A stretch of 64,000 nucleotides of DNA from Sulfurospirillum barnesii SES-3 (GTDB lineage Bacteria; Campylobacterota; Campylobacteria; Campylobacterales; Sulfurospirillaceae): the NCBI RefSeq assembly GCF_000265295.1, contig NC_018002.1, positions 1,550,001-1,614,000 of the forward strand. The letters run 5' to 3'. The notes under the pieces were generated by a model. It had not been told where the DNA came from. It saw only the letters and a program-made list of their open reading frames with translations, and did not search any database. Each line of letters opens with the position of its first letter. Position 1 is the first letter of the stretch. Both the position numbers and the translations under genes were made by a program. Shown piece after piece: positions 1 through 64,000 of this stretch.

Positions 1-1
1 C

Positions 2-61
2 ATTATTGAAAAACTAGGAAAAACCCTAATTAATGAGGTCTTTCATGAGCCTTCCTTATGA
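2..61 (+). CDS. C-terminal tail of an upstream gene (partial)
   Basis: A frame open from base 2 reaches a TGA at 59-61 and gives a 19-residue tail ending FHEPSL. It overlaps the start of the restriction endonuclease by 17 bases, which suggests translational coupling. Genes in this position are usually the partner DNA methyltransferase, and Sau3AI-type systems pair with a cytosine-5 enzyme. The visible tail carries no diagnostic motif, so that identity is inference from context only. Confidence 0.4.
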   Translation: MIEKLGKTLINEVFHEPSL

Positions 62-1442
62 TATAACCGACAAACAATCCATCATCAATTTTGCTAAAAA
101 GCTTCTTGGTAAGACATTGCGAGACATATGTGACTTAGTTGCACCCAACGCCTCTTTAGATAAAGGAAGTTTTGGAAAGATACTGGAAAAATTTTATTTT
201 CTTTACGAACCCAATTCAGATGCACAACCTGATTTTAAAGAAGCTAAATTAGAGCTAAAATCAACACCTCTAAAACAATTAAAAAAGAAACAATACCGCT
301 CAAAAGAGCGCCTTGTCCTTAACATCATCAACTACATGGATGTTGTTCATCAACATTTTGAGGAGAGTGCATTTTTGAAAAAAAATGCTCACCTACTTCT
401 AATTTTTTACCTACACACGAAAGATACATCTGTGTTAGATTACGTCATTAAACTTGTCGATGAATGGAAGTTTCCTGATGCTGATTTGGAAATCATCAGG
501 CAAGATTGGGAATTTATTCAAAAAAAAATACGAGCTGGTAAAGCCCACGAACTCTCAGAAGGGGATACATTTTATTTAGGTGCATGTTCCAAAGGAGCAA
601 CGGCTCAAACAACACGCCAACAGCCTTATAACACCATTCTTGCAAAACAAAGAGCTTACTCTTTAAAGCAAGGCTATGTGAATCATATCATTGCTTCGTT
701 AGCAAAACACAAAACAGAAGTCTATGGAAAACTCATTACGCAAAGCATATTGCATCAAAAGCCCTCTATTGAGGAGATTGTTATCGAAAGATTTACGCCC
801 TATTACAACCAATCTTTAGAGCAAATTCTTGAGCATTTTGACTTCAAACTCAATCGAAAATCAAAAAATTTCTATGCCAATCTCACCAAAGCAATCTTAA
901 AAATCGACCTTAAACACGCCATTGAAGAATTTGAAAAAGCTGATATTATCGTGAAAACCGTAAGGCTAAAAGAGAACAACTTACCCAAAGAAGATGTCTC
1001 TTTCCCTGCATTTGAATACACACGCCTCCTTGAAGAAACATGGGAAGAGTCCGAGTTTAAAGCCATCTTAGAACATAAATTTTTATTTGTTTTTTTCCAG
1101 TTTGAAAACAATCAATTGTTCCTACGAAAAGTTAAATTTTGGAATATGCCCCATGCTGACATTGAGGCATCGCAAAAGGTTTGGCTTGAAGCTAAGCGTG
1201 TTATTCAAGAAGGAAATATCGTCAAGAAGATTTCTAACAAACGATATTACACTCATTTTCCCAGTAAAAAATTTAGTACCATCGCCCATGTAAGACCTCA
1301 CGCTAAAGATAAAGACGATACATATCCATTACCTACCCTCGACCAACTTACAGATAAAAATAACTATATGAAGCACTCGTTTTGGTTAAATAACCAATAC
1401 ATCAAAGATAAAATCTATCTATTGCCCAAGGAAGTCTTATGA
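45..1442 (+). CDS. Sau3AI/MutH-type type II restriction endonuclease
   Basis: Cuts unmodified DNA at a short palindrome; founding members of the family (Sau3AI) recognise GATC, but the specificity here is not provable from sequence. The N-terminal half carries the MutH-type nuclease signature: an acidic residue in GKILEKF, then D63 and E70-x-K72 in the stretch PDFKEAKLELKSTP. The C-terminal half ends with the family's second conserved region, HVRPHAKDKDDTYPLP followed by SFWLNNQYI. At 465 residues it matches the two-domain, pseudo-dimeric length of Sau3AI (about 490). ATG at 45 is preferred over the in-frame ATG at 33 because GAGG lies 6 bases upstream. It overlaps both neighbours, so it is probably transcribed with the presumed methyltransferase. 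Confidence 0.88.
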   Translation: MSLPYDITDKQSIINFAKKLLGKTLRDICDLVAPNASLDKGSFGKILEKFYFLYEPNSDAQPDFKEAKLELKSTPLKQLKKKQYRSKERLVLNIINYMDVVHQHFEESAFLKKNAHLLLIFYLHTKDTSVLDYVIKLVDEWKFPDADLEIIRQDWEFIQKKIRAGKAHELSEGDTFYLGACSKGATAQTTRQQPYNTILAKQRAYSLKQGYVNHIIASLAKHKTEVYGKLITQSILHQKPSIEEIVIERFTPYYNQSLEQILEHFDFKLNRKSKNFYANLTKAILKIDLKHAIEEFEKADIIVKTVRLKENNLPKEDVSFPAFEYTRLLEETWEESEFKAILEHKFLFVFFQFENNQLFLRKVKFWNMPHADIEASQKVWLEAKRVIQEGNIVKKISNKRYYTHFPSKKFSTIAHVRPHAKDKDDTYPLPTLDQLTDKNNYMKHSFWLNNQYIKDKIYLLPKEVL

Positions 1443-1630
1443 ACGGTAACACCCGCTCTTCCATCACCAAAGGACTCAAAATCAAAATCGTCTTAAAAGC
1501 TGACCAACGCACGGGCAAGCTTATAGAGGGCATTGTTAAAGACATCTTGACCAACTCTCCTACGCATCCGCATGGCATCAAAGTGAGGCTGGAGAGTGGT
1601 GAAGTGGGGCGTGTGAAAGAAGTATTGTGA
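1439..1630 (+). CDS. YwbE-family small protein, copy 1
   Basis: A 63-residue protein of the YwbE family (DUF2196), whose biochemical role is not established. The signature is a basic N-terminal half with IKIVLKADQRTGKL, then VKDILTNS and the C-terminal HPHGIKVRLESGEVGRVKE. It looks like a small beta-barrel (KOW/Tudor-like) fold that could bind nucleic acid, but that is inference. The ATG overlaps the endonuclease stop (ATGA) and its own TGA overlaps the next start, so it is embedded in the operon. A close paralogue with the same C-terminal half lies at 6105-6302 on the other strand. Confidence 0.85.
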   Translation: MNGNTRSSITKGLKIKIVLKADQRTGKLIEGIVKDILTNSPTHPHGIKVRLESGEVGRVKEVL

Positions 1631-2226
1631 ACGCATTTATCTCAGGTTTTAGTCTTGGAATTTCACTTATCTTAGCCATTGGGGCGCAGAATGCTTTTGT
1701 GCTCAAACAAGGCATTAAAAAAGAGCATGTGTTTGTCATTTGCTTTGTCTGTGCGCTTTCTGATGCCATTTTGATTTTTGCAGGGGTTTCGGGTTTTGGG
1801 TATTTGGTGGAGCAGTTTCCTTCCCTTCAAACTTTTGCTCGTTATGGTGGTTTTGCTTTTTTATGTGTTTATGGATTGAAGAGTTTTTACTCGGCGTGGC
1901 GTATGTCGCATGAGCTAAAACCTGAGGGTATCACACCGCCAACGCTTTTAAAAACCATACTCTTAACCCTCGCCTTTACATGGCTAAACCCTCATGTGTA
2001 TCTGGATACCGTCATTTTACTAGGTTCCGTTTCGACTAAATTTGGAGAAAGTGCGCCTTTGTTTGGTTTTGGGGCGATGAGCGCTTCGTTTGTCTTTTTC
2101 TTCTCTTTAGGCTATGGCGCACGGCTTTTGGCACCCTTGTTTAAAAAGCCTCTTGCGTGGAAAATTTTAGATGGGCTTATTGGCATAGTGATGCTCTCTT
2201 TGGCATGGATGCTCTTAGCATTCTAA
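1627..2226 (+). CDS. LysE/ArgO-family amino acid exporter
   Basis: Inner-membrane exporter of basic amino acids (lysine or arginine) or related compounds. The 199-residue length, about six hydrophobic segments, N-terminal LAIGAQNAFVLKQG and central TWLNPHVYLDTV are typical of LysE/ArgO proteins. Translation starts at GTG, overlapping the YwbE stop as GTGA, so the gene is coupled to the restriction locus although no functional link is obvious. The substrate cannot be fixed from sequence; the LNPHVYLDT motif favours the LysE/ArgO branch over RhtB. Confidence 0.85.
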   Translation: MNAFISGFSLGISLILAIGAQNAFVLKQGIKKEHVFVICFVCALSDAILIFAGVSGFGYLVEQFPSLQTFARYGGFAFLCVYGLKSFYSAWRMSHELKPEGITPPTLLKTILLTLAFTWLNPHVYLDTVILLGSVSTKFGESAPLFGFGAMSASFVFFFSLGYGARLLAPLFKKPLAWKILDGLIGIVMLSLAWMLLAF

Positions 2227-2300
2227 GCTTTATGTGCAAAATCTTACAAAATACCTAGTTTTGGACTCTTTATCTCTGTAATTTTTATTTGAATATATTA

Positions 2301-2309
2301 TGCTAGAAT
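2301..2309 (+). promoter_or_regulatory. Extended -10 promoter element
   Basis: TGCTAGAAT is a TGn-extended -10 hexamer with no clear -35, as is common in Campylobacterota. It is about 43 bases upstream of the PhnD-like gene at 2352 and follows the end of the exporter gene, so it probably starts the 2352-5485 transcript. Confidence 0.45.
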
Positions 2310-2351
2310 GAGGCACTTAAAAAAATACATTCCCTAAGAATTGAGATGTGC

Positions 2352-3212
2352 ATGCGTATACAACACCTTCTTTTTTGCTTATTATGCGCTTCCATGCTTT
2401 TAGCAAAAGAGTACACTTTTGCCATTTTCCCCTCCAATACACCTGCAAAAATCACACAAGCACTCACCCCTTTAATGCACTACCTCAGTGAACAAAGTGG
2501 CGATACCTTTCAACTGGTCATTACCAAAGATTACGAAGAACTGGCACAACGTATCAGAGAAAAAAGTGTTGATTTTGCTTGGGTAAATACGAAAAATTTT
2601 GTTCTTCTCAAAGAAGAAATTCCCTCCTTACATTACCTTGTAACCTATTTGGAACACTCTAAAAATGGAGACATTACCCCCTATTATCAGGCGTTTATTA
2701 TTGCGCATAAACCATCCCATATTCAGACTTTAGATGAAGCCAAAGATAAGTATTTTGCCTTTACCGACAAAGATTCCACTTCAGGCTATGCTTATCCTAT
2801 GCTCATTTTTCAAGAACATAACATCAATCCCTACACCTTTTTTAAAAAAATATTTTTTCTTAAAAAACATGATAAAGTCATTGAAGCACTGATGAGTCAC
2901 TCCATTGAAGCAGGAGCTGTTTCGGATGGAACGTATTACAGTGCTTTTGAAAAATACGGCGATGCCTTTACCATTCTAGCACGCTCCAAACCTATTCCAT
3001 TGGATGCCATTGTTGCATCTGAACATATTGGGGCACACGAGAGTGAACGCATTGCGCATATCCTTGAACGTCTTAGCACACACTCCGCATCCACTGAAGC
3101 ACTCAAAGAACATTTAGGATGGGATAGCGCAGGGTTTATGCGAAAAGACAGTGCCTTTTATGAAACGTTTAAACAAACACTCAAAGCATCTACACATGAA
3201 TCTCTACAATAA
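2352..3212 (+). CDS. PhnD-like periplasmic substrate-binding protein 1
   Basis: Periplasmic binding protein of the phosphate/phosphonate/phosphite (PhnD) type. An N-terminal signal peptide (MRIQHLLFCLLCASMLLA) is followed by the mature fold, with the ligand-site stretch FAFTDKDSTSGYAYP near residue 140, where D-S-T-S-G is the family hallmark. ATG at 2352 is chosen because GAG lies 6 bases upstream; an in-frame ATG at 2346 is less well placed. There is no ABC permease or ATPase nearby. Instead the gene overlaps a diguanylate cyclase and is followed by a second PhnD-like protein, so a sensory rather than transport role is likely. Confidence 0.82.
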   Translation: MRIQHLLFCLLCASMLLAKEYTFAIFPSNTPAKITQALTPLMHYLSEQSGDTFQLVITKDYEELAQRIREKSVDFAWVNTKNFVLLKEEIPSLHYLVTYLEHSKNGDITPYYQAFIIAHKPSHIQTLDEAKDKYFAFTDKDSTSGYAYPMLIFQEHNINPYTFFKKIFFLKKHDKVIEALMSHSIEAGAVSDGTYYSAFEKYGDAFTILARSKPIPLDAIVASEHIGAHESERIAHILERLSTHSASTEALKEHLGWDSAGFMRKDSAFYETFKQTLKASTHESLQ

Positions 3213-4674
3213 AGTCCTTTTTCTCTCATTCCTACAACTAGGAACCATCTTTGTATTTGGAATCTACCAAATACAATCTTTATACCTGACACAAAAAAGA
3301 GCCTTTGACCAAAAAAATGTCATGCAAGCAGAAGTCATCCAAAAACGCTTTGAAGAGAAGCAACAAAGCTTACAAAAAACAGCCCATATTCTTATTAACT
3401 CGCAAGAGGTCATCACAGGAATTCTAAGCCACGATACCGATATGCTGTACAATTGGAGCAAACTTTTTCTCTCTTCTACGTCTGAGAAAATTCATTTTAT
3501 GGATTTAGACGGTACGATCATTAGCCGAGGGGAAGCTGAATTTAATTTTGGCGATGATACCTCACAACGCTTTTATGTGCGTCAAGCCCTTCAAAACGAT
3601 ACCTTTTTGGGTATTGACTTCGTGGATGGAGAAGAGTGTTTAATTTATGCAAAACGTGTGAAACAGTATGGGCAAAGACCTATTGGAGTTATTAGTCTTG
3701 CTATTGTCATTGACAATGCCTTTTTGAACACTTTAGTACAAGACACCAGCATGACCATGACCTACACCTCCACCCACCAAACTCTTTCGACTTCAATAGA
3801 ACCATTTTTGCCTCAGGCGCTCTCGTCTTCTTTACATGTAACCTTCCAAACAGGTGGTGCAAAAGATGCTAACTTTAGTATTAGCCCTTCTTCAGAAGAG
3901 GAGCTTTATGCCCTTAAAGAAGCACGTAACACCTTTTTAATCGGCATCTCTTTAGCACTATTGATTCTGATGTTAGCCTTGCATTTTACACTGCTTAAAC
4001 ACTTAAAAGAGCACAAAGCACTCTCTCTCGTCTTGATTGATTTTTACGAAGACCGTCTTAGCATACACGATCTTATGAGAGCCATCAAACATACCTTGCA
4101 TCAACACACCACCCCTGAAATCAAAAAAATTGCAGAAGCCTTGTTTAACATGAGCGAGAAAATAGCACACACACAAACAGCCCTTGAACACTCAAGCACA
4201 ACCGACCAACTCACCGCCCTTGCCAATAGACGCAAAGTTGAAGAATATTTAGAACAAAAAATAGAAGAGAGCAAACGGGGTGCTTTTTTTTCAATTATTA
4301 TGATAGATATTGACCATTTTAAAAACATTAACGACACCTATGGGCATGCGATAGGTGACCATGTTCTTATTCATACCGCACGTCTAATGAGTGCGTCCAT
4401 TCGAGAAAGTGACATGCTGGGGCGTTGGGGTGGAGAGGAGTTTTTACTGATTTTACCCAACACGCCTCTTGATGGGGCATTACGCATTGCTGAACACATC
4501 CGTGCCACCCTACACCAACACACCTTTGAGCACTACCCTGAGTTTTTAAGCATGAGCCTAGGTGTTGCAACACACCAGCCAAACGATACTTCAAAAACCA
4601 TCTTAAAACGTGCCGATAACGCACTCTATAAAGCCAAAAATGGCGGAAGAAATCAGGTACAACATGAAAGTTAA
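3196..4674 (+). CDS. Membrane-bound diguanylate cyclase with periplasmic sensor domain
   Basis: Makes cyclic di-GMP from two GTP. An N-terminal membrane helix (NKVLFLSFLQLGTIFVFGIY) is followed by a periplasmic region of about 215 residues that looks like a CHASE4/Cache sensor (HFMDLDGTIISRG, RFYVRQAL). A second helix near residue 245 and a linker then lead to a C-terminal GGDEF domain. The active site reads GGEEF, and the inhibitory I-site RESD sits 5 residues before it, so the enzyme should be active and product-inhibited. The ATG at 3196 overlaps the end of the upstream PhnD-like gene by 17 bases; earlier in-frame ATGs would overlap further. The two flanking binding proteins probably present a ligand to its sensor domain. 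Confidence 0.88.
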   Translation: MNLYNKVLFLSFLQLGTIFVFGIYQIQSLYLTQKRAFDQKNVMQAEVIQKRFEEKQQSLQKTAHILINSQEVITGILSHDTDMLYNWSKLFLSSTSEKIHFMDLDGTIISRGEAEFNFGDDTSQRFYVRQALQNDTFLGIDFVDGEECLIYAKRVKQYGQRPIGVISLAIVIDNAFLNTLVQDTSMTMTYTSTHQTLSTSIEPFLPQALSSSLHVTFQTGGAKDANFSISPSSEEELYALKEARNTFLIGISLALLILMLALHFTLLKHLKEHKALSLVLIDFYEDRLSIHDLMRAIKHTLHQHTTPEIKKIAEALFNMSEKIAHTQTALEHSSTTDQLTALANRRKVEEYLEQKIEESKRGAFFSIIMIDIDHFKNINDTYGHAIGDHVLIHTARLMSASIRESDMLGRWGGEEFLLILPNTPLDGALRIAEHIRATLHQHTFEHYPEFLSMSLGVATHQPNDTSKTILKRADNALYKAKNGGRNQVQHES

Positions 4675-5485
4675 TTTTTTTCTAAAGATTGCATTTTTTC
4701 TCTGCTTATCCCTGTATGCCCATGCAAAACAAAGCCTTGTGTTTGCAGTCAATCCGTATAAAAATACTGAAGAGTTGCGCACCCAACATGCAGAGCTGAT
4801 TGGCTATCTTGAAAAAGCATTGCAAAGAGAGATTGTTTTTATTGTCTCAAAAGATTATACGCATTTACTCACACTCATTGAGCAGGGCAATGTCGATATT
4901 GCTTCCATTTCGCCCAAACTCTTTGCAACATCTCGTCAAAAAAAGATTCCAACACACTACCTTGCAACCTTTAAAATACAAGACCATCAAGGCAACGCAC
5001 GCTCAAGCTATCGTAGTCTCATCATCACACGCCAAAAAAATTCGCTTCAAACCCTTAACGATGTCAAAGGAAAACGCTTTGGTTTTACCGATGTTGATTC
5101 CACCTCAGGCTATCTCTACCCACGGTTTATGCTCAAACAAGAGGGGATAGACCCTCAAAAAGAGCTTGGTAAAGTTTATTTTCTCAAAAAACACCCAAAA
5201 ATCATGCAGGCACTTTTGGAAAATTCCATTGACGCAGGAGCCATTTACGATGGCATTTACCTAACACTTCCCAAAAGTGAAAAAGAAGAAATTCGTATTC
5301 TTGCCAGCTCAGATGAGATACCTTATGATGTTATGATTGCCTCTAAAGGTGTCGATAAGGCTCTTGTCACTAAAATTCGTGAACTGCTCTTAGCGTTTCA
5401 CTCCACACAATCAGCACCCAATACCATTATGGGATTTGAAGAAAAATCCCTCATTCTTTATGATACCCTTCTTTATTTAGAGTAG
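4664..5485 (+). CDS. PhnD-like periplasmic substrate-binding protein 2
   Basis: A second PhnD-type binding protein, clearly related to the one at 2352. A signal peptide (MKVNFFLKIAFFLCLSLYAHA) precedes the fold, and the ligand-site stretch FGFTDVDSTSGYLYP is nearly the same as in copy 1. The ATG at 4664 has AGGT 5 bases before it and overlaps the cyclase stop by 11 bases. The shared DSTSGY motif but otherwise divergent sequence suggests the two proteins recognise different but related ligands, or are a receptor and a competitor for the same sensor. Phosphonate, phosphite or another oxyanion ligand is possible; none can be assigned. Confidence 0.8.
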   Translation: MKVNFFLKIAFFLCLSLYAHAKQSLVFAVNPYKNTEELRTQHAELIGYLEKALQREIVFIVSKDYTHLLTLIEQGNVDIASISPKLFATSRQKKIPTHYLATFKIQDHQGNARSSYRSLIITRQKNSLQTLNDVKGKRFGFTDVDSTSGYLYPRFMLKQEGIDPQKELGKVYFLKKHPKIMQALLENSIDAGAIYDGIYLTLPKSEKEEIRILASSDEIPYDVMIASKGVDKALVTKIRELLLAFHSTQSAPNTIMGFEEKSLILYDTLLYLE

Positions 5486-5504
5486 CACGCTCTTCTCAAA
5501 GCGC

Positions 5505-6092
5505 TTACTTGCGATGCCCTCGAAAAAAAGAGGAGAACATTGAGTATTTCTGCTCTTCCATGGGAAAACTAGGATCACTTGCATGACGCACATCTTCAAT
5601 GGAATAAACGGCTAGAGGATTGTATTTGCCAATTAAAGAGCGCACTCTCTCAATGTCGGCTCGTTTGATGACGGTAAAAATAACACTGACAATCCCATTA
5701 TTGCCCTCTGCATCAGCAACGGTAACACTGTAACGAAGAGCGCGAAGAGAACGGACAAGCTCATGGGAATCTTTTTTGGTAATAATCCGAATCACCACCA
5801 TCCCAAGTGCCAAACGACTCTCAATAAACATTCCAATGTAATTGCCCAAAGAAAATCCCAGAGCATAGGCGATGTAATTAATGGGATTGGTCAGGTTTGC
5901 CATGACTTTAGAAATAGCCATAAGCCAAATGCTCACCTCAAAAAAACCTAGTATGGGTGCCCAAAGGCGAAGTCCCTTCGAGACAAAAATAATGCGAAGT
6001 GTGCCAATACTCACATCCAGTATACGAGCAAGACAAATGAGCAAAGGAATCCCATACAAACTAAATGCTTCGCTTGCAAAAAATTCGCTCAT
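5505..6092 (-). CDS. DUF2179/DUF5698 membrane protein (UPF0316 family)
   Basis: A 195-residue inner-membrane protein. Three hydrophobic segments fill residues 10-100 (RILDVSIGTLRIIFVSKGLR is typical of UPF0316), followed by a soluble C-terminal DUF2179 ligand-binding-like domain. No function is established; the DUF2179 fold is thought to bind a small ligand. A very strong ribosome site (AGGAGGAGG) precedes the ATG. It lies 12 bases downstream of the second YwbE gene and is probably transcribed with it. Confidence 0.8.
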   Translation of the reverse strand: MSEFFASEAFSLYGIPLLICLARILDVSIGTLRIIFVSKGLRLWAPILGFFEVSIWLMAISKVMANLTNPINYIAYALGFSLGNYIGMFIESRLALGMVVIRIITKKDSHELVRSLRALRYSVTVADAEGNNGIVSVIFTVIKRADIERVRSLIGKYNPLAVYSIEDVRHASDPSFPMEEQKYSMFSSFFRGHRK

Positions 6093-6104
6093 ACCGTCCT
6101 CCTC

Positions 6105-6302
6105 CTAAAGAATAATCTCTTTCACACGTCCGACTTCACCGCTTTCGAGTCGCACTTTGATGCCGTGGGGATGATTGGCAGAATTGGTGAGAATGTCTTT
6201 GACCACACCTTGCGTTAGTTTTCCACTGCGTTGGTCTTCTTTTAAAACAATCAAAACCTTAACACCCTTATGAATGTTGCTTCTGCTTTGCCCTGCGCTC
6301 AT
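6105..6302 (-). CDS. YwbE-family small protein, copy 2
   Basis: A 65-residue paralogue of the gene at 1439. The VKDILTNS block and the stretch HPHGIKVRLESGEVGRVKE are identical in both, while the N-terminal 15 residues differ. At the DNA level the two copies have diverged clearly in third positions, so this is an old duplication rather than a recent repeat. AAAGGA precedes the ATG. Function unknown. Confidence 0.83.
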   Translation of the reverse strand: MSAGQSRSNIHKGVKVLIVLKEDQRSGKLTQGVVKDILTNSANHPHGIKVRLESGEVGRVKEIIL

Positions 6303-6358
6303 TGTTATCCTTTATATGTCTTGGCTCTATTATACACATTTTTCTTTACATGTAAAGC

Positions 6359-8149
6359 TTAACGAAGCCTCATACACAAGGCTAAAAATGCTTCACCGTA
6401 GCGCTCAAACTTCACCTCACCCACACCACTGACTTCCAACATTGCCTCTTTGTCATGAGGAAGTTTTTCAGCCATCTCTTTGAGGGTTTTATCGCTAAAA
6501 ACCACATACGGCGGAATGCCATTTTCTTGAGCAATTTCCAAACGCAAGGCACGTAATTTCTCAAAAATGGAAAGCTCAAACGCTCCTGTAACCACTTTCG
6601 TCGCTTTTTTAGAGACTTTTTTACGCTCTTCCAAACGCTTCGCATGCATGCTTACATGTAAACGCTCTTTGATGATTTGAGCTCCATATTCACTAAGACT
6701 CACCACACGGTATTCGCCAACTTTTAACGCTTCAAGCTCCAAAAGTCTATCGCCAATGCTAAGCCACTGCGCCTTACTTCGCTCTTTCCCAATGCCATAA
6801 ACGGAGAGGTTTTGATGCGCATTTTGCGCTATTTTTTCATTATTTGCACCCATTAAAACATCAATGACGTATTGCAGTCCAAAGCGTTGCCCTGTGCGGT
6901 ACACACAAGAGAGTAGCTTTAATGCCTCGTTTGAGATGTCAACACTCTGCTTTTCACCCTCCACACAGTTATCGCAACGGGTGTTACATGTAAGAATGGT
7001 ATCGTCAAAATAGGTCGCTATTTGTTGATGACGGCACAGCTGAGATGTTGCAAATTTTGCCATAGCTTCTAGCTTTTCATAGGCTACCTTTTGGTACTCC
7101 GAGGCAGGCTGTTCGCTGATGCGTCGTTTGTGCTCCACTATGTCGGAGGCTGAAAAAAGAAGCAAGGTTGAAGCACTCAGACCGTCTCGCCCTGCACGCC
7201 CTATTTCTTGGTAGTAATTTTCAATGGTTTTTGGCAGTGACATGTGCACCACAAAACGAATATTGCTCTTATCAATCCCCATACCAAAGGCGATGGTTGC
7301 AACCACCACGTCAATTTCATCGTTTAAAAAAGCACGGTACGTTTCGTTTTTCTCCTCAGTAGAAAGCCCTGCATGATACGAGCGTGCACGCACTTTGTAC
7401 CCTTCTAAAAACAGCGCCAAACTCTCCGTCTCTTTGCGTGTCAATGTATACACAATACCACTCTCATTTTGAAACGCACTTAAAAAACTCAAAAGTTGCT
7501 CACGCCCGTTGGCATTGCGATAGTCCGCTTTGATGTTTAAATTGTCCCGCTCGACTTTGGCTCGAATGATTAAGGGGTGTGACAATCCGAGCTGATGCAA
7601 AATATCGTGTTCGACAATTTTCGTTGCTGTCGCCGTAAATGCAGCAATGGGAGTACGAGGAAAGTAGTGTTTAAGACGAAAGAGTTGACGGTAATCTTCT
7701 CTAAATTCATGCCCCCACTCGCTCACACAATGCGCCTCGTCAATGACAAAAAAGTTGATGCAAAGGCTCTGTAAGAAGTTTAAAAACGACTCACCCTTTA
7801 AGCGTTCAGGTGCAACGTATAAAAGTTTAAGCTCACCGTTGCGACACGCTTGCATACTCTCTTGTATCTGAGAGGGAGATTGCATGGATGAAATCATCGC
7901 CGCTTTAATGCCAAAGGCAGAGAGTGCGGTGATTTGGTCGTGCATGAGCGCTAAAAGCGGTGAAATCACCACGCTCATGCCCTCCATTACAAGAGAGGGA
8001 AGCTGATAACACAAAGACTTCCCTGCTCCTGTGGGTAAAATCATCATAAGGTCTTTATGCGCTAAAATCGCATTGACAGCCTCTTCTTGATTGGCTCTAA
8101 AGCTGTGGTGCCCAAAGACACGTTGAAGAATATCGTATGTTTTATCCAC
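6359..8149 (-). CDS. recQ: RecQ-type ATP-dependent DNA helicase
   Basis: Unwinds DNA 3'-5' in recombination and replication-fork repair. The helicase core shows motif I (MILPTGAGKSLCYQLP, residues 37-52), DEAH box (FVIDEAHCVSEWGHEFR), motif V (VVATIAFGMGIDKSNIRFV) and motif VI (QEIGRAGRDG). A zinc-binding RQC region (CRHQ...CNTRCDNC) and a C-terminal HRDC domain (LRALRLEIAQENGIPPYVVFSD) follow. The start is a GTG directly after the thioesterase stop, with no good ribosome site, which suggests coupling. Length 596 is normal. Two TTACATGTAA copies lie inside (6652, 6985). Confidence 0.93.
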   Translation of the reverse strand: MDKTYDILQRVFGHHSFRANQEEAVNAILAHKDLMMILPTGAGKSLCYQLPSLVMEGMSVVISPLLALMHDQITALSAFGIKAAMISSMQSPSQIQESMQACRNGELKLLYVAPERLKGESFLNFLQSLCINFFVIDEAHCVSEWGHEFREDYRQLFRLKHYFPRTPIAAFTATATKIVEHDILHQLGLSHPLIIRAKVERDNLNIKADYRNANGREQLLSFLSAFQNESGIVYTLTRKETESLALFLEGYKVRARSYHAGLSTEEKNETYRAFLNDEIDVVVATIAFGMGIDKSNIRFVVHMSLPKTIENYYQEIGRAGRDGLSASTLLLFSASDIVEHKRRISEQPASEYQKVAYEKLEAMAKFATSQLCRHQQIATYFDDTILTCNTRCDNCVEGEKQSVDISNEALKLLSCVYRTGQRFGLQYVIDVLMGANNEKIAQNAHQNLSVYGIGKERSKAQWLSIGDRLLELEALKVGEYRVVSLSEYGAQIIKERLHVSMHAKRLEERKKVSKKATKVVTGAFELSIFEKLRALRLEIAQENGIPPYVVFSDKTLKEMAEKLPHDKEAMLEVSGVGEVKFERYGEAFLALCMRLR

Positions 8150-8653
8150 TTAAAGTTCTATCTCATCTCTATCTTTGCCATCGCTTGCAAACCACTCATC
8201 TTCGATAAAATCACTCTCCACAATCTGTGTGACATTGCGTTTCATATAACGCCCTGAGGCAATAACGGCTACTTCGCCATTAGGGAGTATCAGCTCACCC
8301 GTACCTTCAAAAATACGCCCTTTATCGCTCACGATGCGCCCAATGACTTTAAGCTCTACATCCAAAGGAACAGGCTTTTTATATTTTAAGTTTAACTCTA
8401 GGGTCACACCAAAACTCTCTTGCCCGTAATGCGCCATAATAGCACGCCCAATGGTTTCATCTAAAATGGTCGCTGAAATGCCACCGTGTAAAATGTTTGG
8501 GTAACTTTGCAAATAGGTATGCCCTGTAAAATACCCCACCACTTCCTTGTTTTCGAGTTCATAAAATTTCGTTTTTAAGCCCAAAGGGTTTTCAATGCCA
8601 CACACCAAACAGTTTTTGGAGATGTGCTGTTTGCCTTTTACTTTAAATGTCAC
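8150..8653 (-). CDS. Hotdog-fold thioesterase (PaaI/DUF4442-like)
   Basis: Probably hydrolyses an acyl-CoA thioester. Residues 45-115 show the hotdog pattern of PaaI-like enzymes: PNILHGGISATILDETIGRAIMAH, in which the H-G-G and the downstream acidic residue mark the active site, followed by the KYKKPVPLDVELKVIGRIV strand region. An N-terminal C-x2-C pair (NCLVCGIENPLGLK) is common in this subgroup. Translation starts at GTG, overlapping the upstream stop as GTGA. Substrate unknown. Confidence 0.82.
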   Translation of the reverse strand: MTFKVKGKQHISKNCLVCGIENPLGLKTKFYELENKEVVGYFTGHTYLQSYPNILHGGISATILDETIGRAIMAHYGQESFGVTLELNLKYKKPVPLDVELKVIGRIVSDKGRIFEGTGELILPNGEVAVIASGRYMKRNVTQIVESDFIEDEWFASDGKDRDEIEL

Positions 8654-9123
8654 TCCTGCTCTCCATGCACCTTTTCAAGTTCTTTGCGCACTTTTGAGTA
8701 AAGTTTTAAATCAACAATTTTGTAGCTTTTCAAAAGAGCATCTAAAAGTGCAGTATTTAGCTCTTTTTGGTCATTTTTATCTTCAGGAATGATTTTATCT
8801 TTTACGCCACAGTTGTTGCAAAAATCAAATAAATAGGTCGCATTAATCTCATAATCCAAACGGTGCGTCACATCATTTTTAAGCTTTCGTGTCTCGTTCA
8901 TGATAACAAACTCTTGCTCACTAATTGTTTTAAGTGCCCGTAACTCTTCAAGCAATTTAAACTGTGTCATACTACGAGAAGTCCCAGGAATCAACACTTC
9001 TGCAACAAATTCATAATACGCTTCCACCGCTAAAATCATCATATAAAGGTTTTTACCCCGTGGATTCTCTTCTTGTTCAATAAAATCTTTAAAATAGTGC
9101 AGTTTTTGCATCTCTACCATCAT
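8650..9123 (-). CDS. Conserved hypothetical, mostly helical protein
   Basis: A 157-residue soluble protein I do not recognise firmly. It is predicted to be almost all alpha-helical, and the stretch NETRKLKNDVTHRLDY resembles the R-x4-H region of HEPN/DUF4145-like proteins; this is a weak visual match. Its ATG overlaps the rhlE stop (ATGA), and its own stop overlaps the thioesterase start, so rhlE, this gene, the thioesterase and recQ form one transcription unit. Confidence 0.7.
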   Translation of the reverse strand: MMVEMQKLHYFKDFIEQEENPRGKNLYMMILAVEAYYEFVAEVLIPGTSRSMTQFKLLEELRALKTISEQEFVIMNETRKLKNDVTHRLDYEINATYLFDFCNNCGVKDKIIPEDKNDQKELNTALLDALLKSYKIVDLKLYSKVRKELEKVHGEQE

Positions 9124-10412
9124 TTTTTACCGCCTCCTACACGTGTGTGTTTTTTTGCTTTGACTTCTTTATAATTTTCACGTCTTTTTTTAATTGAAAC
9201 ACTTTTTTTGTTTGCTTTTTCATACTCAATTTTTGCTTGAATCGTCCCTTTTTTTGCCTCTTTTTCAGCCCACTCTTTGGTCTCAAAACCAGGGTAAAAC
9301 TCCGTTTTAATGGTATATTTTAAAATCTTTTCTATCTCTTTAAATTTATTTTTTTCCTCATTGCATACCAAAGAGATAGCCCTTCCCTCTTTACCTGCAC
9401 GCCCTGTTCGTCCTGCTCTGTGTAAATAATCTTCCGCATCACCAGGTAATTCATAATTAATCACATGCGGTAAATCTTCAATATCAAGCCCACGAGAAGC
9501 AATATCGGTTGCGACAAGCACACGAATGGTATTTTCTTTAAACGCATGAATGGCTTGTGTACGTTTGGAGTGTGCTTTATCGCCATGTAAAACAAGGGTT
9601 TTTAAACCACTCGCATTTAAATAGTCCCCTACTTCATCCGCACTCTGTTTGGTTTTCGTAAAAACTAAAACCTGATGCCAATTGTGGGTACCTATCATAA
9701 AAGAAAGCAATTCACATTTGCGCTCTTTATCCACCAAATAGAGTGTTTGCTCCACTTTTTTTGCAAAATCACCTTGATTATTAATGGCAACCGTGACAGG
9801 TTTTTTCAAACTCACTTCAGAAAGGCGTTTCACCGATTTTGAAAGCCCCACAGAAAAAAGAAGCGTTTGACGCTTTTTAGGAAACAAATTTAAAAGCGTT
9901 TGTACCTCATCCCAAAACCCCATATCTAAGATTCTATCGGCTTCATCAAAAACGACAATTTCTACACGAGACAAATCCACATTGCCCAGCTTTACATGCT
10001 CCAAAAGTCTTCCAGGCGTTGCAATCAAAATATCAATGCCTTTATCCAACTTTTTAGCCTGTGGGGTAAACTTCACCCCACCATAAATCGCCGCACTGCT
10101 AAGCGCCACATTTTTGCCGTACACTTGCACACTCGCACCCACTTGTGAAGCCAATTCTCTGGTGGGTACCAAAATAAGCGCACGTACCACTTTGGAGGTG
10201 GTTGATTTTTGTGTTTTTTTACTTAAAATATGCAGCAAAGGAAGCGCATAGGCTGCTGTTTTACCCGTTCCCGTTTGCGCCGTTGCCATGACATCTTTTC
10301 CCTCAAGTACCAAAGGAATGACTTTGCTTTGAACAGGCGTAGGTGTCGTATACCCAAGCTCTTTAACTGCTTCTCTTACGGGTTCCATAAGACCTAATTT
10401 TTCAAATAACAT
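9120..10412 (-). CDS. rhlE: DEAD-box RNA helicase, RhlE type
   Basis: ATP-dependent RNA helicase for ribosome assembly or RNA turnover. Visible motifs are Q (TPTPVQSKVIP), I (ATAQTGTGKTAAYALP), Ia (PTRELASQ), Ib (TPGRLLEH), II (VFDEADRILDMGF), V (VATDIASRGLDIEDL) and VI (HRAGRTGRAG). Motif III, normally SAT, reads SVG (LLFSVGLSKSVKRL), which is unusual because this motif couples ATP hydrolysis to unwinding. A basic C-terminal tail of about 60 residues (KKRRENYKEVKAKKH) fits RhlE. AAGGAA precedes the ATG. First gene of a four-gene unit. Confidence 0.9.
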   Translation of the reverse strand: MLFEKLGLMEPVREAVKELGYTTPTPVQSKVIPLVLEGKDVMATAQTGTGKTAAYALPLLHILSKKTQKSTTSKVVRALILVPTRELASQVGASVQVYGKNVALSSAAIYGGVKFTPQAKKLDKGIDILIATPGRLLEHVKLGNVDLSRVEIVVFDEADRILDMGFWDEVQTLLNLFPKKRQTLLFSVGLSKSVKRLSEVSLKKPVTVAINNQGDFAKKVEQTLYLVDKERKCELLSFMIGTHNWHQVLVFTKTKQSADEVGDYLNASGLKTLVLHGDKAHSKRTQAIHAFKENTIRVLVATDIASRGLDIEDLPHVINYELPGDAEDYLHRAGRTGRAGKEGRAISLVCNEEKNKFKEIEKILKYTIKTEFYPGFETKEWAEKEAKKGTIQAKIEYEKANKKSVSIKKRRENYKEVKAKKHTRVGGGKK

Positions 10413-10508
10413 TGTAGTTCCTTATTCTTTTATCTTTTTTCATTGTATCTAAGGTTTATTTAAATCATCGACTACTAGACTTGTGGCATTGAATACCAAA
10501 GGATTTTT

Positions 10509-10982
10509 ATGAAATATTTTCTAATGCTTCTTAGCTTTATTTTCCTAACAGGCTGTGCTCCCAAAGTGGTTGATCTAAGCACCATCAATCCCTCCATAAA
10601 ACCCATCGCAGGAGAAAGTATTGCGGTGTATGATGAGAGCATGGATGCCATTTTATTTTATGATTTTTTTCAAAAAGAGACTTTTTTAATGCAAAAAACA
10701 TCGGGAAAAGTCATTCCTTTTCGTGTCGAATTTATGGATTTGTGGATCACGGGGCTAGGACATGACATCCAAAGGCTTACACAAGGCAATGCCGAAGAAA
10801 TAAGACCTGCACTTTTATACAATGCTAAACAAAAAGGACTTAAAACATTACATGTAAACCAAAAGGATTATATTATTGAGACGACGTTTGCACACGATAT
10901 GGTCGATGCTATTGATCGTTACGAAGAGAAAATGAGGCGCTATGAAAGGGATAAACGATTTCCGCTTCTTATGAAACATTAA
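10509..10982 (+). CDS. Putative lipoprotein of unknown function
   Basis: A 157-residue exported protein with a lipoprotein signal peptide: hydrophobic core MLLSFIFL, lipobox LTGC, cysteine at about residue 16. The mature part has no family I recognise; it ends in a charged helix (DRYEEKMRRYERDKRF). AAAGGA sits 5 bases before the ATG. It stands alone between divergent rhlE and the PhnA-like gene. One TTACATGTAA copy encodes LHV at 10848. Confidence 0.75.
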   Translation: MKYFLMLLSFIFLTGCAPKVVDLSTINPSIKPIAGESIAVYDESMDAILFYDFFQKETFLMQKTSGKVIPFRVEFMDLWITGLGHDIQRLTQGNAEEIRPALLYNAKQKGLKTLHVNQKDYIIETTFAHDMVDAIDRYEEKMRRYERDKRFPLLMKH

Positions 10983-11045
10983 AAAGGTTTATCTCTTTTT
11001 GAGAGGCTTTTGGGCATACTTTCGCCAAAAAAGAGAGGAAAGCTA

Positions 11046-11387
11046 ATGGAAAATTTACCCGCATGTCCTAAATGTCACTGCGAATACACCTACGAAGATG
11101 GAGCGATGTTTATCTGCCCAGAGTGCGCACACGAATGGTCAAAAGAGAGTAGCTCAAGCGAAGAAAGCAGTGCTGTTATTAAAGATGCACACGGAACTAT
11201 CTTAGCCGATGGAGACAGCGTTGTGGTCATTAAAGACCTTAAACTCAAGGGCTCTTCAGCGGTCATCAAAGGGGGCACCAAAGTGAAAAATATTCGCCTT
11301 AATTTTGAGAGTGACCACAACCTTGATTGTAAAGTTGATGGCATTGGTGCCATGGGCTTAAAATCTGAATTTGTAAAAAAAGTTTAA
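11046..11387 (+). CDS. yjdM: PhnA/YjdM-family zinc-ribbon protein
   Basis: A 113-residue protein of the PhnA (YjdM) family. An N-terminal zinc ribbon with two C-x2-C pairs ([16 protein letters not shown]) is followed by the conserved C-terminal beta domain ([34 protein letters not shown]). Despite the historical name it is not a phosphonate hydrolase, and its role is unclear. ATG at 11046 is chosen because AGAGGAAAG precedes it; an earlier in-frame ATG at 11010 lacks a site and would add residues not found in the family. It converges on azlD with a 4-base overlap. Confidence 0.88.
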
Positions 11388-11710
11388 AAAAGAACTTTTT
11401 GAATTAAAAACATATAAACCAGCGTTGCGGTAAAAATGCTTAAAAGCGCATTTTTAAAGCTTACATGTAAAGCTATCGCAACGCTTACCCCAATCATCTC
11501 CGCCAAACCATAGGGATAGATTTCCCACTTCACATCTTTCAGTGCATAAAAGACTAAAATCACCATAATCATCAAAGGCATGTTTCGTTCAATGTATTTG
11601 ACCAAAGGCGAAGGTTCACGGGTACGAAAGAGCAAAAAGGGAATGATACGTGTGGCATACGTCGCAAGGCTTGCAACAATAATACTACCAATGATATAAC
11701 TACTTTCCAT
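11384..11710 (-). CDS. azlD: AzlD-type branched-chain amino acid exporter subunit
   Basis: Small four-helix membrane partner of AzlC in export of branched-chain amino acids. Family hallmarks are the N-terminal [13 protein letters not shown] and central [22 protein letters not shown] at 11710 with GAGGAG upstream is preferred over an in-frame TTG at 11734; it overlaps azlC by 11 bases. One TTACATGTAA copy at 11461 encodes LHV. Confidence 0.87.
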
Positions 11711-12374
11711 TTTCCATACTCCTCTTAAAAACAATCAACACAAACGCCGCCAAACAGAGTGATAAAATCAACATTTTTTGCGGTGGAAAAAACATCATGC
11801 CAAAAAGTCCAATGATAAGTGCCACAAAAAAGGGTTGATGGAGTCTACTTTTTTTATATAACTCAATGGAAAGTACGACAAACAAAGCGGTCAGTGAGAA
11901 CTCAATGCCCTCATAATTAAAAGGAAGCACGTTGCCTAAAACCGCACCCACAACACTGCCAATAATCCAATAGCATTGATTTAAAAAGGTAATGATAAGA
12001 TAAGCCCTCTCACGGTGTGTCTCTTCAACATCACTGGTTTTTAAAAGCGCAAAGGTCTCATCGGTAAGCCCAAAAATAAGGTAATGCTTTTTCCATGAAA
12101 AGTTTTTAAAGGCTGAAATCATGGAGAGTCCATAAAAGGTGTGACGAAGGTTAAGCAAAAAGGTAGCAATGGCTATCTCTAAAATGGTGGCTTGTGATGC
12201 AAACAGTGTTAAAGCCAAAAACTGCCCTGAACCCGCAAAAATAAACAGACTCATAAAAAAAGCATAATACCACGGGATAAGCAGTTTGGAAAGCAAAAGT
12301 CCAAATGCCATCCCCAGAGGAATATAGCCCATTAAAACAGGAATAGTCAGTTTGAAAATGGCAAAAAAATGCAT
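11700..12374 (-). CDS. azlC: AzlC-type branched-chain amino acid exporter subunit
   Basis: Large subunit of the AzlCD exporter (224 residues, about six helices). Recognisable stretches are GYIPLGMAFGLLLSK, FAGSGQFLALTLF, LLNLRHTFYGLSM and FGLTDETFALL. The ribosome site is AAAGAGACATA before the ATG, and a TTTACATGTAAA palindrome runs directly into it (12384-12393). Substrate assigned by family only. Confidence 0.9.
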   Translation of the reverse strand: MHFFAIFKLTIPVLMGYIPLGMAFGLLLSKLLIPWYYAFFMSLFIFAGSGQFLALTLFASQATILEIAIATFLLNLRHTFYGLSMISAFKNFSWKKHYLIFGLTDETFALLKTSDVEETHRERAYLIITFLNQCYWIIGSVVGAVLGNVLPFNYEGIEFSLTALFVVLSIELYKKSRLHQPFFVALIIGLFGMMFFPPQKMLILSLCLAAFVLIVFKRSMENGK

Positions 12375-12395
12375 TATGTCTCTTTACATGTAAAA

Positions 12396-12566
12396 CTATT
12401 TTTTAATATAGCGGTTAATATAGTTTTGGGTGGCATTGTGCTCTTCTTTTTTTTGAGAAAGCTCTTTTTTAGGAGCTCTCTCATCAGGCTTTGTATCTGG
12501 AAAATAGAAAAAATCAATTGCTAAAATAATAGCAACCACAACAAAAATAGGAATAAGAAAAATCAT
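12396..12566 (-). CDS. Small single-helix membrane protein downstream of flgG (56 aa)
   Basis: A 56-residue frame: ATG at 12566, TAG at 12396. The N-terminal 22 residues form one membrane helix (MIFLIPIFVVVAIILAID) and the rest is charged and helical (KKELSQKKEEHN), ending NRYIKK. It begins 7 bases after the flgG stop on the same strand and fills most of the flgG-azlC gap, so it is probably the last gene of the flgF-flgG transcript. The ribosome site (AATAAGCATAAG) is weak. I recognise no family; a flagellar or membrane-assembly role is only positional inference. Confidence 0.6.
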   Translation of the reverse strand: MIFLIPIFVVVAIILAIDFFYFPDTKPDERAPKKELSQKKEEHNATQNYINRYIKK

Positions 12567-12573
12567 CTTATGC

Positions 12574-13362
12574 TTATTGTTTTAGAGCATTTACGGTTTG
12601 AAGCATCTCATCACTGGTCGTAATCGCTTTTGAGTTGGCTTCATAAGCACGCTGTCCTGTAATTAAGTCTGTCATCTCTTCGACCAACTGCACGTTACTC
12701 ATCTCAACAAATTGCTGTCTGGTTTGCCCTAGTCCATTAAGCCCTGGTTCGCTTACAATCGGGTCTCCTGAAGCAGAGGTGTTAATGTAGTTATTATCCC
12801 CCAAGGAGTGAAGTCCTGCTGGGTTAATGAAGTTTGCAAGCTCAATCTGCCCAATCTCATTGGTCGCCGTTTGCCCTGCTTGAAGGACTGAAACCATACC
12901 ATCCACACCAATGGTAATTTGCGTTGCATCTTCTGGGATCACCAATTCGGGTAAAAGTCTGTACCCATCGCTGTTTACCACATTTCCTTCACTATCGAGT
13001 TTAAAGGAGCCATTTCTGGTATACCCTGTGGTGCCATCTGGAAGTTGAATTTGAAAAAAGCCATTCCCTGTAATAGCAATATCAAGCGCATTGCCTGTCT
13101 CTTTAAAGTTACCTTGTGTAAACTGCTTTGCAATCGCTGTTGGGCGCACACCAAGACCCACTTCAATGCCCGTAGGAGATGTTGTCGTGCCACTGGTTGA
13201 TGTTCCTGCATAGGTCATGGTTTGATACATCAAGTCCGCAAATTCTGCACGCTGTTTTTTATAACCAATGGTATTGACGTTTGAAATATTGTTTGATGTG
13301 GTATCAATTTGTGTTTGCTGTGCAATCATGCCCGTTGCTGCTGTATAAAGTGAACGTATCAT
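12574..13362 (-). CDS. flgG: FlgG, distal rod protein of the flagellum
   Basis: Structural protein of the flagellar distal rod. It has the N-terminal rod signature (MIRSLYTAATGMIAQQTQIDTTSNNISNVNT region), central FlgG sequences (ALDIAITGNGFFQIQLPDG, YTRNGSFKLDSEG) and the C-terminal heptad helix (NVQLVEEMTDLITGQRAYEA). Length 262 is normal. It follows flgF by 19 bases, so both depend on the sigma-54 promoter at 14222-14240. Confidence 0.96.
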   Translation of the reverse strand: MIRSLYTAATGMIAQQTQIDTTSNNISNVNTIGYKKQRAEFADLMYQTMTYAGTSTSGTTTSPTGIEVGLGVRPTAIAKQFTQGNFKETGNALDIAITGNGFFQIQLPDGTTGYTRNGSFKLDSEGNVVNSDGYRLLPELVIPEDATQITIGVDGMVSVLQAGQTATNEIGQIELANFINPAGLHSLGDNNYINTSASGDPIVSEPGLNGLGQTRQQFVEMSNVQLVEEMTDLITGQRAYEANSKAITTSDEMLQTVNALKQ

Positions 13363-13381
13363 TTATCTTCCTTCGTTTCTA

Positions 13382-14185
13382 TTATGCTTTGGTGGATGCC
13401 AATTTAGAAATGGCATCTGAGTTTAAATCATTCATGTGTGATTTCATTACTTTTTGGTACATTTCCACCAAACGATTGGTTTCAATAAGCCCTACCATTT
13501 CACTCACTGGATTAATATTACTGGTCTCCAAAAACCCTTGAGCGACCAAATTGCCATTTTCAAGAGTGGTTAATTCATCCGTACTTTTAAACGCATACAG
13601 ACTCTCTCCCTCTTTTGTAAGCGATTTTATATCATCGCTTTGCACAATGTACATTCGACCAATTTCATCATCCCCATTATAAATAGCGCCACTTTGATCC
13701 ACTCTTAGTTCACCATCTTCTGGAATGGTAATGTATTGCTGATTTTGAAAATAGGTGGAGGGAAGCACAGGATAGCCCTCTTTTGTCGTAAGCACTCCCG
13801 CATCATTAAAGCTAAACGAGCCATTTTGCGTTAAACGGATACCATTTGGCGTTTCCACCATAAAAAATGCATCTTCTCGTTTGAGTGCAAAATCAAGCGC
13901 ATTGCCTGTATTTTTGATACCACCTTGTTCGTATTTGATATACTGTTCTGAAATTTGTGGCACACGAGACATCGCCGCATTAAGAAATTTACTGGCCTCT
14001 TTGGTGTTATCCCCTAAGGGCATCTCTTCTTTGTATTCTTGAAAAATGCGCTTAAAATCGCTCACGACCACATCATCTCTTTTAAAGGCTGTGGTATTTA
14101 AATTGGCAAGGTTATTGGAGATAACATTGAGTCTGTTAAACTGCGTTACCATTGCCCCTGTAACGTCATAATAGCCATTTTGCAT
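13382..14185 (-). CDS. flgF: FlgF-like proximal rod protein
   Basis: Flagellar hook-basal body rod protein of the FlgF/FlgG2 type. The N-terminus MVTQFNRLNVISNNLANLNT and the C-terminus EMVGLIETNRLVEMYQKVMK are rod-protein signatures, with LDFALKREDAFFMVETPNG between them. At 267 residues it is close to Campylobacterota FlgF (sometimes annotated flgG2). ATG at 14185 is chosen over an in-frame GTG at 14197 because family members start MQNGYYD. Confidence 0.9.
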   Translation of the reverse strand: MQNGYYDVTGAMVTQFNRLNVISNNLANLNTTAFKRDDVVVSDFKRIFQEYKEEMPLGDNTKEASKFLNAAMSRVPQISEQYIKYEQGGIKNTGNALDFALKREDAFFMVETPNGIRLTQNGSFSFNDAGVLTTKEGYPVLPSTYFQNQQYITIPEDGELRVDQSGAIYNGDDEIGRMYIVQSDDIKSLTKEGESLYAFKSTDELTTLENGNLVAQGFLETSNINPVSEMVGLIETNRLVEMYQKVMKSHMNDLNSDAISKLASTKA

Positions 14186-14221
14186 TGTTTTACCCACTAA
14201 ATCAAAATTGTTTCTTCATTA

Positions 14222-14240
14222 AAGCAACTCCCGTTCCAAC
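14222..14240 (-). promoter_or_regulatory. Sigma-54 (RpoN) promoter of flgF-flgG
   Basis: On the minus strand the sequence reads GTTGGAACGGGAGTTGCTTT. It has the GG of the -24 element and the GC of the -12 element exactly 10 bases apart and matches the consensus TGGCACG-N4-TTGC(A/T) at all but one position. It ends about 37 bases before the flgF start. Sigma-54 control of middle flagellar genes is established in Campylobacter and Helicobacter. Confidence 0.8.
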
Positions 14241-14282
14241 TTTAAAAAAAATGGCTTTTACCACGATTTAAAAAAAACTCGG

Positions 14283-14288
14283 TATAAT
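14283..14288 (+). promoter_or_regulatory. -10 element of rpoD
   Basis: A perfect TATAAT hexamer (in CGGTATAATCC) 74 bases upstream of the rpoD ATG. A weak -35 (TTTACC at 14258-14263) lies 19 bases before it. A-tracts occupy the spacer and upstream DNA, which fits the Campylobacterota housekeeping promoter style. Confidence 0.6.
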
Positions 14289-14361
14289 CCACATCTTTTT
14301 ATTACGAAAGAGATTAAAAAAAAGAACCTCCACACCCTTACTCTTAAGGAGAGTTACACTT

Positions 14362-16212
14362 ATGGCCTCAAAAGAACTCTATACAGAATTAGAAGAACTT
14401 TTTACAGAAAATGAAAAAGCGTACGTCACCTATGAAAATGTGATGGAACTCTTTACAAAACCTCCAACCTCCGCCAACGTCAAAAAAATGATGAGTTTAA
14501 TTGACAAATACAAAGTCACACTGATCTCCTCAGCTGAAATTGCAAAACTGCGAAACAAAGAAGAGGCAAAAAAACGTGAAGAAGAGCGTCAAAAACTTCA
14601 AGATGAAGCCCTCGAAGACGAATTTGATCTTGCCAGTGAAAAAGAGCTTTTAGAGTGGTCACGCAGTGATAGTCCTGTACGTATGTATTTACGTGAAATG
14701 GGGCAAATTTCACTTTTAACCAAAGATGAAGAGATTGATATTAGTAAAAAAATTGAATTTGGTGAAGATATTATCATTGATGCCTTTTGTTCAGTGCCTT
14801 ATCTTATCGACTTTATTTTAGATTATAAAGAAGCCTTAATCAATCGTGAACGCCGTGTTAAAGAGCTTTTCAAAACATTTGAAGACGATGATGATAGCGA
14901 TGATGGCGATGATGGCGATGACGAGTTTGAAGAAGATGGGGAAGAGAAACGTACCCTTTCAAAAAAGGACAACTCACGTACAGAAAAAGTTATTGAAAGC
15001 TTTAAAGCATTAGAAAAAGCCAAAAAAGATTGGATGAAAAGTTTTGCACGTCCACCTGAGGAAAATCTTGATGCCGAAGAGATGATGAACTATGATCTTA
15101 ATCTTGCGTATAAGAAAAAATTGCTTAAAGATGCGTTGATGGATTTAGGACCTACGAGTAAACTCATTAATGAACTCGTTAAATCAATGGAAACAGCCCT
15201 TAAAAGTGATTTTGAGTTTGATAAAGAACTCAAACGATTAGAGTATCGTTTACCACTTTTTAACGATACGCTCAAAGAGAACCATCTTAATTTACTTAAA
15301 AATATTATCGATTTAAACAAAGAAGATATTGCTGTCATGGTTCCAGAAGCCACCATGGTTTCAACGTACATGGAAATTAAAAAACTTTTCCAAACCAAAG
15401 AAGCCAGCAAACAAGGGTTTGATTTGGACCCTGAAAAACTCAAAGAGATTTTGGAGCAAATCAAACGAGGTAAAAAGATTGCCGATGAGTCTAAAACACG
15501 CATGGCAAAAAGTAACCTTCGTCTGGTTGTTTCTATTGCAAAACGTTACACCAACCGAGGATTACCATTTCTTGACTTAATTCAAGAAGGAAATATTGGT
15601 TTAATGAAAGCCGTTGATAAATTTGAATACAAAAAAGGGTACAAATTTTCAACCTATGCGACATGGTGGATTCGTCAAGCTATCTCACGTGCGATTGCGG
15701 ATCAAGCACGTACCATTCGTATTCCTATTCATATGATTGAGACCATCAACCGTATCAATAAAATCATCCGTAAACACTTACAAGAAGAAGGCAAAGAGCC
15801 CGATATTGAAACCATTGCTGAAGAAGTGGGCTTGAGTGCGGATAAGGTCAAAAATGTCATTAAAATCACCAAAGAGCCTATTTCTTTAGAAGCACCTATT
15901 GGCAATGAAGACGATGGCAAGTTTGGGGATTTTGTGGAAGATAAAACCTCTATTGCGCCGATGGATCATATTTTAAAATCGGACCTTAAAGAGCAAATTG
16001 ACGATGTTCTTGACCAACTTAACGACAGAGAAAAAGCGGTTATTCGTATGCGTTTTGGTTTGATGCACGATGAAAGCGATAGAACCCTAGAAGAGATTGG
16101 CAAAGAGCTCAATGTCACTCGTGAACGTGTTCGTCAAATCGAAAGTTCTGCCATTAAAAAGCTCAAACATCCAAAAGTGGGAAGAAAACTTAAAAATTAT
16201 ATTGAAAGCTAA
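14362..16212 (+). CDS. rpoD: RNA polymerase primary sigma factor RpoD (sigma-70)
   Basis: Housekeeping sigma factor of 616 residues. Region 1.2/2.1 ([22 protein letters not shown]) is followed by a non-conserved insertion with a long acidic run (residues about 173-195, mostly D/E) and a region rich in Lys/Glu. Regions 2.3-2.4 ([20 protein letters not shown]) and 4.2 ([20 protein letters not shown]) are intact. TTAAGGAG sits upstream of the ATG. The start codon choice is clear. Confidence 0.97.
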
Positions 16213-16215
16213 GCT

Positions 16216-16899
16216 ATGAATTTTGCTGAAGAGTGGATAGAACACGACTATAATCCCTTTATAGTCTTTGATAATAGTGGCAAAATAGTCTCTCTCAACC
16301 AAGAAGCGCAATACCTTCTTGGTGAGGTCAATCATAAAAAAATTTTTGATATAGCTGGCACATACGCCAGTATTACGTATGGATTTAAAACCACCATTGT
16401 TGATATTGCCTTTAACTCCTACAAATTTTATGCCATTACCGTTGGATACTTAGACGAAGATGTGATTGGCATTAAACTCTACAAAAATGCGACGAAAAAA
16501 TTTGCCAATGTTGAAGAGTATGGAGAGAGTGTTAATATTTATGCGCTTTTAGATTTATGCATTAGTGCTGTTTCAACCAATTCGGCTATTAAATTTAAAA
16601 AAGAGTTTGACCCAACATTTCCTGATATTCATTTAAATGTTGAAAATTTTATTAAGCTACTCAATAAAGTCTATCAAACACATCTAAATGCGACAACCAT
16701 CACAACACGTTTGTCCCTTATTACAGGGGAATACATTCGGTTTAATAATAAAAAATACCCTATTTTTTCTATTTCCATTAAAAGTGATGCAACACCATTG
16801 CATTATGAAAAAAATATTGAAGACATTGCGCACAAAAGTAACTGTACAATTCAATTTGAAGCGAATGAAACCCTTATTCAATCAGCGCTTGTCTCCTGA
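16216..16899 (+). CDS. PAS-like protein of unknown function, cotranscribed with rpoD
   Basis: A 227-residue soluble protein starting 3 bases after the rpoD stop. The N-terminal 110 residues resemble a PAS domain (YNPFIVFDNSGKIVSLNQEAQYLLGE). The rest looks like a degenerate histidine-kinase ATPase region (NVENFIKLLNKVYQTHLNA) without an obvious H-box or G-box. It may be an ATPase-fold regulator that lost kinase activity. No function is known to me; its tie to rpoD is positional. Confidence 0.65.
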   Translation: MNFAEEWIEHDYNPFIVFDNSGKIVSLNQEAQYLLGEVNHKKIFDIAGTYASITYGFKTTIVDIAFNSYKFYAITVGYLDEDVIGIKLYKNATKKFANVEEYGESVNIYALLDLCISAVSTNSAIKFKKEFDPTFPDIHLNVENFIKLLNKVYQTHLNATTITTRLSLITGEYIRFNNKKYPIFSISIKSDATPLHYEKNIEDIAHKSNCTIQFEANETLIQSALVS

Positions 16900-16905
16900 A
16901 GACTC

Positions 16906-16941
16906 TTTTACATGTAAAGCATTGTATCTTTACATGTAAAA
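16906..16941. terminator. Bidirectional hairpin formed by two TTTACATGTAAA copies
   Basis: Two copies of the iterated palindrome stand as a perfect inverted repeat. Arm 1 is TTTTACATGTAAAG (16906-16919), the loop is 8 bases (16920-16927), and arm 2 is its exact complement CTTTACATGTAAAA (16928-16941). It lies between convergent genes ending at 16899 and 16948, where a bidirectional terminator is expected. Each arm is also self-complementary, so it could instead form two small hairpins or bind a dimeric protein twice. Confidence 0.6.
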
Positions 16942-16947
16942 ACAGCT

Positions 16948-17583
16948 CTAGGCGTCAAGAAGCCACGCTCTAGCTGTTTGCATGGTTTCAAAATAGGCCA
17001 TTTTAGGTTTTGATATCAAAGCACTTGTCAGTGAAATAGAGAGTTTTTCAAGTTTACTCTGTCCTACAATGGCTACTTTATTGATTTCAGGATGTTTGCC
17101 AAAGCCCTTGAGCACATCATGCCAAATTGCCCCTGCTTCAATTTTTTCCAAACCTCGAACATCGACCAATAAACTCGTAGAAGGTTTTTCATACGTTGAT
17201 AAAAGTGTTTCTAAACGTGCTTCAAACGCTTCTACTTCTTCATGGGTTAAGACACCCTCAATACTTAAATTAGCATACACCTCTTGAAAATTAAGCGCAT
17301 TTGTATGCGAGGTTACAGGTTCACTCTTGGTATCATTCACCTTTGCTGTTTGCTTTTTAGAAGGCTGATACAACAAATGATGCCACAAGGAAAACCCCAC
17401 CAAAGCAACCCCTGCTCCAATATGAAGATTTCGCATGGTCTTAGAATCCATTGCAAATGAGGTTCCAACAACAACCGCCATGGATGTTGTCATACCAATT
17501 TTGGCAACCTCTTTTTTAGTGTCAAGATCCCACTGAATTTCGAGCCGCTTTAGCCCGTTTTTTATCGAATTTTCGTTTTGCAT
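16948..17583 (-). CDS. Membrane-anchored SpoIIAA/STAS-like protein, end of the iron-storage-like operon
   Basis: A 211-residue protein. A basic amphipathic N-terminus (KNGLKRLEIQWDLDTKKEVAK) is followed by one or two membrane segments (MTTSMAVVVGTSFA; LHIGAGVALVGFSLWHHLLY), a linker, and a C-terminal SpoIIAA/STAS-like domain (LLVDVRGLEKIEAGAIWHDV, VAIVGQSKLEKL). ATG at 17583 with AGGA is preferred over an in-frame TTG/ATG further upstream. It overlaps the 42-residue gene and ends just before the palindrome hairpin, so it closes the operon that begins near 25.6 kb. STAS domains bind nucleotides or partner proteins; the role here is unknown. Confidence 0.7.
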   Translation of the reverse strand: MQNENSIKNGLKRLEIQWDLDTKKEVAKIGMTTSMAVVVGTSFAMDSKTMRNLHIGAGVALVGFSLWHHLLYQPSKKQTAKVNDTKSEPVTSHTNALNFQEVYANLSIEGVLTHEEVEAFEARLETLLSTYEKPSTSLLVDVRGLEKIEAGAIWHDVLKGFGKHPEINKVAIVGQSKLEKLSISLTSALISKPKMAYFETMQTARAWLLDA

Positions 17584-17650
17584 TTTTTCCTGTCTCATAG
17601 CCTAATGCTAAGGTTAAAATGGCGGCAATACCTAATGGAATCAAAGGCAT
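17522..17650 (-). CDS. Small membrane/basic protein in the metal ATPase operon (42 aa)
   Basis: A 42-residue frame: hydrophobic N-terminus (MPLIPLGIAAILTLALGYE), then a strongly basic tail (KNAKRKFDKKRAKAARN). AAAGGAG lies 6 bases before the ATG, a near-ideal ribosome site, which supports it as a real gene despite its size. It overlaps the start of the SpoIIAA-like gene in another frame. A TATAAT and a Fur-like palindrome lie directly upstream, so it may be the first gene of an internal iron-responsive transcript. Confidence 0.65.
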   Translation of the reverse strand: MPLIPLGIAAILTLALGYETGKNAKRKFDKKRAKAARNSVGS

Positions 17651-17662
17651 GATAACTCCTTT

Positions 17663-17679
17663 ATGATAAAAGTTATCAT
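17663..17679 (-). promoter_or_regulatory. Fur-like operator over an internal promoter
   Basis: ATGATAAAAGTTATCAT is a perfect 7-3-7 inverted repeat. On the minus strand a TATAAT (17681-17686) ends directly before it, so a repressor bound here would cover the transcription start. It lies 13 bases upstream of the 42-residue gene, after the ATPase gene ends at 17718. Confidence 0.6.
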
Positions 17680-17717
17680 GATTATAAAACCTATCAACTA
17701 AGAGTTAGCTGAGAACG

Positions 17718-19808
17718 CTAGGTTTTAATTTTTTGCATCGAATTAAAGAGCAAACCTATGGTGGTTCCATTGTGTAAAACTGCCGTTGTTATGGGACTAA
17801 ACAGACCCATTGCCGCCCCTGCTAAAATCACACTGTTAATGCCAACGGTAGCATTAAAATTACTGTGTATTCGCTTCATGGTTTTATTGGCAAGTATTTT
17901 TGCTTCAACCACGGCTTCAATATCATCTTTAAGCAGACTAATATCAGCTGTTGCTTTGGCAATATCAGCACCTTTATACATACTAATACCCACATTGGCA
18001 TTCATCAGTGCAGGAGCATCGTTAATCCCATCACCCACAAATGCCACATTTTTCCCAGCTTTTTTAAGTGACTCAACAATACGTGCTTTATCGGTTGGTA
18101 AAAGTTTTGCGTACACCGTATCAATCCCCAATTCTTTGGTTAAAACATCCGCTTTTTCCTGCACATCCCCTGTAAGCATCACCAACTCTTTGACACCCAA
18201 TGTACGTAGTTTTTCCAGAGCACTTTTGGCATTTTCTCTCACACGATCCACCATGGCGATGGTGCCTAAAAGCTTTTTATCATACGCAATATAGAGCAAA
18301 ATTTTTCCATTTTCCATGCACGTTTTTAACTTTGTTTCATGTATTTTAAAAGACACACCCTCATCTTCTTCCAAGAAGTGTCTGCTTCCAATAATGGCTT
18401 CTTTGCCTTTAATATGTGTTTTAACACCATGCGCTACGATAAATTCAACCTCTTCATGGTGCATATGCACAAATCCACGCTCCTTAGCAGCTTTTACCAC
18501 CGCTTCTGCTACAGGATGGAAGTAATGCTCTTCCGCACTGGCTGTTAAATTTAAAATAGCATCTTCATCCCATGCTTTATCAAACGAACAAATTTCAACT
18601 ACTTCCAGTTCACCATGGGTAAGTGTTCCTGTTTTATCAAAGACAAAGGTGTCCACATTCGCCAACGCTTCTAATGCTTTTGCCCCTTTGATTAAAATGC
18701 CATCACGCCCCGCAATAGAGAGGGAATTTTTAAACGCTACAGGTGTTGCAAGTTTAAGAGCACACGAATAATCCGCTTGTAAAACAGCTGCTACACTTGC
18801 CATATCACGACGAATGGCGTAGGAGAGCCCTGCAAGACCCAATGTCACAGGAACAAGTTTATCGGCTAAACGTGTGGCTTTCAGCCCAATGGAAGATTTT
18901 TCATCCAGTGAACTTTTAATGTACTGTTTAATGCGCTGGGTTGCGGTATCGTCTCCTACATGTTCTGCCCAAACACGAATACGCCCTGATTCAACGACCG
19001 TACCAGAGATAACACGCTGTCCTCGCTCTCTTTTGACAGGCTCTGCCTCTCCTGTCATAGAGATTTGATTAATAGAAGCAGTTCCATCGACAATATGCCC
19101 ATCAATAGGCACGGTATCACCAGCACCCACAATAATAATATCGCCCACTTTAATGTCTTGGGTTAAAACACGCTTTTGCGTTATTTCACCCTCTTCTTCT
19201 ACTTCAAGCCACGCTTCTTCAACATTAGGTTTGGCTAACTCTTTAATCAAATCATCACTACGATGAACCGTCGTCTCTTCAATGTATTCACCAATTTCAA
19301 GCATAAGGTTCGTGCTATTGGCTGCAGTATAATCCGCACGTGCCAACGAGACGCCCACTGCCATTGCTTCAAGCACTTTAGAGGTTAGCCCCTCACTAAA
19401 AAGTTCATAAATACCCTTTTGCAACAAAGGAAGACTTGCAAGCGTACTTAGGGTAAGTTTGAGTTCTGGCTGAGGAATAAAAGGCTGAAATAAAAGAGCA
19501 CTTCCTGCTCGAAAAACACCTTGCATACTAGGAGCATGCGCCTCTTCGTAACAGCGCAAAAACCCATCATCACACTGCTGATACATCGATAATTCAAGAC
19601 TTTTGACAATCGGCTCAATCACATTGACATCCAAAGTTTCAAAGGAGGCAATGACCAAAGAGCCTGATTTGGCATTGAGCCGTACCTCATCAACATGAAG
19701 CTGTGCTTTTAAATCACGCACCAGCGCACACGCTTCTACACCTTTAAATTCGGAAGAATAGAAACGTAAACGCTTGGGCGTTTGATGCACTAAGCGTAAA
19801 GATTGCAT
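17718..19808 (-). CDS. P1B-type metal ATPase with SCA in place of CPC (FezB-like candidate)
   Basis: Membrane pump of the heavy-metal P-type ATPase family, 696 residues. The A-domain TGEAEPV, phosphorylation site DKTGTLTHG (D about 391), and hinge GDGINDAPALMNANVGI are intact. The metal-site helix reads SCALKLATP (C about 349) instead of CPC. As I recall, SCA marks the poorly studied P1B-6 group, which includes FezB of ferrosomes. The N-terminus has no C-x2-C domain but carries HQTPKRLRFYSS, a K-R-L-R version of the R-x-L-R signature described for ferrosome proteins. Two glycine-zipper proteins and a ferritin-like protein precede it in the operon. Iron is the most likely metal by context. Confidence 0.85.
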   Translation of the reverse strand: MQSLRLVHQTPKRLRFYSSEFKGVEACALVRDLKAQLHVDEVRLNAKSGSLVIASFETLDVNVIEPIVKSLELSMYQQCDDGFLRCYEEAHAPSMQGVFRAGSALLFQPFIPQPELKLTLSTLASLPLLQKGIYELFSEGLTSKVLEAMAVGVSLARADYTAANSTNLMLEIGEYIEETTVHRSDDLIKELAKPNVEEAWLEVEEEGEITQKRVLTQDIKVGDIIIVGAGDTVPIDGHIVDGTASINQISMTGEAEPVKRERGQRVISGTVVESGRIRVWAEHVGDDTATQRIKQYIKSSLDEKSSIGLKATRLADKLVPVTLGLAGLSYAIRRDMASVAAVLQADYSCALKLATPVAFKNSLSIAGRDGILIKGAKALEALANVDTFVFDKTGTLTHGELEVVEICSFDKAWDEDAILNLTASAEEHYFHPVAEAVVKAAKERGFVHMHHEEVEFIVAHGVKTHIKGKEAIIGSRHFLEEDEGVSFKIHETKLKTCMENGKILLYIAYDKKLLGTIAMVDRVRENAKSALEKLRTLGVKELVMLTGDVQEKADVLTKELGIDTVYAKLLPTDKARIVESLKKAGKNVAFVGDGINDAPALMNANVGISMYKGADIAKATADISLLKDDIEAVVEAKILANKTMKRIHSNFNATVGINSVILAGAAMGLFSPITTAVLHNGTTIGLLFNSMQKIKT

Positions 19809-19813
19809 TGAGA

Positions 19814-20092
19814 TTATGACTCACCTGCGGCAAGTTCCGCCTGAGCATCTTCGTAGCGCTCTTTAATCTCTTCAATACCCGCTTGAAAAGCTTGTGTACC
19901 TTTTGCAACCGTTTTAAAAAGTGCTTTTTGTGCTTTTTCATTGGTGAGAAGATACGCACCCAAAGCGCCTACAACTGCACCTATTACAAAATGTTTCGTA
20001 TCAAATGTACCCAACAGAGAATTGACAGAACTAGGCACTGCTGTATTCTCTTTGGCGATATAAGGGTTATTTGCAAGTGATGGTAATTCCAT
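19814..20092 (-). CDS. Small glycine-zipper membrane protein (YtxH-like)
   Basis: A 92-residue protein with one glycine/alanine-rich membrane segment (FVIGAVVGALGAYLLTNEKAQKAL), followed by an amphipathic helix (KGTQAFQAGIEEIKERYEDAQAELAAG). The glycine-zipper-then-charged-helix layout resembles YtxH/GvpP-like proteins and magnetosome-type small membrane proteins, but no family can be assigned surely. AAGGAG precedes the ATG. It sits 5 bases before the SCA-type ATPase and probably acts with it, for example in shaping or coating a membrane compartment. Confidence 0.72.
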   Translation of the reverse strand: MELPSLANNPYIAKENTAVPSSVNSLLGTFDTKHFVIGAVVGALGAYLLTNEKAQKALFKTVAKGTQAFQAGIEEIKERYEDAQAELAAGES

Positions 20093-20097
20093 AATGA

Positions 20098-20445
20098 TTA
20101 TTCTCCTTCTTCTTTCACATCAAGTACATCTTCTGTTTTACATGTAAGCGTTTTCTCATACACTTTTTCCACACCATAAACACCCATTGCACCCAAAGAG
20201 ACGGCTGTGAGTACCCCTAAAATGTTATTGTTTCCTACATAATTAGCAGCTGCAATCGCACTGGCTGTCACAATACCACCTTGAACGGTAAGCTTAAGAC
20301 TGTTTTTAATGGCAGTCTCTTTGTCAATTTTTTCTTGTTTGTACTGATTATAATTTAAAGCACTTGCAACCATTCCAGAAGCTAAGGCGCCACTGATGGC
20401 ATTTCCTACCACGTTTCTAGGTTCCCCTGTATTAATAATCGCCAT
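20098..20445 (-). CDS. Small hydrophobic membrane protein in the metal ATPase operon
   Basis: A 115-residue protein with several alanine/glycine-rich hydrophobic stretches (VVGNAISGALASGMVASALN; GGIVTASAIAAANYVG; LGVLTAVSLGAMGVYGVEKVY) and an acidic tail. The start ATG overlaps the upstream stop (TAATG). I recognise no family. Its glycine-zipper character and place between two other such proteins suggest a compartment or membrane-organising role. A TTACATGTAA copy at 20138 encodes LTCK near the C-terminus. Confidence 0.7.
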   Translation of the reverse strand: MAIINTGEPRNVVGNAISGALASGMVASALNYNQYKQEKIDKETAIKNSLKLTVQGGIVTASAIAAANYVGNNNILGVLTAVSLGAMGVYGVEKVYEKTLTCKTEDVLDVKEEGE

Positions 20446-20648
20446 TACGCACCCTCTTTCGTTTCAATGTCTGAACTTTTTTTAGATTTAATCGACTCTA
20501 GTGTGCCATCAACGCCTTTTTTAACATCACACGCTAACTCTTTGGCTTTATTGACACCACTTTTAATACCTGCTTGAATCTCTTTACGATTGCCTAAAGC
20601 ATACACCACTGCAGCACCCGCTGCGATTCCTGCGATAAATGGTAACAT
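20445..20648 (-). CDS. Small YtxH-like glycine-zipper protein
   Basis: A 67-residue protein with an N-terminal membrane segment (MLPFIAGIAAGAAVVYALG), then a charged helix (GIKSGVNKAKELACDVKKGVDG). This is the same design as the gene at 19814 and the C-terminus of the ferritin-like protein at 20652. AAAAGGAG precedes the ATG. Function unknown; probably part of the same membrane assembly. Confidence 0.7.
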   Translation of the reverse strand: MLPFIAGIAAGAAVVYALGNRKEIQAGIKSGVNKAKELACDVKKGVDGTLESIKSKKSSDIETKEGA

Positions 20649-20651
20649 GAC

Positions 20652-21371
20652 TTACTCCTTTTCTTCGGTTTGTTCTTCGTTTTTCTGACTCATAGAGCCT
20701 ACAACACCTGCACCAATGGCCCCTAGAAGTGCTCCTGCAATAAAGGAGAAATTTGTCCCGCTTAAAAGCTTTAACATCTCTTCTTGGCTCATCTGTCCAC
20801 TGGCAAGTTTTCCTGCCATTGCACTCCATTCACTCATCTGTTCACTCATTTTTTCCATAGAAGGCAAAGCATTCTCCATCATAGGAGTAGAAGCATTAGG
20901 AACTGCTTTAGAAGCGACACCCTCTAAATGGGCTTGAAAAACAGGCAAATGGTTATTATACGATGCTGCTTGCAACCTAAAGAAAACCTCTTGGACATCA
21001 GGATAATTTTGCGTATAGGAGAGTAAGGTATCGTACATTGCAATATTGGAAATTTCAGCCTCAACACCCATTGCATAAGCCTCTTGTAAACTTTTTGGTG
21101 CATCCATCTGACCTACCCAGCGGTTTTCAATCGGCACAATACCATGACACTCAAAAAGCTCAAGCAGTGCAGTTTGATGCCTCTTTTCTGCTTCAATAAT
21201 TGACGCAAACGGTGGCTTTGCACCAAAAGTCTCAATGACACGCATGTACGCTTCATACGCACGGTATTCATCATCCAAAGCCGTTTTTAACGCTTGATGA
21301 AGAATAGGCTCAGGTGCACGTGGGTCAACACCCAATGGCGCTAATGTCTCTTTGTGTTCAATCTCTTCCAT
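20652..21371 (-). CDS. Membrane-anchored ferritin-like diiron protein
   Basis: A 239-residue protein. The N-terminal 165 residues form a ferritin-like four-helix bundle with candidate iron ligands in DDEYRAYEAYMRVIE, IIEAEKRHQTALLELF (E-x2-H type), MGVEAEISNIAMYDTLL and ASYNNHLPVFQAHL; it resembles DUF2202 proteins. The C-terminus adds a methionine-rich linker and a glycine-zipper membrane anchor (FIAGALLGAIGAGVVGSM), an unusual fusion that would fix the bundle on a membrane. It probably oxidises or binds iron moved by the neighbouring ATPases. AAAGGAG precedes the ATG by about 11 bases. Confidence 0.78.
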   Translation of the reverse strand: MEEIEHKETLAPLGVDPRAPEPILHQALKTALDDEYRAYEAYMRVIETFGAKPPFASIIEAEKRHQTALLELFECHGIVPIENRWVGQMDAPKSLQEAYAMGVEAEISNIAMYDTLLSYTQNYPDVQEVFFRLQAASYNNHLPVFQAHLEGVASKAVPNASTPMMENALPSMEKMSEQMSEWSAMAGKLASGQMSQEEMLKLLSGTNFSFIAGALLGAIGAGVVGSMSQKNEEQTEEKE

Positions 21372-21372
21372 C

Positions 21373-21690
21373 TTAGATAAACTCCTTTGAAAGCCGTGTA
21401 ATCATACTTACCAATTCTTCTAAATTTTCACCATGCACCAAATCTTTCCATAAGTGATCGGGAAAAATATGCGCATCGTACTCAATCGTTAAAGAACCAA
21501 CAATTTTATTGATTTTAATACTTTTAATACCCTCAATTTTTTGGGGCAAAGCCTCAATGTCTTGTAATGAAACACTCTCGCCATGGCATTTAATTTTGGG
21601 ATTCACCCGCAAACGAATGCGCCCTTTAATGTGGTGAATGATTGAAAAATAACGCCCTAATTCTACTAATTTTTCTGCCGTAATATCCAT
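21373..21690 (-). CDS. HMA-like small protein with R-x-[LIV]-R signature
   Basis: A 105-residue protein with a domain like the heavy-metal-associated HMA_2 type: HHIKGRIRLRVNPKIK, then a ferredoxin-like beta-alpha-beta pattern (LPQKIEGIKSIKINKIVGSLTIEYD). It has no C-x2-C metal site. The G-R-I-R-L-R motif matches those of the two ATPases at either end of the operon, and small R-x-L-R proteins are reported in ferrosome clusters. ATG at 21690 with AAGGAA is chosen; earlier in-frame starts lack a ribosome site. Confidence 0.75.
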   Translation of the reverse strand: MDITAEKLVELGRYFSIIHHIKGRIRLRVNPKIKCHGESVSLQDIEALPQKIEGIKSIKINKIVGSLTIEYDAHIFPDHLWKDLVHGENLEELVSMITRLSKEFI

Positions 21691-21753
21691 CAACGTTCCT
21701 TCTGAATATGACCATTTTAAAGGGGTACAACTAAATAACAACTTAAAAATTTT

Positions 21754-23928
21754 TTAAGAATTATTATCAACACTCCATGCGATACGAGAAGAGTTTGCCA
21801 TAATACCAACGGTATGCCCAATATGAATCGCACCTGCAGCCACAGGTGAGAGCAACCCAACCCCTGCCAATCCTACACCTACCAAATTGGTTCCTGTTCC
21901 TATCCAATAATTTTGATTAACCACCCCTAAACTTTTCGCAGAAAGATCATAGAGTTTTAAAATATCATGGGGATGACTGTTCGTAATCGCAATATTAGAA
22001 ACCTCAATGGCCGCCTCAGAACCACCACTGGCAAAGGAGATGGCAACATCCGCTTTACTCATGGCTAAGGTATCATTAATGCCATCACCCACCATGACAA
22101 CACTTTTGTAGCGCTCTTTCAGTGCTTCAATAACAGACGCTTTTTCTTCAGGCATGACATTGGCATGAATTTCATCAAAGCCATACGTCTGAGCAAAAGA
22201 GCGTGCAACGACCTCTTCATCACCGCTTAAAAGCACCAAATGTTTCACCCCTCGTTTACGAAGCCCTTGAAGCATTGCAAGGGTTCCCTCTCGTACTTCA
22301 TGCTCTAAACTCAAAAATCCTAAGGCTTTTTGATTGAGGGCAACATACACAACACTTTTTCCCTCTTGTAAGCTCTTTTTGCTTTTGCGTTTAAACGAAG
22401 CGATATCAATGGCATTTTGCTCCATCCACTTTGCATTTCCGACTAAAATTTCACCTGCTTTATCGTGGAGTAAAACGCCCAGACCTGCGTAAATTTCACT
22501 GGGATTTTCTTCTTTACATGTAAAGCCAATTAAATGAGCCGCTTTGGTAATCGCAATGCCGATTGGATGGCTGTTGTGATGCTCTGCTAAGGCAGCATAA
22601 TAGAGCAATGATTCGTACGAAACATCAGGGGCACACACACTACCAATTACATGTGGCACTCCTGTGGTAAGCGTTCCTGTTTTATCAAAACAAAAGACAT
22701 CGCTTTGAGAGACGGCTTCTAGGTAAGCCCCTCCTTTGATTAAAATGCCCTCTTTTGCCCCTCGTGCAATACCTGCACTAATGGCAGTACTGGCAGCTAA
22801 AATGGTCGCACACGGACATGACATCACAATCATCACAGAAAATGCCCGAAGCCATGAACCTGTTAGCAAAAAGGTTCCTGCGGTTAAAAGCGTTCCTAAT
22901 TTTAAAAGTTTAGCAGCCAATTTATCCGCACTCACTTCACTGGGCGATTTTTGCGCCAATGAAGACTCAACACTGGCAATCATCCGTGCCAAATAGGTCT
23001 TCTCACCTGTCGCACTTACCCGAATGTAAATACGCCCTCGTTGTACCAGTGTATTGGCATACACGCTATCTCCAAGCACACGCAATGCAGGCTCACTTCG
23101 ACCGTTAATCGCCGCCTCATCAATCTCAGCACTTCCCTCGCTAATAATCCCATCCACCGCAATTTTTTCACCACTACGTGCTACAACAATATCGCCCTCT
23201 TTAATCTCAGAAACATCCACTTCAAGTTCCACTTCATCCACGACAACATACGCTTTTTTAACCCCTAATGCCATCAATTCATGAATCTGCTTTTTGGAGC
23301 GTTCAGCGGTGTATTCTTCCAGTAACATACCGCCTCGTAAAATGTAAATAATCTCAAATGCGGCTGTGACTTCACCCCCTAAAATGGCACCCAAAAGAGC
23401 CACCGCCATAAAACTGTGCAAACTAAAGCGTCTGGCTTTGACATCTTCTATGGCTTCTTGAAACAAAGGAAGCGCTGCCACAAAGGCAACAATCGCTGTT
23501 ACTGCAGGTAAAAAACTCAAAGCAACAGACGTTGCAAAAAAAGTCTCTACAACAAATAAGCCAAGAGCATACACGGAGAGAAGTGCAAAGCCAACCATTT
23601 TAGAGCGCCATGAAACGGGTGTTTTCGCATCCAAAGACTTCACATGACAGCTGCTACACGCATCGCAATAAAGCGCTGCACTGGCTGAAAGTTCTGGTGT
23701 TTTTATCCTTACATGTAAAGACGTTTGAAGCGCCTCAAGAATGCTCTCAAGAGAGCTCTTTAAAGGATCAAACCTAAGAATCAACGAAGCACACGCACGG
23801 TTAAGCCTTTGCTCAAAGACTAGAGGCGATAAAAGCGTCTCTAAACTGTGTGTTGAAACCGTTTTGAAGGCTTCACATTTTAAACGCACACGCCCTGATA
23901 CAAAGCTTTTAATACTTATTTCATTCAT
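21754..23928 (-). CDS. P1B-type metal ATPase with CPC motif
   Basis: A 724-residue metal-pumping ATPase. The N-terminus has SGRVRLKCEAFKTV (the R-x-R signature) in an HMA-like fold lacking C-x2-C. A cysteine cluster (CDACSSC, about residue 85) precedes the first helices, and CPC lies in the metal-site helix (SCPCATILAA, C371/C373). DKTGTLTTG (D about 415) and GDGINDTLAMSKADV complete the catalytic core; the usual DAPAL after the hinge reads DTLAM. CPC pumps usually carry Cu(I), Zn(II) or related ions, so this enzyme and the SCA-type pump 2 kb downstream may move different metals. The ATG overlaps the Fur-family gene by 8 bases. Confidence 0.88.
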   Translation of the reverse strand: MNEISIKSFVSGRVRLKCEAFKTVSTHSLETLLSPLVFEQRLNRACASLILRFDPLKSSLESILEALQTSLHVRIKTPELSASAALYCDACSSCHVKSLDAKTPVSWRSKMVGFALLSVYALGLFVVETFFATSVALSFLPAVTAIVAFVAALPLFQEAIEDVKARRFSLHSFMAVALLGAILGGEVTAAFEIIYILRGGMLLEEYTAERSKKQIHELMALGVKKAYVVVDEVELEVDVSEIKEGDIVVARSGEKIAVDGIISEGSAEIDEAAINGRSEPALRVLGDSVYANTLVQRGRIYIRVSATGEKTYLARMIASVESSLAQKSPSEVSADKLAAKLLKLGTLLTAGTFLLTGSWLRAFSVMIVMSCPCATILAASTAISAGIARGAKEGILIKGGAYLEAVSQSDVFCFDKTGTLTTGVPHVIGSVCAPDVSYESLLYYAALAEHHNSHPIGIAITKAAHLIGFTCKEENPSEIYAGLGVLLHDKAGEILVGNAKWMEQNAIDIASFKRKSKKSLQEGKSVVYVALNQKALGFLSLEHEVREGTLAMLQGLRKRGVKHLVLLSGDEEVVARSFAQTYGFDEIHANVMPEEKASVIEALKERYKSVVMVGDGINDTLAMSKADVAISFASGGSEAAIEVSNIAITNSHPHDILKLYDLSAKSLGVVNQNYWIGTGTNLVGVGLAGVGLLSPVAAGAIHIGHTVGIMANSSRIAWSVDNNS

Positions 23929-24409
23929 GATGACACCTTTGGCATACGCCGTATAAAATCATAGTGTGATGGATACCTAAAAAACGATGCTGTAAGAGAA
24001 TTTCATCTTGTTCTTTTTCGATATTTGGATGGTAAAATGGTGTAATACTACCACATTTTATACACACAAGATGATCCTGATGAAAACTTCGTTTTAAACG
24101 GTACTGTTTGACATTTTGAGAAGGAGTGATAACCACATGCAACAAATCAAGCTTTTCTAAAAAAGCTAAAAGCGTATAAAGGTGTGTTAAAGAGATACGT
24201 GTATGATACACCTCTTTAAGTACCTTTTGAATTTCAAAAGCACTGAGGTAGGCTGTGCTTGAAAAAAGAGCTTTAAGTAACTTCTCTTGACGATTGGAAT
24301 AACGAAGTTTTAAACGCATGGTGATTTTTTGAAAATGGCTATAAAAGGTTTCAAAGCTTGCAGAAGAGTCATGCTCTTCTGCAACCAAACAATGCACTTT
24401 ACCTGACAC
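23921..24409 (-). CDS. Fur-family metalloregulator
   Basis: DNA-binding repressor of the Fur/PerR/Zur family, about 162 residues. The winged helix is at residues 35-100 (LRYSNRQEKLLKALFSS, RISLTHLYTLLAFLEKLDLL). The dimer domain has HLVCIKCGSI and a second C-x2-C (GVCQRCHHE) for structural zinc. The start is uncertain: a GTG at 24409 is used because the helix before LRYSN is part of the fold, but an ATG exists at residue 31. It lies 9 bases after the porin stop and overlaps the CPC-ATPase start, so it probably controls this operon and itself. Confidence 0.85.
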   Translation of the reverse strand: MSGKVHCLVAEEHDSSASFETFYSHFQKITMRLKLRYSNRQEKLLKALFSSTAYLSAFEIQKVLKEVYHTRISLTHLYTLLAFLEKLDLLHVVITPSQNVKQYRLKRSFHQDHLVCIKCGSITPFYHPNIEKEQDEILLQHRFLGIHHTMILYGVCQRCHHE

Positions 24410-24418
24410 GTATTACAC

Positions 24419-25585
24419 TTAAAACGTGTACTTAACTAAGGCTTTAAGCGCATTATAGCTATCGGCTTTGGTGTCATTATCGACATTAACATAGATTAAA
24501 GAGGCTTCAAGGTTTTTAATAATTTCATACCCAACACTCACATCCAACTCTTTTTCTTTCACTGAGCTGCTAATCCCATCGTCGTATTTACTTTGCGCAT
24601 ACAAAGCACCCAGCTTCACACCCTCAATTTCATACGAAATACTTGCATAGGGTGTTTTAGCATTGGCATCAAAGACATGATTGCCCTCTTCCAATGGTGA
24701 TTGATCGCCAAAACTCTCCAAACCTGCAAGGCCATCTTTATCGGTTTTCATATACCCTAGGGCAAGGCTTACACCTGAAAACTCAAATCCTTGTTCAACT
24801 TGCATAAAAGAACCATCTTCTACCTTAACATTGACGGTTCCACCCAAACCATCATCTTCTTCGGTGGTGGCATCGCTATTGACTTTAGCATAATGAAGCA
24901 TGGTGGATGTTTTAAGCGCATCGCTTAACTCAAAATTAAGGGTTGCCTTTGCACCGTACGCTGTAAATACATTATCCCCATAATAAATGTACGGATTAAG
25001 CTCCAACATCTCTATTGGTGTATACACTGCTTCGAGCATATAAATACCATCATTGTCGTTCATTTTTGCAAATTTTTCAGAAATTTCATCAAAACCAACC
25101 ACGGATTGTTTACGTGCCCATGCCATGTTTACCACAAGGTTTTCAATAGCACTAAGTTCTGCACTCACACCCTCAATATAATCGGTCAACCAATTGAAGT
25201 CCACCTCTTGACGACCCAAAACAATGTGCCCAACGCCCTCATGTTCATACTTTATAAATGCTTCGGAGAGAACCGCATTGTCTTCAATCGCACCCTCAGC
25301 ATCGTACGCATCGTTTTTATCATCCAATTTGACACTGCCAAAAGCTTTTAAGCCTACGCTAATGCCATAAAGAGGTGCCGTTTGAAAGCCAACTTCGCCA
25401 AAACCATTGGCAAAACCATCATCTTTGGTACCACCTTTTTTATTGAAGTATTGTCCATAAGCACCTACACTTGCAGTTAACTCACCTTTGGTAAATGCCT
25501 CTTCCAAATTACTCGCATCATCCGCATACGACACACTCATACCCACTATCAGACTTAAGACGACTCTTGAAAATGCTGTTCGCAT
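24419..25585 (-). CDS. Outer-membrane porin, Campylobacterota Opr type
   Basis: A 388-residue beta-barrel. A signal peptide (SRVVLSLIVGMSVSYADD) is followed by alternating strands typical of Campylobacterota Opr/OprD-like porins (GLKAFGSVKL, HIVLGRQEVDFNWLTDYIEGV) and a terminal phenylalanine (ALVKYTF) for BAM recognition. A Fur-like box 21 bases upstream of the ATG predicts iron control. As first gene before the regulator and ATPases it may admit the substrate metal. Specificity cannot be read from sequence. Confidence 0.83.
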   Translation of the reverse strand: MRTAFSRVVLSLIVGMSVSYADDASNLEEAFTKGELTASVGAYGQYFNKKGGTKDDGFANGFGEVGFQTAPLYGISVGLKAFGSVKLDDKNDAYDAEGAIEDNAVLSEAFIKYEHEGVGHIVLGRQEVDFNWLTDYIEGVSAELSAIENLVVNMAWARKQSVVGFDEISEKFAKMNDNDGIYMLEAVYTPIEMLELNPYIYYGDNVFTAYGAKATLNFELSDALKTSTMLHYAKVNSDATTEEDDGLGGTVNVKVEDGSFMQVEQGFEFSGVSLALGYMKTDKDGLAGLESFGDQSPLEEGNHVFDANAKTPYASISYEIEGVKLGALYAQSKYDDGISSSVKEKELDVSVGYEIIKNLEASLIYVNVDNDTKADSYNALKALVKYTF

Positions 25586-25605
25586 TTACACTCCTTTTTA
25601 ATTAT

Positions 25606-25620
25606 TGATAATTATTATCG
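25606..25620 (-). promoter_or_regulatory. Fur-like box upstream of the porin-led operon
   Basis: GATAATTATTATC (25607-25619) is a perfect 6-1-6 repeat, the core of the classical Fur box GATAATNATTATC. It lies about 20 bases before the porin ATG, where it would block the promoter or early elongation of the whole 25.6-16.9 kb operon. Confidence 0.6.
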
Positions 25621-25644
25621 CATAATAGAGCAAAGGAGCTTAAG

Positions 25645-25671
25645 CTATCATAACATGATAGTAATTATCAT
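25645..25671. promoter_or_regulatory. Composite operator with three ATGATA-type half-sites
   Basis: CTATCAT-AAC-ATGATAG is a perfect 7-3-7 everted repeat, and its right half shares bases with ATGATAG-TAA-TTATCAT, a 7-3-7 repeat with one mismatch. The array overlaps the stop of the gene at 25668 and lies 60-86 bases upstream of the porin start. Overlapping half-sites suit a second repressor dimer or extended binding. Confidence 0.5.
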
Positions 25672-26111
25672 GTTATTCGTTTATGCCAATACAGTCGTAA
25701 ACATACCGTCAGAAAAAAAAGTCCAATAAACCCCAAAGCAAGTCCACCCATGATACGAAAAGCACGCTCTTTTTGAGAGTGTGCTATTTTTTTAAATCCC
25801 TCTTTTGGAGCCATGCCCTCTTCCACAACATCTTGATCACCTATGTACAAATAGACCCAATACGACTCCTCAGGAATCTTGACATGTAAGGGTTTCCCCC
25901 CTTCTAAAAAAGCTTCGAAAATCACACGTTTATCGATCATAGAGATCAGTGCTACCTTATTTCCCTCTAACCTTTTTTGAGAGCCTTTCATCTTTCCCTC
26001 AATGGCTATCATGTCGTTTTCAAGCGGTGTTATGAGAAGATTAATGCCCTCTATTTTATGTGCCAAAAGGTGTGTACACAGTACAAGAATACACCACATT
26101 TTAATAGCCAT
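25668..26111 (-). CDS. Small exported protein anchored by a C-terminal helix, unknown function
   Basis: A 147-residue protein with a signal-like N-terminus (MWCILVLCTHLLAHK), a periplasmic beta-rich part, and a C-terminal membrane helix (IMGGLALGFIGLFFLTVCLRLYW) ending in basic residues. ATG at 26111 with AAAGGAG 6 bases before it is chosen; it overlaps the PepSY gene by 11 bases. It belongs to the TonB receptor/PepSY transcript, so an accessory role in ferric-chelate processing is likely but unproven. Confidence 0.7.
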   Translation of the reverse strand: MAIKMWCILVLCTHLLAHKIEGINLLITPLENDMIAIEGKMKGSQKRLEGNKVALISMIDKRVIFEAFLEGGKPLHVKIPEESYWVYLYIGDQDVVEEGMAPKEGFKKIAHSQKERAFRIMGGLALGFIGLFFLTVCLRLYWHKRIT

Positions 26112-27660
26112 TAAACACTCCTTTGCGCTCATAACGGTAGAAAAGCTCTTTTTTTTCTACCCATTTGGCTACATACACTAAAATGCCTGCACTAAAAAGA
26201 AACAGGACATCCATAGCAAAAAGTACCCACGCCTTTTGCGAAAAACTCTCCCAGATAAAAAAACCACTTTTTAAACCATGAAAGAGCACCCCGCCTATTA
26301 AAAGCCATGCACTGCTTCGAAGCATGAGTGCCATACTGCGTACCACAGAGCGTTCAAAGACACTATAAAAGAGCCAAAACGACCAAAAAGCATAAAACGC
26401 TCCTCGTACCCACACCTCTTTATCAAAAAGCTCCATGGGAAGAAGCCAATGCAAACAGACCACCAATGCGCTAGAAGGCACAATACCAATCAATACCGCA
26501 AGGCTTACACGGTTGCATATATCACCAAACCAACCCTCTTGCACCAATGTTTTCTCTGCCCAAAGAAAATACCCACTTACCAAAGAAAATGCCAACACAC
26601 CTCCAAAAAATATCAACACAAGGCGTAATCCCACTGTTTCATCGGGAACAAAATGAAGAAAATAGAGCAAAGAGAGGGTTTGATTGATTCCATGGCTTTG
26701 TTCGATCATTTTTTTCTCCACCACGGCTCCCGTGCTTGCCTCAATGGTGATACTTAAACGATTCACACGCCCAGTACGTGCCCTATTTTCTTCATCAAAT
26801 CCTCGAAACAATACCTTTGCACCCTCTTTTCCATAGTGATACAGTGTTGCATTACTGATATTAAGCATTGGGTAATGCTCCTTCGCACGCAGCAGTAAAG
26901 CAGAAAAAGGAAGCATATTCGCATCGTTTTCTAAGCGTTGGTATTTGGGTTGTGCAAATAAAATAGGCGCAACCAATTGGCGCATATTGCTTATTTTTCC
27001 CTCACTCATGCTCCATGCATACGGGGATGATGTAGAGAGCATTAACCCCAAAAAAGCCCCACTTAGCGCAAAAACAAGGGCATAAGGAATCACCCCAAGC
27101 CCTGTTATCTTATGCCACGAAAGCCATCGTTGTTTCCAACTTTTTTGAAGACGGGGTTGTGTTTTTTTCTTTTTTAAAAAGAGCCAAAATCCACCCACAC
27201 TTAAAAATAAAATGCCCACACTCATGATACCCATTAAAGGCATACCAATACGAGGAATTACTCCACCAGTATGAAGTTCATTGAAAAATAATGAGATAAG
27301 ATTTTCTTCTCTAGGAACGCTTAGAACCTCATTGGTTAAGGGATTGAGGTAAAGGCTGTTTTGTGCTTGTGAAGAAATTTTAAGCAGCGGATCACGAAAG
27401 CTGGGCAAGGTAATTTCAACGGGTTTATCGCCTAAAAATTGGTGCGCTCTTAAGAGTTCCTCCAAACGTGTATCAATGTTAAACGCATGGTTTTGTGCAG
27501 GAACAAAATGACGTGAGGGGGACTCCCACACTTTAAGGTAGGGCATCAAAAATGTGAGTGTCCCAAAATAGGTACTCATGTAAAACACCCATAAAACCAA
27601 CAAGCCAATGATGGTGTGTGAACGATGTAGGTATTTAAAAATCAGTGATTTCTCAAGCAT
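26101..27660 (-). CDS. PepSY-type inner-membrane protein of ferric-chelate uptake
   Basis: A PepSY-associated membrane protein of about 519 residues. The first helix carries the family motif HRSHTIIGLLVLWVFYMSTYFGTL, periplasmic PepSY-like parts follow, then about four further helices and a C-terminal membrane bundle. Conserved histidines in helices (LHRSHT, LSWHKITGLG, SLLYFLHF) may hold haem. Family members encoded with TonB receptors (such as FoxB/PiuB) reduce or process ferric siderophores in the periplasm. ATG at 27660 with AGGAG is preferred over the GTG 6 bases earlier. Confidence 0.82.
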   Translation of the reverse strand: MLEKSLIFKYLHRSHTIIGLLVLWVFYMSTYFGTLTFLMPYLKVWESPSRHFVPAQNHAFNIDTRLEELLRAHQFLGDKPVEITLPSFRDPLLKISSQAQNSLYLNPLTNEVLSVPREENLISLFFNELHTGGVIPRIGMPLMGIMSVGILFLSVGGFWLFLKKKKTQPRLQKSWKQRWLSWHKITGLGVIPYALVFALSGAFLGLMLSTSSPYAWSMSEGKISNMRQLVAPILFAQPKYQRLENDANMLPFSALLLRAKEHYPMLNISNATLYHYGKEGAKVLFRGFDEENRARTGRVNRLSITIEASTGAVVEKKMIEQSHGINQTLSLLYFLHFVPDETVGLRLVLIFFGGVLAFSLVSGYFLWAEKTLVQEGWFGDICNRVSLAVLIGIVPSSALVVCLHWLLPMELFDKEVWVRGAFYAFWSFWLFYSVFERSVVRSMALMLRSSAWLLIGGVLFHGLKSGFFIWESFSQKAWVLFAMDVLFLFSAGILVYVAKWVEKKELFYRYERKGVFNGY

Positions 27661-27668
27661 ACACACTC

Positions 27669-27959
27669 CTAAAAAAAGGCGATAATACAGGCATTAAAAA
27701 GTGCCATGAGTACTATTTTTATGCTTACATGTAAAAGTGTTTTGGAAAATAAAAGCCAAAAACCAAAACCACAGGCCATCACAGGGGTTAGAAGCATGGA
27801 AGGCAGAAGACGCATGGCTGCGTCTCCTTGCAAAAGCGTGCTTAAGCTCATACCTGAACCATACGCCAGCGCAAAAGCACCCAAAATCGCCATAATACCA
27901 TGAGCCCAACCAATGGTGGTTTTGGGCTCTTTAAAATGAAAGAGGATACGAGAGAACAT
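27669..27959 (-). CDS. Three-helix membrane protein of the PepSY operon (DUF3649-like)
   Basis: A 96-residue protein with about three hydrophobic helices (AHGIMAILGAFALAYGSGM; MLLTPVMACGFGFWLLF; HVSIKIVLMALFNACIIAFF). Similar small proteins (DUF3649/DUF3325) sit beside PepSY proteins in iron loci; the match here is by layout and is not strong. It lies 8 bases after the TonB receptor and 8 before the PepSY gene. A TTACATGTAA copy at 27725 encodes LHV. Confidence 0.65.
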   Translation of the reverse strand: MFSRILFHFKEPKTTIGWAHGIMAILGAFALAYGSGMSLSTLLQGDAAMRLLPSMLLTPVMACGFGFWLLFSKTLLHVSIKIVLMALFNACIIAFF

Positions 27960-27967
27960 GGGTGTGA

Positions 27968-29971
27968 TTAAAATTCATACGAGAATGAAAGTTTGACATT
28001 GCGCCCTGGTTCGTAGTCTGAGAGAGGAACATTACTTAAAATACGATTTTCAGAAGCATGCGCCACATATGCCTCATCAAAAATATTATCAATACCTGCA
28101 ATCAGCGTTAAGCCTTTGACACTGTGCGGTTTCCATTTGACTGCGATGTCATGCACTTTATAGGATTGTTTGGTTTGTTGCGTCGCAATGTATTTTCGGT
28201 TTTCTTCTCTGACAAAAAGTGAATCCCATGAGAGAATGAGATTTTTCATAATTGCATAATCTAAATTCACACTGATGCTGTCCCCTGGGTCTCTTTGAGT
28301 TGAAAGCCCTGTTTTTCGAAATCTCGAATCTGAGTGCGCATAGGTAATCAAAGAGTGAAGTGCACCAATGTCATACATAAAACTTGCCTCATACCCATGA
28401 ATATCAAGCGTGCCATTGTTGTAAATAGAGGTTGTGGTATAGACAATATAATCATCAATTTGTGTCTCAAAATATTTAAAAGAGAAACCTATAGCGTCTG
28501 CACCTAAAACATTTTTATTTTCGTACGTAAAACCTATCTCTTTGTTTAGACCTGTTTCAGATTTGAGGTTGGTATTATCAGGTATTAAATAACGATACGA
28601 TGCTAAAACATCCACCATTTCAACGCCTTTATACAGCGTAGTAGCACTGGCAAGTAAGGTTAAAGTCTCACTCAGTTCATACGATGCCGCAAGTCCATAG
28701 GTAAAATGCTCATCTTTAATTTTTCCATACACACCATCAAAATCGTAGTGATTGTAGCGAATACCAGGGGTTAAGGTTAAACCATTTTCAAAAGAAATCG
28801 CATCTTCAACATACAAAGCACCCGATTTAGCCTTCTCATTTTCACCGTATTTACGACCGCTCCACTTCACTTTACTGGTTTGAATATCGTACAATCCGCC
28901 ATAGGTAAAGGTGTTATTGACACTACCCATTGCAACATTTGACTGTGCTTTGGTATTGATACCCTTCGTGGTGACTAAGCCATTTAAAAGTCCCTCGGTC
29001 GTACTCATACCTGAGCCTGCTGGAACCCCTCGTACCACACCGCCATCGAGTCGTTTTTCAAACCGTTCTAACTCATTTTCATTGCTGTAAAGGGTGGTTT
29101 GTAAAAACAAGGCATCACCAAGGTCTACTTGATGTTTCAGGCTAATCGTCTCTCTGGTGTACTCGGTAGGATAAAGTGATTTTCCTGTAGCAAAAAGGTT
29201 GTACGCTTTACCAAAATCAGGACGTGGCGCATAATCGCCTTTGTCTTTAAGCCTATCATACGAGAGGGTTAGGCGTTGCACATCGCTGATGTCATACCCT
29301 ACTTTTATAAGGGTATTGCCAATATCACCCTCTGCCCCAAAGGTTTTCTCACCTTTGCCATCTTCCCAATTCTTTTTATCCACGTAGTGATGGTAGAGTA
29401 AAACATCGACATTATCGACTACTTTGCCATAGGCTGCCACAGAGCCTCCTAGGCTATCGTTGGAGTTGTAGTTACCCTGAATGCGTGCACCATAATCACG
29501 CCCATCTTGAAGCAAATCTTTGCCATCTTTGGTTTCAAACGCCACCGCACCACCAAGTCCTCCATGTACCACTGAATTCGTACCTACTTGAACGTCTGCC
29601 TTTTTTAAGATGTCAGGGTTAATAAGCAAATTCCCAATGTGATGGAACATATTAACATTAGAGACTTTTGCTCCATCAATGGTTATTTCTAAGTTTTCAT
29701 CTTCTAATCCACGAATGGCTAAACGGTTATTAATTGAGCTGGTTCCTCCCACATCCACACCAGGGAGGTCTCTGAGCAAATCGCTTAAGTGGTCTGCTTG
29801 TTTGGTTTCAATGGAGCTACTGCGCAAATTGAGAGAAGAACTGCTCACTTGCGTCTCCCACACTTCAACGGTTTCAAGCTTTTGCTCATTTGCCATTGCC
29901 ATATTGCTTAAAAAAAGCGTTGCGACTAATGATAAGCTCAATTCTGTTTTCATTTTATGGTGAAAAGCCAT
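27968..29971 (-). CDS. TonB-dependent outer-membrane receptor 1
   Basis: A 667-residue ferric-chelate or haem receptor. A signal peptide (LSLVATLFLSNMAMANE) is followed by a TonB box-like LETVEVWE, a plug domain (LRDLPGVDVGGTSSINNRLAIRG; VVHGGLGGAVAFETKD) and a 22-strand-type barrel ending KLSFSYEF. Plug sequences such as LEITIDGAKVSNVNMFHH are close to the receptor at 44519, so the two belong to one subfamily, perhaps for haem or a small ferric complex. AAAGGA precedes the ATG. A Fur-like palindrome lies 27 bases upstream. First gene of a receptor-DUF3649-PepSY-accessory unit. Confidence 0.88.
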   Translation of the reverse strand: MAFHHKMKTELSLSLVATLFLSNMAMANEQKLETVEVWETQVSSSSLNLRSSSIETKQADHLSDLLRDLPGVDVGGTSSINNRLAIRGLEDENLEITIDGAKVSNVNMFHHIGNLLINPDILKKADVQVGTNSVVHGGLGGAVAFETKDGKDLLQDGRDYGARIQGNYNSNDSLGGSVAAYGKVVDNVDVLLYHHYVDKKNWEDGKGEKTFGAEGDIGNTLIKVGYDISDVQRLTLSYDRLKDKGDYAPRPDFGKAYNLFATGKSLYPTEYTRETISLKHQVDLGDALFLQTTLYSNENELERFEKRLDGGVVRGVPAGSGMSTTEGLLNGLVTTKGINTKAQSNVAMGSVNNTFTYGGLYDIQTSKVKWSGRKYGENEKAKSGALYVEDAISFENGLTLTPGIRYNHYDFDGVYGKIKDEHFTYGLAASYELSETLTLLASATTLYKGVEMVDVLASYRYLIPDNTNLKSETGLNKEIGFTYENKNVLGADAIGFSFKYFETQIDDYIVYTTTSIYNNGTLDIHGYEASFMYDIGALHSLITYAHSDSRFRKTGLSTQRDPGDSISVNLDYAIMKNLILSWDSLFVREENRKYIATQQTKQSYKVHDIAVKWKPHSVKGLTLIAGIDNIFDEAYVAHASENRILSNVPLSDYEPGRNVKLSFSYEF

Positions 29972-29997
29972 TTTCTATTCCTTTATGATGTTTTCAA

Positions 29998-30014
29998 ATG
30001 ATATTTGTTATCAT
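29998..30014. promoter_or_regulatory. Fur-like operator between receptor and response regulator
   Basis: ATGATATTTGTTATCAT is a 7-3-7 palindrome with one mismatch, in the 92-base gap between the divergent receptor (start 29971) and response regulator (start 30064). It could control one or both. Confidence 0.55.
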
Positions 30015-30063
30015 AGTCATAAGAAATCATATCAAAATCACAATGTGAGGAAACTAAAGCAAA

Positions 30064-30771
30064 ATGGGTAAAAAAAACGAAGAAATTAAAATATTAGTGG
30101 TAGAAGATGAAACGATCCTCGCTTTACAACTTACGATGAACTTACAAAACTTTGGATATGCCATTAGCGGTGTAGAAGCAACTGCGCACGATGCGATGCG
30201 CCATGCCGATACACATCTGCCCGATATGGTGCTTTTAGACATCCATCTTAAAGGCGAAAAAAGTGGAACAGATGTGGGGCGTTACATTTGGCAAAATCAT
30301 CGCATTCCCATTGTGTATCTCACCTCGTATTGTGACAATGCAACCATAAAAATGGCAATGGAATCAGAACCCTATGGGTATTTAAGCAAGCCTTTTCGCC
30401 CCAATGATCTTAAAGCAACCTTGCAAGCGGCATGGTACAAACACCGCTATTTTCACCCGACACAAGAGCTCAAACGAACATCCAATCCAAACGTTGAACT
30501 TCCTCTAGGCTACGCCTTTAACCGTAGTAATGGTGTGCTTACATGTAACGATGAAAGCATCAAACTTACAGGCAATGAAATTAAGCTTTTTCAAATTTTA
30601 AGCGAATCGGTCGGCAATACGGTGAGTTTTGAGCACATCAGTGCGTACATTTGGCGTGAAGAGGTTTATGACCTCTCGAAACTTCGAAATCTTATCTACC
30701 GTTTGCGCCAAAAAGTCGATGGAAGCTTACTGGAAAATGTCTTTGAGGCAGGGTACCGCTTGAATGTTTAA
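30064..30771 (+). CDS. Response regulator, receiver plus OmpR-type winged helix
   Basis: A 235-residue transcription regulator. The receiver has acidic pocket E14/D15 (VVEDET), phospho-acceptor D59 (VLLDIHLKG) and conserved K (LSKPFRP, about 109). The C-terminal OmpR/PhoB-type domain reads LTGNEIKLFQILSESVG to YRLRQKVDG. The receiver with its IHLKGEKSG loop is more like regulators that pair with HisKA_2 kinases. The last 8 bases overlap the kinase start. A TTACATGTAA copy at 30539 encodes LTCN. Confidence 0.88.
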   Translation: MGKKNEEIKILVVEDETILALQLTMNLQNFGYAISGVEATAHDAMRHADTHLPDMVLLDIHLKGEKSGTDVGRYIWQNHRIPIVYLTSYCDNATIKMAMESEPYGYLSKPFRPNDLKATLQAAWYKHRYFHPTQELKRTSNPNVELPLGYAFNRSNGVLTCNDESIKLTGNEIKLFQILSESVGNTVSFEHISAYIWREEVYDLSKLRNLIYRLRQKVDGSLLENVFEAGYRLNV

Positions 30772-32695
30772 GCTTAGAAATCTTTTTACCAACCGCTCAC
30801 TCTCAGCAAAATTTGCGCTTGGTTTTAGTGCGATTGTGCTGTGTATTCATATCATTATGCTCTCACTCATCATTCCCTCATGGCAAGCTGAACGCTTGAA
30901 AAGTGAAACAGATACGATAAACCGTCTGCTTGCCAATATGGAAAATCAAGTGCTTTTAACCATTCATGTCAACTCTCTGTACAACGCTTCATACTGGGAG
31001 AAGATGAACTTAGAGATGAAAAATAGACTGCATGAACTCTTTAATGCATGGAACAAAGAGCCTCAGAAAAATGAAGCAACGCTTATCACACACATCAATG
31101 AACATCTTTTAGATTTTACATGTAATGCTTTACTCATGAAGCATCACCACAGTGTGTACGGTACAAAAGGACTTTTAGAAGAGAATAGCCCTTTTTTTAG
31201 TACCCTATTTCCATCGTATGAGCAATGGAGTATTTACGACAAAACGCAACGCCTTAACATCTGCCCCACCACCAACAAAGAGTATCTGTTTTTAAAAAAA
31301 ATACCCCAAAGCCCTTATGAAATTGCACTTCTTTGCAAAACCAAAGAGTTTTTACACTCCCGCAGTGATTTTGAAATATCCATAGGCTCCATGCTCAAAC
31401 AAAGCTTTCAAACCATTAAAAATCACAGCACAGGGTTTGCGTACATGATGTGGGTTGATGGAAGCGAAAGGAAGTGTGACCATAATGCAACGTATCGAAA
31501 AAGTTTCGATGAAAATGCTAAATATTTTAATACCACCTGCTGTGTCAGTGAATCCTCCCCAACCGACCAACCCCTCACAGGCGAGCTAAAAACCTCTGAA
31601 TATCTCCACGCAGCCAAAGAGGGAAAACCCATTCATCATCTTTTACCCAAAGCGGACGACCCCAGTGGGAAGCTTTACCAAGCCCTGACGTGGGTGCGCT
31701 ATTTTAAAGGAAGCCGTGAGTACCCACTGCTTTTAGCCGCCACGCTTTATGAAGAGGAGATTTACAGTGATTTAGAGCCTATTATTGTGAAATTTGTCCC
31801 TGCAATACTCTTAGCACTAGGCGTTGCATTTGCGCTAGGTTGGCTTTTGTTTCGTGGCTTTACATGTAAAATAGACCGCCTACTAAATGTAGCAAAAACC
31901 ATTAAAAGTGGTAACCTTAAAGAGCGAAGCCACCTAAAAGGCGATGATGATATTAGCCTGCTTGCCCAAACCTTTGATACCATGCTTGATGGTCTTGAAG
32001 AAAATATTCACACCCTCGATACAAAAGTGCATCAACGCACATACGAACTTGAAAACCTTCTACAAGAAAAAGAGGTGCTCTTAAAAGAGGTGCATCACCG
32101 TGTTAAGAACAACCTTTCGATCATTATTGCCCTGATGCAACTGAAAGAAAACAAGGCAAAACACCATGAATCCAAACAGCTTTTAATGGACCTTCAAGAG
32201 CGCATTTACGCCATTGAACTCCTGCACCGCCATCTCTACCAATCCAGTAGCCTCACACACATCGCTTTTGATACCTATGTGCAAGGGCTGATTGAAAATA
32301 TGCGCCAGACCTATGCCACCGATGAGAAAAATATTGTTTTACATGTAAAAAGCGAAGCTATTTTTTTAAGCATCGAACATGCCCTCTCGTGCGGACTGCT
32401 TATCAATGAATGCGTCACCAACGCAATTAAACATGCCTTTACGCACACGGGTGGATGCATAGACATTGCCTTTACATGTAAAGAGACAAGGTGCATTCTA
32501 AGTATTAGAGACAACGGTAAAGGTCTAGGAGAAGCGTTTAGTTTACAAGGGCATTCAACGCTTGGAATGCGATTGATGGAGGGGATCATCTTCCAGCAAC
32601 TTCAAGGTACCTTTCATTATGAAAGCTTCAATGGAAGCCACTTTGAAATCTCATTTTACAATGAACTTCCCTTAAAAGAGGAAAAGCACACGTAA
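30764..32695 (+). CDS. Sensor histidine kinase, HisKA_2 type
   Basis: A 643-residue membrane kinase that should phosphorylate the regulator it overlaps. It has an N-terminal helix (FALGFSAIVLCIHIIMLSLIIP), a large periplasmic sensor of about 300 residues with several cysteines (CDHNATY, TTCCVSE), a second helix (FVPAILLALGVAFALGWLLF), HAMP, coiled coil, H-box KEVHHRVKNNLSIIIALMQ (H about 444) and ATPase motifs NECVTNAIKHAF and DNGKGLG. The ligand is unknown; the iron context and Fur-like box make a metal or redox signal plausible. Four TTACATGTAA copies lie inside (31116, 31860, 32339, 32472), unusually dense. Confidence 0.9.
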   Translation: MFKLRNLFTNRSLSAKFALGFSAIVLCIHIIMLSLIIPSWQAERLKSETDTINRLLANMENQVLLTIHVNSLYNASYWEKMNLEMKNRLHELFNAWNKEPQKNEATLITHINEHLLDFTCNALLMKHHHSVYGTKGLLEENSPFFSTLFPSYEQWSIYDKTQRLNICPTTNKEYLFLKKIPQSPYEIALLCKTKEFLHSRSDFEISIGSMLKQSFQTIKNHSTGFAYMMWVDGSERKCDHNATYRKSFDENAKYFNTTCCVSESSPTDQPLTGELKTSEYLHAAKEGKPIHHLLPKADDPSGKLYQALTWVRYFKGSREYPLLLAATLYEEEIYSDLEPIIVKFVPAILLALGVAFALGWLLFRGFTCKIDRLLNVAKTIKSGNLKERSHLKGDDDISLLAQTFDTMLDGLEENIHTLDTKVHQRTYELENLLQEKEVLLKEVHHRVKNNLSIIIALMQLKENKAKHHESKQLLMDLQERIYAIELLHRHLYQSSSLTHIAFDTYVQGLIENMRQTYATDEKNIVLHVKSEAIFLSIEHALSCGLLINECVTNAIKHAFTHTGGCIDIAFTCKETRCILSIRDNGKGLGEAFSLQGHSTLGMRLMEGIIFQQLQGTFHYESFNGSHFEISFYNELPLKEEKHT

Positions 32696-32712
32696 AAACG
32701 TGTGCTTTTCCT
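32679..32712. terminator. Bidirectional terminator between kinase and dps
   Basis: A perfect 14-bp stem: AGGAAAAGCACACG (32679-32692), loop TAAAAA (32693-32698, containing the kinase stop codon), then the exact complement (32699-32712). It separates convergent genes ending at 32695 and 32719. Confidence 0.8.
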
Positions 32713-32718
32713 GTGTGC

Positions 32719-33156
32719 TTACGCAAGCGTTGCTTTGTACATCCAAAGTTGTTTTTCAATTTCAGCCACTTTGTCATCTGCCATATTCATGGTTGTTGTA
32801 TCACGAACTTCTTCGGCTAATTTTGAAAGTGTGCTCCACTGAGCAAGCATTTTTTCCAACGCCTTCACCACATTTCCAATGACTGCTACCGCATCAAAGG
32901 AGTTTTTACTCTCTTCTTTAAGGGTTGTTTTTGCCATAATCTCAGAAAGTGTGACAAGCGGTGTGCCACCTAATTGTAAAATACGCTCTGCTGTATCATC
33001 AAAAACCTCTGACATGGCATCGTAGAGTTTTTCTGTCATTTCATGAACAGGGAAAAACTGCATTCCTTTAACATTCCAATGGTAATTATGGAATGTAACG
33101 TATAAAATATGACTATCAGCTTGAATCTCTTGTAATTGTTTAATAACACTTGACAT
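32719..33156 (-). CDS. dps: Dps-family iron-binding DNA-protection protein
   Basis: A 145-residue mini-ferritin that oxidises Fe(II) with peroxide and stores it in a 12-mer. The ferroxidase motif is HNYHWNVKGMQFFPVHEMTEKLYD followed by DDTAERILQLGGTPL. No long basic tail is seen, so DNA binding may be weak, as in Campylobacter Dps. TAAGGAG precedes the ATG. A TATAAT (33192-33197, minus) and an AATAATTATT palindrome (33218-33227) upstream suggest a PerR/Fur-controlled promoter. Confidence 0.93.
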   Translation of the reverse strand: MSSVIKQLQEIQADSHILYVTFHNYHWNVKGMQFFPVHEMTEKLYDAMSEVFDDTAERILQLGGTPLVTLSEIMAKTTLKEESKNSFDAVAVIGNVVKALEKMLAQWSTLSKLAEEVRDTTTMNMADDKVAEIEKQLWMYKATLA

Positions 33157-33191
33157 GGTCTTACTCCTTAATTTATTTTAATAACAAAAGA

Positions 33192-33227
33192 ATTATAACA
33201 CACTTTTCTTAAATAAGAATAATTATT
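33192..33227 (-). promoter_or_regulatory. dps promoter region with AT-rich palindrome
   Basis: Minus-strand TATAAT at 33192-33197 lies 36 bases before the dps ATG. AATAATTATT at 33218-33227, where a -35 element would be, resembles the TTATAAT-N-ATTATAA core of PerR boxes. The operator assignment is tentative. Confidence 0.45.
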
Positions 33228-34836
33228 AATTAGTAAATATTTCTTCTTTTTCTTTTTCAAAATGTTTCGAAAATAAAATAACACGGTACGTTTTTCCATC
33301 GTCCAAACGTAGTAAATAATGCAAAGGATCTGAAATCAGCTGAAATTTCATCGTTTTTGCATCAAAGCCTTCTACATCAAGCGGTGTAAAATGGAAGGTT
33401 GTATCTAAAATATAAATCTTATTGTGTGAATCTATCGCATAACCGACCACTTTTTTTTCACTATTTTCGCTGATAAAAAGATGCTCGATACGAATATCTT
33501 TTGGATAAGCAATCTCTTTGAGTTCAATACGATTATTTTCACGTTTAAGATTGAAAAGTTTCCCTTGTGCATCCACAAAAAGATACCCCAAATCATAAGG
33601 CTTCAAATTGCTCACTTTTCCCCAAAATCCTTGCAAAGGAAAGCTTACATGTAAAGCGCTTAACGCCGATGCGATTTCATCACTTAGGGTAGCATTGAAA
33701 CCCTCATCAAAGTTATACGCCACGATCTTTTCTTGAGTAATCGCAATGGCATTTTCAGGAAAAGCAATCAACCCTTGCATGGTTTTAGGATTGAGTAACG
33801 GGTATAACGCAACTTCTTTTGCACCCCTATCCTGAGGCTCGTACGTCATGCTCAAACGGCTATCTTGAATCCTCTCTTTACTAAAAATTTCTCCATTAAT
33901 GTCAAGTGGAAGCCTGCCTTGAATATCCAAATCTCGCCAATACACAAACGGTAAAAGCGCTTCATACTCCTTTTGATTAAAGGTCTCCTTCTCTTTAATG
34001 CCATACTCAAAACGGTGATGCCCAAAGTTTTTTTGATAGACAAAATCCTCTTTAATAGGGGAGTAAAAAAGATAGTAGTGCGTAAAAGAACGTGCATAGC
34101 GTTTTGTGTATGTTCCATACGCTTCAAACCCAATCCACACCATACAGACAAAAACAACCATTGCCAAAAAAAATGCTCTTACCCTTTGCCACTTTACACT
34201 GTAAAAACTATCCAAACAAAGCAAAAAGAAAGAGAAGATAAATCCCAACCAAAGAGTATCCATCAGTACATAGCGCTCTTTTTGAAACAAAAAAAGAACC
34301 AACACGCCAAAGCTGAGTTTTAACAGTGCTATCTTTGCATGTCGCTCCAATACAACGGAGGCTCCAAGCAGATAACTTAAAAGAGCGCCTAAAAAGTAAA
34401 ACGTCATATCTTTAAGCGCAACCATAGCAATTTCATAAGGATAGTAGGCACACATGAGGGTCAACACAACCCCTCCCACCGAAAAACACACAAGGCTTAA
34501 AAGACCTATACCAACACCTAAATGTCCTATTAAAATACGAGGCATGGAGAGAGGAAGGTGCGCAATAATGCGAAGCCTGTTACGAAAACGCTCCCATACA
34601 AACTGCACCAGTGCAATCACCGCACCCATACCCATAAAAAGCGGTGAGAAAAAAAGATAGGGTTTATCACCCAAGTGTGCAAAACGGTACCACAGGATAC
34701 TCTCAGGCTCACTATTGCTAAATTCAAAATGAAGCTCCATCCAAAAATAGCCCACACTTACGCACCCTAAAAGTATCAACACCAGCATATACCAACGTAG
34801 TTTTATCCACTCTTTGATAAAAATTGTGCGTACCAT
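33226..34836 (-). CDS. ABC transporter membrane subunit with C-terminal soluble domain (DUF4857-like)
   Basis: A 536-residue protein. The first half has about six to seven helices typical of an ABC-2 type permease (IFIKEWIKLRWYMLVLILLG; PLFMGMGAVIALVQFVWERF). The second half is a soluble, beta-rich region of about 270 residues (AYPKDIRIEHLFISENSEKK; YLLRLDDGKTYRVILF) that looks like part of a propeller or sensor domain. This fits the DUF4857 family. ATG at 34836 is preferred over an upstream TTG. Substrate unknown; the partner ATPase precedes it with 1 base between. Confidence 0.75.
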   Translation of the reverse strand: MVRTIFIKEWIKLRWYMLVLILLGCVSVGYFWMELHFEFSNSEPESILWYRFAHLGDKPYLFFSPLFMGMGAVIALVQFVWERFRNRLRIIAHLPLSMPRILIGHLGVGIGLLSLVCFSVGGVVLTLMCAYYPYEIAMVALKDMTFYFLGALLSYLLGASVVLERHAKIALLKLSFGVLVLFLFQKERYVLMDTLWLGFIFSFFLLCLDSFYSVKWQRVRAFFLAMVVFVCMVWIGFEAYGTYTKRYARSFTHYYLFYSPIKEDFVYQKNFGHHRFEYGIKEKETFNQKEYEALLPFVYWRDLDIQGRLPLDINGEIFSKERIQDSRLSMTYEPQDRGAKEVALYPLLNPKTMQGLIAFPENAIAITQEKIVAYNFDEGFNATLSDEIASALSALHVSFPLQGFWGKVSNLKPYDLGYLFVDAQGKLFNLKRENNRIELKEIAYPKDIRIEHLFISENSEKKVVGYAIDSHNKIYILDTTFHFTPLDVEGFDAKTMKFQLISDPLHYLLRLDDGKTYRVILFSKHFEKEKEEIFTN

Positions 34837-34837
34837 C

Positions 34838-35677
34838 TTAGTATTTCCCCACAAAACCTAAAAATTTTGCCTCAAAATCACAGCTAAGCTCTTTAAGACC
34901 CTCAAGCTCTTGAAAGCTGTACACGATTTGTTTATCAAGATGTTTTTCGATTCGATGCACCCAATCACGTTTAAAAATACCATCAAGGGGTGCTTCATAA
35001 CATTTAAACTGTTCACAAAAACCTTGAATCGTACCTTGATACACGCTTCCACCTTTTTGAACAATTGCCATCTTATCAATAAGCCCTACCAAATCACTCA
35101 TGACATGCGAGGTAATCAAAACCGTTTTCTCATTCTTAGCGATATACGCTTTTAAATAATCAATAAACAAACACCGATACCCAGCATCCAGCCCCATAGA
35201 ATAATCATCTAAGATAAGAAGCTCTGCATTTTGAGCAAATAAAGTACCTAACACCACTTGTGATTTCTGACCAAATGAGAGTGTGGAGAGTTTTTGAGCA
35301 TAATCTAACCCCATTAAATCAACCAAATCGTAAAAAACAGCTCTATCCCAATTGGGGTAAAAAGGAGCAAAAAAGCGTTCAATATACTCTATTGAGAGAT
35401 AATCAAAGCTAATAAACCCCTCATGTAAGAGTGCGATTTTTGCCTTTGCCTCATTGCTCAAATGATGCGAATCTTCACCAAAAATCAGGCATTTTCCTTT
35501 TTGAGGAACCAAATACCCCATTAAAATATTGATCAGTGTCGATTTGCCTACACCATTTTTTCCCAAAACGCCATAAACACTCCCTTTTTCAATGCAAAGA
35601 TTCAGCCCCTCATAAATGGGCTTTTTCCCATAAGCATAGTGTAGATTCGAAATCTCAATAATGCTATTTTTTCCCAC
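34838..35677 (-). CDS. ABC transporter ATP-binding subunit
   Basis: Drives the DUF4857-like permease. Walker A is GVLGKNGVGKST and Walker B LLILDDYSMGLD; the signature loop reads LSFGQKSQVVLG rather than LSGGQ. H-loop is LITSHVMSD. Start taken as GTG at 35677 with AAGGA upstream, giving 279 residues; no ATG fits. It overlaps the end of the Cys-rich gene by 14 bases. The unusual signature (SFGQK) occurs in CcmA-like and other ABC-2 exporters. Confidence 0.85.
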   Translation of the reverse strand: MGKNSIIEISNLHYAYGKKPIYEGLNLCIEKGSVYGVLGKNGVGKSTLINILMGYLVPQKGKCLIFGEDSHHLSNEAKAKIALLHEGFISFDYLSIEYIERFFAPFYPNWDRAVFYDLVDLMGLDYAQKLSTLSFGQKSQVVLGTLFAQNAELLILDDYSMGLDAGYRCLFIDYLKAYIAKNEKTVLITSHVMSDLVGLIDKMAIVQKGGSVYQGTIQGFCEQFKCYEAPLDGIFKRDWVHRIEKHLDKQIVYSFQELEGLKELSCDFEAKFLGFVGKY

Positions 35678-35783
35678 TGCAACTATCCTTACCACAACCA
35701 CATCCCTTGTTTTTAAAGAGTGTGCGATAGAGATAATACACAGCACCCAACGTAATGAGTCCTAAAAGAATGTTTTCGACCAT
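35664..35783 (-). CDS. FeoB-associated Cys-rich membrane protein (39 aa)
   Basis: A 39-residue protein: one membrane helix (ILLGLITLGAVYYLYRTLF), then a cysteine motif (KNKGCGCGKDSCSGKK). This layout matches the FeoB-associated Cys-rich membrane family that usually accompanies feoAB. AAGGA lies about 6 bases before the ATG at 35783. It overlaps both the diguanylate cyclase end and the ABC ATPase start, and is 2.4 kb from feoB instead of next to it. The cysteines may bind iron or an Fe-S cluster; function unproven. Confidence 0.75.
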   Translation of the reverse strand: MVENILLGLITLGAVYYLYRTLFKNKGCGCGKDSCSGKK

Positions 35784-36913
35784 AATTTATCCTTTTTTTC
35801 GTATTTAATACAATTGCGCCCAGCCGTCTTTGCTTCATACAAAAGGGTATCAACTCTTTTAAATAAAGCCGCTTCATCTTCCCCAATAGCATACTCAACC
35901 ACGCCAAACGAACACGTGATAAAGGGAATTTTCTCAAAAGAAAGTGCCTCAATATTTCGTCGTAATTTCTCAGCGGTGCGAATAGCACATTTAAGATGTG
36001 TCATGGGTAAGACCATCAAAAACTCTTCCCCGCCCCAACGCGCAGTAATATCACTGCTGCGTAAACTCTCTTGCAAGGTGTGTGCAACCCTTTTTAACAC
36101 CACATCCCCATAATCATGCCCATGGGTGTCATTAATACGTTTAAACGAGTCCAAATCGCATAAAATCAATGAAAAAGGTTGATAAAACCGTTTAGCATTT
36201 TCAATTAAGTCGTTCAAAGATTGTGCCAATTTTAAACGACTTGCCACCCCTGTGAGGGCATCAACAAAGGCTAGTTTTTTAGCATCTTCTTCCAAATGCA
36301 CATACTCTGACTCAATCGTCTCCTTTTTCTTACGATACATCCATGCTTCGTAGGAAGAAAATACGATCATCCCCACGGTTAAGAAGAAGACAATTGCTAA
36401 AGAGAGTATTAAATGCTCCATCTTTTGATCAAGAACATGCACATGCCGTGCATCCTTTTGAATAAAGACCCATTGCTTATCTGCAAAGGTGCCAAAAAGA
36501 GTTAATGAGGATGCATCAAAGCGATAGACATGCTCCTTTTCCCCTAGCGCCTCATACTCCGTACGTAAAAATTCTGGTAAGGTCTTAGGCGTAAAAAAAC
36601 GTATAGAAAGCGTAAAGGGCAATGTTCTCTCTAATGCTTTATTGGTACTATAAGGCGTTATTTTTTGATATTCATCAAAAAACTCTTTTTGGTTCTCGTA
36701 CATTTCATTTTCAACGACTAGGGGATTCAGCAGAGCATGCGCATCCATTTTTTTAGAAAGCTCATAAAGCATAAGCATCTCTTCGTGTGCACCACGTTGA
36801 AGTAACTGGCGTGTTTGGTATAAGGTAAATCCACCATACAAAAAGACTCCCACCATTACAAGGAAGCTAAAAAAACGATTGGAAAAGGATGAAAAGAAGT
36901 ATTTTTGTATCAC
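35762..36913 (-). CDS. Membrane-bound diguanylate cyclase 2
   Basis: A 383-residue cyclase. N-terminal helix (FFSFLVMVGVFLYGGFTLY), a periplasmic sensor of about 150 residues (DUF3365/Tll0287-like in appearance), a second helix (LILSLAIVFFLTVGMIVFSSY), then GGDEF domain with active-site GGEEF and I-site RSSD 5 residues before it. Expected to be active and product-inhibited. The start is GTG at 36913 with AGGAG close upstream. Its last bases overlap the Cys-rich small gene. Confidence 0.85.
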   Translation of the reverse strand: MIQKYFFSSFSNRFFSFLVMVGVFLYGGFTLYQTRQLLQRGAHEEMLMLYELSKKMDAHALLNPLVVENEMYENQKEFFDEYQKITPYSTNKALERTLPFTLSIRFFTPKTLPEFLRTEYEALGEKEHVYRFDASSLTLFGTFADKQWVFIQKDARHVHVLDQKMEHLILSLAIVFFLTVGMIVFSSYEAWMYRKKKETIESEYVHLEEDAKKLAFVDALTGVASRLKLAQSLNDLIENAKRFYQPFSLILCDLDSFKRINDTHGHDYGDVVLKRVAHTLQESLRSSDITARWGGEEFLMVLPMTHLKCAIRTAEKLRRNIEALSFEKIPFITCSFGVVEYAIGEDEAALFKRVDTLLYEAKTAGRNCIKYEKKDKLWSKTFF

Positions 36914-36925
36914 GGATCTCCTATA

Positions 36926-36948
36926 AAAGAGAGGGAAGCCCTCTCTTT
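36926..36948 (-). terminator. Hairpin terminator after the DUF4198 gene
   Basis: AAAGAGAGGG (36926-36935), 3-base loop, and perfect complement CCCTCTCTTT (36939-36948), located 6 bases after the DUF4198 stop and before the cyclase gene on the same strand. The tail is T-rich but short. Confidence 0.65.
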
Positions 36949-36953
36949 AGTCT

Positions 36954-37775
36954 TTATTTCATAGGTTTAGCTTCCACCCAAATGACTCCATCTTGGCTGA
37001 GTTCTTTGCCTTTGTACTCTTTATCAGGACCAACACCTAGTGCCGCAAATCCCCAAAAACCTGCTTTTGGAATTGCAAAAGTAAATTCACCGTCTTTATT
37101 GGCTTTAATGCCCATGGTGACAAACGCATCTTGAGGCGCTTTGATGCGATCTTTGCCCATGCTATTGGTTTTTAGATCCACATCTCGATTGACATACTCC
37201 ACCTCAATTTCGGCAAAGGGTACGGGTTGTCCATTGGATTTTACTACACCTGTAAAACTGCCACCTGCCCAAATCGCATAGGGTTTGGTTAAAGGCACGA
37301 TTTCGGCTTTAAGACCCAAATCTGCATCCCAATCCGTTGGCGTACCTGCCACGTTGACAATCGTTTTGGTAATTTGCTGGATGTACGCATCTTCACCTTT
37401 TTCATAATACGGAGCAGGGGTTAACACCAAAATGTGGTCACCCATCTTTTGTGCTTTATACTCAGAGGCAAAGCCCTTGCCACTGTTATGGTTACCCTTA
37501 AACGTAATCTCTTTGAGACTCGCTTTTAAATCTGTTTTTTGCTCTTTATTGATAGCAAAAAAATCTACCACAGGCGCTAGCGCTTCGCTATCGTGTTGTT
37601 TTCCCATATCCATGGTATGTTCATCCGCAAAAGGATGGGTGAAAATATGGCGTAATTCTATTTTGCCACCTTTTTCGAGTGCCATATTGGGGGTATAAAG
37701 CATTTGAAAGTGCGCTAGGGCACTTGAAGCAATCACAGAAGAGATCAACGCAACTTTTAGAAAACTCTTTGTCAT
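36954..37775 (-). CDS. DUF4198 periplasmic metal-uptake-associated protein 1
   Basis: A 273-residue exported protein of the DUF4198 family, often encoded beside nickel/cobalt or iron uptake systems. Signal peptide ends SSALAHF. The mature start HFQMLYTPN, histidine-rich HIFTHPFADEHTMDMGKQHD and C-terminal KAGFWGFAALGVGPDKEYKG are recognisable. Exposed His residues could bind metal. AAAGGAG precedes the ATG. A Fur-like site lies just upstream (37791-37810). Confidence 0.8.
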   Translation of the reverse strand: MTKSFLKVALISSVIASSALAHFQMLYTPNMALEKGGKIELRHIFTHPFADEHTMDMGKQHDSEALAPVVDFFAINKEQKTDLKASLKEITFKGNHNSGKGFASEYKAQKMGDHILVLTPAPYYEKGEDAYIQQITKTIVNVAGTPTDWDADLGLKAEIVPLTKPYAIWAGGSFTGVVKSNGQPVPFAEIEVEYVNRDVDLKTNSMGKDRIKAPQDAFVTMGIKANKDGEFTFAIPKAGFWGFAALGVGPDKEYKGKELSQDGVIWVEAKPMK

Positions 37776-37790
37776 AAAAACTCCTTTATA

Positions 37791-37810
37791 ATGTTAATAA
37801 TTACTATCAT
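37791..37810 (-). promoter_or_regulatory. Fur-like site upstream of the DUF4198 gene
   Basis: Minus strand reads ATGATAGTAATTATTAACAT. Its first 14 bases (ATGATAGTAATTAT) are identical to those of the composite site at 25655-25668 near the porin operon. It lies 15 bases before the DUF4198 ATG. Confidence 0.5.
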
Positions 37811-37820
37811 GTTTTTAGAT

Positions 37821-37848
37821 AAAAATAAAAAGCCCTATTAAAGAGCTT
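37821..37848 (-). terminator. Terminator of the feoAB transcript
   Basis: Minus strand: AAGCTC, a 7-base loop, GGGCTT (one G-U pair), then a T-rich tract (TTTATTTTTAT). It stands 5 bases after the stop of the small periplasmic gene at 37854. Confidence 0.55.
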
Positions 37849-37853
37849 TAAGA

Positions 37854-38156
37854 CTACTGAGCAATATCCTTGCCATTAATAACAACTTGATGCCCCTCCC
37901 CCGCATTAAAGATAGCGGTGTAAGTACCTGTTGGCTTTTTAAAGGTAAATTCACTGTTTTTACTCATTTTATCTTTAATCAGTACCTTACCATCTTGCTC
38001 CACACGAAATTCAACACCACTGGCACTACTGCCATCACTAAAACCGCCCTCGCACGTAATCGTACCATCGCCATTATCAAAACAATTCATAATCGCAGAG
38101 TGCGCCAACAAAGAACTTGCCGCAACTAAAAGACCAAATACACTTTTTCGAAACAT
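37854..38156 (-). CDS. Small periplasmic protein downstream of feoB (paralogue A)
   Basis: A 100-residue exported protein. Signal peptide (SVFGLLVAASSLLAHS) precedes a compact beta domain with two cysteines in MNCFDNGDGTITCEGGFSDG. ATG at 38156 with AAGGAG is clear. A paralogue at 43489 shares the signature D-x-T-I-T-C-E-x-G-F-S-D-G-S-S-A and the layout, with the closing F-x-F/E-I-T-F-K-K-P strand. It lies 19 bases after feoB. Binding of a metal or ferric chelate is plausible; I know no named family. Confidence 0.75.
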   Translation of the reverse strand: MFRKSVFGLLVAASSLLAHSAIMNCFDNGDGTITCEGGFSDGSSASGVEFRVEQDGKVLIKDKMSKNSEFTFKKPTGTYTAIFNAGEGHQVVINGKDIAQ

Positions 38157-38175
38157 TTTTTCTCCTTTATAAAGT

Positions 38176-40635
38176 TTACTTTCTAAATCCACCAAACCAT
38201 CCGTTTTGACGGTTTGGCATCAAGCCTAAGAACAAGGCTAAAAAGACAATCGCTACATAAAAATAGCTCATCGCCTCAACGCCACTCCAACCCGCTACAG
38301 AGCCAAAAGAGAAGATAAATGAAGAGATAATAATGCCTAAAGTAATCGGAAATAAAATGGCAAAAAGCATCCATTTATAACTATTAGCCTGCATCTTTAC
38401 CACAATCATCGTAGCAATACACGGTGGTGTTAAAACCATAAAAATAATAATAGCAACAGCATGCAGTGGACTGTAACCACTGTTTTCATACATGGCCTCT
38501 TCCGCACGTTTAGAATCTGCTTTGTTATTTTCATAGAGTGAACCTAAGGTGGCAACGGCACTCTCACGTGCTGCAAAGGAGCTTAAAAATGCCACATTTA
38601 TCTTCCAATCAAACCCTGCAAATTGCGTAATAGGCTCCATGGAATGTCCTAGCATACCTAGAAAACTGTTTTCAATCTTTTCATTTTTAATTTGACGCAA
38701 TAAATCTTTTCGAACATTTGAAAGCGTACGTAATGCAGTGTTGATAATTTTTGCATCTTTGTCATTTTCTGGTTTTACAAAACGAAAAAGATTTTCATCG
38801 TTTCGCATAAAGGCTTCATCCACATTTTTAGCACCCTCACTTCCTGAGACAACCATACGTTTTGCTTTGTAATTATCATAATAATTCACCAATGCAGAGA
38901 CTTTCTCTTTGCTATCAACCATGGTATAGTAAGACGATTTTGCAACTTTACGATCAAAATCACTTAATGCGGTTTGAACTTTTTCATTGTATGAAGCTTG
39001 CCCCTCTTGGCTTAGTCCTGGAAACTGCAACATCGCAAATAAAATAATCGCTACGGCTAAAACAATGGTCACTACTTTTTTAATGTAAACCCAAACCCTT
39101 TGCGCTGCACGAATAATCACTCCTTTAAACGTAGGCAAATGATACGGCGGTAACTCCATCACAAAAGGCGCTGTTTCTCTGGTTTTTAAAACCGTACTGG
39201 TTAAAAGTTTGGAGACAATCAGTGCAATAAAAAGAGTGACTGTTGAGATATAAAACATCATCAAACCCATCTCTTCTTTAAAAAATGCCCCCAAAATGAG
39301 AGTATAAAAAGGGACTTTTGCCAAACAATTCATATAAGGAACCGCTAAAATCGTAGCCATTCTCGCTCGCTCATCAGCAATGCCTTTGGTCGACATCACG
39401 CCTGGAACGGCACATCCACCGACCATCGCTCCACCTAATACCAAAGGAAGGGTGGATTGTCCATGAAGCCCAAATTTTTTAAAGACTTTGTCTAAAATAA
39501 ACGCAAGGCGTGGCATATAGCCAACATCTTCCATAATCGCAATGAGTGCAAAGAGGATAAAAAAGATAGGAATATAATTAATCAAAGCATTGGCACTATT
39601 GACCATCCAAATCGATAAGTCCGTTATCATAGGAACGTCAATCAAATCAGGCTCAGGTAAAATATCAATCACCACATTTTTAAACATAGCCAAAAGTGGC
39701 CACGTATAATCGGTCAATTTATACCCATAGACGATGGAAAGCTCATAGACTAAAAACATCACCAACAATAAAATAGGAAAAGCTAGCCAACGGTTTAAAA
39801 CAATTTTATCCACCTTGTCGGTTAAGGTCTCTTCATGCAGTTTGGTTACTTTAACGCATTTATGAAAAATCAAATCCGCAGAATCGTAACGAATAGCTGC
39901 TAAAAATGCACCAATATCTTTATCATACGTTTGGTGAAAACGCTCCTCGCATCGTTGCGCTTTTTCTTGAATATAGGTAAACTCATCCCCTAATTTTTCA
40001 ACTAGCGCTTTATCTTCTTCTAAAATTTTAATCGCCATCCAACGCCTGTTTAAACGTACATCGGCATGGATAAGCTCTGTTTCAATTTCTTGAATGGAAG
40101 ATTCTAACTCCTCATAATTCATTTTAAAATTTTGATACTGCTCTTTTTGGTGATACGTTGCAACAATCGCTTGCATAATCGCCTCACCACCCTCGCCTTT
40201 TGCTCCACTCGCACAGACCACAGGTACCCCTAGCATCTCTTCTATTTTTTGATGGTCTATGTAAATTCCCCTACGGCTTGCCACATCCATCATGTTTAAG
40301 ACAATGACCACAGGAATACCAATTTCAAGAAGCTGAAAGGTTAAATACAAATGGCGTTTGATGTTAGAAGCATCCACTATGTTTACAATAATATCAGGCG
40401 ACTCATCGTACAAAAACTCTTTAGAGACACGCTCTTCTAGTGAGTAGGAGCTAAAAGAGTAGGTTCCAGGCAAATCAACCATTTCAATTTTTTCATTTTG
40501 GTAGTCAAAGCGCCCTACTTTCTTATCAACGGTAACCCCTGGATAGTTAGCGACATGCTGATGAATACCGCTTACAAGGTTAAAAATAGTTGATTTTCCA
40601 CAGTTTGGCTGACCCGCAAGTGCTACTTTGATCAT
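38176..40635 (-). CDS. feoB: FeoB ferrous iron transporter
   Basis: Inner-membrane Fe(II) permease of 819 residues. The N-terminal G-protein domain has GQPNCGKST (G1), VDLPGTYSF (G3) and LNMMD (G4), followed by a helical regulatory region. The C-terminal membrane part holds the Gate motifs VGGCAVPGVMSTKG and LSSFAARESAVATLGSLY, with PPCIAT late in the protein. A roughly 60-residue charged insertion (ENDKDAKIINTALRTLSNVR) lies between membrane segments, making it longer than the 773-residue E. coli protein. The ATG overlaps feoA (ATGA). Confidence 0.97.
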   Translation of the reverse strand: MIKVALAGQPNCGKSTIFNLVSGIHQHVANYPGVTVDKKVGRFDYQNEKIEMVDLPGTYSFSSYSLEERVSKEFLYDESPDIIVNIVDASNIKRHLYLTFQLLEIGIPVVIVLNMMDVASRRGIYIDHQKIEEMLGVPVVCASGAKGEGGEAIMQAIVATYHQKEQYQNFKMNYEELESSIQEIETELIHADVRLNRRWMAIKILEEDKALVEKLGDEFTYIQEKAQRCEERFHQTYDKDIGAFLAAIRYDSADLIFHKCVKVTKLHEETLTDKVDKIVLNRWLAFPILLLVMFLVYELSIVYGYKLTDYTWPLLAMFKNVVIDILPEPDLIDVPMITDLSIWMVNSANALINYIPIFFILFALIAIMEDVGYMPRLAFILDKVFKKFGLHGQSTLPLVLGGAMVGGCAVPGVMSTKGIADERARMATILAVPYMNCLAKVPFYTLILGAFFKEEMGLMMFYISTVTLFIALIVSKLLTSTVLKTRETAPFVMELPPYHLPTFKGVIIRAAQRVWVYIKKVVTIVLAVAIILFAMLQFPGLSQEGQASYNEKVQTALSDFDRKVAKSSYYTMVDSKEKVSALVNYYDNYKAKRMVVSGSEGAKNVDEAFMRNDENLFRFVKPENDKDAKIINTALRTLSNVRKDLLRQIKNEKIENSFLGMLGHSMEPITQFAGFDWKINVAFLSSFAARESAVATLGSLYENNKADSKRAEEAMYENSGYSPLHAVAIIIFMVLTPPCIATMIVVKMQANSYKWMLFAILFPITLGIIISSFIFSFGSVAGWSGVEAMSYFYVAIVFLALFLGLMPNRQNGWFGGFRK

Positions 40636-40856
40636 AACACCTCCACCTCTAAAAGGCTGGCTTCACTGCGTCTTAAACTCACAAGATAATTTTGGATGCG
40701 TAATTCCATAGGATCATACAAAGGTGCTTCTCTTACTACTTCAATACTCGCCCCAAAAATAAACCCCATATCTAATAATTTTTGCTTCAATTTTCCCATA
40801 CTATGTATGGTAATCAACTTGCACTTTTGTCCTTTTCTAAGCTCACCCAAATGCAT
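40632..40856 (-). CDS. feoA: FeoA ferrous iron transport accessory protein
   Basis: A 74-residue SH3-like protein that supports FeoB. Typical residues are LRKGQKCKLITIHSMGKLKQKLLDMGF and the closing YLVSLRRSEASLLEVEVL. AAGGAAAG precedes the ATG and its stop overlaps feoB. Confidence 0.93.
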   Translation of the reverse strand: MHLGELRKGQKCKLITIHSMGKLKQKLLDMGFIFGASIEVVREAPLYDPMELRIQNYLVSLRRSEASLLEVEVL

Positions 40857-40906
40857 GTTCTTTCCTTAAATTTAATTCAGGAATGATAGAGCAACTTGAC
40901 TTAAAA

Positions 40907-40931
40907 GAAAATAACTTTGATAGTTGTTTTC
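40907..40931 (-). terminator. Hairpin between the Spy-like gene and feoA
   Basis: Minus strand: GAAAACAACT, 5-base loop, AGTTATTTTC (one G-U pair in RNA), then TTTT. It lies 47 bases after the Spy-like stop and 51 bases before feoA, so it may terminate the upstream transcript or act as an attenuator for feoAB. Confidence 0.55.
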
Positions 40932-40977
40932 AATTAGAAAGTGCTTATTCTCTGTGCAATGCATCACAATTTTACTT

Positions 40978-41388
40978 TTAACGCTCACTCAATGCTAAAT
41001 AACGTTGCCACTGTTCAGGCGTTAAAATGGCTTGAAAGGCTTTGTATGCGTCTATTTTAATATCCATTGCCTCTCGTTTAATGCTTGCGATTTTATCGAG
41101 ATAAGAAGAGACCTCTTCTTTGGATTTGCCTTGTTTTAAGAGTTTTTGCACTCGTTTTTCCAGACCAAAGGCTTCGTTGATTTTGGATTGATAGGTCTCA
41201 TGCATAATGGGTCTTACCTCTTTAGAAATACGAATCACCTGATCGCCACTGAGCTCCAACGCCCCACTCTTAATCGCACCACCAGGCATCTCCAACGTGA
41301 TTAAATCATGAATAATAAACGCTTGATTCTTCCCCTCTGCCATCAAAGAGATACAAACACACAGCATGGCTAAAACAATTTTTTTCAT
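40978..41388 (-). CDS. Periplasmic Spy/CpxP-like helical protein
   Basis: A 136-residue exported protein. Signal peptide (IVLAMLCVCISLMAEG) is followed by an all-helical domain with the LTPEQWQRY ending of Spy/CpxP LTxxQ-type proteins and a coiled-coil-like KVQKLLKQGKSKEEV stretch. Such proteins bind metals or misfolded proteins in the periplasm. It lies 8 bases after the TonB receptor gene, so it is probably in that transcript. AGGAG precedes the ATG. Confidence 0.7.
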   Translation of the reverse strand: MKKIVLAMLCVCISLMAEGKNQAFIIHDLITLEMPGGAIKSGALELSGDQVIRISKEVRPIMHETYQSKINEAFGLEKRVQKLLKQGKSKEEVSSYLDKIASIKREAMDIKIDAYKAFQAILTPEQWQRYLALSER

Positions 41389-41396
41389 TTTCTCTC

Positions 41397-43457
41397 CTAA
41401 AATTTATAATTAAAGCCTACATAATAAGCAAATTCAGGCAACAAACCTAAGTAATCAGGGGTTCTCTTTTCAAACACATTATCCACGCCTGCAAACACAT
41501 CGGTGTTTTTGAAAAGCTCCCTAGCAATCACTTTCACATTGGTTACACTAAAACCTCCCACATCCTCTCCATCAATGCCCTCTTGCTCACCAATGTATTT
41601 GGTGGTTGAGCGAAACTCAAGGTTTTTAATAGGTGTATAGCGAAGGCTCAGGCTTGCTATACGTTTTGGCACGTCTGAGAGTTTGGTATGTTCTGTTTTA
41701 TTTTGAGCATCTTGGTAGGTATAGCCTAATTGAAGCCAGACATTTTCGTGCAATCCCACATCAAAGGTAGCCTCGACCCCTTTAATTTCACTGTCGCTAA
41801 TGTTTTCAAAGGTGTTATAGTTAGAACCACCTGTTGTGTATGAGACTTGGGAGATTCGATCATCAATAGTGGTAGTAAAAGCTGCCACATCGAACATCCA
41901 GCTATCGCCGTGTGTTAAAAAGCCTATTTCAAAGGTTTCACTTGTTTCAGACTTTAAGTCGTATTGCGAGCTCTTTCCCGCACTCGTATCAATCACGGTT
42001 GCGCCTAACATTTTTCTGCCATTAGGGTTGGTTTGATTGACATAGAGTTCTCTATCATCAGGACTTCGAAACCCTTGCGCATAACTGGCTCTCAGTTTTA
42101 AACACTCCAAAAGGTCATACGTTGCCCCAACGCTCAATGAAGTCTCTTCTTCATGCGTAGAGGTTCTATCGTATCGTACACCATAAACAAAATGGAGCTT
42201 TTCAAAAGGCGTATATTCGTGTTGGACAAAAGCCCCTGTATAAGTTCTATCATCCACATTATATGCGGTAGATGTGGCATCATGGATGCGATGCTCCGCT
42301 CCTGTAATAATGCGGTTATTTTGATCCAGCGTCCATGTAAGTTGGGCATCATTGGTGAGGTACTCTAAGGTCGAGACATTCAGACTGGATTTGGAAGCTT
42401 CTTTGGAAGCGTAGCCTAATTCACTCCACAAAGGGGTATAGACTTTTCTATCTTTTTCATACCGAGAGTAGGCAAGATTGTAGGTGAGTTTAAGCGTCTC
42501 ACTGGGATGATAATCAAACCCTGTGGCAATATTAAAACGCTCATTATCATCGTATTGGTGCGCTGGAATATACTTTGCCATAATGGTATTGCCAGCATTT
42601 TTATAGTTGGTTGCATAGCTTTCACTCACATAAAGCCCATCTTTTTTCTCTTTAAGATAGGACGCTTCAATATAGGCGCTAAAAAAATCACCAAAATCGT
42701 ACGCTAAAGAGCCACCCACGTTTTTCGTTTCTAAATTATCGGTGTAGTCGTTGCTTATTGTGTAACTGTTTGAAAGATTATTTCGTAACGTAACAAAAGG
42801 GGATGCACCTACTCCTGTGAGAGTGGAAGGAGACTTTTCGACGCCTCCTTGCATCACTTTGACATCGGTGCTTTTTGACTTAGAGTAAGCATCACGGTTA
42901 AGATAGTTGGCATAAAACGTGTAGGAGAGTTTATTGATCCTACCTGAAACAAAGGTGTCCACACTCTCTTTATCTTTGCCACCAATTACTTGCACATTGC
43001 CACTCACATCCTCATTGGAGGGTTTTTTGGTAATGATATTAATCACCCCACCCATGGCATCACTGCCATAAAGCAAACTAGAACTTCCCTTTAAAACCTC
43101 AATGCGTTCAATCATTCCAGCTGGAATTCGCTCTAGCTCATAGGTTTTTGCAAACTCACCATTGACCCGTTTGCCATCTATGAGCAAGAGCGTATCAGAA
43201 TGCCCCATACCTCGAATGCTTATCGTTTTACCTGAGGGCGCAACGTATACGAAAGGGGTTGCATTTAACACTTCTGAGAGATTACTCGCCCCTGAGTTTT
43301 CAATCTCTTCGGAGTTGATAACCTCAACGTGTGTCGTCTGTTCACTCACACTCTTTTCACTCTTCGTACCAATGGTGACAATTTCATCCAAAAAATGTAC
43401 CTCATTGGCATACAAAGCCACACTGGCAATCAAACTTCCTATAAAGTATCTTTGCAT
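41397..43457 (-). CDS. TonB-dependent outer-membrane receptor 2
   Basis: A 686-residue receptor. Signal peptide (FIGSLIASVALYANE) and TonB box-like LDEIVTIGT are followed by a plug (LSEVLNATPFVYVAPSGKTISIRGMGHSD split regions; LLYGSDAMGGVINIITKKP) and a barrel ending YYVGFNYKF. The plug resembles catecholate/ferric-citrate-type CirA/FepA relatives. ATG at 43457 with GGAGG 8 bases before it is used. A TTTACATGTAAA palindrome sits directly before that ribosome site (43474). Confidence 0.87.
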   Translation of the reverse strand: MQRYFIGSLIASVALYANEVHFLDEIVTIGTKSEKSVSEQTTHVEVINSEEIENSGASNLSEVLNATPFVYVAPSGKTISIRGMGHSDTLLLIDGKRVNGEFAKTYELERIPAGMIERIEVLKGSSSLLYGSDAMGGVINIITKKPSNEDVSGNVQVIGGKDKESVDTFVSGRINKLSYTFYANYLNRDAYSKSKSTDVKVMQGGVEKSPSTLTGVGASPFVTLRNNLSNSYTISNDYTDNLETKNVGGSLAYDFGDFFSAYIEASYLKEKKDGLYVSESYATNYKNAGNTIMAKYIPAHQYDDNERFNIATGFDYHPSETLKLTYNLAYSRYEKDRKVYTPLWSELGYASKEASKSSLNVSTLEYLTNDAQLTWTLDQNNRIITGAEHRIHDATSTAYNVDDRTYTGAFVQHEYTPFEKLHFVYGVRYDRTSTHEEETSLSVGATYDLLECLKLRASYAQGFRSPDDRELYVNQTNPNGRKMLGATVIDTSAGKSSQYDLKSETSETFEIGFLTHGDSWMFDVAAFTTTIDDRISQVSYTTGGSNYNTFENISDSEIKGVEATFDVGLHENVWLQLGYTYQDAQNKTEHTKLSDVPKRIASLSLRYTPIKNLEFRSTTKYIGEQEGIDGEDVGGFSVTNVKVIARELFKNTDVFAGVDNVFEKRTPDYLGLLPEFAYYVGFNYKF

Positions 43458-43488
43458 TACGTACACCTCCTTTTTACATGTAAAGCGA

Positions 43489-43797
43489 TTATTTCAAAAT
43501 GGAGCGACTAGGAATGCTCAAACTATGCCCATCGCCACCATCAAGCAGGGCGGTGTATTCTCCTTGTGGCTTTTTAAAGGTAATCTCACTGTTCTCATCA
43601 AATTTTTTCTCAAAAACCACCTTTCCCTCTTGCACCACTTTAAACATCACTCCTGCCGCACTAGAGCCATCACTAAATCCCGCTTCGCAGGTAATCGTTG
43701 CATCCGCATTTTCCATGCAACTCATAAGCGCTGTGTGCGCAAACAAAGAATTTCCTAAAAGGCTCATTAATCCTATAACAACGACACTTTTTTTCAT
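43489..43797 (-). CDS. Small periplasmic protein before a TonB receptor (paralogue B)
   Basis: A 102-residue exported protein paralogous to the one at 37854. Signal peptide (SVVVIGLMSLLGNSLFAH) precedes MSCMENADATITCEAGFSDG and FKKPQGEYTALLDGGDGHSL. The conserved pair of cysteines and the GFSDGSSA block are the same in both. ATG at 43797 with GGAG is chosen; a longer frame upstream would run through the terminator. Located 31 bases before the TonB receptor gene. Confidence 0.75.
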   Translation of the reverse strand: MKKSVVVIGLMSLLGNSLFAHTALMSCMENADATITCEAGFSDGSSAAGVMFKVVQEGKVVFEKKFDENSEITFKKPQGEYTALLDGGDGHSLSIPSRSILK

Positions 43798-43831
43798 TTT
43801 TTTTCTCCAAAATATCTTTACATGTAAAAAG

Positions 43832-43859
43832 AAAAACGGCACGTTGATGTGCCGTTTTT
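43832..43859 (-). terminator. Strong terminator after the second DUF4198 gene
   Basis: Perfect 11-bp stem: AAAAACGGCAC (43832-43842), 6-base loop, GTGCCGTTTTT (43849-43859). On the minus strand a T-tract follows. It lies 5 bases after the DUF4198 stop at 43865. A TTTACATGTAAAA copy begins immediately beyond it. Confidence 0.8.
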
Positions 43860-43864
43860 CGGCC

Positions 43865-44500
43865 TTATTTCACACTAAAATGCAAGGTCATCACATAATT
43901 GGTTTGATCATACGCAATCCCCTCAGCCTCGCCTTTGGTTTTATCGGTGTAGTCCAGTTGTGCCACATAATTACCCAACCACGGGGTTTGAAGGGTTACT
44001 TTTCCTGCTTCATCGCTCATAAAATTTTTACTCCATGTATTAGGAGCCATGAGTGCCACTTTAGCTTTAGGAAGCGCTTTGCCATCTAGCATCAGGGTAA
44101 ACGTGTTACTATTTGGTGATTCTGGAACCATATCAAGCGCTAAAAGTGTTTTACTCTCACTGCGTCCCTCACGGGCTAGAAAAATCGTACGCACGGTAAA
44201 ATCAACAAATTTTCCCTTGCGAGGCGTCATCACTTCCGTGACACCCATATCGCCTACTTTATTGACAAAAATGGCAATGCCATCCTCACCTCGTACCGTT
44301 TTAAGATACGCATCTTTAGGACTGAGCTCAACGCCTTTAATCGCATCCAAACGTTTCCCATCCGCCTTTTCTTTAAAAGATAGCCAATGTCCAAAGTACT
44401 CATGAAGCACAGAGCCCTCACGCTCCAACCACAACTGATGTGCTGCCAAAGGCGCACTTAATCCAATAATAGCCATAAAAGCTAACAAACTTTTTTTCAT
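43865..44500 (-). CDS. DUF4198 periplasmic protein 2
   Basis: A 211-residue exported DUF4198-like protein. Signal peptide ends APLAAHQ; mature start HQLWLEREG, then EYFGHWLSFKEK and C-terminal TPWLGNYVAQLDYTDK and YVMTLHFSVK. The mature N-terminal histidine could ligate copper or nickel. It follows TonB receptor 3 by 18 bases. Only distantly similar to DUF4198 protein 1. Confidence 0.75.
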   Translation of the reverse strand: MKKSLLAFMAIIGLSAPLAAHQLWLEREGSVLHEYFGHWLSFKEKADGKRLDAIKGVELSPKDAYLKTVRGEDGIAIFVNKVGDMGVTEVMTPRKGKFVDFTVRTIFLAREGRSESKTLLALDMVPESPNSNTFTLMLDGKALPKAKVALMAPNTWSKNFMSDEAGKVTLQTPWLGNYVAQLDYTDKTKGEAEGIAYDQTNYVMTLHFSVK

Positions 44501-44518
44501 GTTTTCTCCTTAAGATAT

Positions 44519-46483
44519 TTAAAATACGTATTTAAAGGACGCTCTAAAATCACGCCCCGCTTCTTCAACCAAAGTATCACCGCTCTCAAATGACGTTTGT
44601 GCGTAGTACTCTTTGTCAAAGAGGTTGTTGATGGCAAAATAAAGCGTTAAATTTTTCAAAGATGCAGGTTTATACTCCAAAGAGAGGTCATGCACCACAT
44701 AACTATCCCGCTTAATCTCATCGTCCAATTTACCCACAGAAGTCAGCGTATAGCCTAGAGAAAACTGGGGATTCATGCGCCATGAAGTATCCCAAACCAA
44801 GGTATCGCCTACAGAACCCGCAATACGTCTACTTAAAATGGCAACACCGTTTTCATCCTCCACATTGGCATGTAAAAAACTCAGCGAAGTTTTAAAAGGA
44901 GCCAGGGCATACGAGGCTTTAAGTTCATAGCCTTTGGAGATGACATCCACATCGCTGTTATAAATATTTGCAATGGTAGGACCACCTGCTGGATTTTTGG
45001 AAATTAAATCTGAAATAGTCGTTTTAAAGAGGCTCACACCTAAGACGATACTGTCTGTATCTGCCAAAAGGCTTTTAGTTTTATAGCGGAGTCCCCCCTC
45101 AATCTGTTTAGAACTCTCAGGCTCCAAATCGCCATTTAACGTGCCATTAAAGGTGGTTGCTGCATTGGCGTTAGAGAGCCATTGCACAGGAATGACACTG
45201 CCGATTTTAATCGCCTCACGGTAATTGGTAAAAGCGGTCAATCCCTCGATGAGTTCAATATCTAAGCCAACATTGGGGGAAAATTCATGCCCTGTCACTT
45301 CATTGCTAGGGCCGTATTCGATGGAATACTCATCCAATCGGACGCCATAGCGCAACGTGGCAATTTGATAATTGGAACTGCCTTGAACAAAAGCGCCTAA
45401 GGTTTTAGAGGTATTGGTGATGTCGCCTGAGCTGGCTTTAGTAACACCATCTTCAATATCATAATCCATCCCCACACTAAAAAGATGATTGACATCTCCT
45501 GTCGCAAAACCTAGCGTATTTTTAATATTTCCACCGTAGTTTTGACTACTTACATCCGTATGATTGGTTTTGTTGTCGTAATTGCGGTCGTTGTAGTACA
45601 CGTTTGCCTTAAGATCAATCCACTCGCTTTGGGGATTGTAACGATAATCAAGCGTATAGGTATCACGTGTCGTGATGATATGACTGGTCGCCGCATTTGG
45701 ATCTGGTACACCCATATCACTTCCAGAACTGCCTGCAATATAATGCCCATCATTGGTCGTATGTGTCGCTCCAAGTTTTAGACTGTGGTCATAATAGTCG
45801 AGTAAACTCGCTTTAAAGAAGTAGTTTCTATCTTTAACAGCGGTGTTATCCGCATCACCACCCTTACCTGTTCGATAATCGTGCTGATTGAGCCCAGAGA
45901 CATCCAGTAAAATGCCCACATGCCCACTTTTTCCATACACGGAAGTCCCACCACGCACGCCATCTGAAGCACTGTAATAGCCACCTCGAAGCGTAGCTCC
46001 TAGCTCTTGCCCCTCTTTAAGTAAATCTTGCGCATCCACCGTTTCAAAGGCAATGCTTCCCCCCAATGCCCCATTGCCTTTATCGGCTCCTGCAATGGTT
46101 GAAACCTCAACACTTTTAAGCAATGAAGGATCAATACTCCCCACATCACCCATGTGCTGAAACAGACTTCCACCTTGTTTTGCGCCATCAATGGTAATGT
46201 TAAGATTGTTTCCCTCAATACCTCGTAGATAAACCCTTTGGGCATTTCTCGCCCCACCGCCCACCAAGACGGAAGGCTCATTTTTAAAGACCTCTTTCAT
46301 CTCTTTGGCTTGTGTTTTCTCCAAACTCTCTTTGGAAATTACTTTGGCTTCACCAATACCACTCAAAGCCTCTTCCATCAAAGTCACACTCTCTAAGGTA
46401 ATAAAAGCATCGGCTAACATACCCTCAGGAAGCAGACATAAAGATGCCACCAAACTAAGCCCTAAAACGCCTTTTTTTCGCAT
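44519..46483 (-). CDS. TonB-dependent outer-membrane receptor 3
   Basis: A 654-residue receptor. Signal peptide (GLSLVASLCLLPEGMLAD) and TonB box LESVTLME are followed by a plug (FKNEPSVLVGGGARNAQRVYLRG; LNITIDGAKQGGSLFQHMG; GALGGSIAFETVDAQDLL) and barrel ending RASFKYVF. The plug is close to receptor 1 at 27968 and to haem-type receptors. A Fur-like palindrome lies 148-164 bases upstream (46631) and a TTTACATGTAAA copy 20 bases upstream. Confidence 0.87.
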   Translation of the reverse strand: MRKKGVLGLSLVASLCLLPEGMLADAFITLESVTLMEEALSGIGEAKVISKESLEKTQAKEMKEVFKNEPSVLVGGGARNAQRVYLRGIEGNNLNITIDGAKQGGSLFQHMGDVGSIDPSLLKSVEVSTIAGADKGNGALGGSIAFETVDAQDLLKEGQELGATLRGGYYSASDGVRGGTSVYGKSGHVGILLDVSGLNQHDYRTGKGGDADNTAVKDRNYFFKASLLDYYDHSLKLGATHTTNDGHYIAGSSGSDMGVPDPNAATSHIITTRDTYTLDYRYNPQSEWIDLKANVYYNDRNYDNKTNHTDVSSQNYGGNIKNTLGFATGDVNHLFSVGMDYDIEDGVTKASSGDITNTSKTLGAFVQGSSNYQIATLRYGVRLDEYSIEYGPSNEVTGHEFSPNVGLDIELIEGLTAFTNYREAIKIGSVIPVQWLSNANAATTFNGTLNGDLEPESSKQIEGGLRYKTKSLLADTDSIVLGVSLFKTTISDLISKNPAGGPTIANIYNSDVDVISKGYELKASYALAPFKTSLSFLHANVEDENGVAILSRRIAGSVGDTLVWDTSWRMNPQFSLGYTLTSVGKLDDEIKRDSYVVHDLSLEYKPASLKNLTLYFAINNLFDKEYYAQTSFESGDTLVEEAGRDFRASFKYVF

Positions 46484-46630
46484 ACTATCTCCTTAGGAAT
46501 CTTTACATGTAAAACGGTAAATATCCTGTTTTATAAAAGGTAGACGATACTGGCTGGCTAAGTGTTGTGGCTGGCTATATCATAAATAAAAGTGATAGTA
46601 TAAATAGAATTAGCTTAATTATCTATAAAC

Positions 46631-46647
46631 ATGATAATCTTTATCAT
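46631..46647 (-). promoter_or_regulatory. Fur-like operator upstream of TonB receptor 3
   Basis: ATGATAATCTTTATCAT is a perfect 7-3-7 inverted repeat, the cleanest example in the window, in the 238-base gap between the PepSY gene end and the receptor start. Confidence 0.65.
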
Positions 46648-46670
46648 AAAATAAAAATAGGAAAACTCGC

Positions 46671-46694
46671 TTGAGTGCCTAAAAAAGCACTCAA
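46671..46694 (-). terminator. Terminator of the PepSY gene at 46722
   Basis: TTGAGTGC (46671-46678), 8-base loop, GCACTCAA (46687-46694), a perfect 8-bp stem 28 bases after the PepSY stop, followed on the minus strand by mixed T-rich DNA. Convincing stem, weak tail. Confidence 0.55.
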
Positions 46695-46721
46695 AACGCT
46701 AAAAAGAATAAGGAAAAATAA

Positions 46722-47882
46722 TTATGGTGTTGGTTTTAAAAACTTTTTGTGTAGTTTTTTACGTCTATTGATATAAAGTATAACGCCTGTTAGAGCAAAT
46801 AAGAGCATCCCTAAACTGGCTAAGAAAATCACGATTCTTCCACCCCATCCAAAAAATTCTCCACTGTGAAGCGGTAACATACTCGTCAAAATTTGTTCTC
46901 CCACTCCTTTATCTTCGTAGCGTGTATGCGAGAGTACTTTTAAATCTTTCATCTGGACACTAAGCATATTTATCGCCTGTGAATGGGGAGCATTTTCATC
47001 CATATAAGTAAACTCATACACCCCTTTAGAAGAAGGTAGACGCAGTGTAGCATAGGCATAAGGCTTGGATAATGTCGATTCAAAAAAACTCCATGCTTGC
47101 GTTACACCCTCCACAGCAACTGGCTTTTGAATGCTTTTTACTTCCGTTAGAGACTCAGCTTGTTTGGGCATCTTTTTTTGTCCATGATGCATCCCTTTTT
47201 TGGGCATTTCAACGCCTGCCATAGTATACAAAGAGGCTCTATACCAATCGTACGACCAAAAAAGCCCCGTAAGAGAAATGAACACTAAAAAGGGAAACAT
47301 CCATAAAGAAGAAGCGCTATGCAACTGATACAAAAAGCCTCTGCCTTTGGCTTTAAAATTAATGCTAAGACTCTTTTTAAGGCTTCTTCGAATACTTCCC
47401 CAATACAAATATACCCCAGAGAAACAAAGAATAATAAGCCCAATGGTTGATGCCCCAACCAATTGTTTTCCCACTTCTGATAGCATTAAGCGACGGTGTA
47501 AATCCAATGTAGCTCTGAAAAATTGACGCCCTTTGAGCTCAGGGAGTAATTCACCTGTGTAAGGGTTCATGTAATACACCATCGTATTTCTTCCCCCACC
47601 CTGACCTTGCACACTAATGGAAGCAGACGCTTTTGGGTCTGAGAAAAGAGTGATTGCGCTGGGCGTAGCATTGGGTTTAGCCATTGCAAATGCTTCTAAA
47701 AGGGCTTCTGGCGTAAGGCGTTCTTGTTCACGTACCGTAACCACTAAACTCTCTTTATTTATCATCTCAAAAATCTCTTTTTCATAAGAGAGCACTGCCC
47801 CACTAAGCCCCACAATAACCAAAACAGTTCCTGCAAAAAGCCCTAAAAACCAATGCACATAAAACCATACCTTCTTTTGCAT
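46722..47882 (-). CDS. PepSY-type ferric-chelate reductase-like membrane protein 2
   Basis: A 386-residue PepSY_TM protein. N-terminal YVHWFLGLFAGTVLVIVGLSGAVLSY, DLHRRLML, LHSASSLWMFPFLVFISLTGLFWS and LPLHSGEFFGWGGRIVIFLASLG carry the membrane histidines thought to hold haem in this family. A His/Met-rich loop (GMHHGQKKMPKQ) lies between helices. It probably reduces ferric siderophores or haem iron in the periplasm. ATG at 47882 is used; GAGGAG lies 9 bases upstream. An in-frame TTG is 9 bases earlier. Confidence 0.83.
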   Translation of the reverse strand: MQKKVWFYVHWFLGLFAGTVLVIVGLSGAVLSYEKEIFEMINKESLVVTVREQERLTPEALLEAFAMAKPNATPSAITLFSDPKASASISVQGQGGGRNTMVYYMNPYTGELLPELKGRQFFRATLDLHRRLMLSEVGKQLVGASTIGLIILCFSGVYLYWGSIRRSLKKSLSINFKAKGRGFLYQLHSASSLWMFPFLVFISLTGLFWSYDWYRASLYTMAGVEMPKKGMHHGQKKMPKQAESLTEVKSIQKPVAVEGVTQAWSFFESTLSKPYAYATLRLPSSKGVYEFTYMDENAPHSQAINMLSVQMKDLKVLSHTRYEDKGVGEQILTSMLPLHSGEFFGWGGRIVIFLASLGMLLFALTGVILYINRRKKLHKKFLKPTP

Positions 47883-47970
47883 CTCTTGCAACTCCTCATA
47901 CCTTAAAAACTCTCTGAGTTTAATTTTAACAATGGAACCTTAACGATTTGATAATAATTTCTAAAAAAGA

Positions 47971-47996
47971 GTGATAAGGGATTGCGCCCTTATCAC
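47971..47996 (-). terminator. Terminator of tonB
   Basis: GTGATAAGGG (47971-47980), 6-base loop, CCCTTATCAC (47987-47996), a perfect 10-bp stem directly after the tonB stop; on the minus strand it is followed by CTCTTTTTT. Confidence 0.8.
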
Positions 47997-47997
47997 T

Positions 47998-48729
47998 TTA
48001 ACGCAGTTTAAAGGCGATGGGAAGAATAACCGTACTCAAGCTTTTTGGTTTTGGCAATTGCACGCCTTGAAGTTTTAGAGCAGCTTCAAGTGCCGCTTCA
48101 TCTAAACTCGTTCTATTAGAACTTTTATGAATCGTAGCACTAACAAGCCTTCCATCCGTATCAATAAGCAAAGCAATATGAACCACCCCATTCCATCCCA
48201 TACGGCGTGCGACACTTGGATAAATTAAACGAGAGAGCACTTTATCACGGATAATTTCAAAATCAGTACGCTCATACGCCTCCGCACTGGTAGAACTTGG
48301 TGTCATAGGAGTTGTAGCAGAAGCATTGCTTACAGGGTGTGCGACAGGGGTCGTTTGGGGTATAGAGTACTCCACGGGTTGTTCCATCACCTTTTCTTGA
48401 AACGCTTTGGGCTCTTCTAGAGGTTTTGGCTTTGGTTTTGGTTTTTCTATTGGTTTTACCACAGGTTCAATGGGCTTAGGAGGCTCAATGGGTTTGACCT
48501 GTTCCACCATCGGCTCAGGTTGCGGAGGTGTTGGTATTTCTGGCTTTGGTGCTATACGTTCAATATTTGAAATCTCAATCACAATCGCCTTACTTGACAT
48601 AAGGTGCGTTGTCGTCTGCTCCATAAAAAGAAGGTAGAATCCTATCACACTTACATGTAAAACAAAAGAGAGAAACAGTGCTCTTCCCTCAGCATTTCCC
48701 TGTGCTATCTTATACATGAACGGCGACAT
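47998..48729 (-). CDS. tonB: TonB energy-transducing protein
   Basis: A 243-residue protein linking the ExbBD motor to outer-membrane receptors. One N-terminal helix (FLSFVLHVSVIGFYLLF) is followed by a proline-rich span with Pro-Lys/Pro-Glu repeats (PKPKPKPLEEPK), and a C-terminal TonB domain (YPSVARRMGWNGVVHIALLID; SLDEAALEAALKLQGVQLPKP). AAGGAG precedes the ATG. Last gene of exbB-exbD-hemP-tonB. A TTACATGTAA copy at 48651 encodes the LHV of the membrane helix. Confidence 0.94.
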   Translation of the reverse strand: MSPFMYKIAQGNAEGRALFLSFVLHVSVIGFYLLFMEQTTTHLMSSKAIVIEISNIERIAPKPEIPTPPQPEPMVEQVKPIEPPKPIEPVVKPIEKPKPKPKPLEEPKAFQEKVMEQPVEYSIPQTTPVAHPVSNASATTPMTPSSTSAEAYERTDFEIIRDKVLSRLIYPSVARRMGWNGVVHIALLIDTDGRLVSATIHKSSNRTSLDEAALEAALKLQGVQLPKPKSLSTVILPIAFKLR

Positions 48730-48742
48730 ACCCTCTCCTTTT

Positions 48743-48871
48743 CTATTTTGTCAAAATAAGCTTGTCATCTTTGGTGATACGAAGCACATACTCTACGCCA
48801 TTATGGACAATTTTAATAATCTTATCTTCCCCAAACAAATACTTAGAATCCACAACTTTTTGCTTACTCAT
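48743..48871 (-). CDS. hemP: HemP/HmuP-family hemin uptake protein (42 aa)
   Basis: A 42-residue protein with the HemP hallmark near the C-terminus: HNGVEYVLRITKDDKLILTK. ATG at 48871 overlaps the exbD stop by 8 bases; the stop lies 13 bases before tonB. HemP/HmuP proteins occur in haem-uptake operons and in some bacteria regulate haem genes. Its presence points to haem among the imported iron sources. Confidence 0.85.
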   Translation of the reverse strand: MSKQKVVDSKYLFGEDKIIKIVHNGVEYVLRITKDDKLILTK

Positions 48872-49247
48872 TTTTATTTACCACCATGCCAATTTTTTCA
48901 ATTTCTTTGGCTTTGAGTAAATCAATAATATAAATAAAATCTTCATACGCTGCCATTTTATCGGCACTAATCGCTACAGAATCTTCTTTGCTAAGCGTTT
49001 CAAACTTTACATGTAAATCTTCACGCACAACGGCTTCGCCATTAATAAAAAACTGATGATCTGCGGTAATGCCAATTTCATAAAATTTTGGCTCTACCTT
49101 GCTAAAATTGCTTGCTTGTGGGAGAGAAATTTCTATTTTACCTAAAGCAATAAACGAAGAAACCGTTAAAACAATGGTCAATAAAACCAGCATAATGTCA
49201 ATTAATGGAACGACATTAATTCCCTCAACCCGCTTTAATGATTTCAT
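48864..49247 (-). CDS. exbD: ExbD biopolymer-transport protein
   Basis: Proton-channel partner of ExbB, 127 residues. The membrane helix begins NVVPLIDIMLVLLTIVLTVSSF, with the essential aspartate in PLID. The C-terminal periplasmic domain is typical. ATG at 49247 fits family length; a GTG 12 bases upstream is possible. Overlaps exbB by 23 bases. Confidence 0.92.
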   Translation of the reverse strand: MKSLKRVEGINVVPLIDIMLVLLTIVLTVSSFIALGKIEISLPQASNFSKVEPKFYEIGITADHQFFINGEAVVREDLHVKFETLSKEDSVAISADKMAAYEDFIYIIDLLKAKEIEKIGMVVNKNE

Positions 49248-49659
49248 CTTCCCACTCACTTATCGCCACATCGACTTTACGCATAAATCCGCCGTAAATC
49301 ATGGTTGCAGGAATCGCCACAATCAAACCCGCCGCAGTGACCTTCAAAGCAAGAGCAAGTCCTACAATAACTTTAGAGGTGTCAAGCGCTCCACCACTCA
49401 TTCCAATGTCATAAAAAACAACCATAATGCCACCAACCGTTCCTAAAAGCCCAACATAAGGGGCGTTTGAGCCCATCAATGAAATGATGGTAAGGTTTTT
49501 TGAAACATCCCGCTCAAGGCTACTTTTTGTTCTGTATGTGTTTACATGTAAAGACTTAAAAAAGAAGTATCGCTCAATACTATACCCCACAACCAAAATG
49601 CTCATTAGAAATAAAATTCCTAACGCCCCATAATCTACCGCTAATTTAATATTTTCCAT
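49225..49659 (-). CDS. exbB: ExbB biopolymer-transport protein
   Basis: Motor subunit of 144 residues, short as in other Campylobacterota ExbB proteins. Three helices: LGILFLMSILVVGYSIERYFFFK, NAPYVGLLGTVGGIMVVFY, and KVTAAGLIVAIPATMIYGGF. First gene of the operon. An imperfect Fur-like site lies 17-31 bases upstream (49676-49690). A TTACATGTAA copy at 49542 encodes LHV. Confidence 0.92.
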   Translation of the reverse strand: MENIKLAVDYGALGILFLMSILVVGYSIERYFFFKSLHVNTYRTKSSLERDVSKNLTIISLMGSNAPYVGLLGTVGGIMVVFYDIGMSGGALDTSKVIVGLALALKVTAAGLIVAIPATMIYGGFMRKVDVAISEWEDEIIKAG

Positions 49660-49675
49660 TTGCCCTCTATTGTTG

Positions 49676-49690
49676 TAATAACCATTATCA
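49676..49690 (-). promoter_or_regulatory. Imperfect Fur-like box before exbB
   Basis: Minus strand TGATAATGGTTATTA has a perfect left half (TGATAAT) and a degenerate right half. It is 17 bases from the exbB start. A similar left half (TGATAATGG) occurs upstream of the receptor at 57902. Weak on sequence, supported by context. Confidence 0.4.
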
Positions 49691-49813
49691 GTATTTTAGA
49701 GTTTTTGTCCTTAAGCCACTATGAAATCAATAGCTTTTATCAAAAATAAAGAAATTTTAATTAAGTCAAACAAACTCTACTAAATGTATTGTTCACATTA
49801 AGTAAACCCTTCT

Positions 49814-50998
49814 CTAGACCAAAGAGGGCTCTGATTCAACCTGCACTTTTCTCGACGCAAACAAAACTAAAAGCGCAAAGGCAATGGCAGCAAAAACAAA
49901 AGGAACAATGGGGTCAATTTTATATAATAAAGTGCTAACCATCGGTCCTACAATCATTCCCATCCCTTGCGCTGAAGAGACCGTTCCAGCAGCAGCACCT
50001 TGTTCTAGCTCACTAACATTATTGGCAGCAAGTGCTTGAAAGGCAGGGAAAATAAATCCCATTCCAAATGTAGCGATACAAAATCCAAGTCCTAAAGGAA
50101 TCACCGTATGGCTTAATGAAATCAAGACATAACCAAGCGCTGCGATACTTCCACCCAGACGCAACCACGTGTGAGGGCTACATCCTTTGATTTTGGAGAC
50201 AAGTACTTGCGCCACAATAAAGCAAATCCCCAGCAGTGATAAAATAATACCTGTCACCTTTGCCGTTTCATTTGCCTCTAACGCTAGAGTATCTAAAATA
50301 AAAAATCCTAAGCAGACCTGAGAGGTAATCACACTGTACATCGTTAAAAATGCCGCAATCATCGGCAAACGCAGCCTCACATCACTCCATTTTGGATGGG
50401 GAATCTCCTCAACATGATGTTTAGGTGTTTTAGGAATCGTCTTATAGACTAAAAATGCCGCAATGATAGGCAAAATAGCAAAGGTATAAAGAGGCACGTG
50501 TAAGCCGTACACCGCTAAAAATCCTCCAAGAGCTGGTCCTAAAATCATACCAATGCCATTAGACGCACCTAATTTTGCCATATACCCTGTACGGTTTTTC
50601 GCATCGACTTTATCGGCAATTAAGGCACTTGAAACCGCAGGAATTGCGGCATAAAAAAGACCGATTAAGCCTCTGACACACACCAGCATTACCAAAGAGA
50701 GAAGCAGGGTTGGCACATTTACAAGCGCATAATCAATAAAAACAGCTAAGAGCAAATAGGAAAACCCTACCCCTAAAACCCCTAACAATAAAACAGGCTT
50801 TCGCCCTATTCTATCACTCTTTTTTCCCCAATACCGTGCCATCACCACCCAAATAACCCCTGCAAGAGCCACCGTGAGACCCGCATGCCACTCTTCCATT
50901 TTAAGTGCTCGAATAATCGGTCCAACAACCGCTAAAAATGCCATCATTGCCGCTACACATAACACATTTACAATCATTAACGTTTTCATCTCTTTCAT
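49814..50998 (-). CDS. MFS transporter (drug/siderophore efflux type)
   Basis: A 394-residue major facilitator with 12 predicted helices. The DHA1-type loop YWGKKSDRIGRKPVLLLG follows helix 2, and LGASNGIGMILGPALGGFLA is the helix-5 motif C of antiporters. This fits export rather than import. It ends the 60.1-49.8 kb minus-strand siderophore block, so it may export a siderophore or its stripped form. AAGGAG precedes the ATG. Confidence 0.82.
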   Translation of the reverse strand: MKEMKTLMIVNVLCVAAMMAFLAVVGPIIRALKMEEWHAGLTVALAGVIWVVMARYWGKKSDRIGRKPVLLLGVLGVGFSYLLLAVFIDYALVNVPTLLLSLVMLVCVRGLIGLFYAAIPAVSSALIADKVDAKNRTGYMAKLGASNGIGMILGPALGGFLAVYGLHVPLYTFAILPIIAAFLVYKTIPKTPKHHVEEIPHPKWSDVRLRLPMIAAFLTMYSVITSQVCLGFFILDTLALEANETAKVTGIILSLLGICFIVAQVLVSKIKGCSPHTWLRLGGSIAALGYVLISLSHTVIPLGLGFCIATFGMGFIFPAFQALAANNVSELEQGAAAGTVSSAQGMGMIVGPMVSTLLYKIDPIVPFVFAAIAFALLVLFASRKVQVESEPSLV

Positions 50999-51020
50999 CG
51001 TTTACTCCTTCCTTACCCTC

Positions 51021-52259
51021 TTATCCTATGCATTCTACATGCGTTGTCTGTTCATCTTTTACGACCACTTCACCGCTGACATACCATGCGAAAAGGCTTG
51101 TTGCTACAGCTATCAGTGAAGTCGCCACAATAACATTGATATAACCAAATTTTCCCGCTAAACTCATGGCAACACCTGCGGAGAGAATCCCTGAAAAACT
51201 AAACACACAGTGTTGCATCGCATACTCTAAAGCAGGTGAATGCTCCACATGATCCATCATCAGTGTTGAAAGTACCGTCGCTGAGGGGCTGTAAAGAAAC
51301 ATCACCGAACCAATGGCTAACATACTAAAACCAAAATGCGCATACCCCAAAGCGGGCAAAAGCAAAAACAAAACACCAATACTCTGCGCAAACGGTGTCC
51401 AAATCAAAATCACCCTTCGACCAAACCGCTCAATCAGCCATCCCGCACCAAAGGCACCCACAATGCCCAATAAAGAACCAAACATACTAATATTAAGCCC
51501 AATATGATCCAACCGCCATCCTGCATCCACTAAAATTGGCGTCATTAATCCATACGCACCACTGATACACACAGGATACGCCAACAAAAGCATAAACCAA
51601 CGACGTTTCTGCTGACCTCTCCAAAAACGATAAAAATCCCGCCATGAAGGTTCATGCGATTTAACAGTATAAATGGCATGTGGCTCTTTAAAAAAAAGCA
51701 GTTGTACAAGCGAAGTTGCCGTACCTGCACATAAAATGAGCATGGCGTAAAACCAACCAAAATGCTCATAGACAATCAACACCAATCCCCCACCAATAAA
51801 CATGCCAATAAGTCCGCCCCCAATTTTGAGGGCATTGACCATGCCTCGATCTTTTGCCAAAACAATTTTATAGGCCAACGCATCCACAGCAATGTCTTGT
51901 GATGCCGCAAAAAAGGCAAAAAAGGCACATCCAATTAAAAGTGGCTGAAGCTGTGTGAGTACATCAAAACGGCTTACATGTAAAAGGCTAAGCACCATCA
52001 AACTCTGCCAAATAAAAAGCCACGTTCGATAATGCCCAAAGCGTTTAAAGCGTACTTTATCGATTAAAGGTGCCCATAAAAAACGAAATATCATAAAAAG
52101 CCCTAAAAAATAAATAAGACCCAACTGCTCTAAGGGAATCCCACTTTTACGCAAAATAGCCACCAAAGCCTCCATAAAAAAACCCAGTCCTAAATACTGA
52201 GAAACATAGAGATTGAGTAACAAAGATTTGTGTCGCAGTGGGATGTGTGAGCTTTTCAT
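51021..52259 (-). CDS. RhtX/FptX/YbtX-type siderophore MFS transporter
   Basis: A 412-residue major facilitator related to AmpG and the siderophore importers RhtX and FptX: LGLIYFLGLFMIFRFLWAPLIDKV, FAASQDIAVDALAYKIV and GMVNALKIGGGLIGMFIGGG. The ATG overlaps the ABC gene (TCATGA). In yersiniabactin loci the homologous position is held by YbtX. The protein may move a ferric siderophore across the inner membrane or recycle it. Confidence 0.85.
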   Translation of the reverse strand: MKSSHIPLRHKSLLLNLYVSQYLGLGFFMEALVAILRKSGIPLEQLGLIYFLGLFMIFRFLWAPLIDKVRFKRFGHYRTWLFIWQSLMVLSLLHVSRFDVLTQLQPLLIGCAFFAFFAASQDIAVDALAYKIVLAKDRGMVNALKIGGGLIGMFIGGGLVLIVYEHFGWFYAMLILCAGTATSLVQLLFFKEPHAIYTVKSHEPSWRDFYRFWRGQQKRRWFMLLLAYPVCISGAYGLMTPILVDAGWRLDHIGLNISMFGSLLGIVGAFGAGWLIERFGRRVILIWTPFAQSIGVLFLLLPALGYAHFGFSMLAIGSVMFLYSPSATVLSTLMMDHVEHSPALEYAMQHCVFSFSGILSAGVAMSLAGKFGYINVIVATSLIAVATSLFAWYVSGEVVVKDEQTTHVECIG

Positions 52260-54031
52260 GAAGCAATATTCCACGCTTTAATGCGTTGTTGGGCACTCCA
52301 CATCGCATGGTATTTTCCTTTTTGTCCAACCAAACTTTCATGCGTACCCTCTTCCACCAAATACCCTTCGTGGAAAACAAAAATCGTATCGGCACCGCTA
52401 ATGGTAGAGAGACGATGCGCAATAACGATAATGGTTTTATCATGCATCAACGCATCAATCGCCTTTTGTACTGCCACTTCACTTTGGGTATCAAGGGCTG
52501 CTGTTGGTTCATCTAAAATGACAATCGGCGCATTTTTCAAAATCGCTCGTGCGATGCTAATGCGTTGCCTCTCTCCCCCACTTAAACTTCCCCCAATGTC
52601 GCCAATAGGCGTATGATACCCCAACGGTAAACGAGCAATAAACTCATGGCAAAACGCCGCTTTTGCCGCCTCTTCCACCTCCGCATCCGTGGCATCAGCT
52701 CTACCCATTCGAATGTTGTTTAAAATTGTGTCGTCAAAAAGATACACATCCTGAAAGACCACAGAAAAATACTTCATTAACGCATCATTTTCCATCGTAC
52801 GAATGTCCGCTCCCCCAATGCGAATCACACCAGCTTGAGGATCAGCATAACGCATCAAAAGCTTTATCAGTGTGGTTTTACCAGAGCCTGAGGTTCCAAC
52901 AATGGCGTTTAGTGTACGCTCTTTAAAACACAAACTGACATTCTTCAGCGCTTTTTCACGCTCGCCTTGATAACTAAAATCTACATTTTCAACGTCAATA
53001 TCAAAGGTTCGAGGTACCTCATGCGGTTCTTTGCATTCTAAAGGTTTGGTGTTTAAAATAGATTTGATATGCAAAAATGCACTGTCCATCAAGTCAAACA
53101 TTGGGATTACACCCAAAAAGAGGGACAAGGGTTCACTCAAACGAGAGACGATAACCAACATTGCTGCTAAACTCGGAAGCGCTAAAAGACTCTCATCAAC
53201 CAAGTAACTCCCTGCACCTAAAAGCACCAAGAGCGTCACTTCAATCAAAATCCCCATAAGAAGCATCGGCAACGTCGAAACATCAATCCCCCTGCCTTGA
53301 ACACACTTTACATGTAAAATTGCTTCACTCAGATTTTGAGCATTTTTGCCTGTTTGATTAAGCGCACGAAGCACAGGAAGTCCTTGCACATACTCGATAA
53401 ATCCTGCTTCTAAACTTGCATTTGCTTCATTAAACTCACTCTTTTCAACAATGCTCGCACGGCGTTTCCACACATAAAGTGGAATCACCATTGGAATAAA
53501 ACAAAGCATCACCAAAGAGAGTCGCCATTCGATAAAAAAACTCACCACTAACACCACCAATGGCACAACGGTAATTTGCAAAAATAAAGAAGCAACCACA
53601 CCCATATGAATCACCGATTCATCAACATTGCTCGAAAAAATAGCGTTGAGTTCACCTGTTTTATACCGACTAAGCTCTTCTTGAGGCATGTTTCGAAGCG
53701 CACTTCCTAGCTTTGTACGCAAATCGTGCGTGACTTCAGCGATGTAACCTGAGTAGTCAAAATCATGCCCCATCCACTTCAAAACGCAAAAAAGAAGGCT
53801 AAAAAGTCCCATCCAAGCAAACCAAAAAAGTACATCACCCAGCACAAATGTCGGAGCAAAGAGTGCTTTCAGCAGAGGATAAAAAAGGCAAAAGGCAATG
53901 CCTTGTGCAATGAATGCTCCTGTAAAAAGAGCTAAACTGCGTTTATACCCACTGGCATAATCCCCTGCTAACTCAACAGAAAGAGCAAAGACTTTTTGAA
54001 GCGGTGCGTAATGCTGTTCCTTTTGACTCAT
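52256..54031 (-). CDS. ABC half-transporter of siderophore uptake (YbtQ/IrtB-like)
   Basis: A 591-residue membrane-ATPase fusion. Six helices in the N-terminal half, then ATPase: Walker A VGTSGSGKTT, signature LSGGERQRIS, Walker B IVILDEPTAALD and H-loop IIVIAHRLS. It has the architecture of exporters but, in YbtPQ and IrtAB, such pairs import ferric siderophores. ATG at 54031 with AAAGGAG overlaps the upstream half-transporter (ATGA), indicating a heterodimer. Confidence 0.88.
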   Translation of the reverse strand: MSQKEQHYAPLQKVFALSVELAGDYASGYKRSLALFTGAFIAQGIAFCLFYPLLKALFAPTFVLGDVLFWFAWMGLFSLLFCVLKWMGHDFDYSGYIAEVTHDLRTKLGSALRNMPQEELSRYKTGELNAIFSSNVDESVIHMGVVASLFLQITVVPLVVLVVSFFIEWRLSLVMLCFIPMVIPLYVWKRRASIVEKSEFNEANASLEAGFIEYVQGLPVLRALNQTGKNAQNLSEAILHVKCVQGRGIDVSTLPMLLMGILIEVTLLVLLGAGSYLVDESLLALPSLAAMLVIVSRLSEPLSLFLGVIPMFDLMDSAFLHIKSILNTKPLECKEPHEVPRTFDIDVENVDFSYQGEREKALKNVSLCFKERTLNAIVGTSGSGKTTLIKLLMRYADPQAGVIRIGGADIRTMENDALMKYFSVVFQDVYLFDDTILNNIRMGRADATDAEVEEAAKAAFCHEFIARLPLGYHTPIGDIGGSLSGGERQRISIARAILKNAPIVILDEPTAALDTQSEVAVQKAIDALMHDKTIIVIAHRLSTISGADTIFVFHEGYLVEEGTHESLVGQKGKYHAMWSAQQRIKAWNIAS

Positions 54032-55803
54032 GCAATCTCCTTTGCGGCACGTAAATCCCAATGTTGCGCTTTTTCGTAATTTGCCCAAAGCGAAGCATAA
54101 AGCCCTTGTTCAGCTAAAAGCGCTTCATGCTTTCCACTCTCCTTAATACGCCCCTCATCAAACACAATAATATGATCCACATCTTTAATCGTAGAGAGTC
54201 GATGCGCAATAATAATAACCGTCTTATTTCTTGTTAAATTGGCAAGCGCTTTAACAATTTCTTCTTCATTCTCAGGATCAGCAAACGCTGTCGCCTCATC
54301 TAAAACAACAATGGGCGCATTACGTAAAATGGCACGTGCAATGGTGAGACGTTGCTTTTGACCGCCTGAGAGCCTTGTACCTCTATCGCCTGCCAACGTA
54401 TCGTAGCCTTGAGGCAAACTCATAATAAAATCATGGATTTGCGCTGCTTTGGCTGCTTCTATGACCGCATCATCACTCGCCTGTGGATTTGCCATTTTGA
54501 TATTTGCTTTTAAGGTATTGTAAAACAAAAAAGTATCTTGAAAAACAAAGGAGACGTGCTCCATCAATACCTCAGCATCCATGCTTCGCACATCAACACC
54601 TCCCACTAAAATGCGCCCCTCATTGACATCCCAAAAACGAGGAATCAACTTTGCAACCGTACTTTTACCAGCACCTGATGGGCCAATAAGTGCGGTTACA
54701 CCACCTGCTGGCACTTCAAAACTAATGGATTGTAAGGCATAATGACCATTCTTTTCATAGCCAAAACTGACATTCTCAAACACAACACTCGCATCGTTTG
54801 GAATCAAAGTTTGAGCAGGATAAGATAATGGCGCAATGGAAAGTATCTCTTGAATGCGGTTGGCGGAAGCTTGCGATTTTTTGATGAAATTGCTCATCCA
54901 CATGAGGGGCATCATGGCATCTGCCATTCCTGTACTGATGAGCAAAGCAGCAATAAACGGCGCAAAGTTAAGAGAGTGGTTTGCAATAAAATAACTTCCC
55001 ACACCCCCAACGACCAATAGCGTTGGCATCGGACTTAAAATCATCATCCCAAATTTAGCAGACATCGCCGTCTCATCAATCCACGCTTTGAGGCACTCTT
55101 TGTAACGTAATAGGGCATTGCTATAGCGCTTAAACGAACTGCTTCCATCATCAAACGTTCTTACCACACCCATCGCTTGGACAAACTCAATCACAGAGCG
55201 ATTAATCTGCTCTTGCGAAGCATCATAGTTTTTGCGATGTTCGACGGAATCTTGCATCACAATGCCCATAATCGCACCGCCAATGACCAAAACAGCAATG
55301 CTTGCCAATGCCAAACGCCAATCAATGAACACAAGAGCTATCAAGGAAACAATCGGCGTAGCAATACTTTTACCAATCATCGGAGTGCTATCTGCCACAA
55401 AGGCGTGCAGGTTTTTAACATCATCTAAGAGCACTTTTTTCAGTGCTCCTGAGCCCGTACTAACAATATGCCCCAAAGGAATTTGTGCCAAATGCTCAAT
55501 CAGCCTCTTGCGCAAAATCTCTTCGAGCTTAAAGGCTCCGTGATGGGAAACTAAAAAGGCGTATTTAGAAAACCAAAACGAACCTATGGCAATCATGCCT
55601 AAAAGACTAAATGCTCCCCAAAAACTTACATGTAAACCTAAAAACAGCACGCTTTCATGCAAAGGTATATTCATCACATACGCCAAAAGTGCCATATCCA
55701 CCACCAACAACGCTCCTCCTAAAACAGAGAGGAGAATGGCTGTTTGTATCTCTTTTTGAACGGGAGCCATGATCGCCCATAGCCCCCTTTTTTCTTCTTG
55801 CAT
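54028..55803 (-). CDS. ABC half-transporter of siderophore uptake (YbtP/IrtA-like)
   Basis: The partner half-transporter, 591 residues. Six helices, then Walker A IGPSGAGKST, signature RLSGGQKQRLTIA, Walker B IVVLDEATAFADPENE. The phrase ATAFADPENE is characteristic of YbtP/YbtQ and related siderophore importers. It lies 11 bases after the TonB receptor stop and overlaps its partner gene. No N-terminal siderophore-interacting (SIP) domain is fused. Confidence 0.89.
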   Translation of the reverse strand: MQEEKRGLWAIMAPVQKEIQTAILLSVLGGALLVVDMALLAYVMNIPLHESVLFLGLHVSFWGAFSLLGMIAIGSFWFSKYAFLVSHHGAFKLEEILRKRLIEHLAQIPLGHIVSTGSGALKKVLLDDVKNLHAFVADSTPMIGKSIATPIVSLIALVFIDWRLALASIAVLVIGGAIMGIVMQDSVEHRKNYDASQEQINRSVIEFVQAMGVVRTFDDGSSSFKRYSNALLRYKECLKAWIDETAMSAKFGMMILSPMPTLLVVGGVGSYFIANHSLNFAPFIAALLISTGMADAMMPLMWMSNFIKKSQASANRIQEILSIAPLSYPAQTLIPNDASVVFENVSFGYEKNGHYALQSISFEVPAGGVTALIGPSGAGKSTVAKLIPRFWDVNEGRILVGGVDVRSMDAEVLMEHVSFVFQDTFLFYNTLKANIKMANPQASDDAVIEAAKAAQIHDFIMSLPQGYDTLAGDRGTRLSGGQKQRLTIARAILRNAPIVVLDEATAFADPENEEEIVKALANLTRNKTVIIIAHRLSTIKDVDHIIVFDEGRIKESGKHEALLAEQGLYASLWANYEKAQHWDLRAAKEIA

Positions 55804-55814
55804 TCATTTATCCT

Positions 55815-57902
55815 TTAAAAGCTATAACGAAAGCCAACACCAAAACGTCTAGGATCATTAAATCCAACCATCGCTAAGCCTGTTTTGGATTGGTAACTAC
55901 TGATGTATGACTCATCGGTGATATTATTAATAAAGCTATAAACATCCCACGCTTTAAATTTATACCCCAGCTTTGCATTGGAGATAATGGCGCCATCGGA
56001 GCGAATCATCTGGCTATTGGCACCATCGTAATAGCTCGTAGAGCCAATCGCATTAAAATCCACTCTTCCATACCATCCAGCAGTCGCAACATACGCAATG
56101 CCCATATTTGCCGTGTAGCGAGGTGTATTTTCGATGCGTTCTCCATCATAAGTTCTCGTTCCCGCATCGTAATCATCGTATTTAGCCTCAATCAAACCTA
56201 GCGCACCTGAGAGCTCAATATGTTGGCTTAGAAAATATTTACCCTCTAGCTCAACACCTTGCGAATGCGCTTTTTTGGCATTATCCGTAAGCCATACAGC
56301 ACCACCACCAGAAATTTTATAAATATGAATATCTTCTATGTTCATTCGAAAGACAGATGCGTTGAGCATATAATCATCGCCAACGTATTTTGCCCCCACT
56401 TCGTAATTAATGGAAGTTTGCGGATCAAAGCTGTTTTCTTCCATGCCACCACTGGTTGCAAAATAGTTAAAGCCTCCAGGCATATACCCTTTAGAAATGG
56501 AAGCGTATGTTGTTAAGGCATCATTGATTTTATAAGAGAGTGCCACTTTAGGGATAAAAGCATTCCATGTTTTTTCACCTTCAAAGGCATAATCAGGAAA
56601 TGCCATACCACCCCATGTTTGGGTGGTCACTAAATCAATCTCTTTTTTAATGCGCTGATAGCGTCCGCCTAGGGTTAATTCAAACTTTTCCCAAAAAGGA
56701 ATCATCACTTGCCCAAAGAGCGCTTGCGTTTGGCTATCGGTGGTAGAATCCGCATTGGCATCGTACACTGCGCCTCCTGACATGGCTTGTGCGCCATACG
56801 GTCCTTGTTCTCGTTTTTCTTTGTCAACATAGAGCCCACTCACCCATTTAAAAGCATCCGTTTGACCTGAAAATTTAAGCTCTTCTGTCCATGTTTCAAT
56901 CTCTGAGTAATTAAACTGCTTTAAACCATCTGAGGTGTTGTTGGCTTGAAAGTCCGCATCAAAATCACTCTCTAAATCAAGTTTTTTATGGGTGGTAGTA
57001 GATTCAACTTTGAAAGCATCAAAATCATAAGCAAGATTAAGGCTTTGCGCTTTAACTGCTGTTCTCTCAACCGTTGGAACATCAGAGCTAATGTGTTTAC
57101 CATCGTCTCTATCGACTCCAGAGAGGTTTCCCGTGGAATCGGTTGCAAAACCATTCATAAAATAATGTTTGGTGTAGGTATCACTTAGGCTTACTTTTCC
57201 AGAAAAACGCTCCGTGGGTTTCAAAAGCACAAAACCACTCATTTTACGATCACGCTTTTGATTGGCATCAGAATCCATGCCAGGATATTCATTCTCAATC
57301 CATCCATCATCGACTTTAAAAGTACCATTTATCCCTGCATAGAGTTTGTCTGCTATTAATGCACCGCTTGTATTAAAACTACTCTGCACCGTGTTGTAAT
57401 TGCCATACTCAGCCCCCACATTCCCATGCCATTCATTGCTTGGTTTTTTAGTGATGATATTCACAACTGCCCCTACGGCATCTTTACCATAAAGGGTTCC
57501 TTGAGGCCCTCGTAACACCTCAATTTGCGCTACATCGGCTAGAGAAGGATCAAAATCATAACGGTCATAATAGGGCACACCATCCACATAAATCACCACA
57601 GGATTATTATTGGTAAACATCGAGGTGTTCAGTCCTCTAAAGGAAATCGTAGAACCATTGGCAGCATTATTGATATACATATTAGGCACTTCTCTCATCG
57701 CATCGGCAACATTTTTAATGCCCTTTTCCTGAAGGGTCTCTTCATCAATGACGGTAATGCTTTGGGGAACGTCTTGAATATTTTCTTCTATTTTATTAGC
57801 ACTAACCGTAACACTCTCTAAGCTGTACGCTTCATTTGCCCCATACAGAAAACCGCTTGTTACGATGGAAACCATGGCAAAGGCCAAAACCTTTTTATTC
57901 AC
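55815..57902 (-). CDS. TonB-dependent siderophore receptor 4 (FyuA-like)
   Basis: A 695-residue receptor. Signal peptide and TonB box ESVTVSANK are followed by a plug with FRGLNTSMFTNNNPVVIYVDG and LRGPQGTLYGKDAVGAVVNI, the style of FyuA/pesticin receptors, and a barrel ending GVGFRYSF. It starts the receptor-ABC-ABC-MFS-MFS unit. A half Fur box (TGATAATGG on the minus strand, near 57962-57970) lies about 60 bases upstream. Confidence 0.88.
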   Translation of the reverse strand: MNKKVLAFAMVSIVTSGFLYGANEAYSLESVTVSANKIEENIQDVPQSITVIDEETLQEKGIKNVADAMREVPNMYINNAANGSTISFRGLNTSMFTNNNPVVIYVDGVPYYDRYDFDPSLADVAQIEVLRGPQGTLYGKDAVGAVVNIITKKPSNEWHGNVGAEYGNYNTVQSSFNTSGALIADKLYAGINGTFKVDDGWIENEYPGMDSDANQKRDRKMSGFVLLKPTERFSGKVSLSDTYTKHYFMNGFATDSTGNLSGVDRDDGKHISSDVPTVERTAVKAQSLNLAYDFDAFKVESTTTHKKLDLESDFDADFQANNTSDGLKQFNYSEIETWTEELKFSGQTDAFKWVSGLYVDKEKREQGPYGAQAMSGGAVYDANADSTTDSQTQALFGQVMIPFWEKFELTLGGRYQRIKKEIDLVTTQTWGGMAFPDYAFEGEKTWNAFIPKVALSYKINDALTTYASISKGYMPGGFNYFATSGGMEENSFDPQTSINYEVGAKYVGDDYMLNASVFRMNIEDIHIYKISGGGAVWLTDNAKKAHSQGVELEGKYFLSQHIELSGALGLIEAKYDDYDAGTRTYDGERIENTPRYTANMGIAYVATAGWYGRVDFNAIGSTSYYDGANSQMIRSDGAIISNAKLGYKFKAWDVYSFINNITDESYISSYQSKTGLAMVGFNDPRRFGVGFRYSF

Positions 57903-58027
57903 ACACTCCTCCTTAAAATAATACGCATTTTAAAAAGGCAATAGTACTCCATATTAAAAACCATTATCAATACGTTTTTAACGCTAAAGGGATTTTTTTG
58001 CGCCCGAAACGGATTTTTTACCATTTT

Positions 58028-60070
58028 TTAAAACCGATACGCAAAGGCTACACCTACACTACGAGGCTCACCAGCTCTAGCATACCAATTGGAATTAACC
58101 ACAAACGCACGAGTAATATATCCCTCATCAAAAAGGTTTTTCGCGTAGAGATACACATCAAATTTCTCTTGTTCATAACCGATTTTAACGTTTGTGACCC
58201 CATAACTTTGGGAGCGGGTATTGTCATTGTCCATATAAACTTTCCCAAAATAAGCATAATTTCCACCCACGTAATAGCCTCCCTCAAAACGGTAATTTGC
58301 TCCTACATTAAAGGTATAGCGTGGTACATTAATGACATAATTATCACTGTAATCACTCGCCCCTTTGGTGTACTCCTCATACGTCGCCTTGGTGTATCCA
58401 AAACCACTGAACAGATTCAATCCTTCCATCGGATTCATATGAAGTTCTATTTCAGCTCCCCTACTTGTTGCGGAAGAGGCATTGTCAATATACGCTACCC
58501 CATTACTTTGAGCAAGTTCGACTTGCATATCTTTCCAGTCAATATAAAAGAGTGCGGTACTTAATGAAAGTGTATCGCTGAGTTTGGATTTGATACCGAG
58601 TTCATAATTCCATGTAAATTCAGGCTCATAACTTTGACCCACGGTATCGGTGGTGTTAAAGCCACCGCTTCGAAAGCCTTTGGATACACTAAGATAAGGG
58701 CTAAACGCTTCGTATTTTTTATAGGCTAAAGAAAATTTTGGAAGCCATGCGTCAAAGGTTTCGCTGGCTGAACCGCTTTTATCCGTATAGCCAAACATAG
58801 AGAGCATGGTTCCACCTCTTTGTGTGTAGTCATCTTCTTTCTTTTCTCTATCGTAACGAAGCCCTAGTGTAGCGTGCAAACTGTTTTCAAAACGGTAGGT
58901 TGCTTCACTAAAAAGTGCTGTACCTAGTGTGTCAATTTTGCTTTTTTGCACTAGCGTTTCTAAAGGCATACCCATACCCATGTTCATAAAATTCATCGGT
59001 ATACGGTAGTCATGATTTTCTTGTTCTCTAAGAAGAAAAACGCCGTTAATCCATTGCAAACGCTCATTAGGTTTTGCAATAAAACGAAGCTCCTCAGAGA
59101 GTGACTTGACCTCTTTATCGGTATAAAGCCTTGTTAAATCCACCGTCGTAAAATCAAGATCGTTATTGGCAATATACTGCTCTTTTTTAGCTGACGTAAT
59201 GGAGATGATTTTGAGCGTATCGCTGTAGGTGTAATCACTCTTTACATGTAAATCATGAAGCTCTTTATTGGTATCGCCTAGATAGTCCACCTCAATGTTT
59301 TTGCGTATGGTATTGCTTGTCCAAGGAGCAAATTGCGCATAGTAAGGCGAATCACTTTTTTGGTAGTTATAAGCGATGGTCACATTTAATGCGTCATTGA
59401 CGTTAGTATAAAGTTTCAAGCGTGCGTCGATGTTTTTTTCTTCACCAACGTCATTACCTTTGAGCGTATCTTTAAAATAACCATTACTATGTTCGTACCG
59501 TAACGCCGCACGTAGCACCGTCGTATCGCTTAGCGGTTGGTTTACGATCGCATGCGAACTGATCGTATTAAAACTGCCATACTCCATCCCTACTTCAGCA
59601 CTTGGCACAAATGAAGGTGCTTTGGTCACGACATTCACGATGCCAGCTTCAGAATTGCGTCCATACAGTGTCCCTTGCGGACCTTTAAGCACTTCAATAT
59701 GATCGATGTCTAAAAAGTTCATATCCAAAGCACTGTAATAAACATCATCCACGTAAAATCCCACCGCAGGCGTTCCAATCATTCCAGAAGTGACTCCTCG
59801 CATAGACGCAAATGTCGATGCCGTAGCAGGACCTGTCTCAACGATCAAAAAATTGGACGTCATGCTTTGCAAGCCAATCGAATCTTTAATTAAAAAATCA
59901 TTCACCTGATCGGAACTCACCACACTCACACTTGAGGGCAATTCCAAAAGCGTGCTTGAACCCATCTTATCAGCACTTAAGACAATTTCATCCAACCGTC
60001 TCTCTTCTGCCAACACACCTGTATTAAGCCCTAAAGTAACGGCCATACTTAACGCTATGGTTTTACGCAT
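58028..60070 (-). CDS. TonB-dependent siderophore receptor 5 (FyuA-like)
   Basis: A 680-residue receptor of the same class as receptor 4. TonB box LDEIVLSADK, plug with VGFYVDDVYYSALDMNFLDID and LKGPQGTLYGRNSEAGIVNVV, and barrel ending GVAFAYRF. It is 125 bases upstream of receptor 4 on the same strand and divergent from the AraC gene at 60181, a place typical for a receptor controlled by that activator. AGGAG precedes the ATG. Confidence 0.88.
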   Translation of the reverse strand: MRKTIALSMAVTLGLNTGVLAEERRLDEIVLSADKMGSSTLLELPSSVSVVSSDQVNDFLIKDSIGLQSMTSNFLIVETGPATASTFASMRGVTSGMIGTPAVGFYVDDVYYSALDMNFLDIDHIEVLKGPQGTLYGRNSEAGIVNVVTKAPSFVPSAEVGMEYGSFNTISSHAIVNQPLSDTTVLRAALRYEHSNGYFKDTLKGNDVGEEKNIDARLKLYTNVNDALNVTIAYNYQKSDSPYYAQFAPWTSNTIRKNIEVDYLGDTNKELHDLHVKSDYTYSDTLKIISITSAKKEQYIANNDLDFTTVDLTRLYTDKEVKSLSEELRFIAKPNERLQWINGVFLLREQENHDYRIPMNFMNMGMGMPLETLVQKSKIDTLGTALFSEATYRFENSLHATLGLRYDREKKEDDYTQRGGTMLSMFGYTDKSGSASETFDAWLPKFSLAYKKYEAFSPYLSVSKGFRSGGFNTTDTVGQSYEPEFTWNYELGIKSKLSDTLSLSTALFYIDWKDMQVELAQSNGVAYIDNASSATSRGAEIELHMNPMEGLNLFSGFGYTKATYEEYTKGASDYSDNYVINVPRYTFNVGANYRFEGGYYVGGNYAYFGKVYMDNDNTRSQSYGVTNVKIGYEQEKFDVYLYAKNLFDEGYITRAFVVNSNWYARAGEPRSVGVAFAYRF

Positions 60071-60118
60071 TTTCTCTCCTAAGCTTTCCTAAATAAAATT
60101 TGCGTTATTCTATTTTTT

Positions 60119-60135
60119 TTGATAGAGAATATCAA
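60119..60135. promoter_or_regulatory. Palindromic operator between receptor 5 and the AraC gene
   Basis: TTGATA-GAGAA-TATCAA is a perfect 6-5-6 inverted repeat in the 110-base gap between divergent genes. Its spacing differs from the 7-3-7 sites, so it may be a Fur variant or a different regulator's site. Confidence 0.5.
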
Positions 60136-60180
60136 TATATTTTTTATGCTAAAACAACGCTTTTTTATGAGGAAGCAACA

Positions 60181-61143
60181 ATGTGTAATACTTTGGACTT
60201 ACCATCTTTCAATCTCTTTCATCAAACACCATCGCCTCATTCAGCCTCCTTATTAGAACCCTACGCAACAGGTTCAATTCGCCCTCTTGTTTTAGAAGAA
60301 GGATTAATGCTTTGCCATTTTGATCTTCTGCCAAAAGAGAGACTCTGCTTACACAATGAATTTGAACAACCCTTGTTGATGTTTGCAGCATTTACGCAAG
60401 GTGGTATTCATTACCAACACCATGATTTTCATCTTCAACAAACCTTTGATACAAACCGTCTCTACTCTGTGCTCTTAAACAAAGAAAATGGACAAAGTTA
60501 TTATGAAAAAGAACGTCTAAGTTGTTCGTTTAACCTTATGCTCTCCCCTTCATTTTTATCTAACATGTTGGAAGAAGAAAGGCATCCTTTGTCCCATTTA
60601 CTTGAAAAATTAGAACAAAAACCGTTCTTTGAGATTTTAAGTGAAATACCCATGAGCCAAAAAATGCTTACACACATCAAAATGCTAAGCCATCTTAATG
60701 CTAAAGATCCTCTAAACCTTTTTCTGCTCAAATCTAACGTCTATGAACTGCTCTATGAATGGCTTAGCCCTCTTTGCAAACACGATAAAACACCCTATAC
60801 GATTCCTGAAATTGAATGCTTTTATACACATAAAGTTGCTGGTTATATTCACGAAAACCTCTTAGAGCCTCTAAGCCTTGAAGAACTGTGCCGTATCGCT
60901 AAAACCAATGCAACAAAACTCCAACGCAATTTCAAGCACCTTTTTCATCAAAGCCTTTTTAACTACATCAGTACTCACCGTTTAGAGCATGCCAAAAATT
61001 TACTTGAACAAGGAGAAATGGATATAAACGATGTTGCAAAAACTATCGGTTATGCCCATCAAAGCAACTTTACAAGCGCATTTGCAAAGTATTTTGGATA
61101 TACACCCAAAAGCGTTTTAAAACAGAAAACATTTTACATGTAA
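60181..61143 (+). CDS. AraC-family regulator 1 (YbtA-like)
   Basis: A 320-residue activator. The N-terminal ligand domain is unrecognised; the C-terminal two-helix AraC domain reads LSLEELCRIAKTNATKLQRNFKHLFHQS and MDINDVAKTIGYAHQSNFTSAFAKYFGYTP. YbtA-type regulators sense the ferric siderophore and turn on receptor genes, which fits its divergent place. ATG at 60181 with GAGGAAG is preferred over an ATG at 60100. The stop codon lies inside a TTACATGTAA copy (coding Y-M-stop). Confidence 0.85.
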   Translation: MCNTLDLPSFNLFHQTPSPHSASLLEPYATGSIRPLVLEEGLMLCHFDLLPKERLCLHNEFEQPLLMFAAFTQGGIHYQHHDFHLQQTFDTNRLYSVLLNKENGQSYYEKERLSCSFNLMLSPSFLSNMLEEERHPLSHLLEKLEQKPFFEILSEIPMSQKMLTHIKMLSHLNAKDPLNLFLLKSNVYELLYEWLSPLCKHDKTPYTIPEIECFYTHKVAGYIHENLLEPLSLEELCRIAKTNATKLQRNFKHLFHQSLFNYISTHRLEHAKNLLEQGEMDINDVAKTIGYAHQSNFTSAFAKYFGYTPKSVLKQKTFYM

Positions 61144-61201
61144 AAAGAAATCCTGTGGCTATTCATCCTTTTTACCTACAACAATACTCTAAGGATTTAC
61201 G

Positions 61202-62185
61202 ATGTCTATCACCCTTACAAACCATGATTTTTTAGAAATAGCCCCCGAACTCTTTTCCACCCATTCACCTAGAAAAATAGGCAATGCTAAGGTGTTAGAG
61301 GAGTTTGGAAATATTCATTTTAGCTATTTCAATACAGGCAATGGCATCGCTTATGGCTCATTTGATGGCTATTTTAACGACGAGGTTCATCTACATTCGT
61401 GGGAGATGGAAGAGCAATCCTTCCTCTATTTTAACGCAGGAGAAACGCTTCATTTTAAATCCATCAGTGATAATCGTACCTTTGATATTCAACCTAAAAG
61501 TATGATGCAAGGGTTCATTCAAAAGGGTCTGCGTTCATTAGGATTTTATGAGAAAAACAAACACTATTCAAGCCACTCCATTGTCATTTCCCGTGAGCTT
61601 GTTGAATCCTTTTCAAAAGAAACAATGCTCGCCCATCCGCTTTCCTCAGCTCAACACATGTTTCAAATAGATGATTACGCACAGATGATGCACGCACAAA
61701 AAATCCTTTTAAATCAAATACAAAACAAACATATCTTTCAAGGAAAACTGCAAGAGCTTTTTGTAGAGTCTAAACTGCTCGAATTGGTCTATTGTACGTT
61801 TCAAAAACCCTATTTACATGTAAAAGAAAACTTCTCTTTGGATGATTATAAAGCATTACATAAAGCCAAAGAAATAGTACTCAATAATCTTATAACACCT
61901 CCCTCACTCAAAGAGTTATCTCACCTTTGCGCACTCAATGAATTTAAACTCAAGAAAGGATTTAAAGTACTCTTTGGAACAACCGTATATGGAATGCTTC
62001 ATGCCCACCGCCTAGCAGAAGCAAAGAATCTTCTCGAGCATAATGACATGAGTGTACAAGAAGCAGCTTTACATGTAGGCTACAAAAGCCTCAGTCACTT
62101 TAGCAAAGCCTTTAAAGAGTGCTATGGGATTTTCCCGATTCAACTTAAAAAAGAGCGCAAATATTTTTACAATACGTCTTTATAA
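61202..62185 (+). CDS. AraC-family regulator 2
   Basis: A 327-residue AraC protein. N-terminal ligand region contains WEMEEQSFLYFNAGETLHF; the C-terminal DNA-binding part reads SLKELSHLCALNEFKLKKGFKVLFGTT and MSVQEAALHVGYKSLSHFSKAFKECYGIFP. It resembles regulator 1 in the DNA-binding half only modestly. It follows by 58 bases on the same strand. Each regulator may serve one of the two receptors. It contains one exact TTACATGTAA (61814) and one near copy (62065 region). Confidence 0.85.
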   Translation: MSITLTNHDFLEIAPELFSTHSPRKIGNAKVLEEFGNIHFSYFNTGNGIAYGSFDGYFNDEVHLHSWEMEEQSFLYFNAGETLHFKSISDNRTFDIQPKSMMQGFIQKGLRSLGFYEKNKHYSSHSIVISRELVESFSKETMLAHPLSSAQHMFQIDDYAQMMHAQKILLNQIQNKHIFQGKLQELFVESKLLELVYCTFQKPYLHVKENFSLDDYKALHKAKEIVLNNLITPPSLKELSHLCALNEFKLKKGFKVLFGTTVYGMLHAHRLAEAKNLLEHNDMSVQEAALHVGYKSLSHFSKAFKECYGIFPIQLKKERKYFYNTSL

Positions 62186-62187
62186 AA

Positions 62188-62213
62188 AGCGTCTACATTG
62201 ACATGTAAACGCT
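62188..62213 (+). terminator. Hairpin between AraC regulator 2 and the SapC-family gene
   Basis: AGCGTCTACAT (62188-62198), 4-base loop, ATGTAAACGCT (62203-62213): 11-bp stem with one mismatch, 3 bases after the AraC stop and 8 before the convergent SapC gene end. Its core is a degenerate copy of the TTACATGTAA motif. Confidence 0.55.
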
Positions 62214-62220
62214 AATAAGC

Positions 62221-62910
62221 CTATAATCCAAATCGCCTGATATTGCTCAGTGAAATGAGATGCGCTGTGATAAAAGGCATCGCTCCTTTTTTGCAGATGT
62301 CAAGTTTTTTCTTCTCGCTTAGGTGGTTCAGTTTTTCTTCATTGAGCGTGAAAAAGCCGTTAATCGTATGGGATTTACCCTCTTCATCCAAAACAGTAGC
62401 ACTCTTTTCCACCAAAAGTCCCCATGTATATAAATCTTTAATGAACGCACTGCATGCGTGCAATTCGCTTTGAACCTGTATCAGAAAATCCAACGTGTTT
62501 TTGCTCAACTCACTGGGTGTTTTATCCTCTTTAAACAAAGCTCGTGCCTGATTGGATGCGCTCAATTCTTCCAAAGCCTCCTCTTCAATGCCTAAAGAAA
62601 AGCCCTCTTTAGCTTCATTTTTAACCAAACTAAACGGATAACGTCTTAAAAAAGCAGGCAAGTATTTTCCTTTTTTAAAGCGACGATTTTCATCCAAATA
62701 GACGTTTTTATCGTTAAATCCCAGTAAAGCGATGGCAAGCCAATCCCCCTCTTGATTTTTGGTAAATAAAATCGGATAGTCCTTGCACGCCTCGTAAAAC
62801 TCGCCAATGCCCAAGGGCACGCTAATCATTGTCTCTAAATTGGGGTAACGCATTGCGTCATTGACGGCTTTTTTTTGATCGTGCGGTTGGTTGATAATAT
62901 GCAATGCCAT
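62221..62910 (-). CDS. SapC-family protein
   Basis: A 229-residue protein of the SapC family, named for an S-layer-region gene in Campylobacter fetus. Recognisable parts: ACKDYPILFTKNQEGDWLAIALLGF, NVYLDENRRFKKGKYLPAFLRRYPF and the C-terminal LNHLSEKKKLDICKKGAMPFITAHLISLSNIRR. No signal peptide or helix; probably cytoplasmic. Function is not known. It stands between the siderophore block and acs. Confidence 0.8.
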   Translation of the reverse strand: MALHIINQPHDQKKAVNDAMRYPNLETMISVPLGIGEFYEACKDYPILFTKNQEGDWLAIALLGFNDKNVYLDENRRFKKGKYLPAFLRRYPFSLVKNEAKEGFSLGIEEEALEELSASNQARALFKEDKTPSELSKNTLDFLIQVQSELHACSAFIKDLYTWGLLVEKSATVLDEEGKSHTINGFFTLNEEKLNHLSEKKKLDICKKGAMPFITAHLISLSNIRRFGL

Positions 62911-63034
62911 GGGTTATGTTCCTCTAAATAATTGAAGTCTGTGTGATTATCATACCATTTTTGGGAGACGTTTTGACTGGAAAAAGAGAAAAAAAAAGGA
63001 GCAGTCACATTTTACATGTAACCGCTTTGAGGCA

Positions 63035-64000
63035 TTAAAATTGAACGAGGTTTTGGATTTTCTCCACAATACTTGGATCTTCTAAGGTTGAAATATCCTG
63101 CGTAATAGGCTCTTTTTTGGCGATAGAGCGCAAAATACGACGCATGATTTTTCCACTTCTGGTTTTTGGAAGTCCTGGAACGAAACGAATCGCATCCAGT
63201 TTTGCGATATTTCCAATTTCTTTTACGATGAGCTTGTTAAGCTCTTGAATCATATAGACCTCTTCGCTAATGCTATCGGTACCCTTAATGACAATGTACG
63301 CAAAAATACCCTCACCTTTAATCGGATCAGGACGTCCAACAACGGCAACCTCAGCGACGTTTTCATGGTGACCCAGTACCGCTTCAATCTCAGCTGTGCC
63401 AATTCTATGCCCTGAGACGTTGATAACATCATCGGTTCGACCTGTAATGACAATGTAGCCATCATCATCATACATCGCACCATCGCCTGAGAAATAGACA
63501 GGTTTGCCATCTTTCTTGCAATCTCCAAAATAGGACTTCACAAAACGCTCAGGATCGCCCCAAATCGTACGAATCATAGAAGGCCAAGGCTTTGTGATAC
63601 ACAAAAATCCTTTTTCACCCCTAGGCGTTGGGTTACCATATTCATCAATAATTTCTGCTTTAATTCCAGGAAGTGGAAATGTCGCAGAACCAGGTTTAAT
63701 CGGAGTAGCCCCTGGAAGTGGCGTAATCATATGCCCACCCGTCTCCGTTTGCCACCATGTATCCACAATCGGGCATTTTCCTCCACCAATTTGCTCATAG
63801 TACCACATCCACGCATCAGGATTAATTGGCTCTCCCACCGTTCCTAACACTTTCAGTGAGCTTAAATCATACTTGCTTGGCGCATCCGCTCCTTCTTTAT
63901 GCAGCAAGCGAATCGCTGTTGGTGCGGTGTAAAACTGATTGACACGGTGCTCTTCGATCATACTCCACCATCTGCCTACATCAGGAAAGGTTGGAACGCC
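63035..64000 (-). CDS. acs: Acetyl-CoA synthetase, C-terminal part (5' end outside window)
   Basis: AMP-forming acetate-CoA ligase. The frame is open to the window edge; the first visible residues [27 protein letters not shown] (two blocks) lie mid-protein, and about 322 residues are seen of about 650. The ATP/acetate site [16 protein letters not shown], the hinge region [35 protein letters not shown] (parts), and the regulatory lysine in [14 protein letters not shown], acetylated in other bacteria, are present. The truncation is the window edge, not a mutation. Confidence 0.95.

Follow-up and report, generated by a model that had tools for sequence, protein, structure and literature searches.

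Two PhnD-family binding proteins and a dCache diguanylate cyclase encoded by an overlapping gene trio in Sulfurospirillum

What controls a membrane diguanylate cyclase whose gene is enclosed by the genes of two binding proteins? Cyclic di-GMP (c-di-GMP) is a lifestyle-switching messenger, and, to our knowledge, the signal of most diguanylate cyclases is not known. In Sulfurospirillum barnesii SES-3, the 64,000-nucleotide stretch of DNA analysed here (the window) contains three overlapping genes on the forward strand, in the order PBP1 (positions 2352–3212), DGC (3196–4674) and PBP2 (4664–5485). PBP1 is a secreted PhnD-family solute-binding protein of 286 residues with a signal peptide-like N-terminal stretch (PF12974, 1.4e-49). 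DGC is a membrane diguanylate cyclase of 492 residues, read from the ATG at 3196 to the stop at 4674 (GGDEF, 2.5e-48). PBP2, also secreted and of the PhnD family (273 residues; PF12974, 2.3e-55), starts 11 nt within the DGC gene. The first-pass annotation had described all three genes as overlapping, and this holds beyond S. barnesii: PBP1 and DGC overlap by exactly 17 nt in 10/11 trios and by 14 nt in L032, and DGC and PBP2 by exactly 11 nt in 13/14 loci and by 14 nt in L030. An AT-rich element, TATATTATGCTAGAAT, lies 5' of PBP1 on the same strand (2294–2309) and is a candidate −10 promoter region; in a MAFFT alignment of the upstream regions of 14 loci, it was found to align with a TATTATG-type element that precedes most trio loci. 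A consensus promoter scan upstream of PBP1 gave promoter-like sites at about the chance level and none at this element, and a terminator scan of the locus gave chance-level signals only.

The central protein consists of TM1, a periplasmic dCache domain (about residues 30–240), TM2, a linker helix and a GGDEF domain. The GGDEF domain (4198–4656, forward strand) carries a GGEEF active-site motif and an RESD inhibitory-site motif; GGEEF is present in 14/14 orthologues, as is RxxD five residues upstream. Judged from its sequence by the GG(D/E)EF active-site criterion, the protein is a diguanylate cyclase with intact cyclase motifs. The sensor domain (residues about 31–240; 3286–3915, forward strand) was delimited from an AF2 model of residues 1–328 (pLDDT 83.7) and its structural matches, which include the dCache domain of KinD (4jgq; Z 16.2, rmsd 3.1, 192 aligned), LuxQ (2hje; Z 13.1, rmsd 4.1, 184 aligned) and the LuxP-bound LuxQ entry (2hj9; Z 12.7, rmsd 3.8, 181 aligned). 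The Pfam dCache_3 profile scored 19.6 bits on the sensor, below its cut-off of 25.7, and searches of PDB sequences with the sensor gave no useful match. In the model, the sensor is a tandem Cache (dCache) fold between two transmembrane helices, in agreement with the earlier description of binding proteins flanking a membrane cyclase with a periplasmic sensor. As a general caution for readings in which a binding protein gates the cyclase, direct binding of small ligands is common among dCache domains.

Both flanking proteins score far above the PF12974 (Phosphonate-bd) cut-off of 27, with 169 bits for PBP1 and 188 bits for PBP2. The AF2 model of PBP1 (pLDDT 91.6) has a PhnD-type, type II binding-protein fold, with Z 27.3 to ArrX, 26–27 to HtxB/PtxB and a range of 23.6–27 across ArrX, HtxB, PtxB and PhnD. 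By sequence, the nearest solved relative of PBP1 is ArrX (4.8e-19), which is also among the nearest by structure, and those of PBP2 are of the PtxB/PhnD type (5jvb, 1.2e-21; 5lv1, 1.5e-20). The near-identical motif attributed to the two proteins at first reading was confirmed as FTDKDSTSGY in PBP1 and FTDVDSTSGY in PBP2. It contains the predicted oxyanion loops S142-T143-S144-G145 of PBP1 (2775–2786, forward strand), with S142-T143-S144 present in 11/11 PBP1 sequences, and S146-T147-S148-G149 of PBP2 (5099–5110, forward strand), invariant in 14/14 PBP2 sequences. S142-T143-S144 of PBP1 aligns to Ser161-Asn-Ser163 of AioX. A study of that protein names these AioX residues and describes PhnD and AioX as sharing Tyr, Tyr, Ser, Ser and His for oxyanion binding (PMC5908839). 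These five residues are kept in 11/11 PBP1 and 14/14 PBP2, whereas neighbouring pocket positions differ (N79/S191/D192 in PBP1, S83/P84/Y195 in PBP2). The proposal of a near-identical ligand for both proteins is plausible from the core residues, but the flanking pocket positions are not the same.

An arsenic sensor of the ArrX/AioX type was considered and rejected, the pocket cysteine (AioX Cys106) being absent from both proteins: its place is taken by Asn79 in 11/11 PBP1 and Ser83 in 14/14 PBP2. An XSR-type protein encoded in the same genome (L034) has a cysteine at that position. The partner of the two binding proteins is a GGDEF protein, so the histidine kinase and response regulator that define AioX, ArrX and ArxX systems are not what is found here.

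Might PBP1 and PBP2 instead serve an ABC transporter encoded elsewhere, with DGC merely co-transcribed? PhnD-family proteins are classically transporter subunits, and the S. barnesii genome encodes a Phn transporter some 245 kb from the trio. However, that transporter has its own PhnD, encoded separately beside PhnC and two permeases. The absence of nearby ABC transporter genes, noted at first reading, was borne out among the open reading frames at positions 1–9000 of the window: the clustered permease or ATPase genes by which an ABC-subunit PhnD is recognised were not found there. PhnE exceeds its family cut-off in only 4 of 24 genus genomes and was not found at that level in 7/11 trio genomes, five of which are at least 94% complete; a Phn transporter is therefore unlikely as a client. 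Other ABC permeases, scoring below the PhnE cut-off, are present in all genomes, so a client of non-Phn type is possible. Taken together with the finding that PBP1 and PBP2 orthologues never occur without DGC, a remote transporter as the true partner is regarded as highly unlikely.

Across the genus, DGC was found in 14/24 Sulfurospirillum genomes. PBP2 adjoins it in the same 14, and PBP1 is present in 11/24, all of them DGC carriers (11/14), leaving three DGC-carrying genomes with PBP2 and no PBP1. Orthologues of PBP1 and PBP2 are both absent from all 10 genus genomes that lack DGC. The chance probability of co-occurrence is 5e-7 for PBP2 with DGC and 1.5e-4 for PBP1 within DGC carriers, on the assumption of independent genomes, which is untrue here; the pattern argues that linkage of the trio is not due to chance. 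The search for the same trio in other genomes, suggested at first reading, yielded the full trio in 11/24 genus genomes and in one genome of another family (G309). Genes of binding proteins and receptors can adjoin without contact between their products.

Outside the genus, a PhnD-like gene is adjacent to the sensor gene in 4/4 genomes that were found through the sensor profile alone (G309, G387, G254 and G552), and G309 has PhnD-like genes on both sides. In Desulfobulbus (L056) and G552 (L139), a hybrid histidine kinase with the same sensor is encoded next to a PhnD-like gene, which suggests that binding protein and sensor travel together and that the output changes. That the sensor domain occurs on a hybrid kinase in the Desulfobulbus order suggests that binding protein and dCache sensor form a portable module. 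A wider sensor profile, A4, gave matches in 142/397 genomes (E ≤ 0.001; up to five candidates scored per genome). The idea that the sensor is widespread in Campylobacterota was nevertheless rejected: among the matches listed, only those of the same 14 genomes cover most of the A4 model, and the others, mainly the TM2/linker part (about positions 200–328) with a few other short pieces, were not counted.

These data also bear on whether the dCache domain of DGC binds a ligand of its own directly, PBP1 and PBP2 only buffering, delivering or competing, without a signalling dock. The dCache domains of DctB, Tlp3, PctA–C and KinD, close structural matches of the sensor, have been solved with small ligands. 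Against this stand the obligate one-to-one linkage of PBP2, the conserved gene overlaps and the finding that, in a second phylum, the same sensor has a different output and is again encoded beside PhnD-like genes, and a purely direct mode of sensing is considered improbable.

The reading that we prefer, with a probability of about 0.7, is that the trio is a binding-protein-gated diguanylate cyclase in which PBP2 is the core partner, because it is never missing, and PBP1 is a second, dispensable input. PBP1 and PBP2, once secreted, would clamp around a small tetrahedral oxyanion, with phosphorus oxyanions (phosphite, a phosphonate or a phosphate-like ion) as the likeliest ligands. In one of their states, they would dock on the dCache domain that a dimeric DGC exposes to the periplasm, and movement from that domain through TM2 and the linker helix would switch c-di-GMP synthesis. 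With the trio, the cell would probably sense one or two phosphorus-like ions in its environment. The earlier claim of a signalling unit with binding proteins controlling c-di-GMP is well supported by the linkage, the absence of PhnE in 7/11 trio genomes, the LuxQ-like dCache domain and the occurrence of the same sensor, with kinase output, beside a PhnD-like gene; TorT–TorS is not its closest analogue.

What, then, does PBP1 contribute? The two binding proteins probably arose by an old duplication, and PBP1 may be an ancient copy that was retained to provide a second input, with another ligand or the opposite sign, and lost in some lineages. Its absence from 3/14 genus loci and from 2/3 campylobacterial loci outside the genus was counted against gating by two binding proteins; with 3/14 genus genomes having PBP2 only, two inputs are not obligatory. 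Since PBP2 is missing from none of these loci, PBP2 alone might signal, PBP1 being a silent or decoy paralogue on its way to loss. However, in the loci that have it, PBP1 is conserved no less than PBP2 (mean column identity of 85% over 11 rows vs 74% over 14 rows for PBP2, more divergent rows being included in the latter), its core pocket residues are invariant, and it has been kept since before the split of two families, which makes a silent PBP1 unlikely. The two proteins may divide the labour between them, and agonist/antagonist sensing, as raised in the first-pass annotation, is a hypothesis. A more specific and tentative possibility is a comparator: PBP1 and PBP2 might each recognise one of a pair of similar oxyanions, such as phosphite or phosphonate on one side and phosphate or arsenate on the other, and share one dimeric dCache receptor, by competing for it or by occupying different halves, so that DGC reads a ratio instead of one concentration.

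How does the trio compare with known systems? The XAC2383–XAC2382 pair of Xanthomonas citri (PDB 5ub3/5ub7), a receptor–diguanylate cyclase pair, is alike in that a PhnD-family binding protein is encoded with a membrane diguanylate cyclase, and differs in having one binding protein in place of two paralogues. The PBP1 model matches 5ub3 with Z 24.8 (rmsd 2.8, 254 aligned), and PBP2 matches it by sequence (4.1e-8). Two binding proteins sharing one membrane receptor are known from the chemoreceptor Trg, with the ribose- and galactose-binding proteins; there, the output is chemotactic and the binding proteins also serve transporters. In LuxP–LuxQ, a periplasmic sensor of dCache fold is read by a binding protein (2hj9, 1zhh); unlike in the trio, LuxP is of another binding-protein class and LuxQ is a hybrid kinase. 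In TorT–TorS, a binding protein is likewise tied to a sensor, with kinase output and a binding-protein class other than PhnD. TorS is absent among the structural matches listed for the sensor, but this does not argue against a common principle. TorT–TorS is displaced as the closest analogue by the Xanthomonas pair, LuxP–LuxQ, AioX–AioS/ArrX–ArrS and NspS–MbaA. AioX–AioS and ArrX–ArrS have PhnD-fold sensing proteins untied to transport, with the same five oxyanion residues; here, the pocket cysteine is replaced by Asn79 or Ser83, and a cyclase takes the place of the kinase as output. In NspS–MbaA of Vibrio cholerae, a periplasmic binding protein controls a membrane c-di-GMP enzyme, and two ligands give opposite outputs (PMC8967002), as may hold for the trio. 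There, a single binding protein reads both ligands; NspS binds polyamines and belongs to another family, and MbaA has both GGDEF and EAL domains.

The combination of a binding protein with a diguanylate cyclase is therefore of a kind already known (NspS–MbaA and XAC2383–XAC2382), and the arrangement with two paralogues is a new form of it. In a literature search with most subscription journals outside its coverage, no paper was recognised as dealing with this trio or with a diguanylate cyclase paired with a PhnD-like protein. According to a review, SBP_bac_3, which occurs as a domain of RmcA, was the only member of the binding-protein clan to have been studied in c-di-GMP networks (PMC8846402). 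A recognisable pocket in both binding proteins of a conserved trio gives a short list of candidate ligands, and the trio and PBP2-only genomes form a natural experiment on two binding proteins sharing one receptor. Between L021/L022 and L023, identity is 66% for the sensor, 58–59% for PBP2, 70–71% for the GGDEF domain and 91% for RecQ; this divergence may reflect faster evolution after loss of PBP1, or replacement or general divergence, the GGDEF domain being low too. Seven sensor positions may track PBP1, being common to all trio loci and L044 and changed in at least three of the four PBP1-less loci, compared with three and four positions in control groupings.

Two PhnD-family periplasmic binding proteins, PBP1 (positions 2352-3212) and PBP2 (4664-5485), flank a membrane diguanylate cyclase (DGC; 3196-4674) in the window, which lies at 1,550,001-1,614,000 of the single 2.51-Mb contig of the Sulfurospirillum barnesii SES-3 genome. 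Both binding proteins match Pfam Phosphonate-bd, and DGC matches Pfam GGDEF. The first-pass annotation had described three overlapping genes and a near-identical motif in the two binding proteins, and both descriptions were borne out: PBP1 and DGC overlap by 17 nt, DGC and PBP2 by 11 nt, and FTDxDSTSGY is common to PBP1 and PBP2. Named by eye from the translations, a LysE-exporter-like gene lies upstream, and genes for a small membrane protein and a RecQ-like helicase lie downstream, convergent to the trio.

With DGC residues 1-330 as the search query, DGC was found in 14 of 24 Sulfurospirillum genomes, and reading the surroundings revealed the full trio at 11 of the 14 loci and DGC with PBP2 only at the other three (L021, L022 and L030). 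In PBP1 and PBP2 profile searches of the 24 genomes, each of the 11 trio genomes and no other had a PBP1 orthologue (E ≤ 1.4e-165); PBP2 orthologues (E ≤ 7.7e-130) were likewise present in each of the 14 DGC genomes and confined to them. The remaining matches were far weaker. The 17-nt overlap is retained in 10 of 11 trios and the 11-nt overlap at 13 of 14 loci. At the PBP1-less loci L021 and L022 (S. diekertiae type), the sensor, that is, the periplasmic dCache domain of DGC, is at 66% and PBP2 at 58-59% relative to locus L023, a divergence greater than the flanking RecQ (91%) suggests. At L030 (genome G013, 1340-6416, minus strand), a GGDEF-EAL gene and then an SBP_bac_3 gene come after the DGC-PBP2 pair, making two binding protein/c-di-GMP enzyme pairs in a single run.

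A sensor profile detected three further campylobacterial genomes among 397: G309, of another family, contains the full trio, and G387 and G254 contain DGC and one binding protein each. In the order of Desulfobulbus genome G406, 3 of 193 genomes match the profile (E ≤ 1e-15), with a PhnD-like gene directly upstream of the receptor at all three loci (L056, L054 and L139). Because two of these were first reached via the binding protein and included in the profile, L139 (genome G552) is the sole independent test in that order. In its receptor, HATPase, PAS and receiver domains are accompanied by a CHASE4 match (26.6 bits versus a cut-off of 26.2) and a HisKA match that is weak (19.8 versus 26.9). 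The L056 receptor reads as a similar hybrid kinase, and that of L054 is interrupted by a contig end. Counting sensor-found genomes only, a PhnD-like neighbor is present in 4/4 genomes outside the genus. A PBP2 scan of genome contigs yielded 71 loci, seven from Sulfurospirillum; at six of the other 64, all Myxococcota or delta-proteobacterial (L064, L067, L071, L082, L084 and L085), a GGDEF gene directly precedes the PhnD-like gene. The sensors of these six do not match that of the trio DGC; two were scanned, and both gave GGDEF and HAMP matches, one with sCache_3_2 over the cut-off. Thus, PhnD-like/DGC pairs occur more than once.

In a tree of 37 proteins, whose rows flagged as long branches fall outside the PBP1/PBP2 part, PBP1 groups with the upstream binding protein of G309 (support 100/99), and PBP2 with the downstream binding proteins of G309, G254 and G387 (91/86). 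The two clades form a sister pair (94/90, short of the starred level). On the simplest reading, a single duplication preceded the split of the two families, and PBP1 was lost repeatedly thereafter.

As modelled by AlphaFold, DGC residues 1-328 (pLDDT 83.7) find their structural matches among dCache domains: KinD (Z 16.2, rmsd 3.1, 192 aligned), the Vibrio GGDEF-protein domain 2p7j (14.1, 3.6, 202), LuxQ 2hje (13.1, 4.1, 184) and the LuxP-bound LuxQ of 2hj9 (12.7, 3.8, 181). By sequence alone, only a sub-threshold dCache_3 match was found. GGEEF and the RxxD inhibitory motif, the meanings of which are well established, are intact in 14/14 DGCs. The S. barnesii genome encodes 27 GGDEF domains and one PilZ protein; c-di-GMP signalling is therefore present.

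The nearest solved relative by profile is ArrX for PBP1 (4.8e-19) and PtxB/PhnD-type proteins for PBP2 (1.2e-21). The PBP1 model agrees, with Z scores of 27.3 for ArrX, 27.2 for HtxB, 26.5 for PtxB, 24.8 for XAC2383, 24.4 for PhnD and 24.2 for AioX, where differences under 1 are ties. PMC5908839 gives Tyr88, Tyr131, Ser161, Ser163 and His192 (AioX numbers) as common to AioX and PhnD, and the equivalents are invariant in 11 PBP1 and 14 PBP2 proteins. At the position of AioX Cys106, PBP1 has Asn and PBP2 has Ser; at that of AioX Asp210, two alignments disagree on PBP1 (Ser191 or Asp192), and 11/14 PBP2 proteins have Tyr195. With five shared residues and two differing positions, PBP1 and PBP2 look like oxyanion binders of different fine specificity.

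Elsewhere in this genome, at locus L034 (2,358,000-2,370,000), a PhnD-like gene (5102-5974, minus strand) encodes a protein whose pocket residues (Tyr, Cys, Tyr, Ser, Asn, Ser, His, Asp) are those of AioX/ArrX, the Cys among them, and adjoins genes for a histidine kinase, a sigma-54 regulator, an NrfD-like protein, a molybdoenzyme and an FeS protein. L034 is an arsenic-type XSR cluster, and with this protein, kinase, regulator and molybdoenzyme, arsenic sensing probably has its own separate system there.

As for transport, the Phn transporter of S. barnesii comes with its own PhnD. The permease PhnE exceeds the family cut-off in only 4/24 Sulfurospirillum genomes (G000, G005, G006 and G008) and in none of the trio genomes G001, G009, G010, G011, G012, G014 and G023, of which five form the firmer count because G012 is 78% and G023 92% complete. 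Permease matches weaker than this cut-off occur in 24/24 genomes, and such permeases may be clients of PBP1/PBP2. A signalling unit in which ligand sets c-di-GMP synthesis had been proposed for the trio; most likely, the binding proteins would signal the presence of a phosphorus-type oxyanion to the DGC dCache domain, with PBP2 as the putative fixed partner and PBP1 as a putative additional input. Docking on DGC, the ligand, the sign of the response and any PBP1/PBP2 competition are presumptive parts of this signalling reading, set beside the observed anatomy, linkage, folds and pocket residues.

The Xanthomonas XAC2383-XAC2382 pair, described in J. Biol. Chem. in 2018, is reportedly a case of the same kind. 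NspS-MbaA of V. cholerae is another known case of a binding protein controlling a c-di-GMP enzyme: according to PMC8967002, NspS carrying norspermidine joins MbaA and stimulates the cyclase activity of MbaA, and NspS dissociates if norspermidine is lacking or spermidine is sensed. As far as literature searches go, two paralogous binding proteins flanking one DGC, their old duplication with repeated loss of one, and the occurrence of the trio sensor in a kinase of another lineage are new.

Other architectures were also observed. L035 of S. barnesii (about 1,889,000-1,892,000; 4173-6635, plus strand) encodes one 820-aa protein with a PhnD-like region, a transmembrane stretch and GGDEF, which is, from its predicted layout, the binding protein/DGC idea in fused form. 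L058 of Geosporobacter (4864-6747, plus strand) encodes a chemoreceptor signalling domain and then a C-terminal PhnD-like domain, which may be cytosolic because no obvious transmembrane stretch was seen by eye between the two. At L055, L057 and L063 (Myxococcota and relatives), a Ser/Thr kinase-like protein continues through a transmembrane stretch into a C-terminal PhnD-like domain, as assigned by Pfam for L055 and by eye for L057 and L063.

Follow-up and report, generated by a model that had tools for sequence, protein, structure and literature searches.

Ferrosomes, a class of organelle discovered recently, hold iron stores wrapped in membrane. Among fez operons, those of D. magneticus and S. 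putrefaciens carry a gene for a P1B-6 ATPase, and the fez genes of S. putrefaciens number six. R. palustris builds its ferrosomes from a run of six adjacent fez genes (PMC12016538) that respond jointly with iron genes (PMC6879726), and in C. difficile both fezA and fezB are repressed by Fur (PMC12574912). The ferrosome protein FezC is a haem cytochrome of the DUF4405-like kind (PMC10979944).

We analysed a window of 64,000 nucleotides, covering positions 1550001-1614000 of the 2.51-Mb single-contig genome of Sulfurospirillum barnesii SES-3. A block of genes on the minus strand (25585-16948) encodes, in order, an Opr-type porin, a Fur-family regulator, a P1B ATPase that we call ATP2, an HMA_2 protein, a ferritin-like protein, proteins of 67, 115 and 92 aa, a FezB-type P1B ATPase that we call ATP1, and proteins of 42 and 211 aa (Table 1). 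Spacing between these genes ranges from an overlap to 10 bp, except for gaps of 64-68 bp ahead of 21690 and 17650, and the operon is therefore likely to be read as one or two transcripts. The first-pass annotation of this DNA had described a ferrosome-like cluster here, and all the genes that it named were recovered on the minus strand, in compact arrangement, by sequence and by Pfam and NCBIfam matches, including the Fur-family regulator and the HMA-like protein; its list lacked the 42-aa gene, the FezC-like half of the last gene, the MamC homology and the Fur boxes. A search by sequence for relatives of solved structure returned generic P-type ATPases and a weak match to MJ0754 alone.

Table 1. 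Genes and putative regulatory sites of the minus-strand block, with window positions.
Feature	Position	Strand	Evidence
Opr-family porin, first gene of block	24419..25585	-	NF033922 8e-141
Fur-family regulator, divergent paralogue	23921..24409	-	PF01475 5e-20
ATP2, second P1B-type ATPase, CPC, GRVRL, accessory pump	21754..23928	-	P1B profile; own clade 100/100
HMA_2-domain protein, GRIRLR, ATG start at 21690	21373..21690	-	PF19991 1e-9
Ferritin-like protein, C-terminal glycine-rich membrane helix	20652..21371	-	AlphaFold four-helix bundle; Foldseek
Small glycine-rich membrane protein, 67 aa	20445..20648	-	family member in 40/40 loci
MamC-like two-helix membrane protein, 115 aa	20098..20445	-	NF038051 MamC 4.8e-6
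YtxH-like glycine-zipper membrane protein, 92 aa	19814..20092	-	PF12732 E=0.0034
ATP1, FezB-type P1B ATPase, KRLRF, DYSCALKLATP replacing CPC	17718..19808	-	P1B profile, motif, tree
Single-helix protein, 42 aa, short conserved gene	17522..17650	-	sequence; homologues in 25 loci
FezC/DUF4405-like two-helix membrane protein fused to C-terminal SpoIIAA-like domain	16948..17583	-	PF11964 1.6e-15
Fur-box-like palindrome upstream of operon	25656..25670	.	1 mismatch to TGATAATNATTATCA
Second Fur-box-like palindrome, 20 bp before porin start	25606..25620	.	1 mismatch
Internal Fur-box-like palindrome before FezC-like genes	17664..17678	.	2 mismatches

The block is probably a fez-type operon, a reading proposed in the first-pass annotation and favoured by the pump tree, the motifs, the gene order, the Fur boxes and the exclusive linkage of its genes. 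Compared by description with the fez operons of D. magneticus, R. palustris, S. putrefaciens and C. difficile, the S. barnesii cluster likewise combines a P1B ATPase, a putative FezC/DUF4405-like protein and small membrane proteins in a compact operon with candidate Fur sites. Unlike those operons, it adds a ferritin-like protein, a second pump with CPC, a Fur paralogue and a fusion of the FezC-like protein to a SpoIIAA-like domain. The description of the cluster as a larger variant holds for the second pump, which is an accessory extra, but not for the ferritin-like gene, which is normal in Campylobacterota clusters.

Of the 347 Campylobacterota genomes sampled, 121 had an orthologue of ATP1, taken as a protein with about 46% identity or higher along most of its sequence, so that over a third of them carry a FezB-like gene. 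Forty neighbourhoods shared a single order: HMA_2, ferritin-like, the 67-, 115- and 92-aa types, ATP1, often the 42-aa gene, and a FezC-like gene. The same cluster was present in named Campylobacter and Arcobacter records. The Opr-type porin precedes the cluster in four relatives from its own genus and lies outside this wider core.

Both ATPases of the block are of the P1B type and scored above the cut-off of TIGR01525 (NCBIfam). As had been reported, ATP1 carries SCALKLATP and has no CPC at that position, and ATP2 does carry CPC; FezB-type pumps have DY[SA]C..[KR]L instead of CPC. In a phylogenetic tree whose references were CopA and ZntA of E. coli together with two paralogues from the S. 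barnesii genome, 35 FezB-type proteins (from Campylobacterota, Alpha-, Beta- and Gammaproteobacteria and Desulfonema) lay on one side of a branch with a support of 100/99, apart from CopA and ZntA. The latter paired with the genome's own Cu- and Zn-type pumps (support of 98/98). Grouping of ATP1 with zinc or copper exporters had been named beforehand as the result that would speak against a ferrosome cluster; tested against E. coli CopA and ZntA, ATP1 shares their P1B catalytic core (32-33% identity to the genome's own paralogues) but belongs to a separate clade, with SCALKL rather than CPC.

Sites resembling Fur boxes lie upstream of the operon and before the FezC-like genes (Table 1). Eight such sites with up to 2 mismatches were present in the window, as against 0.53 expected, and none of 100 shuffles reached 8. 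In the stretch that follows ATP1 in the 40 loci, exact Fur boxes were found in 7 and boxes with up to 1 mismatch in 11, against 0.0 and 0.0 after shuffling. The regulator encoded in the operon scored 84.9 bits against TransRegFurHelico, whose cut-off is 200, and is one of five Fur-family loci in the genome. Just upstream of the block are a TonB-dependent receptor (PF00593; 27968-29971) and a PepSY_TM protein (26101-27666), which would place the cluster in an iron regulon; the region around the cluster looks like an iron-uptake regulon. Further Fur-box-like sites were seen at 29999, 37795, 46632 and 49676, including before a receptor-sized gene of 654 aa, a gene of 273 aa and an ExbB-like gene of 144 aa.

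These observations bear on whether the block could instead be a metal efflux operon, in which both ATPases would rid the cytosol of surplus Fe(II), Zn(II) or some other metal by moving it to the periplasm, with the small proteins as accessory chaperones. Both pumps do score as P1B heavy-metal ATPases, and the CPC of ATP2, along with its CxxC, is typical of soft-metal exporters. The tree, however, puts both pumps apart from CopA and ZntA, the Fur-box-like sites near the promoters point to expression during iron starvation, and ferritin-like, MamC-like and glycine-zipper proteins linked to a pump would be unusual for efflux. We regard an efflux operon as unlikely, and continue with the fez-type reading.

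The 21373 protein was the sole HMA_2 match in the genome at E<=0.001. It had been noted that this protein and both ATPases share an N-terminal R-x-[LVI]-R signature. Taken literally, that motif was absent or at chance level; what KRLRF, GRVRL and GRIRLR have in common is R-[LVI]-R, and we put R-[LVIA]-R in its place. Counted with the pattern R-[LVIAYT]-[RK]-[FYLVIRA] within the N-terminal 75 residues, the motif was present in 44 of 45 FezB-type (ATP1) proteins, 11 of 11 ATP2-type proteins and 40 of 40 HMA proteins, compared to about 10-12% of shuffled N-termini, and five other families of the cluster gave 0 or 1 match each.

The 115-aa protein matched the profile of magnetosome MamC (Mms13) across both helices and the intervening loop, with a score of 26.8 bits, below the curated equivalog cut-off of 100, and is therefore a homologue and not MamC proper. 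NF038051 was matched by 21 of 34 members of the 115-aa family at E <= 0.1, the best being that of the Desulfonema cluster (3.2e-20, 72 bits). The genomes of S. barnesii, Desulfonema magnum, Shewanella fidelis, Vibrio harveyi and Ferrimonas kyonanensis each contained a lone MamC match, situated at the cluster, and the same search gave 0 matches in 14 control genomes; a low-complexity artefact was rejected on this distribution. Three further genomes bearing the cluster had no match to the profile, and the MamC match is thus not universal in the family. By sequence, the 115-aa protein is a remote homologue of MamC which, unlike MamC itself, is encoded within FezB-type clusters, in genomes that have no other match to MamC. 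In AMB-1, Asp70 of MamC binds iron (PMC6584501). A literature search that left out the original ferrosome papers found no statement linking MamC to ferrosome clusters, and the novelty of the link is uncertain. The 92-aa YtxH-like protein has homologues in the Vibrio, Azospirillum and Cereibacter clusters (6e-16 to 1e-17).

In most genomes, ATP1 is followed by a protein of 70-120 aa with what look like two membrane helices. Its counterpart in the window is 211 aa long and ends in a SpoIIAA-like domain, a fusion also present in two other genomes. The product had been annotated as SpoIIAA-like, which is correct for that domain (Table 1) but overlooked the short FezC/DUF4405-like N-terminal half. 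His54 and His68 were invariant in 19 sequences of the FezC-like family, including those from Desulfonema and a Methylocystaceae MAG, and DUF4405 matches in the family were weak (16 of 19 members; best E 0.0017, window 0.078). From these weak scores, the protein is likely to be FezC.

The ferritin-like identity assigned to the 20652 protein was borne out by structure prediction. AlphaFold models from 15 sequences gave a four-helix bundle, with most of the helices at >90 pLDDT and the C-terminal helix at low confidence, and Foldseek retrieved FtnA and bacterioferritins (TM of 0.76 to FtnA, normalised to the target). A search for DUF2202 had been proposed; the window protein had no DUF2202 match in Pfam, the only match being Rubrerythrin at E=0.009, and a PF09968 profile search of the whole genome found none, but 8 of 15 members of the alignment did match DUF2202 (best 3.5e-10). 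With no direct match from either the protein or the genome search, DUF2202 was rejected as the family of the window protein. A search of the available papers for DUF2202 together with P-type ATPases found nothing. Like ferritins, DUF2202 proteins and bacterioferritins, the protein has the four-helix bundle and most of the ligands, with E35, E62, H65, E106 and H141 kept in most members of the family. Unlike them, it has a C-terminal membrane helix and Tyr138 at the helix-4 position where Glu is expected (Y138xxH141), and it lacks the complete di-iron ligand set E, ExxH, E, ExxH. Residues E62 and H65 were kept in 25 of 38 aligned members (loci L037-L075) and lost in about a third, Campylobacter-type ones included. 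Because of Tyr138 and this loss, a classical ferroxidase centre is not assured by the sequences.

The ferritin-like gene was found in 105 of the 347 Campylobacterota genomes, and all 105 also carried ATP1, within 5 kb on the same contig, so the gene is not the special feature of this genome that it had been taken for. Sixteen genomes with ATP1 had no ferritin-like protein detected at the threshold used, and some of these yielded divergent copies by profile search. This strict linkage to the FezB-like gene, along with a ferritin fold attached to a membrane helix, would also fit an iron store that is fixed to the membrane without any vesicle. The anchored ferritin-like protein would then gather iron at the cytosolic side, and exchange of metal and electrons with it would be all that the pumps and the cytochrome do. 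Against this stand the gammaproteobacterial clusters, which retain the FezB-like core but have a different protein instead of the ferritin-like one, and hence the ferritin-like gene is not the centre of the cluster; moreover, the metal-ligand set is lost in part of the family. We find a store of this kind very unlikely, and retain the ferrosome-type operon.

ATP2 formed a clade of its own in the tree (support of 100/100), its exact placement being unsure because of long branches; lying apart from CopA and ZntA, it received no support from the tree as a Cu exporter. Cys91 and Cys94 of the CxxC, and His702 and His705, are invariant. Its orthologues occurred in 14 of the 347 Campylobacterota genomes, spread over six genera, and on this evidence ATP2 is accessory to the fez-type core. 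That the core makes ferrosomes and ATP2 is an unrelated Cu/Zn pump adjoining it by chance, as its CPC motif and its absence from most fez-type clusters might suggest, is very unlikely, given that ATP2 is immediately upstream of the core in 14 of 14 genomes bearing it, from six genera, and shares the R-[LVIA]-R motif in 11 of 11 sequences.

For the fez-type operon, we infer vesicle formation, the metal, the direction of transport and the role of each protein as follows. When iron is scarce, Fur would release the promoters before 25585 and 17650, where its candidate sites were seen. The small glycine-zipper, YtxH-like and MamC-like proteins may enter or shape a membrane vesicle, into which the FezB-like ATPase would move Fe(II) from the cytosol. 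Electron transfer by the FezC-like protein, with its two histidines, could set the Fe(II)/Fe(III) state, and the MamC-like loop and the membrane-anchored ferritin-like protein may handle or nucleate iron. The HMA_2 protein would be a partner of the pumps through the R-[LVIA]-R domain, and ATP2 may transport a second metal through that membrane, or iron when conditions differ.

We suggest tentatively, as a proposal that falls a little short of an even chance, that ferrosome-type clusters of several phyla encode a MamC homologue, so that a membrane component for handling mineral is common to the two iron-mineral organelles, and that the Campylobacterota ferrosome is equipped with a ferritin and, in some species, with two pumps. 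If true, the MamC homologue would link two iron organelles regarded as independent of each other and provide an entry point to iron mineralisation inside ferrosomes. The strictly linked ferritin-fold protein and the second pump are directly testable parts. In view of the role of ferrosomes in colonisation by C. difficile, the presence of such clusters in bacteria related to Campylobacter deserves testing; in the literature, as far as its text was available, ferrosomes and Campylobacter appear together in passing mentions only. Besides the ferritin-like protein of the cluster, the genome has two Ferritin-family (PF00210) genes, including one in the window at 32722-33144 that is Dps-like in sequence.

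When named genomes were scanned with DY[SA]C[AP][LV][KR]L, 432 stretches were found and the best 80 were examined. These 80 included Vibrio, Photobacterium, Shewanella, Ferrimonas, Enterobacterales, Azotobacter, Thauera, Desulfonema and Campylobacter majalis, and contained no species with proven ferrosomes. Maps from the best 80 of 432 showed the order HMA, MamC-like, YtxH-like, ATPase in clusters outside Campylobacterota; in Vibrio, Shewanella, Enterobacterales, Azotobacter and Betaproteobacteria, HMA is followed by the ferritin-like or a different protein, then by the small, MamC-like and YtxH-like proteins and the FezB-like ATPase. A ferritin-like protein was also present in the betaproteobacterial and Azotobacter clusters, and its slot in Vibrio/Shewanella-type clusters (L083-L119) was occupied by a protein of 200-310 aa with a YtxH-like part. 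The latter clusters have a divergent HMA gene upstream, and in L078 the protein in the ferritin slot is rich in Met and Pro.

Clusters of the FezB type were also found on plasmids of Azospirillum, Vibrio and Cereibacter (L077-L079) and of Arcobacter (L080, CP129951.1), the last with an integrase gene about 4 kb away. The Azospirillum plasmid cluster consists of six genes in a similar order, ending in an ATPase 52% identical to ATP1. Since such clusters occur on plasmids, one of them near an integrase, the system can probably move between bacteria. Plasmids of Priestia megaterium (L081, NZ_CP071477.1, 3138-6674) encode a P1B ATPase that carries DFICGIKLSTATA and is bordered by three HMA2 proteins, and this locus is possibly a Bacillota relative of the FezB-type system.
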